A DNA stretch of 45,892 bases from Novosphingobium sp. Chol11. Lineage in GTDB: Bacteria > Pseudomonadota > Alphaproteobacteria > Sphingomonadales > Sphingomonadaceae. Of the stretch, positions 1-45,892 are shown piece after piece. The translations under genes and the position numbers were made by a program. The notes beneath the pieces are model-generated. The model did no database searches. It was given only the letters and a program-made list of their open reading frames with translations, and had not been told where the DNA came from. The stretch is taken from contig NZ_CAMBTS010000014.1 of the NCBI RefSeq assembly GCF_945870625.1, positions 1-45,892 of the forward strand, in the 5' to 3' direction. Numbering within the stretch: the stretch's first letter is position 1; each line of letters begins with the position of its first letter.

Positions 1-91
1 AACTCCGTTCGTTAAGGGCCCGTATCAGGTAGCCCAGACCAGGCGGTGGGGTGTGCCGCCGAAACTTCCCCAATTGATTGAAACCAGCCGT

Positions 92-1153
92 TTAGCCCAG
101 CAGTTCCTGCTCAAGCTTCTTGGCCATTTCCTCGATGTTTTCCGGCGGCCAGCCGGGGATGTCCATGCCCAGACGCAGACCCATCGACGAGAGCACTTCC
201 TTGATCTCGTTCAAGGACTTGCGGCCGAAGTTCGGGGTGCGCAGCATCTCGGCTTCCGACTTCTGCACCAGATCGCCAATGTAGATGATGTTGTCGTTCT
301 TAAGGCAATTGGCCGAACGCACCGACAACTCCAACTCATCAACCTTCTTGAGCAGATAGCGGTTGAGCTGGTTGGCGTCGCTTTCTTCAGGCGTATGCGT
401 CGGCATGCCGGGCATCATCGACGTCTGGCCCTGCGGCGTCTGATCGTCGAAGTGGACGAACAGGCAAAGCTGGTCCTGCAGGATCCGCGCGGCATAGGCC
501 ACAGCGTCTTCCGGCGTGACTGTGCCATCGGTTTCGACCGTCAGATTGAGCTTGTCATAGTCAAGCTCCTGCCCAATGCGCGCATTGTCGATCTTGTAGG
601 AGACCTGTCGCACCGGCGAGTAAAGCGAATCGATCGGGATCAGGCCGATCGGTGCATCGGCCGGACGGTTGGCAACGGCGGGAACGTAGCCTTTACCGCT
701 GTCGGCGGTCAGTTCCATGTTGAAGGTCGCGCCTTCGTCAAGGTTGCAGATCACCAGATCCTTGTTCAGCACTTCGATATCGCCGGTGACAGCGATATCG
801 CCTGCCTTGACCTCGCCCGGGCCGGTGGCCGAAAGCTGCAGGCGCTTGGGGCCTTCGCCTTGCATGCGCAGCGCGATCTGCTTCACATTGAGCACGATGT
901 CGGTCACATCTTCGCGCACCCCGGCCAGCGAGGAGAACTCGTGCAGCACGTTTTCGATCTTGATCGAGGTTACCGCTGCGCCTTGCAGCGAAGAGAGCAG
1001 CACGCGGCGCAGCGCATTGCCGAGTGTGAGGCCAAAACCACGCTCGAGCGGCTCTGCGACGAACGTCGCGCGGCGCTTCGGATCGTTGCCATATTTGATC
1101 TCGAGGGTGTTGGGCTTCTTCAGTTCCTGCCAGTTCTTGATGTTGACAGTCAT
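92..1153 (-). CDS. rpoA: DNA-directed RNA polymerase subunit alpha
   Basis: This is the alpha subunit, which nucleates assembly of core RNA polymerase and contacts UP elements and activators through its C-terminal domain. The 353-residue product has the family length. The N-terminal dimerisation domain includes the [13 protein letters not shown] helix near residue 45, and the C-terminal domain carries the helix-hairpin-helix stretch around [19 protein letters not shown] precedes the ATG at a good distance. It is the last complete gene of the alpha operon here, downstream of rpsM and rpsK; rplQ would be expected just past the left edge. Identification is certain. Confidence 0.98.
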
Positions 1154-1271
1154 GGAATTCCCCTAAAGGTTATCAGGTTCGTCGGCAGCCAGCTGAACAA
1201 GCCGTCACCGATCTCAAGATTGGGCAAGTGGCGCGGCCTCATCGAAGACCACGCCGCCCGCCAAGACAGGA

Positions 1272-1661
1272 TCAGACGCGGCGACGCTTGGACGGGCGCA
1301 CGCCGTTGTGCGGGATCGGGGTCACGTCGCGAATGGTGGTGATCGTGAAACCGACCGCCTGCAGCGCACGCAGCGCGCTTTCGCGGCCCGAACCAGGGCC
1401 CTTCACTTCGACTTCGAGCGTCCGCACGCCGTGCTCGGCTGCCTTCTTGCCCGCATCGTCAGCCGCAACCTGCGCCGCATAAGGCGTGGATTTACGACTG
1501 CCTTTGAAGCCCATCGTGCCGGCCGAAGACCAGCTGATGGTGTTGCCCTGGGCATCGGTGATGGTGATCATCGTATTGTTAAAGCTTGCATTCACGTGCG
1601 CCACACCACTGCTGATGTTCTTGCGCTCCCGCTTCTTAATGCGTTGAGGTTCGCGAGCCAT
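1272..1661 (-). CDS. rpsK: 30S ribosomal protein S11
   Basis: S11 is a platform protein of the small subunit that binds 16S rRNA near the 690 and 790 loops. The 129-residue product contains the conserved [20 protein letters not shown] block and ends in the basic tail RPSKRRRV. It lies between rpsM and rpoA in the alpha operon, with 118 bp to rpoA and 72 bp from rpsM. As in other alphaproteobacteria, no rpsD follows it. The opposite-strand ORFs over this gene are shadows. Confidence 0.98.
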
Positions 1662-1701
1662 TGACTTGAATCCTGTCGAGAAACTGGAAGGAAAAGCGTG
1701 A

Positions 1702-1726
1702 TGCCCCTAGGCCTTGGCCCGGGGCA
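1702..1726. repeat. rpsM-rpsK intercistronic inverted repeat
   Basis: TGCCCC and GGGGCA form a 6-bp inverted repeat, with additional inner GGCC/GGCC pairing, in the 72-bp gap between rpsM and rpsK. No T-run follows on the minus strand, so it looks like a processing or attenuation hairpin rather than a strong terminator. Its function is inferred only from position. Confidence 0.35.
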
Positions 1727-1733
1727 CGGCGCC

Positions 1734-2102
1734 TTACTTCTTCTTGCCGGCAATCGCCTTGGCTTTGCCCTTGCGTGTGCGCGCATTGGTGTGGGTGCGT
1801 TGACCGCGAACCGGCAGCCCCTTGCGATGACGCAGCCCGCGATAGCAGGCCAGGTCCATCAGGCGCTTGATGTTCATCGCGGTGTTGCGGCGAAGATCGC
1901 CTTCCACCGTATGATCCGCATCGATGGTTTCGCGGATCTGGAGCACTTCGGCGTCCGACAGATCCTGCACGCGGCGGGTATGATCGATCCCGAGCTTGTC
2001 GGCGATCAACTTGGCCTTGTGCGCACCAATTCCGTGAATGTAGGTCAGCGCAATGATAACACGCTTATTCGTGGGGATGTTCACCCCGGCAATTCGAGCC
2101 AC
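1734..2102 (-). CDS. rpsM: 30S ribosomal protein S13
   Basis: S13 is a head protein of the 30S subunit that contacts 16S rRNA, P-site tRNA and the 50S subunit. I chose the GTG at 2102, giving 122 residues that begin (M)ARIAGVNIP as in homologues. An upstream ATG at 2114 is in frame, but the GGAG it overlaps sits six bases before the GTG and works better as the ribosome-binding site. The helix-two-turn-helix core and the basic tail ending in AGKKK are intact. It is the first gene of the alpha operon here, separated from adk by an unrelated island. Confidence 0.95.
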
Positions 2103-2261
2103 TTGTTTCTCCATGCTCCACAGAGCGGCGATGCGATATCGCGCCCCATCTCATCGCGTTCACCCTGCGCCGCAATGGAGCACCCATTGAGGCACCAATC
2201 CGGCAACGCGCATGTTTGCCCCAACGAGCAAACAACCATTTCCGGCTAAAGGTGAAGGGGG

Positions 2262-2290
2262 CGCTTAAGCGCAAACTAACAAACCGTCAA
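2262..2290 (-). promoter_or_regulatory. Candidate promoter of rpsM-rpsK-rpoA
   Basis: On the minus strand TTGACG is followed after 17 bp by TAAGCG, about 160 bp before rpsM. The -10 region overlaps the perfect palindrome GCGCTTAAGCGC (2261-2272). The layout matches candidate promoters before rplO and rpsL in this window, which raises confidence. Visual call only. The surrounding gap (2103-2538) otherwise holds a 15-bp tandem repeat and no convincing gene. Confidence 0.45.
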
Positions 2291-2406
2291 CCGCAAAGCA
2301 CAGCGAAAACGCAGTCTCTTTGCAGGCGGCAGAAAGATTCTCGTTGTATACCCGATCCAATGCGCAAGGTCAAAGCCGAGATGATGAACTGCGATCGGCC
2401 CCGACA

Positions 2407-2462
2407 CGAACAGGCTTGGCGCGAACAGGATTGGCGCGAACAGGCCCGGCGCGAACAGGATT
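2407..2462. repeat. 15-bp tandem repeat, 3.7 copies
   Basis: The unit CGAACAGG(nn)TGGCG recurs at 2407, 2422 and 2437 with a partial copy from 2452; copies differ mainly in the two or three bases after CGAACAGG. It lies in the gap between rpsM and the cupin gene. It is open on the minus strand but no credible gene covers it. Confidence 0.8.
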
Positions 2463-2538
2463 GTCCGCTGCCCAATGATGGGGCAACCGCGCATTGCTCC
2501 CGCAATAGGGAAAGATAGTCTAAGATGGAGGCAGTGAG

Positions 2539-2964
2539 GTGAACAGCCCGGTGATGCGCACGAAGTCTGTTCTGGCCGTTCTGGCTATGCTGGCGCCGAT
2601 CAGCGCAGCGGCGCATGCCCGGCCCGCGCCGCCCGAAGCCGATCTCCCCGGCCCGCTGGAAGCCGGGTGGCAAGGGAGCAAGGTCTGCGTGCTGCTCCAT
2701 GAGAACGCACAAGTTCGCGCGCTGCGCTGCACCTTCCCACCGGGTGGAGGGCACGAGCGACACTTTCATGCCGCGCATTGGGGCCATATTCTCGCGGGCT
2801 CGACGATGCAGATTACCTCGGCCAGCGGAACTGTCGTGCGCGAGCTGAAGGCTGGCGACAGCTGGTGGAGCGATGGGCTGGCGTGGCACGAAGCGCTCAA
2901 CATCGGCCAAACCACCGGGATCTACCTCATTGTCGAACCCAAGGTGTCTGAAAAGCAAAGATAA
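2539..2964 (+). CDS. Secreted cupin-fold protein
   Basis: The 141-residue product has an N-terminal signal peptide, probably cleaved after AHA near residue 27, followed by one small beta-barrel domain. The PGGGHERHFHAAHWGH segment resembles the first cupin metal-binding motif, and GDSWWSDGLAWHEALN the second, so a mononuclear metal site is plausible. The substrate is unknown. GGAGG lies seven bases before the GTG at 2539; ATG at 2554 is an alternative that still leaves a signal peptide. It is the first plus-strand gene of the island between adk and rpsM and is not obviously co-functional with its neighbours. Confidence 0.75.
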   Translation: MNSPVMRTKSVLAVLAMLAPISAAAHARPAPPEADLPGPLEAGWQGSKVCVLLHENAQVRALRCTFPPGGGHERHFHAAHWGHILAGSTMQITSASGTVVRELKAGDSWWSDGLAWHEALNIGQTTGIYLIVEPKVSEKQR

Positions 2965-3069
2965 GCGTCACGAAGTGGCCACCACGGGCGATCGCTCCGC
3001 CTGAAGCGGGTTGGACGCGCGCAGCCGCCATTTACGCGATCTTGACGGTTTCTCGTGATAGTATCGACC

Positions 3070-3684
3070 ATGAATGCTTTGGCCTCTGAATTCGTAGCCG
3101 CGATGTCGCCGCTCCCCGCCCCCGGCTCCGTGCTCGACCCGGCCAACTTCTTTGGCCTGATCGAGACTGCGATCAGCGTTGCCGAGCCCGGTTCGGTCCC
3201 CGTGCTGATGCTGATCGAGCTGGCCTGGCGCGCCGCCACGACCGACGTTTACGGTGCAGAGCAAACTGCGCGCCTGCTCAGTGCTGCGCCCTCGCGCATT
3301 GCCGAGGCGCTAGCGGGCAATGGCTTTGTTTGCGCACTGCGCGAGACCCGTCTGGCGGTGCTGGCCGCAAGCGACAGCAGCACGCCGGTTTCGGCCCTGG
3401 CGGATGCGATCCTCGCCAGCCTGGCCTGCCCAGTGCTAAACGACGAACTCGCCCGCGTGCCCGACCCGGTTCTGGCGAGCGCGGAATGGGGCACCGACGG
3501 CGAAACACCCGAAGAACTGTTCGTCGCTGCCGATCTGGCACTCCACGCTCTGCTGCGCAGGCAAGGGCCGCCAGATGCGCAAGCCGCCATGACCGAGGCC
3601 GCAGATCGCCAAGCCGCACCAAGCCCGGCCCAAGCAAATCCGATCCTCAGCGGCCTGCGCTTTCGCCGCTCGCCGCTGCAGTAA
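3070..3684 (+). CDS. Degenerate GGDEF-like domain protein
   Basis: Hypothetical protein of 204 residues from ATG 3070 (a GTG at 3055 is also in frame). The pattern follows a diguanylate cyclase domain. PVLMLIELAWRAATTDVYGA matches the stretch that normally carries the metal-binding Asp and the ND.YGH motif. ALRETRLAVLAA matches RLGGDEFAVLL, with GGDEF replaced by RETRL at residues 91-95. GETPEELFVAADLALHALLRRQG matches the final helix. All catalytic residues are gone, so any role would be in binding or is unknown. The assignment rests on my pattern match and needs a profile search. No signal peptide or other domain is visible. Confidence 0.55.
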   Translation: MNALASEFVAAMSPLPAPGSVLDPANFFGLIETAISVAEPGSVPVLMLIELAWRAATTDVYGAEQTARLLSAAPSRIAEALAGNGFVCALRETRLAVLAASDSSTPVSALADAILASLACPVLNDELARVPDPVLASAEWGTDGETPEELFVAADLALHALLRRQGPPDAQAAMTEAADRQAAPSPAQANPILSGLRFRRSPLQ

Positions 3685-3735
3685 GCCTGCTCCTGATCCG
3701 GGAGAGCGGCGCGGCGCGATCACCGCAACGCATTA

Positions 3736-4065
3736 TCAGAAATGAATGCCGTTGCGCCCACGCTCGCGATTGTTCTTGAGCTGGCGAATATGCGCCTGCG
3801 CGCGATCGAGCAGCACGCCGAGGCGGCGCTCGTCGCGCTCACTGAGATTATTGCCGCGTGCGCGAAGCCGGGCTTCGACCTGCTTGATGCTGCGCTGTTC
3901 CTGATTGAGCACGCCCCGCTCGCGCCTGCTGAGTTTGCCCGAACGCTTGCCTGCGTCGATCTGGCGCGATTGATCGAGTTGCCTAGAATCGATCCCGATG
4001 TCGGCATGGGCAACAGTGCTGAACATCAGCGCGCCGAGCGCGGCGGCGATCAAGATACTCTTCAT
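3736..4065 (-). CDS. Small secreted Arg-rich helical protein
   Basis: A 109-residue product starting at ATG 4065, with a signal peptide cleaved probably after AHA near residue 21. The mature part is strongly charged and helix-prone (KLSRRERGVLNQEQRSIKQV and similar), so a small periplasmic helical or coiled-coil protein is likely. I do not recognise a named family. The longer in-frame extension to 4281 has poor coding character and was not used. It is convergent with the GGDEF-like gene. Confidence 0.65.
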   Translation of the reverse strand: MKSILIAAALGALMFSTVAHADIGIDSRQLDQSRQIDAGKRSGKLSRRERGVLNQEQRSIKQVEARLRARGNNLSERDERRLGVLLDRAQAHIRQLKNNRERGRNGIHF

Positions 4066-4237
4066 GGTGGTCCACTTTCCCTGAAAATCACGCCGCCAGA
4101 AATCAGGCTGACTGGCGATCGAAGATGCCAGTGAAACGCGCGCCACGTCCAAAGGTTGCATGGTCAGAATCGGCGATGGCTCTGCCCCCACCCGCCTCGG
4201 GCGAGGGCCTGACCGGCCCCGCCCCGGCCCCGCGCGC

Positions 4238-4738
4238 TTACTGGGCCGGCGTCTTGCCGAGCGCTGCGTCAAACGCAGCATTGGCTTCGCGCCGCTCGAT
4301 CTCCTCGGCGCTCAGCGGCTTGGGAGCAGTTCTGCGCACCGATTTCGCAGGCGCTGCGGCCGTCGTTTTCGGCGCTGTTCGTGCGGCCGCTTTCGGTGCG
4401 GGCTTGGCGGCGGAACCCGCGGACACAGGCTTTGACGCCGAGGCCGCAGAGGCCGCTACAGTAGCGCCGGACGGCGCCCTTGGGGCCTTTGCAGCCTTTG
4501 GCGCGGCGGCTGGCAGCGACCATTTGTTCGCGCCAGCGGGCTTGGCGGGCTGCGGGTCGGGTTTAGCCGGGGCTGGGTCCGGGGCCGCTTCCCCTTCGGC
4601 TGGACCGACTGGGGCGGCGGCGGCCACTGGCCCAAGCTTGGCCGCCAGACTGGTCAGTTGGCCAACCAGCACTTTATCCACCGCAGGCGCGATCTCATCC
4701 GTTTTTAGCGCATGAAACCGCCGACAACATATTCCCAC
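4238..4738 (-). pseudogene. Displaced C-terminal part of SRPBCC protein
   Basis: This reading frame overlaps the end of the SRPBCC gene. From about 4704 it reads LKTDEIAPAVDKVLVGQLTS, which looks like the C-terminal amphipathic helix that closes an SRPBCC fold, followed by about 120 residues rich in Ala, Pro and Lys (APAKPDPQPAKPAG, APKAAARTAPKTTAA) and a charged end (LSAEEIERREANAAFDAAL). It joins the upstream frame perfectly if the C before TAAAAA is read twice, that is, a one-base shift. It is therefore probably the tail of the upstream gene rather than an independent gene. The GTG at 4738 is only the formal start. Confidence 0.6.
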
Positions 4739-5208
4739 AAGATACGCGTGCCGCTGGGCACCGGCTTCAGCGTCATCGTCATCGTCAACGTGCCCGTCAG
4801 CGCTTCGCTTTGTAGTGGCCCGAGCGCGCCGGTCAGCCGCATCGCGCGCAGTGGCTCGGCATAGATCACGCGCATGTGCTGAACGCCGCCCTCACGCTGG
4901 CCTGAAGGCAAGTCTTTGGCCGAGCCAGGGTTCGATGCTGGCATGCGCTCGCAAAAGCAGCCGCCGGGTACCGGATCGAGCGTCAGATTGGCGGCATCGC
5001 CAGAAAACGTGTGCTGGTTCGACCACCACTTCGCCGGATCGATCATCGCGCGCCATGCTTCGGCCGGGCTGGCGGTAACCTCGAGGGAATTGCGCAGGAC
5101 AAAGCCGTTATCGGCCTTCAGCACTACGTCCGCTTGCACCGGCCCAGCGCTCGCCAACGCTACTGCCAGCGCCGCAAACCCTAATGCGCCGTGCGGCCAA
5201 GACTGCAT
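4705..5208 (-). CDS. SRPBCC-superfamily protein, 3' end frameshifted
   Basis: The product starts at ATG 5208, with GGGGGAG ten bases upstream, and has a signal peptide ending near PVQA (residue 24). It then has the SRPBCC/START-like pattern: an early strand and helix ASPAEAWRAMIDPAKWWSNQ, a central PGGCFCER loop, and strands TGTLTMTMTLKPVPSGTRIL and WEYVVGGF. Such proteins bind hydrophobic ligands; the ligand here is unknown. The frame stops at FMR-TAA before the expected C-terminal helix, which continues in another frame (next feature). Either a one-base indel or a sequencing error in the A5 run explains this. It lies 40 bp downstream of adk. Confidence 0.7.
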   Translation of the reverse strand: MQSWPHGALGFAALAVALASAGPVQADVVLKADNGFVLRNSLEVTASPAEAWRAMIDPAKWWSNQHTFSGDAANLTLDPVPGGCFCERMPASNPGSAKDLPSGQREGGVQHMRVIYAEPLRAMRLTGALGPLQSEALTGTLTMTMTLKPVPSGTRILWEYVVGGFMR

Positions 5209-5248
5209 GCCATATTCTCCCCCCTGCCCCGCGCAGGATGGCAGCAGG

Positions 5249-5899
5249 TTAGGCCTGCGCGAGAATTTCGGCAATGGCGGCGGTCACAGTATCCATCGCC
5301 GCCATGCCATCGACGCGGGCAACGATCCCGCGCGCTTCATAGATCGGCAGGATCGGCGCGGTCTTGGTGCGGTATTCGGCCATGCGGGTGCGCACGGTTG
5401 CTTCGTTGTCGTCCGGGCGGCGCTTGAACTCGTGGCCGCCGCATCGATCGCAGGTTCCGGCCACAGCGGGCTGTTCGAACCTGTCGTGATAGCCTTTGCC
5501 GCAGGACGCGCATGTGAAGCGGCCGGTAATGCGCTCGACCAGCGCATCCTCGTCGACGGCGAGTTCGATTACATGGCTCAGCGCGCGGCCGCGCGCGGCG
5601 AGAATGGTTTCCAGCGAAGCCGCTTGCGGCGCAGTGCGCGGATAGCCGTCGAAAATGGCTCCCTGATCGCCGGGCATTTGATCAAGCTCCTCGCCGATCA
5701 GCGCCGAGACGATATCATCCGAAACCAGCCCCCCAGCTTCCATCACCGCCTTGGCCTGAAGCCCGACCGGCGTGCCTGCCTTGACCGCCGCACGCAGCAT
5801 GTCGCCGGTCGAAAGCTGCTTCATGCCAAAGCTATCTACAAGCCGCTGGGCTTGCGTGCCCTTGCCCGCGCCCGGCGGTCCCAACAGGATGATATTCAA
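5249..5899 (-). CDS. adk: Adenylate kinase, zinc-LID type
   Basis: Catalyses ATP + AMP to 2 ADP in the cytoplasm. The P-loop GPPGAGKGTQ is at residues 7-16, and DGYPRT at residues 84-89 contributes to the AMP site. The LID contains CASC (130-133) and CDRC (150-153), the four-cysteine zinc-binding LID. The start is a TTG at 5899 (MNIILLGPPG), preceded by GGGGA; no ATG is available at the right place. The 216-residue length fits. It follows secY by 39 bp, the classical spc order, but here it is the last gene before an unrelated island instead of leading to rpsM. Confidence 0.95.
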   Translation of the reverse strand: MNIILLGPPGAGKGTQAQRLVDSFGMKQLSTGDMLRAAVKAGTPVGLQAKAVMEAGGLVSDDIVSALIGEELDQMPGDQGAIFDGYPRTAPQAASLETILAARGRALSHVIELAVDEDALVERITGRFTCASCGKGYHDRFEQPAVAGTCDRCGGHEFKRRPDDNEATVRTRMAEYRTKTAPILPIYEARGIVARVDGMAAMDTVTAAIAEILAQA

Positions 5900-5938
5900 A
5901 CGCAGTCCCCCGGTTAACCGCCTTCTATCGCGCAACGA

Positions 5939-7306
5939 TCAGCGCAGGCGGCCTTTTAGTTTGGCCTTCTTGATCAGGTCGCCATACTGGTGCGCCAGCA
6001 GATGCGATTGGATCTGGGTAATTGTATCGACCGTCACATTGACCACAATCAGCAAGCTGGTACCACCGAAAAACAGCGAGCCCATGCCGGTTTCGGCCAT
6101 AATCCATTCGGGCAAGACGCACACCAGCGTGATATAGCCCGCACCCAGCACGGTGATGCGCGTCAGCACATAGTCGAGATAGACCTCGGTGTTCTTGCCC
6201 GGGCGGATGCCTGGGATGAAACCGCCGTTCTTCTTGAGATTGTCGGCAGTCTCTTCGGGATTGAACACGACTGCGGTATAGAAAAACGCAAAGAAGATGA
6301 TCCCGGCGGCATAAAGCAGCATGTAGACCGGCTTGCCGTGGCCAAGATACTGGTTGAGGCCGACGATGAACTTGTCCGTGAACGAATCCGGCGAGACAGC
6401 GTTGCCCGCAAATTGCGTGATCGTCAGCGGCAACAGCAACAGCGAGCTGGCAAAGATCGGCGGAATCACGCCTGCGGTATTGAGCTTGAGCGGCAAGTGG
6501 CTGCGGTCTGCGGCCATCATCCCGCGCTGCGTGGCGCGCTTGGGATACTGGATCAGCAATCGCCGCGAGGCCCGTTCGAAAAAGCAGATGAACACGACGA
6601 CCCCGACGAGCAGCGCCAGCACGCCGACGATCACAAACGGGCTGAGCGAGCCTGTGCGTCCCTGATCGAACAAGTTGACCACGAATGTCGGCATCTGCGC
6701 GACAATGCCCGCCATGATGATCAACGAGATGCCATTGCCAATGCCGCGGCTGGTGATCTGCTCGCCCAGCCAGAGCAGGAACATCGTGCCGCCGACCAGG
6801 CTGATCACGGCGCCGACGCGGAACATATAGCCCGGCGCGACCACTGCCTGCAGCCCGCTCGATGCGCCGAACGCCTCAAGCCCGCTGGCAAGAAACCAGC
6901 CCTGGATGGCGGTGAGGAACACTGCGCCATAGCGGGTATACTGGTTGAGCTTCTTGCGTCCGGTCTCGCCTTCCTTTTTCAACGCGGTCAGCGAAGGGTG
7001 GAGCGAAGAGGCCAGCTGCACCACGATCGAGGCGGTGATATAGGGCATCACGCCCAGCGCGATCAGGCTCATCCGCTCGAGCGAACCGCCCGAAAACGCA
7101 TTGAAGATATCGAGAATGCCGCCGCGGGTTTTGCCCGCCAAGGTCTCGAGGATCAACGGATTGATGCCCGGCAGCGGCACGAAGCTCAAAAACCGGAAGA
7201 CAATCAGCGCGCCGATCGTGAACCAGATGCGGCTCTTGAGTTCCGTCGCTTTCGAGAAATTGGCGAAACTGATCGTGCTGGCGATATTATCGGCGCGTGA
7301 TGCCAT
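5939..7306 (-). CDS. secY: Preprotein translocase subunit SecY
   Basis: The central channel of the Sec translocon, which takes unfolded precursors across or into the inner membrane. The 455-residue product has about ten hydrophobic segments. It contains the FSGGSLERMS and GVMPYITASIV blocks near the plug and lateral gate, and the cytoplasmic loop with ITSRGIGNGISLII. Length and N-terminus match alphaproteobacterial SecY. It sits between rplO (168 bp upstream) and adk. A long plus-strand ORF opposite it (436 codons) is a GC-driven shadow. Confidence 0.98.
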   Translation of the reverse strand: MASRADNIASTISFANFSKATELKSRIWFTIGALIVFRFLSFVPLPGINPLILETLAGKTRGGILDIFNAFSGGSLERMSLIALGVMPYITASIVVQLASSLHPSLTALKKEGETGRKKLNQYTRYGAVFLTAIQGWFLASGLEAFGASSGLQAVVAPGYMFRVGAVISLVGGTMFLLWLGEQITSRGIGNGISLIIMAGIVAQMPTFVVNLFDQGRTGSLSPFVIVGVLALLVGVVVFICFFERASRRLLIQYPKRATQRGMMAADRSHLPLKLNTAGVIPPIFASSLLLLPLTITQFAGNAVSPDSFTDKFIVGLNQYLGHGKPVYMLLYAAGIIFFAFFYTAVVFNPEETADNLKKNGGFIPGIRPGKNTEVYLDYVLTRITVLGAGYITLVCVLPEWIMAETGMGSLFFGGTSLLIVVNVTVDTITQIQSHLLAHQYGDLIKKAKLKGRLR

Positions 7307-7474
7307 TGGTGGAGCTCAAGCCTTGTTGTTGGCGCGGCGGCGAGACGAAACCGCCGCGCGCCGCAATCCAAGTCATATAGGGATGGTTCGGCAATGTCGA
7401 ACCCCATGCAGCGCAATTTCCGGGCAGCGGAGGGTAAAAAAGCCGCCGCCCGAAACACTGCATCAATCAGCGCA

Positions 7475-8011
7475 TCACTTGCCCCGGGCTGCGGCCTTCT
7501 CAGCCTTGTTCACTTCGCGGCGCGCGGTCTTCTTCTCGTGCTCGCTAGGCTGCGCCTCAGGCAACACAACCGAACCGCCAGCCTTGGCCACCGCTTCGAC
7601 CGCGCCTTTGCTGGCCCCTGCAACATGGAACGTCACCGCCGAGGTAATCTCGCCCTTGGCCAGCAACCGCACGCCATCCTTGCCGCCGCGGCCAAGGCCA
7701 GCGGCCTGCAGCGCAGCATGATCGACCGGCTGCGAGACATCGAGCTTGCCCGCGTCGATCGACTTCTGGACCATGCCGATGTTCACTTCGGCGAAATCCT
7801 TGGCGAAGATATTGTTGAAGCCGCGCTTTGGAATGCGCATGTGCAGCGGCATCTGGCCGCCCTCGAAGCCGTTGATCGCGACGCCCGAACGTGCTTTCGC
7901 ACCCTTCTGGCCGCGCCCGGCGGTCTTGCCCTTGCCCGAGCCAATGCCCCGGCCGACGCGCATCCGGCCTTTGCGGGCACCGTCGTTGTCGCGGATATCA
8001 TTCAATTTCAT
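7475..8011 (-). CDS. rplO: 50S ribosomal protein L15
   Basis: L15 is a late-assembling 23S rRNA-binding protein of the large subunit. The 178-residue product opens [20 protein letters not shown] followed by the [14 protein letters not shown] glycine/lysine extension typical of L15, and contains the conserved [18 protein letters not shown] block. The C-terminus is longer than in E. coli and ends in a charged Lys/Ala tail. It normally follows rpmD directly; here a regulator and a kup gene intervene. Confidence 0.97.
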
Positions 8012-8058
8012 GGTTCTGCACTCGCTTTCGCTTTGAGTCGCGCTGATGGAAGCTGTGG

Positions 8059-8087
8059 CCCTTAAGCGAAGCGGTGGGCAATGTCAC
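8059..8087 (-). promoter_or_regulatory. Candidate promoter of rplO-secY-adk
   Basis: On the minus strand GTGACA and TAAGGG are separated by 17 bp, about 50 bp before rplO. The CGCTTAAG octamer at the -10 also occurs at the same distance in the rpsM candidate promoter. It lies in the 112-bp gap after the KdpD-KdpE-like gene and would let rplO-secY-adk be transcribed independently of the upstream spc genes. Visual call. Confidence 0.4.
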
Positions 8088-8123
8088 CCCCTTGCGGGCG
8101 ATCGGTCTGGCACCGGCTTCTGG

Positions 8124-9482
8124 TCACACGTTACTGGTGAGGCGGTATCCCACAGCTGGCTCGTTGATGATCAGTTCCACGTCGTCCGGGCCATTGCTCA
8201 GCTTGCGCCGCAAAGCGCTCACCGCCACCCGCAAGTAGTCGACATGATCCTCGTGTGCCGGCCCCCATACCGCCCGCAACAGATAGCGATGGCTGAGCAC
8301 GCGCCCCAGATTGCGGGCGAGTTCGGCCAGCACCGCGAACTCCTTGGGCGTCAGGTGCACCTGCCTCCCGCCTTTGCTTGCCGTGCGGCGATAGAGATCG
8401 ATAGCCAGGTCGCCGACAATCACCGGATCCTGATCCTGCGCAAGATCCAGATCGGCCAAATTATCAATAAGGCCGTTCAGCCGCGCGGTCTCGCCTGCCA
8501 TGATGTGCAGCACCTCGGCGTCGGCTTGCCCTGCGCGCTGCAGTTTGCGTAACCCTGTCGCAAGTCCGTGCAGCCGCGGGCGGATATCGTTGCCGATCGA
8601 TCCGAGCAGCGCCGAACGCAGGGCATCGCGCTCGCGCAGCATGATGTTCTCGCGCCCCGCGCTTTCCAGCCGCGCACGCGCCAGCGCCAGCGCCACCTGA
8701 TCAAGCAGGTTGCCCAGCAGCGAGGTGCCCTCGGCGGCGACCGGGGAGGCACCGTCATCGCGCGCAAGGCCGGCGGCGGCCAAGGCTTCCCCATTTGCGG
8801 TTCCGGGCGACGCGCAGACCGGATGGAACTGCCAATCGGTCAGGCTGCCGCGCGCGATGCCCCGGCCCGCTCGCGCCCCGCTGGAAAGCGCCTGCGCTGC
8901 AGCCGCCAGATCGCCCGGCGCAAACCCGTCTTTGCCCATCGTCGCGGCGATGACATGCGGCTCCGGCACCGGCGAAACGATGCAGGCATGGCATTCGAAG
9001 ATGCGCGCGAGTTCGGCAACGGCCACTTCGGCAATAGCCGCCTCGTTGCTGCATGAGAGCAGCCGCCCCGCAAATCCGGCAATCGTTGCATTGCGGCTGG
9101 CATAAAACGAGGCCAGCTCGGCTTGGGCGCGCAGCGAAGTCACAAGGTGGCTAGTCACAAGGCCGACCAGCAACAACATCGCCACTGTCACCCCATCGCC
9201 AGGATTGCGGATGAGCAGCGTAAAGTAAGGCTCGGTGAAAAAGAAATTGAACGCCAGCGTGCCCACGACGGCCGCCAGCAGCGCCAACCAGCGCCCGGCA
9301 AGCCCGGCAGCGGCCAGCACCGGGGGCACATAAAGCAGGACGACCGAAGAACTTCCCCAGCGCGCAGCAATGCCCAGACCCAGTGCGGTGGCCACGCCGG
9401 TCATCGCCAGCACCGCCCCGGCACCCTGCCAAGATAGGCCAAACGGCGTTGCGGCAAACGATGCAGGGTCTGGGCGGCTCAT
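8124..9482 (-). CDS. KdpD-like sensor fused to KdpE-like DNA-binding domain
   Basis: The 452-residue product has an unusual order. Residues 20-115 form four membrane helices with the KdpD-type block TLAFNFFFTEPYFTLLIRNP (DUF4118). Residues 125-265 resemble the KdpD GAF region. Residues 266-345 resemble the KdpD DHp helices, but the usual SISHD motif reads SIGND, so Asn298 replaces the phospho-acceptor His. There is no ATPase domain and no receiver. Residues 352-452 are an OmpR/KdpE winged helix (LTPKEFAVLAELARNLGRVL, VDYLRVAVSALRRKL). The N-terminal KdpD Walker-A/USP part is also absent. AGGA lies seven bases before the ATG. It is divergent from kup by 77 bp, so it is probably a membrane-bound one-component regulator of K+ uptake; this role is inferred. 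Confidence 0.85.
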   Translation of the reverse strand: MSRPDPASFAATPFGLSWQGAGAVLAMTGVATALGLGIAARWGSSSVVLLYVPPVLAAAGLAGRWLALLAAVVGTLAFNFFFTEPYFTLLIRNPGDGVTVAMLLLVGLVTSHLVTSLRAQAELASFYASRNATIAGFAGRLLSCSNEAAIAEVAVAELARIFECHACIVSPVPEPHVIAATMGKDGFAPGDLAAAAQALSSGARAGRGIARGSLTDWQFHPVCASPGTANGEALAAAGLARDDGASPVAAEGTSLLGNLLDQVALALARARLESAGRENIMLRERDALRSALLGSIGNDIRPRLHGLATGLRKLQRAGQADAEVLHIMAGETARLNGLIDNLADLDLAQDQDPVIVGDLAIDLYRRTASKGGRQVHLTPKEFAVLAELARNLGRVLSHRYLLRAVWGPAHEDHVDYLRVAVSALRRKLSNGPDDVELIINEPAVGYRLTSNV

Positions 9483-9531
9483 CGCGCCATCCTAAGGCGT
9501 TATGCCCGCAAAGTCGCGTCCCGCCTCATGT

Positions 9532-9543
9532 TTGCGTGCGCAA
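9532..9543. promoter_or_regulatory. Candidate operator between regulator and kup
   Basis: TTGCG-TG-CGCAA, a 5-bp inverted repeat with a 2-bp centre, lies in the 77-bp divergent gap between the KdpD-KdpE-like gene and kup. It is short and could occur by chance, but its position between two divergent starts makes it a reasonable binding-site candidate. Confidence 0.25.
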
Positions 9544-9559
9544 TCCCCATGGAAACTTA

Positions 9560-11506
9560 ATGCCCTTGGCGTCCACATCGCGTGACATGACACAGCCAGC
9601 ACCTGCCGAATCTTCGGCCTCACCCATTCCTCCACAACCCGCGCAAGGCGCCAGCCGCTCTGTGCTTACCCTTGGCGCGCTCGGCGTGGTCTTCGGCGAT
9701 ATCGGCACCAGTCCGCTCTATGCGCTGCAAGCCACGCTGGACCCGCGCTATCACCTCCGCGCGGCAGTCACCGATCTCTATGGCATCGTCAGCCTCATCT
9801 TCTGGGGCTTCGTGTTCGTGGTCACGGTGAAATACGTTTTCATCGTCATGCGCTGCGACAATCGCGGCGAGGGCGGCAGCCTTGCGCTTTATGCGCTGAT
9901 CAACCGCGAACTCGGGGCCGCCACGCCAAAACGCTGGCTCTTGGTTGGCGCGCTGTTTGCCACCTCGCTGTTCTTCGCCGATGCGATGCTCACCCCGGCC
10001 ATTTCGGTGATCTCGGCAGTCGAAGGGCTCGGCGTGGTCAGTTCGGCGTTCAAGCCTTGGATCGTCTGGATTGCGCTGGCGATCCTGATTGGCCTGTTCG
10101 CCATCCAGCGCCACGGCACCGATCGCGTTGGCCGCCTGTTCGGCCCGGTCATGCTCGTCTATTTTATCACGATTTCAGCCATGGGGTTGTATCACATCGC
10201 GCAGACGCCGCAGGTGCTTGGTGCGCTCAATCCGATCTGGATGGTAACCTACTTCACCGCGCACCCGCTCTTCGCCTTCCTCTCGCTCGGCGCGATCGTT
10301 TACGCGATCACGGGCACTGAGGCGCTCTATGCCGATATGGGGCACTTCGGACGCGTGCCGATCACCATCGCGTGGCTGGCAATCTGCTTCCCTGCGCTGA
10401 TGCTCAACTACATGGGACAGGCTGCGATGCTCCTTCGCAACCCCGAGTTCATCGACAATCCTTTTTTCCACATGGTCCCCCCGCAGCTGACGATACCGCT
10501 CCTTGTGATTGCGACACTTGCCACGATCATCGCCAGCCAGGCGGTCATCTCCGGCGCGTTCTCGGTCACCCAGCAGGCCATCCAGCTCGGCTTCATGCCG
10601 CGGCTCCGAATCCTCCACACCTCCTCCCAAGCGCGCGGCCAAATCTACATTCCGGCGATCAACTGGGCGCTGGCGGTGATGGTCGCTGTTCTGGTGATGG
10701 GCTTCCGCGCCTCCGCTGCGATGCTGCCCGCTTATGGCCTGGCGGTCGTCGGCACCATGCTGATCACCACGCTCATGCAATATGTCGTTGTCTTCCGCAT
10801 CTGGCGCGGTCCGTGGTGGCGCGGTGCCATCGGCTTTGTCGTCTTCGTCACCATTGATGTCGTGCTTCTCGCCTCGGGCGCAACCAAACTGTTTGAAGGC
10901 GCTTGGTTCCCGATCTTGGTGGGCCTCGTGATCTTCACGCTCCTGACCACCTGGTCCACTGGTCGGCGCCTGATGCGCGAATCCATGATGGAGGATGGCC
11001 TGACGCTGCCAGGCTTCATCACCTCGATCACCGGATCGGTGCACCGGGTTCGCGGCACTTCGGTGTTCCTCTCGGCCTCGCCAACCGGGTTGCCTGCGGC
11101 ACTCCTGCATAATCTCAAGCACAATCAGGTCTTGCACGAACGTGTGGTGCTGCTCACTGTCGAGGTCGAGGAGGTGCCGCAGGTCGATCCCGCCTCCCGC
11201 GCCGAAATCCACCCCGAGGGCCACGGCTTCTTCCGCGTAATCCTGCACTATGGCTTCATGGAAGACGTTGATATCCCGCGTGATCTCGCCGCCGCTGCGG
11301 TGCAGACCGGCATCCCGTTCGAACCGCTCCAAACCAGCTATTTCCTCGGTCGCCAGAAACTGATCGCCTCCAGCGCGGTGCCGGGTATGGCGCTGTGGCG
11401 GGAACATCTGTTTGCATGGATGCTCAAACTCTCCGAGAGCGCGATGGATTTCTTCAAGCTGCCGAGCAACCGTGTTGTCGAACTGGGCAGCCAGCTTCGC
11501 ATCTAG
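9560..11506 (+). CDS. kup: Kup-family low-affinity K+ transporter (copy 1)
   Basis: A KUP/HAK/KT potassium uptake protein, probably a K+/H+ symporter of the inner membrane. From ATG 9560 (GGAA upstream) the product has 648 residues; ATG 9587 is an alternative. GVVFGDIGTSPLYAL opens the first membrane segment, as in all Kup proteins, and about twelve hydrophobic segments follow, with TGTEALYADMGHFG in the middle. The soluble C-terminal domain ends RVVELGSQLRI. It lies antisense inside the spc operon and divergent from the KdpD-like regulator. A paralogue is at 35,358. Confidence 0.95.
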   Translation: MPLASTSRDMTQPAPAESSASPIPPQPAQGASRSVLTLGALGVVFGDIGTSPLYALQATLDPRYHLRAAVTDLYGIVSLIFWGFVFVVTVKYVFIVMRCDNRGEGGSLALYALINRELGAATPKRWLLVGALFATSLFFADAMLTPAISVISAVEGLGVVSSAFKPWIVWIALAILIGLFAIQRHGTDRVGRLFGPVMLVYFITISAMGLYHIAQTPQVLGALNPIWMVTYFTAHPLFAFLSLGAIVYAITGTEALYADMGHFGRVPITIAWLAICFPALMLNYMGQAAMLLRNPEFIDNPFFHMVPPQLTIPLLVIATLATIIASQAVISGAFSVTQQAIQLGFMPRLRILHTSSQARGQIYIPAINWALAVMVAVLVMGFRASAAMLPAYGLAVVGTMLITTLMQYVVVFRIWRGPWWRGAIGFVVFVTIDVVLLASGATKLFEGAWFPILVGLVIFTLLTTWSTGRRLMRESMMEDGLTLPGFITSITGSVHRVRGTSVFLSASPTGLPAALLHNLKHNQVLHERVVLLTVEVEEVPQVDPASRAEIHPEGHGFFRVILHYGFMEDVDIPRDLAAAAVQTGIPFEPLQTSYFLGRQKLIASSAVPGMALWREHLFAWMLKLSESAMDFFKLPSNRVVELGSQLRI

Positions 11507-11564
11507 AACCGGGGGTGCTTTCTACACCAATCTGCCCGCGCATTGCGCTGGCAGTGCACAAACG

Positions 11565-11598
11565 AATAGGGCCCCGGCATTGCTGCCGGGGCCCTATT
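11565..11598. terminator. Perfect 15-bp hairpin between kup and rpmD
   Basis: AATAGGGCCCCGGCA, loop TTGC, then the exact reverse complement. It lies between the convergent 3' ends of kup (ends 11506) and rpmD (ends 11629) and can serve as a bidirectional terminator. Read on the minus strand it is followed by TCGTTTG, somewhat T-rich. It would end the transcript from rpsE-rpmD before the kup insertion. Confidence 0.7.
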
Positions 11599-11628
11599 CA
11601 TGTCCGCGCAAAAGCGAAGCAAAAACCG

Positions 11629-11805
11629 TCAGTCGATGATCTGCACCATATGCGGTAGCTTGGCGATGGCACCGCGCACTTCGGCGGTGTCTTCGCGTTC
11701 GACCACGCGGTTCATTTTGCCGAGGCCGAGGCCGATCAGCATTTGCATCTGCTTTTCAGGGCGGCGGATCGGCGAGCCGACCTGTTTGATCTTGATGGTG
11801 GCCAT
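11629..11805 (-). CDS. rpmD: 50S ribosomal protein L30
   Basis: L30 is a small peripheral protein of the large subunit. Translation from ATG 11805 gives 58 residues beginning MATIKIKQVGSPIRRPEKQM and ending AKLPHMVQIID. The conserved GSPIRRP and GLGLGKMN motifs are present and the length is typical. It is five bp downstream of rpsE. In most bacteria rplO follows immediately; here the next minus-strand gene is the KdpD-KdpE-like regulator, and a strong hairpin sits 30 bp after the rpmD stop. Confidence 0.96.
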   Translation of the reverse strand: MATIKIKQVGSPIRRPEKQMQMLIGLGLGKMNRVVEREDTAEVRGAIAKLPHMVQIID

Positions 11806-11810
11806 GTTGC

Positions 11811-12566
11811 TTACTCCACAATGGCTTCGGCGGCGACGTCTGCCTCCGCCGCAGTGGCGCCGCCCCGGCCAAGTAGGTCGGCGACCTTCTTGCCCCGGCG
11901 CTGCGCGACAGACTTGGGCGAGGTCTGCTCGCCCAGCGCGTCGAACGTGGCGCGGATCATGTTGTAGGGGTTCGAGCTGCCGATCGACTTGGTCACCACA
12001 TCGGCAACGCCAAGGCTTTCGAACACGGCGCGCATAGGGCCGCCCGCGATGATCCCGGTGCCGGCCGGAGCCGACCGCACGTTGACCTTGCCTGCGCCAA
12101 ACCGGCCCTTGCCGTCATGGTGCAAGGTGCGACCTTCCTTGAGCGACACGCGGATCATCTGCTTCTTGGCAGAGGCGGTCGCCTTGGTGATGGCCTCGGG
12201 CACTTCGCGCGCCTTGCCATGGCCAAAGCCAACCCGGCCCTTGCCATCGCCGACCACGACGAGCGCGGCGAAACCAAAGCGCTTGCCGCCCTTCACCGTC
12301 TTGGACACGCGGTTGATGTGCACCAGCTTTTCGATCAGCTCTTCGCCGCCTGCATCGTCGCCGCCGCGTCCGCCGCGACGATCGTCGCGCCGACCACCGC
12401 CGCCGCCGCGATTGGGGCCGCTGCCGCCGCGATCGCCGCCGCCGCCCGGGCCGCCGCGATCATTCCCGCCGCGACCACGGCCGCCGCGTCCGCGCGGTGC
12501 TTCGCCGCCGGGAGCATCCGCGCCGGGAGCAAGGGCTGCGCCATCGAGAGTGATATCATCAGCCAT
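11811..12566 (-). CDS. rpsE: 30S ribosomal protein S5 with RGG-rich extension
   Basis: S5 sits at the 30S decoding region and affects fidelity and mRNA unwinding. The core (about residue 75 onwards, [20 protein letters not shown]) has the double-stranded RNA-binding and fidelity regions and matches the family. Residues 1-74 are an added low-complexity segment of Gly, Arg and Asp ([23 protein letters not shown]), making the protein 251 residues against about 167 in E. coli. The extension resembles eukaryotic RGG boxes and is presumably disordered and RNA-binding. It sits between rplR and rpmD. Confidence 0.97.
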
Positions 12567-12568
12567 AC

Positions 12569-12919
12569 TCAGAACTCCAACCCGCCCTCGCGGGCAGCAT
12601 CAGCCAGCGCCTTGACGCGGCCATGGAACAGGAAACCGCCGCGATCGAACACGACAGCAGTGATGCCAGCGGCAACTGCCTTTTCGGCAATCTCCTTGCC
12701 GACCAGCGCGGCCGCATCGATATTGGCACCGATGGCCTTCTGGCCTTTGACCAGCGTCGAGGCGGCAGCCAGCGTCTTGCCAGCGGCATCGTCGATAATC
12801 TGGGCGTAGATGTGGCGGCCCGAACGGTGGATCGAAAGGCGCAGTCGGCCGCGCGAGCGGGCCTTCAGCGCAGTGCGCACGCGTTGGCGGCGACGATCGA
12901 AAAGCGATAGCTTGGCCAT
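12569..12919 (-). CDS. rplR: 50S ribosomal protein L18
   Basis: L18 binds 5S rRNA and helps place it on the large subunit. The 116-residue product has the basic N-terminus [16 protein letters not shown], the [17 protein letters not shown] strand and the C-terminal [20 protein letters not shown] motif. Its ATG overlaps the rplF stop by one base (TAATG), and two bases separate it from rpsE, indicating translational coupling. Confidence 0.98.
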
Positions 12920-13452
12920 TACTTCTTCTTCCCTTCCTTGCGGAAGATGAACTCGCCGCGGTACTTGATGCCCTTGCCCTTGTAAGGCTCAGGCTTGCGC
13001 CAGCGGCGGATCTCGGCCGCAACCTGCCCGACCTTCTGCTTGTCGATGCCGATGATCTCGATCGTCGTGTTGTCCGGCGTCTTGATCTCGATGCCTTCGG
13101 GGATCGCATAATCGACGTCATGGCTGTAGCCGAGCTGCAGCTTGAGGTTCTTGCCCTGCGAAGCCGCGCGATAGCCGACGCCGGTGATCAGCAGCGTCTT
13201 GGTGTAGCCCTCGGTCACGCCGACCATCAGGTTATCGACCAGCGTGCGCTGCATGCCCCAGAATGCCCGCGCCGCCTTGGTAGCGTTGGCCGGCTTCACG
13301 AGAACGGCTTCACCATCCAGCGTGTAGCTGATCTCTTCGCGCATGGTGAGCGTGAGCGTGCCCTTGGGGCCTTTCACGGTCAGCACGTTGTCCGCGATAT
13401 TGGCGGTGACGCCCTTGGGGATCGTCACCGGCTTCTTGCCGATGCGGCTCAT
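12919..13452 (-). CDS. rplF: 50S ribosomal protein L6
   Basis: L6 binds helix 97 of 23S rRNA near the factor-binding site. The product of 177 residues opens [15 protein letters not shown] and ends with the conserved [14 protein letters not shown] block followed by RKEGKKK. Both ends overlap neighbours by one base, rpsH upstream and rplR downstream, typical of the tightly packed spc operon. Confidence 0.98.
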
Positions 13453-13847
13453 CAGAACACCTCCGCGAGGACTTCGCCGCCGACATTGGCAGCGCGCGCT
13501 TCGGCATCCGAAAGCACGCCACGCGGCGTCGAGACGATGGTGATGCCAAGGCCATTGCGCACCACCGGCAGCTCTTTCGAGCCCGAGTAGACGCGGCGGC
13601 CCGGCTTGGACACGCGGGCCACATGCTTGATCGCAGGCTGCCCTTCGAAATACTTGAGTTCGATGCGCAGCTGAGGGTGCTGGCCGGTCGCGTCTTCGCT
13701 GAAGCCGCGGATATAGCCTTCGCGCTGAAGCACTTCGAGAACATGCAGGCGCAGCTTCGAGGCCGGTGAAATCACCGAGTCCTTCTTGGCGCGCTGGCCG
13801 TTGCGGATGCGGGTGAGCATATCACCCAGGGGATCGGTCACTGCCAT
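13452..13847 (-). CDS. rpsH: 30S ribosomal protein S8
   Basis: S8 binds the central domain of 16S rRNA and, in enterobacteria, represses the spc operon by binding its own mRNA. The 131-residue product contains [18 protein letters not shown] at the N-terminus and the C-terminal [20 protein letters not shown] signature. It overlaps rplF by one base and starts ten bases after rpsN. Whether S8 autoregulation exists here is not visible by eye. Confidence 0.98.
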
Positions 13848-13857
13848 CGGGTAATCC

Positions 13858-14163
13858 TTACCAGCTCGACTTGGTCACGCCGGGGATCATCCCCTTGTTG
13901 GCGAGATCACGGAGTTCGATGCGGCACAAGCCAAACTTGCGATAATAGCCGCGCGGACGGCCGGTGGTGTTGCAACGGTTGCGCACCCGGGTCGGGTTCG
14001 CATTGCGCGGCAGTTCGGCCAGCTTGAGCCGGGCCATAAGCCGATCACCGTCGTCGAGCGATTCATCGTCGGCCACGGCCTTCAGCGCGGCAAACTTCGC
14101 CGCATATTTGACAACGAGCTTCTTGCGACGCTCATTCTTGTTAATCGAACTCAGTTTCGCCAT
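13858..14163 (-). CDS. rpsN: 30S ribosomal protein S14
   Basis: S14 is a head protein next to the A site. The product has 101 residues, the long zinc-free type: no CxxC pairs are present. The conserved [20 protein letters not shown] block is near the C-terminus. It follows rplE by 63 bp, a gap with a perfect hairpin. Confidence 0.98.
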
Positions 14164-14194
14164 GGACTTAAGCTCTCTTCTTCATAAGGCCTGC

Positions 14195-14211
14195 GAGCCC
14201 TCACCGGGCTC
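14195..14211. repeat. rplE-rpsN intercistronic hairpin
   Basis: GAGCCC, loop TCACC, GGGCTC: a perfect 6-bp inverted repeat in the 63-bp gap between rplE and rpsN. No T-run follows on the minus strand. It may stabilise or process the polycistronic RNA; this is an inference. Confidence 0.4.
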
Positions 14212-14226
14212 CAGCCTATCTTCAAC

Positions 14227-14817
14227 TCAGGCGGCCTGCTGCTCTTCCGCAGCTTCACGCGGGAACGGAAAACCAAACAAGCGGAGCAGCTCGCGCGCTT
14301 CGTCGTCGGTCCGGGCGGAGGTGGTCACGATGATATCGAGGCCGCGCACCTTTTCGATCTGGTCGTAGCTGATCTCGGGGAACACGATCTGCTCCTTGAA
14401 ACCCATCGCATAATTGCCGCGCCCGTCGAACGACTTGGGGTTAAGCCCGCGAAAGTCGCGGATGCGTGGCATCGCGATGGTGATCAGCCGGTCGAGGAAT
14501 TCGTACATCCGCTCGCGGCGCAGCGTCACCTTGCAACCGATCGGCATGCCTTCGCGCAGCTTGAACTGGGCGATCGACTTCTTCGCCTTGGTGATCACTG
14601 GCTTCTGGCCGGCAATCAGCTCCATCTCTGCAGCGGCGGTGGTGACCTTCTTCTTGTCCTGGCTCGCCTCGCCAACGCCCATGTTGAGCGTGATCTTCTC
14701 GATCCGGGGAATCTCCATCACGTTCGAATAACCAAACTTGGCCTGCATCGCCTTGGCGATCTCGGCGTCGTACTTGGTCTTCATCCGGGGAATATACTTA
14801 CCAGCTTCAGTTGCCAT
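14227..14817 (-). CDS. rplE: 50S ribosomal protein L5
   Basis: L5 binds 5S rRNA and contacts P-site tRNA. The 196-residue product has [18 protein letters not shown] and [20 protein letters not shown], both diagnostic, and a C-terminus extended by EQQAA. Its start overlaps the rplX stop by 11 bases, so the two are translationally coupled. Confidence 0.98.
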
Positions 14818-15127
14818 CGATCGTCTCCCCGGACTTTACCGCCACGCGGACCTTCTTGCCGTCGATGGTCTCAAACCGGACGCGGGTCGCCTTGCCGTCC
14901 TTGTCCGCGAGGCCCACCTTCGAAATGTGCATAGGAGCCTCGCGCCGGTCGATCCCGCCCTGCGGGTTTTCCTGGCTGGGCTTGCGGTGCCGCGCGGCAA
15001 TGTTCACGCCCGCCACAACCACTTTCTCGTCCTTGGGCATAACCTGGAGCACCGTGCCGGTGCGGCCCTTGTCCTTGCCCGAACGCACGACGACCGAATC
15101 GCCCTTCTTGATCTTGGCAGCGCTCAT
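14807..15127 (-). CDS. rplX: 50S ribosomal protein L24
   Basis: L24 initiates large-subunit assembly by binding the 5' end of 23S rRNA. From ATG 15127 the product has 106 residues with the KOW motif [20 protein letters not shown] at the N-terminus and [17 protein letters not shown] in the middle. A longer in-frame reading upstream to 15436 is an artefact overlapping rplN. The start overlaps the rplN stop by one base and the 3' end overlaps rplE by 11. Confidence 0.97.
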
Positions 15128-15495
15128 TACAGCACCTCCGGCGCAAGGCTGATGATCTTCATGAAGCCGCGGCCACGCAGTTCGCGCACCACCGGGCCAA
15201 AGATGCGGGTGCCGATCGGCTCTTCGTTCTTGCCGACGAGCACAGCGGCATTGGTATCGAAGCGGATCACGGTGCCATCGGCGCGGCGGACATCCTTGCG
15301 GGTGCGCACGATGACCGCGCGGTGCACATCGCCCTTTTTGACGCGGGCGCGCGGCTGCGCTTCTTTCACCGACACCACGATGATGTCGCCGACGCCGGCA
15401 AACCGCCGCTTGGACCCGCCCAGCACCTTGATGCACTGAACGCGCTTTGCGCCGCTATTGTCCGCGACTTCGAGATTGGACTGCATCTGGATCAT
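15127..15495 (-). CDS. rplN: 50S ribosomal protein L14
   Basis: L14 lies at the subunit interface and takes part in the B5/B8 bridges. The 122-residue product begins [19 protein letters not shown], the invariant L14 N-terminus, and ends [15 protein letters not shown]. It follows rpsQ by 64 bp and overlaps rplX by one base. Confidence 0.98.
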
Positions 15496-15559
15496 TGATC
15501 CGGTTCCTTCTCACTGGCTTGCCGAAACCCGTCCGGCAGTTCCAAAAATATCTTCAGGT

Positions 15560-15829
15560 TCAAACGTCTGCGTCGAACGCGGCGGTCTTGCCAACGGTCA
15601 CGCGGTCGATGACCTTCCACGTCTTCAACTTCGAAATCGGCGCGCATTCTTCGATGCGAACAATCTCACCCGGCTTCACGACGTTCTCTTCATCATGCGC
15701 GTGATACTTCTTCGAACGGCGGATGATCTTCCCGTAAAGCGGGTGCTTCACCTTCCGCTCGACCGAGACCACCACGGTCTTGTCCGTCTTGTCAGAGACC
15801 ACGGTCCCGATCAAAATACGCTTTGGCAT
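15560..15829 (-). CDS. rpsQ: 30S ribosomal protein S17
   Basis: S17 binds the 5' domain of 16S rRNA. From ATG 15829 the product has 89 residues: [20 protein letters not shown] at the N-terminus, then the [21 protein letters not shown]-fold strands. The in-frame extension upstream to 15943 overlaps rpmC and was rejected because homologues start at MPKR. It lies ten bases after rpmC. Confidence 0.97.
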
Positions 15830-15839
15830 CGTGTTTTCC

Positions 15840-16067
15840 TTACGCCTTCGCAGCCGAGGACGACAAATTCGTCCGCTCGGTCCGCAGCGTCTTGATCCGG
15901 GCAATATCGCGGCGAACTTCCTTGATGCGCGCAGGGCGCTCAAGCTGGTTGGTCGCGGCCTGAAACCGCAGGTTGAACTGTTCGCGCTTCAGCTCCGACA
16001 GATCCGCCGAAAGCTGATCGTCAGACTTGAGACGCAGATCTTCGAATGTTTGCTTGCTCTGGGCCAT
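15840..16067 (-). CDS. rpmC: 50S ribosomal protein L29
   Basis: L29 sits at the exit of the peptide tunnel and forms part of the docking site for SRP and trigger factor. Two ATGs are adjacent; I chose 16067 because GGAGG then lies six bases upstream, giving a 75-residue product starting [11 protein letters not shown]. The long helical hairpin with [18 protein letters not shown] is diagnostic. It overlaps the stop region of rplP. Confidence 0.95.
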
Positions 16068-16501
16068 CATTCGCCTCCGAGGTGCGAGGTATCACCCAGA
16101 CGGGCAACGACCTTGGTCTTGATCGGCAGCTTCATCGCCGCGCGGCTGAACGCCTCAGCCGCAAGCGGGCCGGCCACGCCGTCGAGCTCGAACAGGATGC
16201 GGCCCGGCTTCACCCGTGCTGCCCAGTATTCGATCGAGCCCTTGCCCTTGCCCTGACGAACCTCGGCAGGCTTCTTCGACACTGGCAGATCCGGGAAAAT
16301 GCGGATCCACAGGCGGCCCTGACGCTTGATGTGGCGCGTGATCGCGCGGCGGGCCGCCTCGATCTGGCGTGCCGTCACGCGGTCAGGCTCCATTGCCTTC
16401 AAGCCGTACGACCCGAAGTTCAGATCGAAGCCACCCTTGGCGTCGCCCTTGATCCGGCCCTTGAAGGCCTTGCGGAATTTTGGCTTCTTTGGTTGCAACA
16501 T
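16067..16501 (-). CDS. rplP: 50S ribosomal protein L16
   Basis: L16 binds near the A site and is a late assembly protein. The 144-residue product opens [19 protein letters not shown] and contains [20 protein letters not shown] with the RMGKGKG-like block reading [13 protein letters not shown]. It follows rpsC by 28 bp and overlaps the start of rpmC. Confidence 0.98.
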
Positions 16502-16529
16502 GGTTCTGTCTCTTCCTTAGCGCGCCAAA

Positions 16530-17225
16530 TCAACGAGCAGGCCGGACGCCGGAGGTTTGAGCCTCCATCATCAGCCGGTCTTGCGCCATCGGATCATGGC
16601 CAAGGATTTCACCCTTGAAGATCCAGCACTTGATGCCGATGATCCCATACGCAGTCAGCGCCTCGGCATCGGCATAATCAATGTTCGCGCGCAAGGTGTG
16701 CGCCGGAACGCGGCCCTCACGGTAAGACTCGATGCGGGCGATTTCTGCGCCGCCAAGCCGGCCGCTGCAGGTGATCTTGATCCCCTCGGCGCCCAAACGC
16801 ATGGCCGACTGCATCGCGCGCTTCATCGCGCGGCGAAACGCAATGCGGCGGATCAGCTGGTCTGCAATGCCCTGCGCAACGAGCTTGGCGTCGATTTCCG
16901 GCTTGCGAATTTCTACGATGTTGAGCTTGACGTCGCTCGGCGTCATCTTGGCGAGCAGCGAGCGCAGCTTTTCGATGTCCGCGCCCTTCTTGCCGATGAT
17001 CACGCCCGGGCGCGCCGCATAGATCGACACGCGGCAAAGCTTGGCCGGACGCTCGATGACCACCTTAGAAATCGCCGCCTGCGGCAGATGGCCCATGATG
17101 AACTTGCGCATCGCAAGATCTTCCTTGAGCAGCTGCTGATAGTTGCGCCCTTCGGCGTACCAGCGGCTGTCCCAGGTGCGGTTGATCTGCAGGCGCAGAC
17201 CGATGGGATTGCTTTTATGACCCAT
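16530..17225 (-). CDS. rpsC: 30S ribosomal protein S3
   Basis: S3 lines the mRNA entry tunnel and has helicase activity with S4 and S5. The 231-residue product starts [20 protein letters not shown]. The KH domain has the GXXG-type loop in [19 protein letters not shown], and the C-terminal domain has [20 protein letters not shown]. It lies two bases downstream of rplV. Confidence 0.98.
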
Positions 17226-17227
17226 GA

Positions 17228-17617
17228 TCAGGCCTCCCCAGCTTCTTCGGCGACTTGCCGCACAACGATCCGCAGCCGGCTGAAGGGCTTGAGGATCTGG
17301 GTCGATTTGCCGCGACCACGCGTGTGGAAGCGCTTCATCGTGATCGACTTGCCGACCGAAGCCTCCGCCACGATCAGCGCATCGACATCGAGGCTGTGGT
17401 TGTTTTCCGCGTTGGCAATGGCCGAGGCCAGCACCTTGCGCGCTTCAACAGCCATGCCCTTGGTCGAGAACGAGAGAATGTTCAGCGCCTCTTCGACCGG
17501 ACGGCCGCGGATCAAAGCAGCCACCAGGCCAAGCTTCTGCGCCGAGCCACGGATCTGCGTGCCGACCGACAACGCTTCGTTGTCAGCCACGCGGCGGGGG
17601 GACTTTTCCTTGCCCAT
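17228..17617 (-). CDS. rplV: 50S ribosomal protein L22
   Basis: L22 lines the peptide exit tunnel; its beta-hairpin tip lies at the macrolide constriction. The 129-residue product has the conserved [20 protein letters not shown] block and the hairpin region [20 protein letters not shown]. The start overlaps the rpsS stop by one base. Confidence 0.98.
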
Positions 17618-17892
17618 CAGCGCTTGCCCTTCTTGTCTGCGGCGTGGCCCGGGAAAGTGCGCGTGGGCGAGAACTCTCCGAGCTTGTGGCCGACCATCTC
17701 TTCGTTAACCGAGACGGGGATGAACTTGTGACCGTTGTAGACGTTGAACGTGAGCCCGACGAACTGCGGCAGAATGGTCGAGCGCCGCGACCAGGTCTTG
17801 ATCGGAGCCGCGCGCGATGCATCCTGCGAGGCTTCCGCCTTCTTCAGGAGGTGCAGGTCGACGAAGGGTCCCTTCCAGACGGAACGTGCCAT
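17617..17892 (-). CDS. rpsS: 30S ribosomal protein S19
   Basis: S19 forms part of the 30S head and bridges to the 50S with S13. From ATG 17892 the product has 91 residues beginning [20 protein letters not shown] and containing [19 protein letters not shown] and [17 protein letters not shown] long in-frame upstream reading overlapping rplB is an artefact. It starts five bases after rplB. Confidence 0.97.
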
Positions 17893-17897
17893 GGCTG

Positions 17898-18734
17898 TTA
17901 CCTCTTCTTCTTCGCGTGACGCGAACGGATGATCAATTTGTCCGTCTGCTTGTTGTTGCGGGTACGGGCGCCCTTGGTAGGCTTGCCCCACGGGGTGACC
18001 GGATGACGGCCGCCCGAGGTACGGCCTTCGCCGCCGCCGTGCGGGTGATCGACCGGGTTCTTGGCAACGCCGCGGGTCAGCGGGCGCTTGCCCATCCAGC
18101 GACCACGACCGGCCTTCGCCAGGTTCTGGTTCGAGTTGTCGGGGTTTGAAACCGCGCCAACCGTGCCCATGCAATCGCCGCGCAGATAACGCTGCTCGCC
18201 CGAGTTCAGGCGAACGATCACCATGCCGCGATCACGGCCGACGAGCTGCACATACGTGCCAGCAGAGCGGGCAATCTGGCCGCCCTTGCCCGGCTTCATC
18301 TCCACGTTGTGGATGATCGTGCCGACCGGCATCTGGCTGAGCAACATCGCGTTGCCCGGCTTCACGTCGGTCTTCTCGCCAGCTACCACGCTGTCGCCCA
18401 CGGCAAGCCGCTGCGGCGCGAGGATATAGGTCTGCTCGCCGTCCTCATACTTCACCAGCGCGATGAACGCGGTGCGGTTGGGGTCATACTCCAGACGCTC
18501 GACCGTAGCGGGAGAATCCCACTTGCGGCGCTTGAAATCGATGAAGCGATACTTCTGCTTGTGACCGCCCGCGATCCCGCGCGAGGTCACATGGCCCTTG
18601 TTGTTGCGGCCTCCGGTCTTCGACTTGCCTTCGGTCAGCGCCTTAACCGGCTTGCCCTTCCACAGCGACGATTTGTCGACGAGGATAAGGCCGCGCCGGG
18701 CGGGGCTGGTCGGATTGTAATTCTTGAGTGCCAT
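17898..18734 (-). CDS. rplB: 50S ribosomal protein L2
   Basis: L2 is needed for subunit association and for peptidyl-transferase centre assembly. The 278-residue product has [20 protein letters not shown] and the nearly invariant [20 protein letters not shown], which carries the His close to the peptidyl-transferase centre. It lies eight bases after rplW and five before rpsS. Confidence 0.98.
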
Positions 18735-18742
18735 GATGCGCC

Positions 18743-19048
18743 TCAGATCCCGCTGGTGACGTCGATGGACTGGCCCGGAGCCAGCGTCACGACGGCCTTC
18801 TTGAAGTCCGAACGACGGTAGGGCTTGCCCTTCCAGCGCTTGGTCTTGCCCTTTTGCGTCAGCGTGTTGACCGCAGTCACCTTCACGCCGAACAGCGCCT
18901 CGACCGCAGCCTTGATTTCAGGCTTGGTCGCGCCGCCCGCCACCTTGAACACAACTGCGTTGTGCTCGCTGAGCAAAGTCGATTTCTCGGTGATGTGGGG
19001 TGCCAGGATGGCGTCATAATGACGCGTATCGATGCTGTCCTTAGCCAT
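18743..19048 (-). CDS. rplW: 50S ribosomal protein L23
   Basis: L23 is at the tunnel exit and docks trigger factor and SRP. From ATG 19048 the product has 101 residues: [19 protein letters not shown] near the N-terminus and [20 protein letters not shown] near the C-terminus. The start overlaps the 3' end of rplD by eight bases. The longer in-frame reading to 19102 was rejected because homologues begin near MAK. Confidence 0.97.
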
Positions 19049-19664
19049 TGAACCGCGCCTCCAGCTTTTCGACCGCAGCGCGCGTGAGCACCAGCGTATC
19101 ATGCTTCAGGATGTCATAGACATTCGCGCCGATTGCGGGGAGAACGTTGACCCCCACGATGTTGCGCGCGGCCAGAGCAAAGCCCTCGTTCACCGCTTCA
19201 CCATCAACAACCAGCACCTTGCGGCCGAAGCTGTGCTTCGCCAGCGTGCCGACCAACGACTTGGTCTTGGCATCGGCCATGTCCAGCGTATCGACTACGA
19301 CGAGGCCGCTGTCGACTTTGGACGACAGCGCCATCTTGAGGCCGAGCGCGCGGATCTTCTTGTTCAGCGACACGTCGAAGGCGCGAACGCGCGGACCATG
19401 CGCCTTGCCGCCGCCGATGAAGATCGGTGCTGCGCGGTCGCCGTGGCGAGCCGTACCGCCGCCCTTCTGGTTGCCCAGCTTCTTGCCGGTGCGCGCCACA
19501 TCCGAACGCTCGCGAGCGCCGCGGGCGATGCCGCGCCGATTCTCAAGCTGCCAAGTGACAACGCGGTGAAGGATGTCGGCGCGCGGCGCGAGGCCGAACA
19601 CGTCGTCCGAAAGCTCCAGATCGCCCGCAGCCGATCCATCGAGGTTGAGGACTTGAACTTTCAC
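19041..19664 (-). CDS. rplD: 50S ribosomal protein L4
   Basis: L4 reaches the peptide tunnel with an extended loop and in enterobacteria represses the S10 operon. The 207-residue product starts at a GTG ([10 protein letters not shown]) that overlaps the rplC stop by four bases. The conserved loop [20 protein letters not shown] and the [20 protein letters not shown] helix are present. An upstream structured leader before rplC could be its regulatory target; this is speculative. Confidence 0.97.
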
Positions 19665-20476
19665 GAGTTGCCCTCCTGGCCATCGGCGGCCTGACCATCG
19701 GCGGCAGTGTCGATGACGGGGGCGTCAATCACTGCGGCCTCGTCGATCACGGCGGCGTCTTCCACCACTGTGTCGGCCATCACCGGATCGTTGATATTGG
19801 CGGCCACTTTGAGGCCGGCGGGATAGGGTGCCTCGGCATGACGATCGATCTTGACCGCATCACGAACCAGCAGCCAGCCGTTCTTGCTGCCGGGGACCGA
19901 ACCCTTAACGAAGATCAGTCCGCGCTCGTCGTCAGTGCGGACAACCTCAAGGTTTTGCTGCGTGCGCTGACGGTCGCCCATGTGGCCGGCCATCTTCTTG
20001 TTCTTGAACACGCGGCCCGGATCTTGGCGCTGGCCAGTCGAACCAAGCGCACGATGCGAGATCGAAACGCCGTGCGTCGCCCGCATACCACCGAAGCCCC
20101 AGCGCTTCATGCCGCCGGCAAAGCCTTTGCCCTGCGTAGGGCCGGTGATGTCGACATACTGGCCAGATACGAAGTGCGATGCTGCAATCGTGGAGCCGAC
20201 TTCGAGCAGCGCATCTTCCGACACGCGAAACTCGGCGACTTCCATCTTGAGCTCGACTTCCGCCTTGGCGAAATGCTCGCGCTGCGGCTTGGCCACGTTC
20301 TTTTGCTTCGCCTGGCCCGATCCGAGCTGGACTGCAACATAACCATCGTGGTCTTCGGTGCGAACCGAAACCACTTGGCAATTCTCAAGCGCCAGAACGG
20401 TTACCGGCACGTGCCGTCCATCGTCCCGGAACAGCCGGGTCATCCCGACTTTCTTAGCGATCACGCCAGTGCGCAT
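19661..20476 (-). CDS. rplC: 50S ribosomal protein L3, extended C-terminus
   Basis: L3 is an early assembly protein reaching the peptidyl-transferase centre. I chose ATG 20476 ([16 protein letters not shown]), with GGAG eight bases upstream; the upstream ATG at 20491 overlaps that GGAG. The core has [20 protein letters not shown] and the [20 protein letters not shown] block. At 271 residues it is about 60 longer than E. coli L3. The extra C-terminus is acidic and repetitive ([16 protein letters not shown], then ADGQAADGQ). It follows a 240-bp non-coding stretch after rpsJ. Confidence 0.97.
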
Positions 20477-20716
20477 GACCTTTACTCCCACAGAGGCCTG
20501 CAGGGACCATCCCTGAAGGCATGTTCAGCCCGTAGTGTGAAACGAGCCCCGTCCGGGCTAAATGCTCCCACTTGTGGCAGGAGCGAACGGGGGACGCTTG
20601 CCCGGCTGTGTTCCGCCCGAAAGCGGAGACGGCGCCGGAGGTATCCCAATGTCAGCGCAGGCCAAGGCCTTGCGGAAACTATTGTGCCCCGCGCTTTCGC
20701 GCAGGACGATGCTGGC
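20477..20716 (-). promoter_or_regulatory. Structured rpsJ-rplC leader, candidate r-protein regulatory RNA
   Basis: The 240 bp between rpsJ and rplC are unusually long for this operon, where most gaps are under 70 bp. Read on the minus strand they contain successive inverted repeats: GCGC-GAAA-GCGC, TCCGC-TTTCGG-GCGGA, CCAC-AA-GTGG inside GCTC/GAGC, AGCCC-ggacg-GGGCT, and CAGGGA-tgg-TCCCTG close to rplC. No coding potential is evident. A multi-hairpin leader that controls rplC and downstream genes is plausible but inferred. Confidence 0.5.
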
Positions 20717-21028
<312 letters not shown>

Positions 21029-21214
21029 GTCCGTTTACCGATGCGAAAGAGCGAAACACAAAGACCAGCCGCCCTGCCCTCTCACCTGCACCCTGCTGAC
21101 AAAGCGCGGGGAAAAGCGGGCCAACTGATCCGAACAACCTACAGCATAATATAAAACCGAGCGGCGGGGGGGGCCAGAACGAATCTACCATCCCACGCCG
21201 GAGCGCGGCCTATA

Positions 21215-22405
<1,191 letters not shown>

Positions 22406-22446
22406 TGCTCAAACCTTCTTTTCGCTAATTGTTGATTGCTGTTGGA

Positions 22447-22487
22447 GGCGGCCCTTTTTGAGCGCCGCTCGAAATGCAGGGGCCGCC
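22447..22487. repeat. fusA-tuf intergenic hairpin
   Basis: GGCGGCCC and GGGCCGCC form a perfect 8-bp inverted repeat, with an inner GAGC/GCTC pair, in the 132-bp gap before tuf. It would give a long stem in the tuf leader on the minus strand. No classical terminator T-run follows, so it may set the tuf-to-fusA expression ratio; this is an inference. Confidence 0.4.
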
Positions 22488-22537
22488 ACTAGCCGGATCA
22501 TTGCGATCAGGCAAGCTTCTCCTTAACCGGCGCTCGC

Positions 22538-24610
<2,073 letters not shown>

Positions 24611-24747
24611 GGGAAGTTCCTTGGGTTCGGAGGGACCTGCATTCCCGGTCAACGCGACCGAGGTTTTCAGACCCGCCCCATATGGTTAGTTGCGTGACCG
24701 TTTAAAGACGGCCCCTAGAGCAGAGCTAGAGGCCTGCCAACGCCAAT

Positions 24748-25218
24748 TTACCAACGATAGTGGCTAAACGCACGGTTGGCATCGGCCATGCGGTGCGTAT
24801 CTTCCCGCTTTTTGACCGCGTTGCCGCGATTGTTGGCGGCATCGAGCAATTCGCCCGAAAGACGCGCGGCCATCGTTGTCTCGCTGCGGTTGCGCGCGGC
24901 GGTAATCAGCCAACGGATCGCCAGCGCCTGGGCGCGTTCGCTGCGCACTTCGACAGGCACCTGATACGTCGCACCGCCGACACGGCGCGAGCGCACTTCG
25001 ATCTGCGGGCGCACATTGTTGAGTGCGTCGTGAAACAGCTGGAGCGGATCCGCCTTCGAGCGGGTCTGCATGGCTTCCATCGCGCCATAGACAATGCCTT
25101 CTGCGATCGACTTCTTGCCGTCGAGCATCAGGTTGTTCATGAACTTCGACAAAGTCTGATCGCCAAACTTGGGATCGGGCAGGATGATGCGCTTTTCGGG
25201 GCGACGACGACGTGACAT
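24748..25218 (-). CDS. rpsG: 30S ribosomal protein S7
   Basis: S7 nucleates the 30S head and contacts E-site tRNA. From ATG 25218 (GAAGGA upstream) the product has 156 residues: [20 protein letters not shown] at the start and the [20 protein letters not shown] block. In E. coli S7 represses the str operon by binding the rpsL-rpsG gap; the equivalent 150-bp gap here contains a strong hairpin. Confidence 0.98.
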
Positions 25219-25351
25219 CTTGAATTCCTTCTCACTTTCCCGGCCCTTGCCCCTGCCCTTCTGTCTGGCGGGGATTAATGGCAACCGGGCTTATCAGCGA
25301 GGCGTTCCACTTGAAGCTTATGCTACCCGGCGATCCGGGCGCGCCTCAGGC

Positions 25352-25370
25352 GATCCGCCACAGGCGGATC
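25352..25370. repeat. Perfect hairpin at the rpsL stop, rpsL-rpsG gap
   Basis: GATCCGCC-ACA-GGCGGATC is a perfect 8-bp inverted repeat with a 3-base loop that overlaps the rpsL stop codon and begins the 150-bp rpsL-rpsG gap. By position it is a candidate for the S7 translational control region. It could also be a weak terminator. Confidence 0.45.
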
Positions 25371-25740
25371 ATTTGGGACGCTTGGCGCCGTACTTCGAGC
25401 GGCTCTTCTTGCGGTTCTTCACGCCCTGTGTGTCGAGCACGCCGCGCAGCACATGATAGCGCACGCCGGGAAGATCGCGCACACGCCCGCCGCGGATCAG
25501 CACCACCGAGTGCTCCTGCAGGTTGTGGCCTTCGCCCGGGATGTAGGAGATCACTTCGCGCTGGTTGGTCAGGCGGATCTTGGCAACCTTGCGCAGCGCC
25601 GAGTTCGGCTTCTTCGGGGTCGTGGTGTAGACGCGCGTGCAAACGCCGCGCTTCTGCGGGTTCTGCTCCATGGCAGGAACCTTGGACTTGACCTTCTGCG
25701 GCTCACGGCCCTTGCGGACCAGTTGGTTAATCGTGGGCAT
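25369..25740 (-). CDS. rpsL: 30S ribosomal protein S12
   Basis: S12 lies at the decoding centre; changes in it cause streptomycin resistance. The 123-residue product starts [20 protein letters not shown] and has [20 protein letters not shown], with the usual Lys in the TPKKPNS loop, and [20 protein letters not shown], so it looks like the drug-sensitive form. It is the first gene of the str operon, preceded by a long untranslated leader. Confidence 0.98.
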
Positions 25741-26094
25741 GAAAAAACTTCACCTTGGATGGTGGCACTGCCGGATCATGGTGAAGGGCTTTGTCATCCG
25801 CACAATGGGCTGGTCCGCGCAAATGAGCGGACCTCCCGCCATGCTGCCCCGAGGCAGACTGGCGAAACGCTGTGCGAACTGAAAACGCTCCACCCGGAAC
25901 CTGAAGGACCGGGTTACTTTGACGATTTGCAGCGCATGTTCGCAGACCCGATTCGGATATCCGGTTGTCGGACGTCCGCTTATGATCCTGAAAGGCAGCA
26001 AAAAACGGAAAACTCCGCCTATTGAGGCCCTGCACGCGCACCGGCAATGTTCAGCTCTAATGCTCCGGGAGGGGCCGAGGCCCTTCTCCGGTGA
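25741..26094 (-). promoter_or_regulatory. Long structured leader of the str operon
   Basis: About 355 bp separate the candidate promoter from the rpsL ATG, with no credible gene. The stretch contains GGTCCGC-n8-GCGGACC (25812-25833), two 10-bp palindromes CGGATATCCG (25954-25963) and CGGACGTCCG (25969-25978) five bases apart, and a GGAG/CTCC hairpin with an inner GGGC-CGAG-GCCC (about 26066-26087). A regulatory leader is inferred. Confidence 0.4.
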
Positions 26095-26100
26095 AGCGCG

Positions 26101-26129
26101 CCATTAGGAGCATTCGCGCCTACGGTCAA
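26101..26129 (-). promoter_or_regulatory. Candidate str operon promoter
   Basis: On the minus strand TTGACC and TAATGG are separated by exactly 17 bp, with the same layout as the candidates before rplO and rpsM. Transcription would start near 26094. An 8-bp inverted repeat, AATGCTCC (26059-26066) and GGAGCATT (26107-26114), brackets the start region, with its right arm in the spacer. No gene occupies 26,115-26,275. Confidence 0.45.
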
Positions 26130-26275
26130 GCGCTCACCGCGCGCGCCGCGCCGCGCGCTGAAATCGCAGCAAAAAACGACCGGGCGTGCGCGCATGAAGA
26201 CCAACCGGCTTTGCGCAGCGGACAGACCATGGCACACCTGAACCGCGCCAAACCCGAATGCGAAGGGCCTTAAAC

Positions 26276-26545
26276 ATGCATTTAAACATGCCATTGAACA
26301 AGATCGTCATCGCCTCCGCCACCGCATTTGCCATGCTCGGCGCAACGCCCGGCGAGGCGCGCGATTGCAAGCGCCTGACCAAGACCGAAGGCGCGGTGAT
26401 CGGCACCGTTGGCGGCGCAGTGCTGGGCAAGCTGCTGTTGGGCGGCGCTGCCGGCACGGTGATCAGCGGCGTCGCGGGCGGCGTGGCCGGCCACGAGATC
26501 GCGCGCAAAAACCGCCGGAAATGCCAGACCTACCGCAGAAGATGA
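26276..26545 (+). CDS. Small exported glycine-zipper protein
   Basis: The 89-residue product starts at ATG 26276, with AAGGG eight bases upstream. It has a signal peptide ending near GEARDC (residue 29) and then a Gly-rich hydrophobic region, GAVIGTVGGAVLGKLLLGGA AGTVISGVAGGVAGHE (two adjoining segments), the pattern of the glycine-zipper 2TM family found in outer-membrane-associated lipoproteins. It ends in a basic tail. The function is probably envelope-related and otherwise unknown. The sequence TTAAACATG occurs twice at the start, so 26288 is an alternative ATG. Confidence 0.7.
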   Translation: MHLNMPLNKIVIASATAFAMLGATPGEARDCKRLTKTEGAVIGTVGGAVLGKLLLGGAAGTVISGVAGGVAGHEIARKNRRKCQTYRRR

Positions 26546-26657
26546 TCACTCCAGAAAGGGATAGCGGCACAAGGTGCTAACGGCGCGCAGCTCGGATCGC
26601 GCGCTCCGGGCAAGGTCGCGTGCCCCCTCCCCTCCATGAGCAAACCATTGGCGGCCC

Positions 26658-27200
26658 TCATTCTGCGGCGAGAGCAAATCCCTCTTGCTGTGCGCCGCGC
26701 AGTTCCGGCACCGCCAGTTGCAGCGACGCCAGCGACGCCTGCATGAAGCCTGTCATCGCGACTAGTCCGCGCCTGCTGAGCTTGACGAAGGTGCGCCGGC
26801 CATCGCGGCCATCCTCTTCGCGTTCGACCAGCCCGCGCGCCTCCAGAATGCGCAGCCAGCGCAGCGCGGTCGTGGGCGGCACATGGGCGCCGATGCAGGC
26901 GCTGGTCGTCGGCACGCGGCGGCCTTCATGCGCAGCGATAAACAGATCGAGCAGGATGTCCCACGTCGGTTCGCCAAACAGGTCGGCCGATAGAAAGCGG
27001 TGGCGACGGCAGCGCAGCGCGTAAGTCTGGCGGGCCAGCGCCAGTTCGGCGGCGGCGGCGGCATGGCGGCAATCCGCAGCGTCTGCATCGGCCGGGGCCG
27101 CCGCTCCAAACTGGTCGTCCGGCCCAACCGCGCGCAATATCCGGACCCGTTTGCCCGCACGACCTTTGCGCGGCGCTTGGGCAGAGCTTTGGGTGATCAT
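26658..27200 (-). CDS. MarR-like winged-helix regulator
   Basis: The 180-residue product has a variable, Ala-rich N-terminus and then a winged helix from about residue 70. LFGEPTWDILLDLFIAAHEG forms the first helices, ACIGAHVPPTTALRWLRILE is the recognition region, and RGLVEREEDGRDGRRTFVKL is the wing. This pattern is common among sphingomonad MarR-type proteins. No ligand or target can be read from the sequence. A broken membrane-protein gene lies 40 bp upstream. Confidence 0.75.
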   Translation of the reverse strand: MITQSSAQAPRKGRAGKRVRILRAVGPDDQFGAAAPADADAADCRHAAAAAELALARQTYALRCRRHRFLSADLFGEPTWDILLDLFIAAHEGRRVPTTSACIGAHVPPTTALRWLRILEARGLVEREEDGRDGRRTFVKLSRRGLVAMTGFMQASLASLQLAVPELRGAQQEGFALAAE

Positions 27201-27240
27201 CGGGAAAGCCCCTTCAAACTGTTCATGGGTTCACCTGACG

Positions 27241-27687
27241 TTAGGCCGGCCGCCATGATTGGTAACGGCCAATGCGCCGCTGGCGATAGACATGCGCCAA
27301 TGTTCCCACCGCGAGAATGGCCAGCTGGAACGCGAAGGGAATCTGGGTCATCGCGTAGTAGGCTCGCCGCGCCATGGTAACGTCCATGAGCTTGGCAAAG
27401 TGCCCCAGCACGACAAGCACTTGCGAGGCCGAAACCCACAGCGTCCATCCGCGATTGGCCTGAAGCGCAATTCACAGCAAGCTGCCAAAGGCCCACAAGT
27501 CGATCACCAGATGGCCCGGATTGACCACATACCAAGCAGGATCGTCGAACAGGGCATGGTTGGCCAGATCGAGCACGAACGTTGCCATGAGCACCGTCGC
27601 CACCAGTCTTTCGGGCTCGTCTCCCTTGCGGGCCGCGAAAAACATGGTGGCGAAAAGCCAGACTCGCAGAATCACTATCCAGCTCAT
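27241..27687 (-). pseudogene. Small membrane protein interrupted by in-frame TGA
   Basis: From ATG 27687 the frame encodes 71 residues with membrane segments (MSWIVILRVWLFATMFFAAR; VLDLANHALF) and stops at TGA 27472-27474. The same frame then stays open for 76 more codons to TAA 27241 and reads like the rest of the same protein: another hydrophobic segment (LWVSASQVLVVLGHFAKLMD) and a third (FAFQLAILAVGTLAHVYRQ). Full length would be about 148 residues with four membrane helices. A single nonsense change or a sequencing error is the simplest explanation. Family unknown to me. Confidence 0.65.
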
Positions 27688-27725
27688 GGCGCATCACAGA
27701 CCCTTTACGGGCGAAATGGCAAGCA

Positions 27726-28118
27726 TCATGCTGCGTTTGCGATAGGCGTAGTCACTTCGGCTTCGATCTCGGCCCGCACCGGGCAGCCGTCGACACCGCC
27801 GTTGGTTTCTGTCGCGATGGTGCGCAGCCGCCCATGCACCCGGGCAAGCTCGCCGCCGGCATCAACCATCGATTGCTGGCTCTTGAGCAGACGCATCAGC
27901 GCATCCTGCCCGACAAACGGCTCAAAGCCGCCATCGCGCCGCGCACCGACCATGGTCATCAGCAACTGCGCCTGGCTCAGCAACGCTTCATCCAACGCTG
28001 CTTCTGCTTTGTGCAAATCGCGCGTGACGCGAAGCTGGGCCACGTCGAACGACATTGCCGAGGGCTGCATTCCGGCCTGCACTGCAGTAAACGTAAGTGT
28101 ATCGATCCGATTGGTCAT
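27726..28118 (-). CDS. Hypothetical helical protein
   Basis: Not recognised. The 130-residue product starts at ATG 28118 with GGGGGAAG upstream. No signal peptide or membrane segment is visible. The middle is helix-prone with heptad-like spacing (LHKAEAALDEALLSQAQLLM and LMRLLKSQQSMVDAGGELAR), suggesting a small helical bundle. It lies on the same strand as the LuxR-like regulator upstream and close to the type I secretion genes, but no functional link can be shown. Confidence 0.6.
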   Translation of the reverse strand: MTNRIDTLTFTAVQAGMQPSAMSFDVAQLRVTRDLHKAEAALDEALLSQAQLLMTMVGARRDGGFEPFVGQDALMRLLKSQQSMVDAGGELARVHGRLRTIATETNGGVDGCPVRAEIEAEVTTPIANAA

Positions 28119-28225
28119 GTATCTTCCCCCTGCGGGACCCGGATTGGGCGCCGCGCGTGTTTGCTGGTCAGGAGAAGTTCGAACGGTCAGCGCGCTCAAC
28201 GAGCGAACCGGATTTCACAGGACAG

Positions 28226-28333
28226 TCAGCGATCGAAAATCTGCGTTAACTGCGCAAACATCGCCAAGCCGCCCATGAGAATCAGCATCAGGAACACTGT
28301 GATCAGGGAAATTGCCCCGAGCCGCAGCACCGT
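28226..28333 (-). pseudogene. Displaced C-terminal membrane helix of LuxR-like gene
   Basis: In a frame different from the regulator upstream, this stretch encodes TVLRLGAISLITVFLMLILM followed by GGLAMFAQLTQIFDR and TGA. It is a clear membrane helix with a short tail. The same frame is open further upstream (SWYHHVLPEGFDGPYG), overlapping the end of the LuxR-like ORF. Regulators of this kind in related bacteria can end with such a helix, so this is probably the lost end of the upstream gene. Confidence 0.5.
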
Positions 28334-28986
28334 TCCGTATGGACCATCAAACCCCTCCGGAAGAACATGGTGGTACCAGCTGCGGAACCCTCGCCTGACG
28401 TTGCTGCAGTTGGCAGCCCCGTGTCGGCAAAGGGCAAATTCAGCGAGATCGCCACCAGCCCGTCCTGATTGCTGTGGTGGAGGGGAAATGCCGGGGAAGC
28501 AACATGGGAAAAGCCATATACGGATTGTTCGTATAGCGGCTGGGCGGCAACTGGCGGGTTGGCGGCAGTTGCAGGCTGGGCGGGTTCTGCCGAGAGGGCG
28601 GCCTCGCGCGGGGCTTCGGCGTCGATCAGGCGGCGATAGGCCTGCGCCACTTCGCTGCGCGTGGAAACGCCGAGTTTGGCCCGCGACAGCATGATGCGCT
28701 GGTCGACGGTGTGCGGGGATATCCCCAGCGCCCGCGAGATTTCTTTCGACGTCTTGTGCTGGATGAGCAGGTCGAGCACCTGCCGCTGCTTATCGGTTAA
28801 CTCGGCGGCCGGAGCATTCTGATCCGCTACGCCCGACTCACGCGGCCCCAGCGCGCCGCTTGTGATGAAGCCCCGGTGCTTCTCGTTCAAGAGCCCCATT
28901 CCACTTGAATTTCCGACCGTTACAAGCATATCCTTCGACGCGCCCCCGCGTTGAATTTGATCCATTTTCAATGTGATTGATTTCAT
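28303..28986 (-). CDS. LuxR-type HTH regulator, 3' end probably frameshifted
   Basis: From ATG 28986 the product has 227 residues; the start is uncertain (ATG 28965 is another choice). Residues 61-125 are a LuxR/FixJ-type helix-turn-helix: LTDKQRQVLDLLIQHKTSKE then ISRALGISPHTVDQRIMLSR. No receiver or ligand domain precedes it. After an Ala/Pro linker the frame ends in a Cys/Arg-rich stretch that looks non-native (ERCCGSGQFP), while a membrane helix appears in another frame downstream. The intact form was probably membrane-anchored. It is divergent from the NarL-like gene at 29206. Confidence 0.7.
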   Translation of the reverse strand: MKSITLKMDQIQRGGASKDMLVTVGNSSGMGLLNEKHRGFITSGALGPRESGVADQNAPAAELTDKQRQVLDLLIQHKTSKEISRALGISPHTVDQRIMLSRAKLGVSTRSEVAQAYRRLIDAEAPREAALSAEPAQPATAANPPVAAQPLYEQSVYGFSHVASPAFPLHHSNQDGLVAISLNLPFADTGLPTAATSGEGSAAGTTMFFRRGLMVHTERCCGSGQFP

Positions 28987-29004
28987 GCTGCATCGCAAGG
29001 GAAA

Positions 29005-29030
29005 GTAAACGTAAACGGTTAACTATTTAC
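29005..29030. promoter_or_regulatory. AT-rich repeat cluster between divergent regulators
   Basis: GTAAAC occurs twice in tandem, followed by the palindrome GTTAAC (29018-29023) and TTTAC, giving GTAAA...TTTAC symmetry. It stands out from the GC-rich surroundings and lies in the 219-bp gap between the two divergent LuxR/NarL-type genes, where an operator or promoter is expected. The function is inferred. Confidence 0.35.
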
Positions 29031-29205
29031 ATGGGCAAAAACCACACCTCAATCCTGGTAGTATTGCAGGTGAATTTTGGGGCACTTTGCCAACCAAACG
29101 GCTGAGAATGGCACAAGCCGCCACCGCCCCACCGAGAGGAGCCGAGGTGCGCAGGCGCTTGGCGGCCCCCTGCGGGCAAGCGGAGCGCGGTTCAAGGATG
29201 ACAGC

Positions 29206-29829
29206 ATGATCTCGGTAGTTGTGGCAGACGCACATGCGCTCATCCGCGCCGGGATCGAAGCCGTGCTTGTCGGCACCCGGTTCCGCATCGTGGCGGCGTG
29301 CGCCAATGGCGCGGAAGCGCTCGATGCGATCGAAAGCCATGATCCGGTGATTGCGCTGCTGTGCAACGAGTTGCCGGGCATGAGCGGGATTGAGGTCTTG
29401 CAAACACTGCGCGCCGCAAGGGATCAGCGCACGGTGGTGATGCTGGCAGACACCATCACCGATCACCAGTTGCGGGTGATGATGCGCGTCGGGATCCAAG
29501 GGTTCGTTAGCAAGAGCAGCGAAGCGCCCGAATTGCTAGCCGCGCTGGAGCACACGAGTAGCGGGCAGAGGGCCATTCCTGCAGCCCTGCTTGAGCGTGC
29601 GCGCGTTCTTGCGCAGCAACCGGAAGCGGCCAACTCCTTGGAGCAGCTCACCTCGCGCGAACAAAGCATTGCCGGCTTGGTCGCGCAGGGCCTGAAGAAC
29701 CGCGATATCGCCGCGCAACTGGGCATCGGCGAAGGCACGGTCAAAGTCTACCTCCATACGATCTACGCCAAGCTGGGCATCGCCAATCGCACCGCGCTGG
29801 CCACGCTCGCGATAAGGATGGTTACGTAA
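29206..29829 (+). CDS. NarL-like response regulator with degenerate receiver
   Basis: The 207-residue product starts at ATG 29206 with AAGGA eight bases upstream. Residues 1-120 are a receiver fold, but the usual LLD..MPG motif reads LLCNELPGMSG, so Cys53 replaces the phospho-acceptor Asp. The acidic pair near the N-terminus is reduced to ADAH, while the conserved Lys in FVSKSS is kept. Residues 148-207 are an intact LuxR-type HTH (LTSREQSIAGLVAQGLKNRD and IAAQLGIGEGTVKVYLHTIY). It probably acts without classical phosphorylation. The neighbours downstream are an unknown gene and the type I secretion operon. Confidence 0.85.
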   Translation: MISVVVADAHALIRAGIEAVLVGTRFRIVAACANGAEALDAIESHDPVIALLCNELPGMSGIEVLQTLRAARDQRTVVMLADTITDHQLRVMMRVGIQGFVSKSSEAPELLAALEHTSSGQRAIPAALLERARVLAQQPEAANSLEQLTSREQSIAGLVAQGLKNRDIAAQLGIGEGTVKVYLHTIYAKLGIANRTALATLAIRMVT

Positions 29830-29880
29830 CAAGGGCTTAGCGGATTGCGCGCGCGGCAGCGGCGGCTAAAGCTTTATGTC

Positions 29881-30288
29881 ATGGCCCTGAGCAACGCCGA
29901 GCGGCAACAACGATATCGCCAGAACCTGAAAGCGCGCGCCTCGGGCGACGCGATCGGGCGTCAGGCCCGCATGGCGGTGGAGCGCGCGATTGCCGCGCTG
30001 TGGTCCTTTCATGAGCGGCCAGGCCCCGGCGGGATCGCCTGGGCGCAGATCGATGGCTGCGAGACGCTCGATCAATACCGATCTGAGCTGGAGCGCAGCC
30101 CGGGAAATCTGATCCAGGCGTGCCGCGCTTTCGTTCCAGATTTCGAAGGACTGGCACCCGGCGAGGCGAAAGCCATCGCCGCTGTGATCGAGATGGCCGA
30201 TGCCTTGCGGCTGGCCCGTCCGCGCCCATTCGCGCTTGCAAACCCACAATCACCCGATGCGCGGACAATTGTCACAATCCCCGTCTAA
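29881..30288 (+). CDS. Hypothetical protein
   Basis: Not recognised. The 135-residue product from ATG 29881 begins MALSNAERQQRYRQNLKARA, an Arg/Gln-rich helical opening seen in various small DNA-associated proteins, although that similarity is weak evidence. The rest is helical without a signal peptide or membrane segment. No clear ribosome-binding site precedes the ATG. It lies 51 bp after the NarL-like gene and 122 bp before the secretion operon, so it may be transcribed with the regulator. Confidence 0.6.
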   Translation: MALSNAERQQRYRQNLKARASGDAIGRQARMAVERAIAALWSFHERPGPGGIAWAQIDGCETLDQYRSELERSPGNLIQACRAFVPDFEGLAPGEAKAIAAVIEMADALRLARPRPFALANPQSPDARTIVTIPV

Positions 30289-30358
30289 CGCGCTTCGTCA
30301 GCCTGCCTTCTGGGGGTCTTCCGCATGCAATCGCGCTTGCTGGTTAAGGCCCTATCGG

Positions 30359-30384
30359 TTAGCCGAAATTAAGAGTTTAGCCGA
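30359..30384. promoter_or_regulatory. Direct repeats TTAGCCGA before the secretion operon
   Basis: TTAGCCGA occurs at 30359-30366 and 30377-30384, 18 bp apart, 27 bp before the GTG of the ABC gene. Direct repeats at this distance could bind an activator on one helix face. Candidate only; the nearby NarL-like protein is an obvious possible ligand. Confidence 0.3.
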
Positions 30385-30410
30385 CATCGCGTGGCAAGGA
30401 ATCGCAAAGC

Positions 30411-32147
30411 GTGGACCGTCAATTTCTAAGTCTGTTTGTGCAGCGTTATCGCAGCGGTCTGATCCTCGTCGCGATCGCCAGCGTCATGCTCAACGTGCTG
30501 GTCTTTGCCGGTTCGGCCTACATGCTGCTGGTCTACGATTCGGTCCTGCCCAGCCGCAGCGTGCCCACGCTGATCAGCCTGTTCGGCATGCTGATCCTGA
30601 TCTACATATTCCAGTCGATTTTTGAGGCCATCCGCGCCGAAGCTCTGCTCGGCATTGCCAATGGGGTGCACGACGACCTGTTCGAGGCGGTGCATTATGC
30701 AACAGTCACCCGCCCGTTGCGCACCGCTGGAGACAAGGGCGACGGTCTGCAGTTCACCCGCGATCTCGACTCTGTCCATTCGTTCCTCGCCGGGCAGGGC
30801 CCGGTTGCGCTGATCGATCTGCCGTGGGTGATCGCGTTTCTGATCGTGTTGACCATCCTGCACTGGGCGCTCGGGCTCACCGCGCTGATCGGCGTGATCA
30901 TCATTGCCGGCCTTGCGCTATGGTCCAACCGGCGCACGCAAACCGGCTCGCGCGAACTGGCCAACATCACCGGGCGGCGCTCGGCTGCCGCGCTGTCCGA
31001 AATCCGCTTTGCCGAATCGGCGCTGGCGATGGGCATGCAGGAGCGGCTCGTCGCGCGCACTTCGGCTTGGGAAAACAGCTTCATCGAAGCGCAATCCTAT
31101 CTCTCGCGCACCGTTTCGCGGCTCGGCGGCGCCAGCCGCACGTTTCGCATGCTGCTCCAATCGCTGATCCTGTCGGTCGGCGCGCTGTTGGTGATCGATG
31201 GCCAGGCCAGCGGCGGTGTCATTCTCGCGTCCTCGGTGCTGTCGGGCCGCGCGCTCGCGCCGGTCGACATGGCCATTGCCAACTGGAAGGGTCTGGTCGC
31301 CGCGCGCAGCGGCTGGGCCCGGCTGGTCCAAGGCATCGCCACCTTCCGCAAGCCAGCCGAACGTCAGATCGCGCTGGCGCGGCCTGCGCAAGAGCTTGCC
31401 CTGCGCGATATCTGGGTGGCGCCGCCCGGAACGCAGCGCTTCACGCTATCCGGCGTGTCGTTCTCGCTCACCCCGGGTCAGGTGCTGGCGGTGATCGGCC
31501 CCAGCGCGGCGGGCAAGACCACGCTGGTGCGCGCAATCCTCGGAATCTGGCCGCCCACCCGCGGCGAAGTGCGGATCGACGGGGCAACCTTGGACCAGTG
31601 GAGCCCCGAAACGCTCGGCAGCTATTTCGGCTATGTCCCGCAAACGGTCGATCTGGTCGATGGCACGATCGGCGAGAACATCGCTCGCTTCGATCCCGAG
31701 GCCACCTCGGACGGGGTTGTCGCAGCGGCGCGCGCGGCAGGCATGCACGAAGTCATCCTCGCGCTGCCCGATGGGTATGAAACAATGGTCTCGGCCGGCG
31801 CGGTCGAGCTTTCGGCCGGGCAGCGCCAGCGCATCGGGCTGGCGCGCGCGCTTTATGGCGATCCTTTCCTGCTGGTGCTCGACGAGGCAAATTCCAACCT
31901 TGATGCCGCTGGCGACACAGCCCTTGCCGCGGCAATTGCCGGAGTTCGCCTGCGATGCGGCATTGTCATCATGATTACGCACCGCCCCGCCACATTGGGT
32001 CCGGCAACCCATCTGGCGGTCATCAACGCAGGCCGCCTGACCGATTTTGGACCGCGCGACGAAGTGATGCAGCGCTTGCAGGAACAGGCCGAACCGGCCC
32101 GCGTGGCCGGCGAAACCGCTGCCGTCAAAGCGCGAGGGGCCGTTTGA
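30411..32147 (+). CDS. Type I secretion ABC transporter, PrtD-like
   Basis: The inner-membrane ATPase of a type I secretion system, which exports proteins from cytoplasm to outside in one step. The GTG at 30411 has AAGGA ten bases upstream. Of 578 residues, about 1-300 form the membrane domain. The nucleotide-binding domain has Walker A GPSAAGKTT (363-371), signature LSAGQ (467-471, Gly to Ala against LSGGQ) and Walker B LLVLDEA (487-493). No N-terminal C39 peptidase-like domain is present, which places it with PrtD/AprD/LipB rather than HlyB. Its TGA overlaps the next ATG. Confidence 0.92.
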   Translation: MDRQFLSLFVQRYRSGLILVAIASVMLNVLVFAGSAYMLLVYDSVLPSRSVPTLISLFGMLILIYIFQSIFEAIRAEALLGIANGVHDDLFEAVHYATVTRPLRTAGDKGDGLQFTRDLDSVHSFLAGQGPVALIDLPWVIAFLIVLTILHWALGLTALIGVIIIAGLALWSNRRTQTGSRELANITGRRSAAALSEIRFAESALAMGMQERLVARTSAWENSFIEAQSYLSRTVSRLGGASRTFRMLLQSLILSVGALLVIDGQASGGVILASSVLSGRALAPVDMAIANWKGLVAARSGWARLVQGIATFRKPAERQIALARPAQELALRDIWVAPPGTQRFTLSGVSFSLTPGQVLAVIGPSAAGKTTLVRAILGIWPPTRGEVRIDGATLDQWSPETLGSYFGYVPQTVDLVDGTIGENIARFDPEATSDGVVAAARAAGMHEVILALPDGYETMVSAGAVELSAGQRQRIGLARALYGDPFLLVLDEANSNLDAAGDTALAAAIAGVRLRCGIVIMITHRPATLGPATHLAVINAGRLTDFGPRDEVMQRLQEQAEPARVAGETAAVKARGAV

Positions 32148-33496
32148 TGAACATGCCGGTAAAATTCACCGACCCCGCGCGGCAGCTTCTGCCCGTGCTG
32201 GCCGAAGAAGGCGGCGACAAGGCCAAGGCCCCGCTGCTGTTGCAGCGCCTGCTGAATACGGTGGGCGGCCTGCTGCTTGTCTTGCTCTTGCTGGCGGCGG
32301 TCGTGCCGATTGGCGGCGCGGTGATCGGCGGCGGGTCGGTCGGCGTGGAAGGGCGGGTAAAGCGTATCGCGCATCCCACCGGCGGCGTGATCGCGCAGAT
32401 CTTCGTGAAAAATGGCCAGCACGTCCGCCAAGGCCAATTGCTGATGCGGCTCGATGATAACGTCACCGGCGCGGACAAGACCTTTTCCAACCTCAGCGTC
32501 GAGCAACTGATGGCGCAGCGCGCGCGGCTCGAATCCGAGCGGATGGGGCTGGGCACGATCAACTGGCCCGCCGAGCTGACCGGAAGCGCCAACCCCAGCG
32601 CGCGCAAGGCGATTGCCGACGAAGTGCACATGTTCAGCATGCGCCAGTCCGAAGAACGTGAACTGCGCGCGCAGCTGGCGGCGCGCATCAAGCAGTACAA
32701 CGAGGAAATTCGCGGCATCGAAGCACAGATGGCCGCAATCAAGGAACAGCGCCGCTTGATCGAGCCCGAACGGCAAGGCGTCAAGGAACTGTGGGACAAG
32801 CAGCTGGTGACGATCAACCGGCTCAACCAGCTGGAGCGCACGGCGGTCGATATGGAGGGCAGCGTTGGCTCGCTCACGGCGCAGATTGCGCAGGCGCGCG
32901 CCAAGATCACTGAGGCGCAGGAACAATCGATCCAGCTCACCCAAACCCGGCGGCTTCAAGCCGGCAACGATCTGGCGCAAGTCAACACCGCGCTTAACCA
33001 GCAGCAGTTGCGCAGCGTCGCTGCTTCCGACCAGCAAGGCCGCAGCGAAATCCGCGCGCCCTATTCGGGCACTATTGAGAAGATCGCCTTTGCCGCGATC
33101 GGCGATGTGATCCGCCCGGCCGAGACGATCATGGAAATCGTGCCCGATCAGGATGGCATGATCGTGGAAGCCATGGTTAGCCCGGAAGACATCGATCAGG
33201 TGCGCCGCGGCCAGCAGGCGCGGGTGCGCTTCTCGGCGTTCAACCGCTCAACATCGCCGGAAATTCCGGGCAAAGTGGTCTATGTGGCATCAGACCGCAG
33301 CGAGAATCCGGAACTGCGGCAATCGTTCTACATGGCCCGTGTCGAAGTGGATCAGGCCGCTGTGCGGAAGGCCGATCTGGCGCTGCGTAGCGGTATGCCG
33401 GCCGAGGTCTACATCGAAACCGGCAGCCGCTCGCTGCTGTCCTATGCCATCAAGCCGATAAGCGATCAGTTCAACCGCTCATTCCGCGACAACTGA
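32147..33496 (+). CDS. Type I secretion membrane-fusion protein, HlyD/PrtE-like
   Basis: The periplasmic adaptor linking the ABC transporter to the outer-membrane channel. The ATG at 32147 overlaps the upstream stop (TGATG), with GAGGGG before it. The 449-residue product has one N-terminal membrane helix (GGLLLVLLLLAAVVPIGGAV), a lipoyl-like half motif (GGVIAQIFVKNGQHVRQGQL), a long coiled coil of about 200 residues, the matching half (IRAPYSGTIEKIAFAAIGDV) and a beta-barrel domain near the C-terminus (GMPAEVYIETGSRSLLSY). This is the full adaptor architecture. Confidence 0.93.
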   Translation: MNMPVKFTDPARQLLPVLAEEGGDKAKAPLLLQRLLNTVGGLLLVLLLLAAVVPIGGAVIGGGSVGVEGRVKRIAHPTGGVIAQIFVKNGQHVRQGQLLMRLDDNVTGADKTFSNLSVEQLMAQRARLESERMGLGTINWPAELTGSANPSARKAIADEVHMFSMRQSEERELRAQLAARIKQYNEEIRGIEAQMAAIKEQRRLIEPERQGVKELWDKQLVTINRLNQLERTAVDMEGSVGSLTAQIAQARAKITEAQEQSIQLTQTRRLQAGNDLAQVNTALNQQQLRSVAASDQQGRSEIRAPYSGTIEKIAFAAIGDVIRPAETIMEIVPDQDGMIVEAMVSPEDIDQVRRGQQARVRFSAFNRSTSPEIPGKVVYVASDRSENPELRQSFYMARVEVDQAAVRKADLALRSGMPAEVYIETGSRSLLSYAIKPISDQFNRSFRDN

Positions 33497-33508
33497 GCAG
33501 AAAAATCG

Positions 33509-35233
33509 ATGCGCCCGAACACTTTATGCCTGTTGCTGGTGGCCACTTCGCTGGCTGCAATCCGGCCTGTTATGGCGCAGGAAAACGCGCCCATCGTAGG
33601 CTCGGTCGATGCCATTAAGGAGCAGACTGGTCTGGAGCTAACTGGCGCGCCGGATGCGGCGGCGTCAGGCGAAATGCCCGGAGCATTGGAGGACGCGCGG
33701 ACTTTGGAGGAAACCGCAGGCGGCGTTCGGCTTCGCCCCGAACTGCCCGAGGGCACCCCGCCTGAAGTGGCCGCGCAGGCGACCGGCAACACCCCGGTCA
33801 GTGGTTTGGCGGAGGCCTTGCGCCTTGCTTACTGGACCTCACCCTCGCTGCTGTCGCAGCGCGCGCTGTTGCGCAGCGTGGACTACCGCGTGCCGCAAGC
33901 GCGCGCCGCGTTTGGCCCCTCGATCACCTATCAGGCTGATTATTCCTACCAACGCACCCAGGCCGATCAATTGTTTGGTACGGATCTCATTAACCGCGGC
34001 TGGAGCTCGACCGCGCAGGCGATCCTCACCCAGCCGCTGCTCACCTTCGGCCGCAATGCCGCGCAGGAAGACGTGGCGCAGGCGCAAGTTGGTTTTCAGC
34101 GGCAGGCGCTTCGCTCGGCCGAGCAACAGGCGATGCTCGATGCGATCGGAGCTTACGTCGGCGTGCTTCGTGACCGCGCGAGCGTAACCATCGCGATGGA
34201 CAATCTGGCGACGCTGGAAAGCGAACTCTCGGACAACCGCGCCCGGCTGGCGGTGCGCGAGGTGACGTCGACCGATGTCCAGCAGGTTGAGACGCGCGTC
34301 GAGCTGGGCCGCGCGCAAGTCTACATCGCGCAGCGCGATGCGGCGACGAGCGAGGCCACCTTCGTGCGCATGGTCGGGGTGCCCCCCGGCCAGCTGGCAG
34401 CGCCCAATCCATTGCAGCTGCCGGTGGATACGCTCGAAGACGCCTATGTCTATTCGCTGGCGCACAACCCGATCGTGCTGGCCGCGCAAGCCCGCGAACA
34501 GGTCTCGCGTGCCAGCCTCGCTGCCGCCAAGGCCGAGCTGCTGCCCCGCGTCGATTTTCAGAGCACCGCCGGCTATGGCAGCCGCACTCCTTACACAGAT
34601 CGGCTGCGGCAGACCGATTTTCGCGGTCGGTTCGTGGTCACAGGGCCTTTGTTTCGCAGCGGCCTGCTGCGCGCGCGCATCAGCGAAGCGGCGGCGGCGA
34701 ATGATTCCGACTGGCGGCTGCTTGATGCGTCGGTGCGCGAAAGCCGCGCCACTCTGGCCTTAAGCTGGAACGACTGGAAGGCGCAGATCGCCTCGATCGA
34801 CCGCTTTGGGGCGGCGGTCGATTCAGCCCGCAAAGCCTACGATGGCGCGTTGCTGCAAGAGCGCGCGGGGCTGCGCACGACGCTCGACGTGCTCGATCTG
34901 GCGCGCGAACTGCTGCTCGCGCGGGGCAATTATAACAACGCGATTGCTTCTGCCTATATCGCGCAGGCGCGCGTGATGGCCGTGGCCGGCGCGCTGGAGC
35001 AATCGTGGCTTCTGCCCGATGATGATCGCTACGATCCGCTCAAGCATTTCCGCAAGGTGCGCCGCCACGGCGATATTCCTTTGCTGACCCCGCTGATGCG
35101 CGTCCTTGATGGCATGCCGCTCACGCAGACATCAGGCACCCGCGCTGTGCGCGACCCCGGCGCCGTGCGGACGACCGCCCCGGTCAAACTGATGCAGATC
35201 AAACCTGCGAGCGAACCGGCAAAAGCGCCCTGA
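33509..35233 (+). CDS. TolC-family outer-membrane channel protein
   Basis: The outer-membrane exit duct of the type I system. The 574-residue product has a signal peptide ending near MAQ (residue 24), then an extra acidic, proline-rich segment of about 80 residues before the TolC core. The core shows the internal repeat, with GLAEALRLAYWTSPSLLSQR opening the first half and long helices with AQARVMAVAGALEQSWLLP closing the second. It starts 12 bp after the adaptor gene. The N-terminal and C-terminal additions are longer than in E. coli TolC. Confidence 0.9.
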   Translation: MRPNTLCLLLVATSLAAIRPVMAQENAPIVGSVDAIKEQTGLELTGAPDAAASGEMPGALEDARTLEETAGGVRLRPELPEGTPPEVAAQATGNTPVSGLAEALRLAYWTSPSLLSQRALLRSVDYRVPQARAAFGPSITYQADYSYQRTQADQLFGTDLINRGWSSTAQAILTQPLLTFGRNAAQEDVAQAQVGFQRQALRSAEQQAMLDAIGAYVGVLRDRASVTIAMDNLATLESELSDNRARLAVREVTSTDVQQVETRVELGRAQVYIAQRDAATSEATFVRMVGVPPGQLAAPNPLQLPVDTLEDAYVYSLAHNPIVLAAQAREQVSRASLAAAKAELLPRVDFQSTAGYGSRTPYTDRLRQTDFRGRFVVTGPLFRSGLLRARISEAAAANDSDWRLLDASVRESRATLALSWNDWKAQIASIDRFGAAVDSARKAYDGALLQERAGLRTTLDVLDLARELLLARGNYNNAIASAYIAQARVMAVAGALEQSWLLPDDDRYDPLKHFRKVRRHGDIPLLTPLMRVLDGMPLTQTSGTRAVRDPGAVRTTAPVKLMQIKPASEPAKAP

Positions 35234-35357
35234 GCGCGGGAGGCTCGACGCGCCGTTGCGCCGGTAGCAATCGATCTGCCGGTTGGTGCCCTCCCCGGTC
35301 TTCGGCAGCCCACGAAATCTCTCGCAGTGGCAGCAAGACAAGCGTAATCGAGCGGCG

Positions 35358-37280
35358 ATGAACCCCATCACGACTCATGCTGACGCGATAGCGCCAGCCG
35401 CGCTAGCCCATCAGGCTGGCCATCAGAAGCAGAGCCTCGCCACGCTTTCGATCGGCGCGATCGGCGTTGTGTTTGGCGATATCGGCACCTCGCCGCTCTA
35501 TTCGCTGCGCGAAAGCTTTATCGGCCACCACCCGCTGGCGGTTGACCGCCCGCATATCTTCGGTGTGATTTCGCTCATCTTCTGGACGATGATGCTGATC
35601 GTCACGGTCAAATATGTGTTCATCATCCTGCGCGCGGACAACAAGGGCGAAGGCGGCAGCCTTGCGCTGCTAGCCCTGCTCGGACGCCGGCTGGGCGAAT
35701 CGCGGTGGAGCGCGCCGATGGTCATGCTCGGCCTGATCGCCACCGCGCTGTTTTTCGGTGATGCGATCATCACCCCGGCGATCTCGGTACTTTCGGCGAT
35801 TGAGGGGCTGACCGTGGTCCATCCCGGCTTCGAAAAGCTGGTGCTGCCGATCTCGGTGGCGATCCTGATTGCCCTGTTCGCGATCCAGTCGCGCGGCACT
35901 GCGGCGATGGGCAAGCTGTTCGGCCCGGTCATGCTCGTCTATTTCGCCGTGCTGGCGGCGCTTGGGATCAACGGGATCACCCATGCTCCCGAAGTCCTGC
36001 TGTCGCTCAACCCGGTCTACGCAGCCAATTTCTTCCTGCTCGATCCGGGCCTTGGGTTTCTCGCGCTCGGCTCGGTCGTGCTGGCGGTGACTGGGGCCGA
36101 GGCGCTCTATGCCGATATGGGTCATTTCGGACGGCGCGCGATTATGGCGGCGTGGCTGTGGGTGGCCTTCCCCTGCCTGCTGCTCAACTATCTGGGACAA
36201 GCCGCGCTGATGCTGCGTGATCCGGCGATGGCGCAGAACCCGTTTTTCCTGATGGCCCCCGATTGGGCGCGGCTGCCGCTGGTGCTGCTCGCCACGCTGG
36301 CCACGATCATCGCCAGCCAGGCGGTCATCTCGGGCGCATTCTCGGTGGCGCAGCAGGCGGTCCAGCTCGGTTTCCTGCCGCGCATCCGCATTCTCCACAC
36401 CAGCGCCAGCGCCGCAGGGCAGATTTACGTGCCGGTGGTCAATTGGGGGCTGCTGGTGCTGGTCATCCTCGTCGTGCTCGGCTTTCGCAGTTCGAGCAAC
36501 CTCGCAGCCGCTTATGGCATCGCGGTGACTGGCACGATGTTCATCACCGCCGCCATGCTGGGCGTGCTAACCTTCGGCGTGTGGAAATGGCCGCCGCTGC
36601 TGGCGGGGCTCGCCACGGGCGTGTTCCTGCTGATCGACGGGGCCTATCTTGCATCCAACCTGATCAAGATCCCCGATGGCGGCTGGTTTCCGCTGGTGGT
36701 GGCGGCGGTCGCATTCGTGATGCTGACGACATGGGCCACCGGGCGGCGCATCCTGCGCGACCGGCTGGCCGAAGATTCGATGCCGTTCGATCTGTTCCTC
36801 AAATCGGTTGCGCTCAAGGTGCGCCGGGTTTCTGGCACCTCGGTTTTCCTCACCTCGACCACCGAGGGTATTCCGCCCGCTATCCTGCACAATCTCAAGC
36901 ACAACCACATCCTTCATGACCGGGTGGTGATCCTGACCGTGGTGATCGAAAGCGTGCCGCATGTGCCTCCCTCGGTCCGGCGCGAGGTCGAAGATATGGA
37001 CTGCGGATTCTACCGCATCATCCTCCACTTCGGGTTCATGGACGAGCCCGACATTCCCGCCGAGCTGGCGCAGGAAACCCGCGCCGGCGGGCCGTTCAAA
37101 CCGATGGACACCAGCTATTTCCTCGCCCGGCAAACGCTGCTCGCTTCGAAGCGGCCGGGTATGGCGATCTGGCGCGAAAAGCTTTTTGCCTGGATGATGC
37201 GCAACGCCGAAAGCGCGATGGTATTTTTCCGCCTGCCGACCAACCGGGTGATCGAGCTCGGAAGCCAGCTGGAAATCTAA
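35358..37280 (+). CDS. kup: Kup-family K+ transporter (copy 2)
   Basis: Second KUP potassium transporter in the window, 640 residues from ATG 35358. GAIGVVFGDIGTSPLYSLRE, TGAEALYADMGHFGRRAIM and the C-terminal NRVIELGSQLEI parallel the copy at 9560, and the whole sequence is closely similar along its length. The N-terminal 30 residues differ. It lies 124 bp after the TolC-like gene, and its stop overlaps the convergent modC stop by four bases. Unlike copy 1, no K+-sensor-like regulator is adjacent. Confidence 0.95.
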   Translation: MNPITTHADAIAPAALAHQAGHQKQSLATLSIGAIGVVFGDIGTSPLYSLRESFIGHHPLAVDRPHIFGVISLIFWTMMLIVTVKYVFIILRADNKGEGGSLALLALLGRRLGESRWSAPMVMLGLIATALFFGDAIITPAISVLSAIEGLTVVHPGFEKLVLPISVAILIALFAIQSRGTAAMGKLFGPVMLVYFAVLAALGINGITHAPEVLLSLNPVYAANFFLLDPGLGFLALGSVVLAVTGAEALYADMGHFGRRAIMAAWLWVAFPCLLLNYLGQAALMLRDPAMAQNPFFLMAPDWARLPLVLLATLATIIASQAVISGAFSVAQQAVQLGFLPRIRILHTSASAAGQIYVPVVNWGLLVLVILVVLGFRSSSNLAAAYGIAVTGTMFITAAMLGVLTFGVWKWPPLLAGLATGVFLLIDGAYLASNLIKIPDGGWFPLVVAAVAFVMLTTWATGRRILRDRLAEDSMPFDLFLKSVALKVRRVSGTSVFLTSTTEGIPPAILHNLKHNHILHDRVVILTVVIESVPHVPPSVRREVEDMDCGFYRIILHFGFMDEPDIPAELAQETRAGGPFKPMDTSYFLARQTLLASKRPGMAIWREKLFAWMMRNAESAMVFFRLPTNRVIELGSQLEI

Positions 37281-37897
37281 AGCTCGACGATATGATCGGC
37301 CAGCCGGTCAATCTGCGCGCGTTCGTGGGTGACCAGCAGGATCGGCAGCGCGAATGCGTCGCGGATACGGACCATGACTTGCATCACCTCCTCGCGCCGC
37401 GCGCCGTCGAGCGAGGACAGCGGCTCGTCCATCAGCAGGAAGGATGGCCCCGCCATCAGCGCCCGCCCGATCGCCACCCGCTGCGCCTCGCCGCCCGAGA
37501 GCGTGCGCGGCCGGCGCGCCAGCAGCGCTTCGATGCCGAGGAAGGCGCACGTCTCCTCCAGGCCGAAGCGGCGGCGTTCTGGCGGGGCGAGCCGCGCGCC
37601 GAACAGCAGGTTCTGGCGCACCCGCAGATGGGGAAAGAGCCGCAGATCCTGGAACACCATGCCGCAGGCGCGCCGCTCTGGCGGCAGGTCGATCCGCGCC
37701 GCGCTGTCGAACAGCACCCGTCCGCCCACCGCAATCCGGCCCTCGGCGGGGCGCAGCAGCCCAGCGATCGCCTCGAGCACGCTGGTCTTGCCCGCGCCCG
37801 AAACGCCCACCAGCGCGGTAATCCCGGCGGGCGCGGCAAAGCGGCAGGCGATGCGGCGGGGCCCGCGCCGGAGCGCGATGTCGATCTCAAACGCCAT
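37277..37897 (-). CDS. modC: Molybdate ABC transporter ATPase, short form
   Basis: The cytoplasmic ATPase for molybdate import. Motifs: Walker A GVSGAGKTS near residue 32, Q-loop VFQDLRLFPHLRV, signature LSGGEAQR, Walker B FLLMDEPLSSLD and the switch His in LVTHER. The product is only 206 residues, against about 350 for classical ModC: it ends right after the nucleotide-binding domain, so the C-terminal MOP/TOBE molybdate-binding domain is absent. The ATG overlaps modB by 11 bases and the stop overlaps kup copy 2. Confidence 0.9.
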   Translation of the reverse strand: MAFEIDIALRRGPRRIACRFAAPAGITALVGVSGAGKTSVLEAIAGLLRPAEGRIAVGGRVLFDSAARIDLPPERRACGMVFQDLRLFPHLRVRQNLLFGARLAPPERRRFGLEETCAFLGIEALLARRPRTLSGGEAQRVAIGRALMAGPSFLLMDEPLSSLDGARREEVMQVMVRIRDAFALPILLVTHERAQIDRLADHIVEL

Positions 37898-38585
37898 ATT
37901 TTTCCGCGGTCCCGGCGCGGCGGGTGAGGAGGTCCGAGGCGATCAGCGCCGCCAGCGACAGCACGATCGAGACCGCCGCCAGCCGCCACACCCGCGCTTC
38001 GCCGCCTGGCATTTCGAGCGCCGAATAGATCAGCAGCGGCAGGGTGCGGGTCTCGCCCGGGATGTTGGAAACAAAGGTGATCGTCGCGCCGAATTCGCCG
38101 AGCGAGCGGGCAAAGCCGAGCACCGCGCCCGCCAGCACACCGGGCCAGGCCAGCGGCAGGGTGATTTCCCGGAAGGTGCGCCACGGCCCCGCGCCGAGCG
38201 TGCGGGCGGCCTGCTCCAGCCGGGGATCGACCGCTTCGAGGCCGAGCCGCATCGCTCGCACCATCAGCGGCAAGGCCATCACCGCCGCCGCCAGCGCCGC
38301 CCCGGTCCAGCGGAACAGGAAGGTGATCCCAAACACATCTGCCAGCACCCGCCCGGCGGGACCATCGGGGCCGAACGCGATCAGCAGCGCCCAGCCGATC
38401 ACCACCGGCGGCAGGACCAGCGGCAGGTGCACCGCCGCATCGAGCAGGGTCTTGCCCGGAAAACGGCCGCGCGCCAGCAGCCACGCCAGCCCGAACGCCG
38501 CCGGCAAGCCGCCCGCCACCGCCACGAGGCTGACCTGCACCGAGAGCGCGACCACGCCCCATTCCTCCGCCGAGAGCAGTTCCAT
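37887..38585 (-). CDS. modB: Molybdate ABC transporter permease
   Basis: The inner-membrane channel subunit. The 232-residue product has about five to six membrane helices, and the EAA loop that couples to ModC reads GAGPWRTFREITLPLAWPGV with the following LGFARSLGEFGATITF. The start overlaps the modA stop by one base (TGATG), and the end overlaps modC. Gene order modA-modB-modC is standard. Confidence 0.93.
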   Translation of the reverse strand: MELLSAEEWGVVALSVQVSLVAVAGGLPAAFGLAWLLARGRFPGKTLLDAAVHLPLVLPPVVIGWALLIAFGPDGPAGRVLADVFGITFLFRWTGAALAAAVMALPLMVRAMRLGLEAVDPRLEQAARTLGAGPWRTFREITLPLAWPGVLAGAVLGFARSLGEFGATITFVSNIPGETRTLPLLIYSALEMPGGEARVWRLAAVSIVLSLAALIASDLLTRRAGTAEKYGV

Positions 38586-39370
38586 CAGCGCGGGATGAAG
38601 CCGAAGCGGCGGAAGATCGCTTTGCCCTCAGCCGACAAGAGGAAGCGGCGGAAACCCTCGGCATCCGGGCTGGCCGAAGTGGCAAGGCGGGCGAGCGGAT
38701 AGGTGATCGCCGTGTGCGACCCCGCCGGGAACACCCCGACAACGCGCACCGCCGGTTCGGCGCGGGCATCGGTGAGGTAGACCACCCCCAGCGGCGCGGC
38801 ACCGCGCGCCACCAGGGCCAGCGCAGCGCGGACATTTTCGGCGCGGGCGAGGCTGCCTTCGACTTGGGACCAGACGCCCAGCCGGGTCAGCGCCTGCTTG
38901 GCATAGCGGCCCGCGGGCACCGCATCGGGATCGGCCACCGCCAGCCGCCCCCCCGCCAAAGCTCGCATCAGACCAAAGCCGGGACGGACCGGCAGGCTCC
39001 CCCGCCGCGCCGCAGCGGGCGCGACCAGCACCAGCTGGTTCGAGAGGAAGGGCACCCGGGTGCGCGGCGCGATCAGGCCCTTCTTCTCCACATAAGTCAT
39101 CCATTCCTCGTCCGCCGAGACGAACAGATCGGCAGGAGCGCGGGCTTCCACCTGCCGGGCAAGCGCGGAGGACGCGGCGAACGAGACCACCGGGCGCGGA
39201 TGGCGGGCGCGACCTTTGGGCGCGGCCCAGGCATCCGCCGCCGCGCTCATCGCCTCTTGCAGGCTGGACGCGGCCAGCACCAGCGGGCCTTTCGGCGGCT
39301 GGGCCATGACGGGCGGGCCGGCCGCCAACAGGAGCAGCAGCAGCGCGGATTTGAGGACGGAGCGGATCAT
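38585..39370 (-). CDS. modA: Periplasmic molybdate-binding protein
   Basis: The solute-binding protein that captures molybdate or tungstate in the periplasm. The 261-residue product has a signal peptide ending near VMAQ (residue 24). LVLAASSLQEAMSAAADAW and VVSFAASSALARQVEARAPA hold the Ser residues usual in the oxyanion site, followed by ADLFVSADEEWMTYVEKKGL. It is first in modABC and is preceded by a ModE-like palindrome. Confidence 0.93.
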   Translation of the reverse strand: MIRSVLKSALLLLLLAAGPPVMAQPPKGPLVLAASSLQEAMSAAADAWAAPKGRARHPRPVVSFAASSALARQVEARAPADLFVSADEEWMTYVEKKGLIAPRTRVPFLSNQLVLVAPAAARRGSLPVRPGFGLMRALAGGRLAVADPDAVPAGRYAKQALTRLGVWSQVEGSLARAENVRAALALVARGAAPLGVVYLTDARAEPAVRVVGVFPAGSHTAITYPLARLATSASPDAEGFRRFLLSAEGKAIFRRFGFIPR

Positions 39371-39384
39371 CCGGGTTTCCTGCG

Positions 39385-39412
39385 ATATCTATATCCCGGG
39401 GTATATAGATAT
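39385..39412. promoter_or_regulatory. ModE-like operator at the modA promoter
   Basis: ATATCTATAT, an 8-bp centre CCCGGGGT, then ATATAGATAT: two perfect 10-bp inverted arms, 14 bp before the modA ATG. The TATAT...ATATA arms resemble the known Mo-responsive ModE operators in front of mod operons. It probably overlaps the modA promoter and would repress it when molybdate is plentiful. No modE gene is in the window. The site also lies upstream of the divergent DsbA-like gene. Confidence 0.75.
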
Positions 39413-39524
39413 GCTCGGGCCGAGGGAACCCCCACCCCCTTCCCCAATCCCAACATTGCGCTTTGCCGCGAAGCATGACAGGGCGCGCCGGAATGGGCCG
39501 TGCCCGCCGAAAGGACCGTTTGCC

Positions 39525-40226
39525 ATGAACCTGCGCCCTCGCACGCTGCTGGCCTGCGCCGCCCTGATCTCCTGTTCAGCCCCCGCCGCCGCGCAGGACG
39601 CCGGCTGGGTGCTGGCCCCGCAAGTGGCCGCGATCGGCGCGAAAGACCGGGTTTATGGCGCGGCCGGGGCAGACCTGAGCATGATCGTGTGGATCGATCT
39701 CGAATGCCCTTATTGCAAGGTGTTTGGCGGGACGCCCGAGCGGGTGGTCGATGCCGCGGGCGGCAAGCTCAATCTGGCGGTACGGCTCTATCCGCTGTCG
39801 TTTCATGGCCCCGCCGCGGTGCTCGCCTCGGCCAGCGCGCTGTGCGTCGGCGATCAGGCGGGCGCGACCGGATTTTACAAGTTCATGAGCGGCTGGCTGG
39901 CGCTGACCGGCGGGAACGGCAAGGGCATTGCGGCGAGCAGCGGCAACCCCGCCGCCGCCGCCGCGCTCGGCGCGGCCAGCGGCGCGGGCAACAAGGCCAA
40001 ACTGGCCGCCTGCACCGCATCCCCCGCCACCGCCGCGCGGATCAAGGCCGAGATCGACGACGGCGAGGCCGCACGGATCACCGGAACGCCCGCCATCGCG
40101 GTGCGCAACAACAAGACCGGCGAGACGATCATGGCGGCCGGCGCGCTGAGCCAGGACGATCTGGAGACGGCGGTCAATTATCTGGCCGGGCGGAATGATA
40201 CGGGTGCGGCTCCGCCGAAAACCTGA
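39525..40226 (+). CDS. DsbA/DsbG-like thioredoxin-fold protein
   Basis: A periplasmic disulfide-exchange protein. From ATG 39525 (AAAGGA upstream) the product has 233 residues with a signal sequence; LISC at residues 14-17 also fits a lipobox, so it may be a lipoprotein. The active site CPYC is at 61-64 (IDLECPYCKVF), and ITGTPAIAV supplies the cis-proline loop. Two further Cys (ALCVGD and AACTAS) lie in the helical insert. It is divergent from modA; a role in protecting or maturing periplasmic proteins is likely, but its partner is unknown. Confidence 0.85.
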   Translation: MNLRPRTLLACAALISCSAPAAAQDAGWVLAPQVAAIGAKDRVYGAAGADLSMIVWIDLECPYCKVFGGTPERVVDAAGGKLNLAVRLYPLSFHGPAAVLASASALCVGDQAGATGFYKFMSGWLALTGGNGKGIAASSGNPAAAAALGAASGAGNKAKLAACTASPATAARIKAEIDDGEAARITGTPAIAVRNNKTGETIMAAGALSQDDLETAVNYLAGRNDTGAAPPKT

Positions 40227-41540
40227 TGCGAATGGCGCCGCCGCCGCCCCCGCCACCGCCACCTTCACCGAGGGCCAAGTTGACATAGTTGACAGGGTCC
40301 AGGGAAGCGATTGCGGCCATGGCACAGCGTCTGGCCCGGGCGGCCTCTGCGCGAGCGATTTGACCTCGAACGGCGCGAGCCAGCCGTCTTCTTCGCCAGC
40401 GCCAGTGAGCGCATCGATCCGGGCATAACACTGCGCGGCGGCGGCATCCCAAACGGCAGCAGCGGCAGCGCGGGTTTCGGCCAGGGCAGCGGCAAGGGCG
40501 GCGACCAAGGCCTCTTCCGCTTCATCCCGGCATTGCGCCGCGCCGTCTTCATCGGCGGGCTCATCGGGTGCGGCGTCATAAGGTGCGGCGTCGTCATCGT
40601 CGTTGTCACCGGCGGGTGCGCGCCAGTCCTCATCGAACTGCGCCGCGTCTGCGCTATCATGATCGGCGGCGGCGCCCCAGTCATCGTGTTCGGCTGGCGG
40701 TGCGCCGCACTCGTCGTCATCGGGCCCAAGGCCCAGCGCGGCGCGCAAGGCCTGCTCGGCTTCGGCGACTTCTTCGGCGATATGTTCGGCGCGGCTGGCA
40801 AGCGGCGGGGTCCACCCCTCCCCTTCGGCCAGCGGCGCGGGATCGGCCTCGCCGCCGAGCAGCGCTTCGAGAAATTCATCGAAGCGCCCGCCGGTGGCGC
40901 AGGCGCGCTCGGCCTCGTCGCAATGCTTGTCGAGCCGGGCGAGGTGCGCGAGCAGCAGGCGGCTATCGAAGCGCACGCGGCGGCCGACCGCCTCGCCCCG
41001 GTAAAAGATCGTCTCGCTGGTGCCGTTCATCGCGCGGTCGGCGAGTACTTGTTCCGCCGCATCGCGCGCGAGCACCAGCGCCGCCTCCCACCCCTGCGCC
41101 AGCGCGGCATCGCGCCGCTTGTGCACATAGGCCGCCTGCGCCGACAGCCCGACCTCGGCGCAGGCGACGCGGACATTGCCGTGCGAGGCGAGGTGATGAA
41201 GGAACTGCACCTGCCGCGCGGGCGAGAAGGTATTGGCGCGGGGGGTTTGAGGATTAAGCCCCTCCCGCTCGCAGGAGGGGGTGGTGTGCGCCTGCTCCGC
41301 CTCCCGCGCGCGGGAGGGGGCCGGGTGGGCGAACGCATACACCTCGTCCTCTCGAACGTACCCACCCCCGGCCCCTCCCGCAGGCGGGAGGGGGGAGGAA
41401 GCGTCGCGCGGAACCCCTCCCACAGGCGGGAGAGGAGCATAACGCCCCGAAATTGCCGCGATGGGATCATTCGGCAGCCCGATATCCCGCTCCGCCAGTA
41501 TCCACCCCCGCCCGAACCCGCTGCTGCGCTTGCTGTCCAT
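39576..41540 (-). CDS. Hypothetical HTH-like protein, 3' boundary uncertain
   Basis: The open frame has 654 codons, but only about residues 1-420 look genuine. Residues 1-35 (SSGFGRGWILAERDIGLPND) and 105-215 (FSPARQVQFLHHLASHGNVR; VGLSAQAAYVHKRRDAALAQ; RRVRFDSRLLLAHLARLDKH) form a conserved-looking core with a helix-turn-helix, reminiscent of small terminase-like proteins. An acidic Asp/Ala-rich tail follows. Residues 36-104 are encoded by palindromic repeats (41259-41436). The last 215 codons run antisense through the DsbA-like gene and are probably not real; an undetected frameshift near 40,300 would explain this. Confidence 0.5.
   Translation of the reverse strand: MDSKRSSGFGRGWILAERDIGLPNDPIAAISGRYAPLPPVGGVPRDASSPLPPAGGAGGGYVREDEVYAFAHPAPSRAREAEQAHTTPSCEREGLNPQTPRANTFSPARQVQFLHHLASHGNVRVACAEVGLSAQAAYVHKRRDAALAQGWEAALVLARDAAEQVLADRAMNGTSETIFYRGEAVGRRVRFDSRLLLAHLARLDKHCDEAERACATGGRFDEFLEALLGGEADPAPLAEGEGWTPPLASRAEHIAEEVAEAEQALRAALGLGPDDDECGAPPAEHDDWGAAADHDSADAAQFDEDWRAPAGDNDDDDAAPYDAAPDEPADEDGAAQCRDEAEEALVAALAAALAETRAAAAAVWDAAAAQCYARIDALTGAGEEDGWLAPFEVKSLAQRPPGPDAVPWPQSLPWTLSTMSTWPSVKVAVAGAAAAPFASGFRRSRTRIIPPGQIIDRRLQIVLAQRAGRHDRLAGLVVAHRDGGRSGDPCGLAVVDLGLDPRGGGGGCGAGGQFGLVARAAGRAERGGGGGVAAARRNALAVPAGQRQPAAHELVKSGRARLIADAQRAGRGEHRGGAMKRQRIEPYRQIELAARGIDHPLGRPAKHLAIRAFEIDPHDHAQVCPGRAINPVFRADRGHLRGQHPAGVLRGGGG
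41259..41436. repeat. Four GC-rich palindromes inside a coding frame
   Basis: CCCCTCC-n8-GGAGGGG at 41259, CCTCCCGCGCGCGGGAGG at 41300-41317, CCCCTCCCGC-AG-GCGGGAGGGG at 41372-41393 and CCCCTCCCACAGGCGGGAGA at 41414. They resemble intergenic REP-type elements of sphingomonads, yet lie in frame within the N-terminal third of the HTH-like ORF, adding about 70 low-complexity residues. Confidence 0.75.
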
Positions 41541-41808
41541 CCTTGCGACTCCCGTTGGAACAAAAACGGAACGATGGCATGGATGGGGGGATGTAGGACA
41601 GGGGTTTGGCGGGGCGGGTGGGGACGCTGGCGAGGCGGCGGGCGAACAGAGGAACGAGATTAAAAATGATTACTGCGAATTTCGCCAGAGACGCGATGTA
41701 TGTATAAATTACAAAACCATATGGAACTTTTGAATATTCTGACCAAAATGGAGACATGATTTTGAAGTATTCAAGAATTAACTTCGTGACGTTACAAAGG
41801 AGGGTGAG

Positions 41809-42420
41809 ATGGAAATATTTATTGATATCGCTGGGATGTTTTATCGCCACCGCGTCACCGTTGGTGAAAACCCGAGTGTTTTTGATGTTATGGACGCAGT
41901 ACGAGGTCAACGCGCCCTACACGGTGGAGGTACATTGCAGTTTGATATCGAACCATCAGCAACTATCGAGAATCCAGACGGTTCACCGATGGAATTCATA
42001 TCTTATATTGAAGTAACCTATGACGATAACAGCAAACCAGTGTCAAGGCAAGGCAATGGCGAAATAATCTCGGGCGTTTACGCTTTTAATGATGGGACTA
42101 AAGTTTTTCCCGATAAACAAGATGGCAACATTCGCTTCCAGCTTGTTTGGCAATATTATGTCACGTCTAAGCTTGGTGTTGTTAAAAATTTGGGCAAAGA
42201 CGGATCACGTAAGATTGTAGGATTGAAAAGCAACAATCTCATGCCGCCAGATATTACATTAGAATCTGGCGATACGATTATGTGGAGGCTCGTAGCAATA
42301 TTTGACCTCGAACAAACGGCTGAAAAAGAAGCGAACAAAGGAGCCTTCGGTGGTGTTGCGCCAACTGGAACAGCAAGAGCTATCGGTTCCATGTTGAAAA
42401 CATTGAACCAGCAGCAATAA
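41809..42420 (+). CDS. AT-rich orphan gene, unknown function
   Basis: Not recognised. The 203-residue product starts at ATG 41809 after a textbook AAGGAGG. Base and codon use is clearly AT-rich (AAA, AAT, TTT and ATT codons) while all neighbours use GC-ending codons, suggesting recent transfer. No signal peptide or membrane helix is visible. The N-terminus alternates strands and one helix (MEIFIDIAGMFYRHRVTVGE then SVFDVMDAVRG), followed by beta-rich segments (FRFQLVWQYYVTS-like). The C-terminus is GAFGGVAPTGTARAIGSMLK. The 268 bp upstream are also AT-rich and may carry its promoter; GC-rich palindromes flank it. Confidence 0.65.
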   Translation: MEIFIDIAGMFYRHRVTVGENPSVFDVMDAVRGQRALHGGGTLQFDIEPSATIENPDGSPMEFISYIEVTYDDNSKPVSRQGNGEIISGVYAFNDGTKVFPDKQDGNIRFQLVWQYYVTSKLGVVKNLGKDGSRKIVGLKSNNLMPPDITLESGDTIMWRLVAIFDLEQTAEKEANKGAFGGVAPTGTARAIGSMLKTLNQQQ

Positions 42421-42470
42421 AATTTGGTCAGTGCAGGATTTGCATAAGAACGTTGATTTACGCCCATCTA

Positions 42471-42530
42471 GCCCGCACTGGCGGGCAATCCCGCAAGCTT
42501 CGGCATCCTTCCCCCTTGATGGGGGAAGGA
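42471..42530. terminator. Two hairpins after the AT-rich gene
   Basis: GCCCGC-ACTG-GCGGGC (42471-42486) and TCCTTCCCCC-TTGAT-GGGGGAAGGA (42506-42530, perfect 10-bp stem) follow the AT-rich gene by 50-110 bp. Neither has a T-run, so termination is uncertain; the second also resembles the dispersed palindromic elements nearby. Confidence 0.4.
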
Positions 42531-42585
42531 TACGCAGGCTTGGCCTACTTGGGCCTAGCCGGAGTTGGATGGGGGTGACCAAGCG

Positions 42586-42696
42586 ATGAGAAAAACGCCG
42601 CCGCCGGTCGATGTAACGCTGGCGCGGGCATTGCGCCGTGATCCGACCGAGGCGGATGCGGCGATTTCGGCGGCGGGTGGCGCTTGGATGGCCTGA
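42586..42696 (+). pseudogene. Possible remnant of a DUF559-like gene start
   Basis: A 36-codon frame, MRKTPPPVDVTLARALRRDP then TEADAAISAAGG. The LARALRRDPTEA stretch resembles the N-terminus of small DUF559/endonuclease-like proteins (R.LRR..T.AE..LW), but the rest of such a gene is missing and repeats follow. The similarity is weak. Confidence 0.3.
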
Positions 42697-42736
42697 GGCC
42701 CCTGCCTGCGCAGGGGCGCTGATTGCGGCTGCGCGC

Positions 42737-42756
42737 GTCCCGGCGAAGGCCGGGAC
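42737..42756. repeat. REP-like palindrome
   Basis: GTCCCGGC-GAAG-GCCGGGAC, a perfect 8-bp stem with a GAAG loop. This is a very common intergenic palindrome type in alphaproteobacteria. It sits in the repeat-rich 42,421-43,026 gap, which holds no convincing intact gene. Confidence 0.7.
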
Positions 42757-42827
42757 CTCGGGCGGGGTGGCGCTGGGATGATGTTGTGCGGTCTTTGCAG
42801 GCTCTGCGCGGGTTTGGTTGGGGTTGG

Positions 42828-42961
42828 GGTTGCCTGAGGGTGCCCCTCCACCACCTTTCAGGTGGTCCCTCTCCCCGTGCCGGGGAGGAACGGGTTGTGG
42901 TTGCCTGAGAGTGCCCCTCCACCACCCTTTGGGTGGTCCCCCTCCCCGTGTCGGGGAGGAA
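42828..42961. repeat. Two 63-bp direct repeats with internal palindromes
   Basis: Copies at 42828-42890 and 42899-42961 (period 71 bp) share GGTTGCCTGAG, GTGCCCCTCCACCACC, GGTGGTCC and CTCCCCGTG..GGGGAGGAA, with a few substitutions. Each contains two inverted repeats (ACCACC/GGTGGT and CTCCCCG/CGGGGAG). A further related palindrome with AGGCTCAGGGTGAGCGAGG follows at about 42985-43015. They look like clustered REP-type elements. Confidence 0.75.
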
Positions 42962-43026
42962 TTTAGTGGTTGCGCTCCACTACCCTTCCTTCGGCAGGCT
43001 CAGGGTGAGCGAGGCGGTCTCCCTCT

Positions 43027-43884
43027 TCAGTTCCAGGTGAAGCGGTAGCCGTAGGCGAGGCCCACGCTGAATTGGTCGCGGCGGCCGCGCTCGCGGATCA
43101 GGGTGCTGCTGGCGGCGGCATCGGCGAGGCGGTCGTAGCCGGTGAACAGGGTGATCGCGCCGAGGCGGCCGCGTTCGCCCAGTGGGCGGATGAGCGATCC
43201 GGCGACACCCGCCGAGACGAGGCCCGAACCGGTGCGGAAGGGGGCGAGGCCGGCGCGGGCGCCTTGCAGCGGGGAGACGCCGAAATAGACCTGCGTATAG
43301 TCGGCATCGGCAAATGTGGCGCGCACGCCCAGCGCATAGCGGAATTTGCCCGCCTGATCGCTGAAGCGGGCCGAGGTATCGGCGACGAGGCCGGTGTGCC
43401 CGCCCGTGCCCTGGCGGACTTCGGCGCGCAGGGTGACGCGGCGATTAGGGCTATATTGCGCAAAGCCGCCGAATTCCCCCGCCAGCCGGACATCGCCGAA
43501 GCCGCGCAGCGCGGTGCTGCCGCCGGTGATCAGGAACGGCGAGCCGCCGGTGGATTCGCGGCGGCCGAAGCGGATCTTGGCGATCGGGCCGATCTTCCAG
43601 CCATCCTGATTGATCGCATTCCAGCCCAGCCCTTCCTGCACCGAGAGAAACGCGGTGTCCTTGTAGTTCACCCGCAGATCCGGGAACACGGAGAACGCGG
43701 TATCGCGCGAGCCTTGCCACGCGGGGGCGACGATGGGGGCGATACCGACGGTGAGCACCCAGGTGGGCGGCGGCGGCGGGCCGCCGGATGGCAGCATCGG
43801 CCGCGCGGCTTGCGCATGGGCGGCGCAGGGAAGCGCGAGAAGGAGCGCGGCGGCGGCAAGCGGGAGGAGCGGCGAGCGTGTCAT
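43027..43884 (-). CDS. MipA/OmpV-like outer-membrane protein
   Basis: The 285-residue product has a signal peptide ending near AHAQ (residue 25), a Pro-rich linker and then alternating amphipathic strands typical of a beta-barrel: VLTVGIAPIVAPAWQGSRDT at the start and RDQFSVGLAYGYRFTWN at the end, finishing near an aromatic as outer-membrane proteins do. The GSRDTAFSVFPDLRVNYKD block resembles the MipA/OmpV family, some members of which act as scaffolds for peptidoglycan enzymes. The role here is unknown. It lies 49 bp upstream of uvrA on the same strand, i.e. after it in transcription. Confidence 0.8.
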   Translation of the reverse strand: MTRSPLLPLAAAALLLALPCAAHAQAARPMLPSGGPPPPPTWVLTVGIAPIVAPAWQGSRDTAFSVFPDLRVNYKDTAFLSVQEGLGWNAINQDGWKIGPIAKIRFGRRESTGGSPFLITGGSTALRGFGDVRLAGEFGGFAQYSPNRRVTLRAEVRQGTGGHTGLVADTSARFSDQAGKFRYALGVRATFADADYTQVYFGVSPLQGARAGLAPFRTGSGLVSAGVAGSLIRPLGERGRLGAITLFTGYDRLADAAASSTLIRERGRRDQFSVGLAYGYRFTWN

Positions 43885-43933
43885 TATATCATATCCTGAT
43901 GGTCGGCTTAATCGGCGCTATACCGGGCGGCCT

Positions 43934-45892
<1,959 letters not shown>

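Follow-up and report, generated by a model that had tools for sequence, protein, structure and literature searches.

Among the described systems closest to the protein considered here is KdpD/KdpE, in which two proteins communicate through a His-Asp relay. Phosphorylated KdpE is reported to dimerise and activate kdpFABC (PMC5458449), and K+ is reported to act on both the kinase and the phosphatase activity of E. coli KdpD (PMC5936718). Membrane-bound one-component regulators (TTRs), which include ToxR and CadC, are described as widespread, and some have been suggested to derive from two-component systems, with Rsp of Neisseria gonorrhoeae named among them (PMC10269533). Rsp is a PilS-PilR chimera that has been described in one species; it is reported to repress pilA (PMC10269533) and to be without action on pilE (PMC6528607). 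The hybrid TTRs of Bacteroides and other organisms likewise combine a sensor and a DNA-binding domain of two-component ancestry in one chain, and they are defined by a retained receiver, HATPase_c or HisKA domain (PMC10269533). The main text of that survey of TTRs names neither KdpD nor DUF4118 (PMC10269533), and no KdpD-KdpE fusion of the kind reported below is described among the matches listed from titles and abstract openings of the open-licence PMC literature.

The window analysed here, a stretch of 45,892 nucleotides from Novosphingobium sp. Chol11, contains such a fusion, transcribed divergently from kup. Its features are as follows.

8124..9482, minus strand: fusion ORF of 452 aa (ORF call; orthologues in other genomes)
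9111..9416, minus strand: DUF4118, KdpD-type membrane domain, residues 23-124 (Pfam E 7e-25; aligns with 2ksf)
8733..9110, minus strand: GAF-like region, about residues 125-250 (KdpD alignment; GAF_3 in relatives; boundary set by the structure model)
8442..8732, minus strand: DHp-like helices, about residues 251-347 (KdpD alignment; model helices 250-317 and 322-347)
8589..8591, minus strand: Asn298 codon, aligned with the phospho-accepting His of KdpD (alignment of 47 fusions and 27 unfused KdpDs)
8139..8423, minus strand: KdpE-type winged-helix DNA-binding domain, residues 354-448 (Pfam, solved KdpE chains, fold search)

The fusion has in common with KdpD/KdpE a homologous membrane domain, a DHp-like region, a winged helix, related DNA boxes and a K+ transport target. 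In contrast to the two-protein relay, however, it is a single chain that lacks the phospho-His, the HATPase, the receiver and the N-terminal Kdp domain, and its neighbour gene is kup instead of kdpFABC. Rsp resembles it in that a kinase sensor has been joined to the DNA-binding portion of the cognate regulator (PMC10269533). The parents are different, the two are of the same kind and not homologous as wholes, and the Kdp fusion, unlike Rsp, is kept across a family together with a conserved box. Rsp is a precedent in kind; what distinguishes the Kdp fusion is that it forms an entire clade, has retained its box and the kind of gene beside it, and can be compared with unfused relatives. The window protein is akin to the hybrid TTRs but possesses none of their three defining domains by Pfam. 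The initial annotation had likened it to ToxR and CadC, and this likeness holds for the membrane-bound one-component logic but not for the topology. In ToxR-like regulators the DNA-binding domain is N-terminal and the chain crosses the membrane once (PMC5936718), whereas the winged helix of the fusion is C-terminal, behind about four N-terminal membrane helices, and neither an N-terminal winged helix nor a single pass nor a periplasmic sensor domain is present.

Domain architecture and the lost relay chemistry

Two Pfam families match the window protein, DUF4118 at residues 23-124 and Trans_reg_C at residues 372-448 (E 2e-18), and the closest solved structures are the membrane domain of E. coli KdpD (2ksf) for the N-terminus and KdpE for the C-terminus. 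No further Pfam family was found in it at E<=1, whether HATPase, Response_reg, the N-terminal Kdp/USP region, GAF or HisKA. NCBIfam profiles align residues 18-305 with KdpD 399-680 (81 of 1123 bits) and residues 349-448 with KdpE 123-223 (76 of 325 bits), both far under the equivalog cut-offs. More specifically, the KdpD membrane domain is present while the phospho-His, HATPase and N-terminal Kdp/USP region of a KdpD are missing, and the Trans_reg_C winged helix is of KdpE type while a receiver with its phospho-Asp is absent (Pfam, E<=1). With membrane helices and a DNA-binding domain in one chain, the protein has the architecture of a one-component transmembrane transcription regulator. The best-matching unfused KdpDs are 33-40% identical to it up to about residue 346; the joint between the domains falls after the second DHp-like helix, ahead of the KdpE winged helix.

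A Pfam scan and a fold model were made with 17 of the 47 distinct fusion proteins. DUF4118 and Trans_reg_C occur in 17/17 of these proteins, GAF_3 in 9/17 and HisKA weakly in 2/17 (E<=1), and neither HATPase_c nor Response_reg appears in the E<=1 listing for any of them. The predicted structure has a mean pLDDT of 65.9 and a pTM of 0.41, with the lowest values in the membrane part. It places helices at residues 18-41, 52-61, 65-81 and 94-142, followed by a mixed region, a long helix at 250-317 and a second at 322-347; the winged helix is modelled with a local confidence near 80, and the top match in a fold search, DNA-bound KdpE, covers this part. Thus, the KdpD-like membrane block and the KdpE-type winged helix that had been read from the sequence alone are confirmed, as is the absence of the ATPase, the receiver and the N-terminal part. 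The GAF-like region and the DHp-like helices of the initial annotation fared less clearly, since neither GAF nor HisKA is matched in the window protein by Pfam. Both labels draw on the alignment with unfused KdpDs, on weaker matches in relatives and on a model of moderate confidence.

The loss of the relay chemistry is evident at the level of single residues. The window protein reads LLGSIGNDIRPRL, and because these residues share columns with the S-[VI]-[SG]-HDLRTPL of 26/27 unfused KdpDs (the 27th also has His), Asn298 aligns with the phospho-accepting His, as had been proposed. In the joint alignment this column is His in 27/27 unfused KdpDs and non-His in 47/47 distinct fusions (E19 N6 D6 Q6 S4 T3 R2 A1). 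Glu or Asp is thus found in 25/47 fusions, a replacement that might mimic a fixed signalling state. The Thr of HDLRT, four residues past the phospho-His column, serves the phosphatase reaction; 46/47 fusions have Pro at this position. In the recognition helix, R193 and R200 of KdpE correspond to R418 and R425 of the fusion and are kept in 47/47 proteins. The position of KdpE T215 is Asn in 47/47.

Residues N79 and D96 of the membrane domain (window about 9195-9248) are invariant in 47/47 fusions, and the aligned residues of E. coli KdpD are D and Y; because of this difference the input of the fusion may have changed, and both residues are candidates for a changed sensing site. A mapping of the K+-sensing residues of E. 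coli KdpD onto the fusion was dropped, as two of the three residue numbers considered did not fit the sequence. The two altered membrane residues, together with a GAF-like region in which 31 positions are conserved at >=95% among the fusions, would also suit a one-component kup regulator whose signal is a ligand of the GAF region, the membrane state or osmotic stress rather than K+. Such a signal seems rather unlikely, given that the membrane domain is by profile the most clearly KdpD-like part of the protein and that the target gene, kup, codes for a K+ transporter. For K+ or K+ need as the signal, the chances are considered to be about even.

Distribution, descent and selection

The search of sphingomonad genomes for the same architecture recovered the fusion repeatedly. 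Full-length fusions are present in 21/195 genomes of the genus and in 23/397 sampled genomes of the family (15/96 genera); because the two sets of carriers have two genomes in common, they represent 42 distinct carriers. Named carriers in the public genome set include Novosphingobium sediminis, N. fuchskuhlense, Sphingomonas edaphi and Erythrobacter oryzae. In an order-wide sample 13/296 genomes possess a full-length fusion, all of them within the Sphingomonadaceae, and a separate homologue search found none in 24 genomes of other families. The one distant match of the public set that was examined (L124, Clostridiales) was rejected as a fusion, because this KdpD has kept its His-box intact and its KdpE is a separate protein.

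Removal of identical copies left 47 distinct fusion proteins, the window's included. These lie together on one side of a branch that separates them from 27 unfused KdpDs (SH-aLRT 100). The exact sister of the fusion clade is unsure because its stem is long and the long KdpD L018 joins next to it. In some relatives KdpD is short, with open frames that span about 460-700 residues, and KdpE is separate, in several cases within 2 kb of a kup, which indicates that the N-terminal part of KdpD can be lost by itself.

The catalytic parts are gone, and the fusion could therefore be viewed as a decaying, functionless remnant of a two-component system, the term applied to gonococcal Rsp in a title that appears in reference lists (Carrick 2000). 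One copy (genome G165, L222 5391-6637) is indeed split into three frames beside a remaining kup and a perfect box, through either decay or sequencing error. This view is scarcely credible in light of the rates of substitution: across 11 pairs, dN/dS for the complete protein ranges from 0.06 to 0.18 and does not exceed 0.26 for the membrane, GAF, DHp or winged-helix parts, and the highest value, 0.48, belongs to a short linker of one pair only. Near-invariant positions moreover number 101 in the fusions, of which 36 belong to the winged helix, and the intergenic box has been retained. By these comparisons the fusions are one clade under purifying selection. An origin by assembly error or chance is excluded by the independent genomes that carry the fusion, and a pseudogene is rejected on the basis of the full-length copies in many genomes and the low dN/dS.

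The initial annotation had proposed that the Kdp relay collapsed into one membrane-tethered chain. This is strongly supported by the family-wide orthologues and by the loss of the phospho-His from every one of them; the observations that it had held to speak against its reading, namely a HATPase, a His at residue 298 or an assembly error, were not made.

The divergent kup gene and its conserved box

The region in front of the fusion contains the following features.

9587..11506, plus strand: divergent kup (named by NCBIfam/Pfam; ATG at 9587 inferred from conservation)
9542..9562, minus strand: putative operator, a conserved box whose minus-strand sequence is CATTAAGTTTCCATGGGGATT (47/47 loci)
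9574..9575, plus strand: CA dinucleotide behind the box (kept in 47/47 fusion loci)

The longest ORF containing the window's divergent kup starts at 9383, ahead of the inferred ATG. A divergent kup adjoins the fusion in all 57 other loci searched (46 distinct fusions, that of the window being the 47th), and with a box that occurs once in each fusion genome of the genus, as described below, the proposed link between the fusion and this gene is strongly supported. The gene itself is common: 190/195 genomes of the genus have it, and multiple copies are frequent. The window's genome has three: a second at 35283-37280 of the window, of a type that stands beside kdp or alone in relatives and has no box, and a third on contig C12.

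The kup genes of the fusion loci may have a history of their own. On kup trees a group termed type A, comprising those of the window, of 12 close relatives and of the loci L136, L151 and L186, lies apart from the other fusion-linked kups, while L136, L151 and L186 group elsewhere on the fusion tree. Holding the 16 type-A loci together on the fusion tree is disfavoured (AU test p 0.019), for a group that was picked after the kup tree had been viewed and with quick trees. This is moderate evidence that a kup gene was exchanged while the regulator and the box stayed. In another kup tree all fusion-linked kups can be kept to the same side of one branch (support 29), so that type A may be no more than a set of fast-evolving relatives of type B.

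In the window the kup-fusion pair lies inside an apparent spc ribosomal operon (5249-13452), between what we take, by reading of the sequences, to be rpmD at about 11.6-11.8 kb and rplO at 7475-8011; presumed secY and adk lie behind, and kup alone was named by profile. A gene for rplO was found in 12/13 fusion genomes searched, and no kup was near it in the stretches fetched around rplO outside the window. One relative has an unrelated 342-aa ORF ahead of rplO (L271 286-1314) and another has about 1.25 kb between rpmD and rplO (L278), so that this spot may accept insertions. The placement of the pair in the ribosomal operon may also be a join error of the draft genome.

The intergenic region contains a 22-bp footprint, GCATWAAGWTTCCATGTGGATT, in 47/47 loci, with 18-23 of 23 consensus letters matched. 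It is kept even though many of the fusion proteins are only about 50% identical to that of the window, and the flanking bases mostly carry little information, with the exception of one kept dinucleotide. The conserved DNA lies at the edge of the stretch 9483-9559 that the initial annotation had singled out for binding. It can be read as a direct repeat with an 11-bp period, the units being CATAAAGATTC and CATGTGGATTG. The half-sites described for E. coli KdpE, TTTATA and TTTACA, are 5 bp apart (PMC3264566) and therefore have the same period.

The distribution of the box follows that of the fusion. A search of the 195 genus genomes, allowing <=3 mismatches and using the reversed consensus as a control, found one site in each of 26 genomes; the control found none. 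The box is present in 21/21 fusion genomes versus 5/174 others (Fisher 8e-24, with kinship ignored), and that of the window is the only site in its genome at this threshold. Among the five other genomes with a site, G165 has its perfect site at the kup beside the fusion in three frames. In G186 a box with 2 mismatches lies ahead of a kup of divergent sequence (43% identity), which is followed on the same strand by a separate short kdpD and a kdpE (L223 5968-10046); this locus is possibly another kup-dedicated Kdp relay, still unfused. The remaining sites, in G109, G073 and G030 (3 mismatches each), were set aside as chance-like, since nothing in the 7-11 kb retrieved for them matched kup, Kdp or the fusion.

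The box of the window ends just 24 bp ahead of the inferred kup ATG, where promoter or leader elements can be conserved. The footprint could therefore be the site of another regulator, a promoter or a 5' leader, with the fusion acting elsewhere. This is improbable because the box tracks the fusion within the genus although kup is nearly universal there, and because its 11-bp repeat form is that of KdpE sites. A sigma-70-like promoter was looked for across 9440-9640, the surroundings of the box, and none was found. Binding of the fusion itself to the box is very probable.

Sites of the same kind seem to precede kdp genes. The 47 boxes, read on the kup strand, were turned into a matrix for scanning 28 regions upstream of kdpA. 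These regions stand for 81 genus genomes with kdpA, and those with kup beside kdp were partly chosen for that. The best match was on the kdp-coding strand in 25/28 kdpFABC upstream regions; it exceeded the 95th percentile of 100 shuffles in 20/28 and every shuffle in 12/28. Several of these regions have two boxes, 32-33 bp apart. The CA dinucleotide recurs at the offset of the fusion locus, or one base off, at 13/15 kdp-side sites, which were taken from 14/28 regions with a pattern written after the sites had been viewed. In 7/8 fetched kdpFABC loci (partly picked for kup beside kdp) kup is divergent to kdpA; the kdp locus maps omitted overlapping matches, and the kup of G033, missing there, was found in the kup search. 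From the matrix matches and the shared CA, the kup of the fusion locus appears to carry a kdp-type promoter module.

This kinship of the boxes raises the question of whether the fusion instead modulates an unfused KdpDE relay, by competing for KdpE boxes or by forming mixed dimers with KdpD. Three of the 42 fusion genomes do have kdpA, and two of these (G168, G169) possess a separate long KdpD. Such a role is nevertheless very unlikely. There is no kdpA match in the other 39, kdpA is rarer in the genus with the fusion (2/21) than without it (79/174; Fisher p 0.0017, kinship ignored), and G168 and G169 have one box each (<=3 mismatches), located at the fusion locus.

A relay probably reduced to one protein

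The reading that we favour, and regard as likely, is that the fusion is a one-component membrane-tethered transcription factor that arose once, from a KdpD-KdpE pair, and that binds 9542-9562 and sets kup transcription without phosphotransfer. As the main target, kup is quite probable. The membrane helices and the GAF-like region would form the input, and K+ need is a plausible candidate for the state that they sense. The DHp-like helices, their phospho-site lost, would act as dimeric signalling helices, and the fusion probably dimerises through them; this hairpin would pair two chains and convey a conformational change to their two winged helices, in place of the receiver. The output would be the KdpE winged helix, kept at the cytoplasmic face, so that the pair would bind both repeats of the box from the membrane. 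In this way the fusion would set the transcription of kup, and perhaps also its own.

Activation at low K+ is slightly favoured over repression. The isolated DNA-binding domain of E. coli KdpE is reported to bind half-sites yet to promote no expression in vivo (PMC3264566), and thus activation by the fusion may need more than tethering. Because the kinase and phosphatase activities are absent, K+ sensing by the fusion, if there is any, must work differently from that of E. coli KdpD.

A wider scenario is offered more tentatively, as possible if somewhat doubtful. A single ancestral reduction of the relay may have produced a stable, phosphorylation-free regulator in which the sensor membrane domain and the KdpE-type operator were retained, while the DHp hairpin became a passive coupling rod and the target shifted from kdpFABC, the high-affinity pump, to the kup permease. 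With about one site per genome, it would be a private membrane-tethered K+ switch.

The fusion is a naturally occurring example, spread across a family, in which sensor kinase and response regulator are reduced to one protein; its target gene, its putative operator and relatives that remain unfused are all available for comparison. With it one can test the idea that conformation alone lets the membrane and DHp parts of a kinase act on a DNA-binding domain, a question relevant to K+ sensing by KdpD. A further implication is that kup, a gene called constitutively expressed in E. coli (PMC5458449), would here be under transcriptional control of its own. If the wider scenario is true, evolution would here have proceeded from two components to one, opposite to the usual account.
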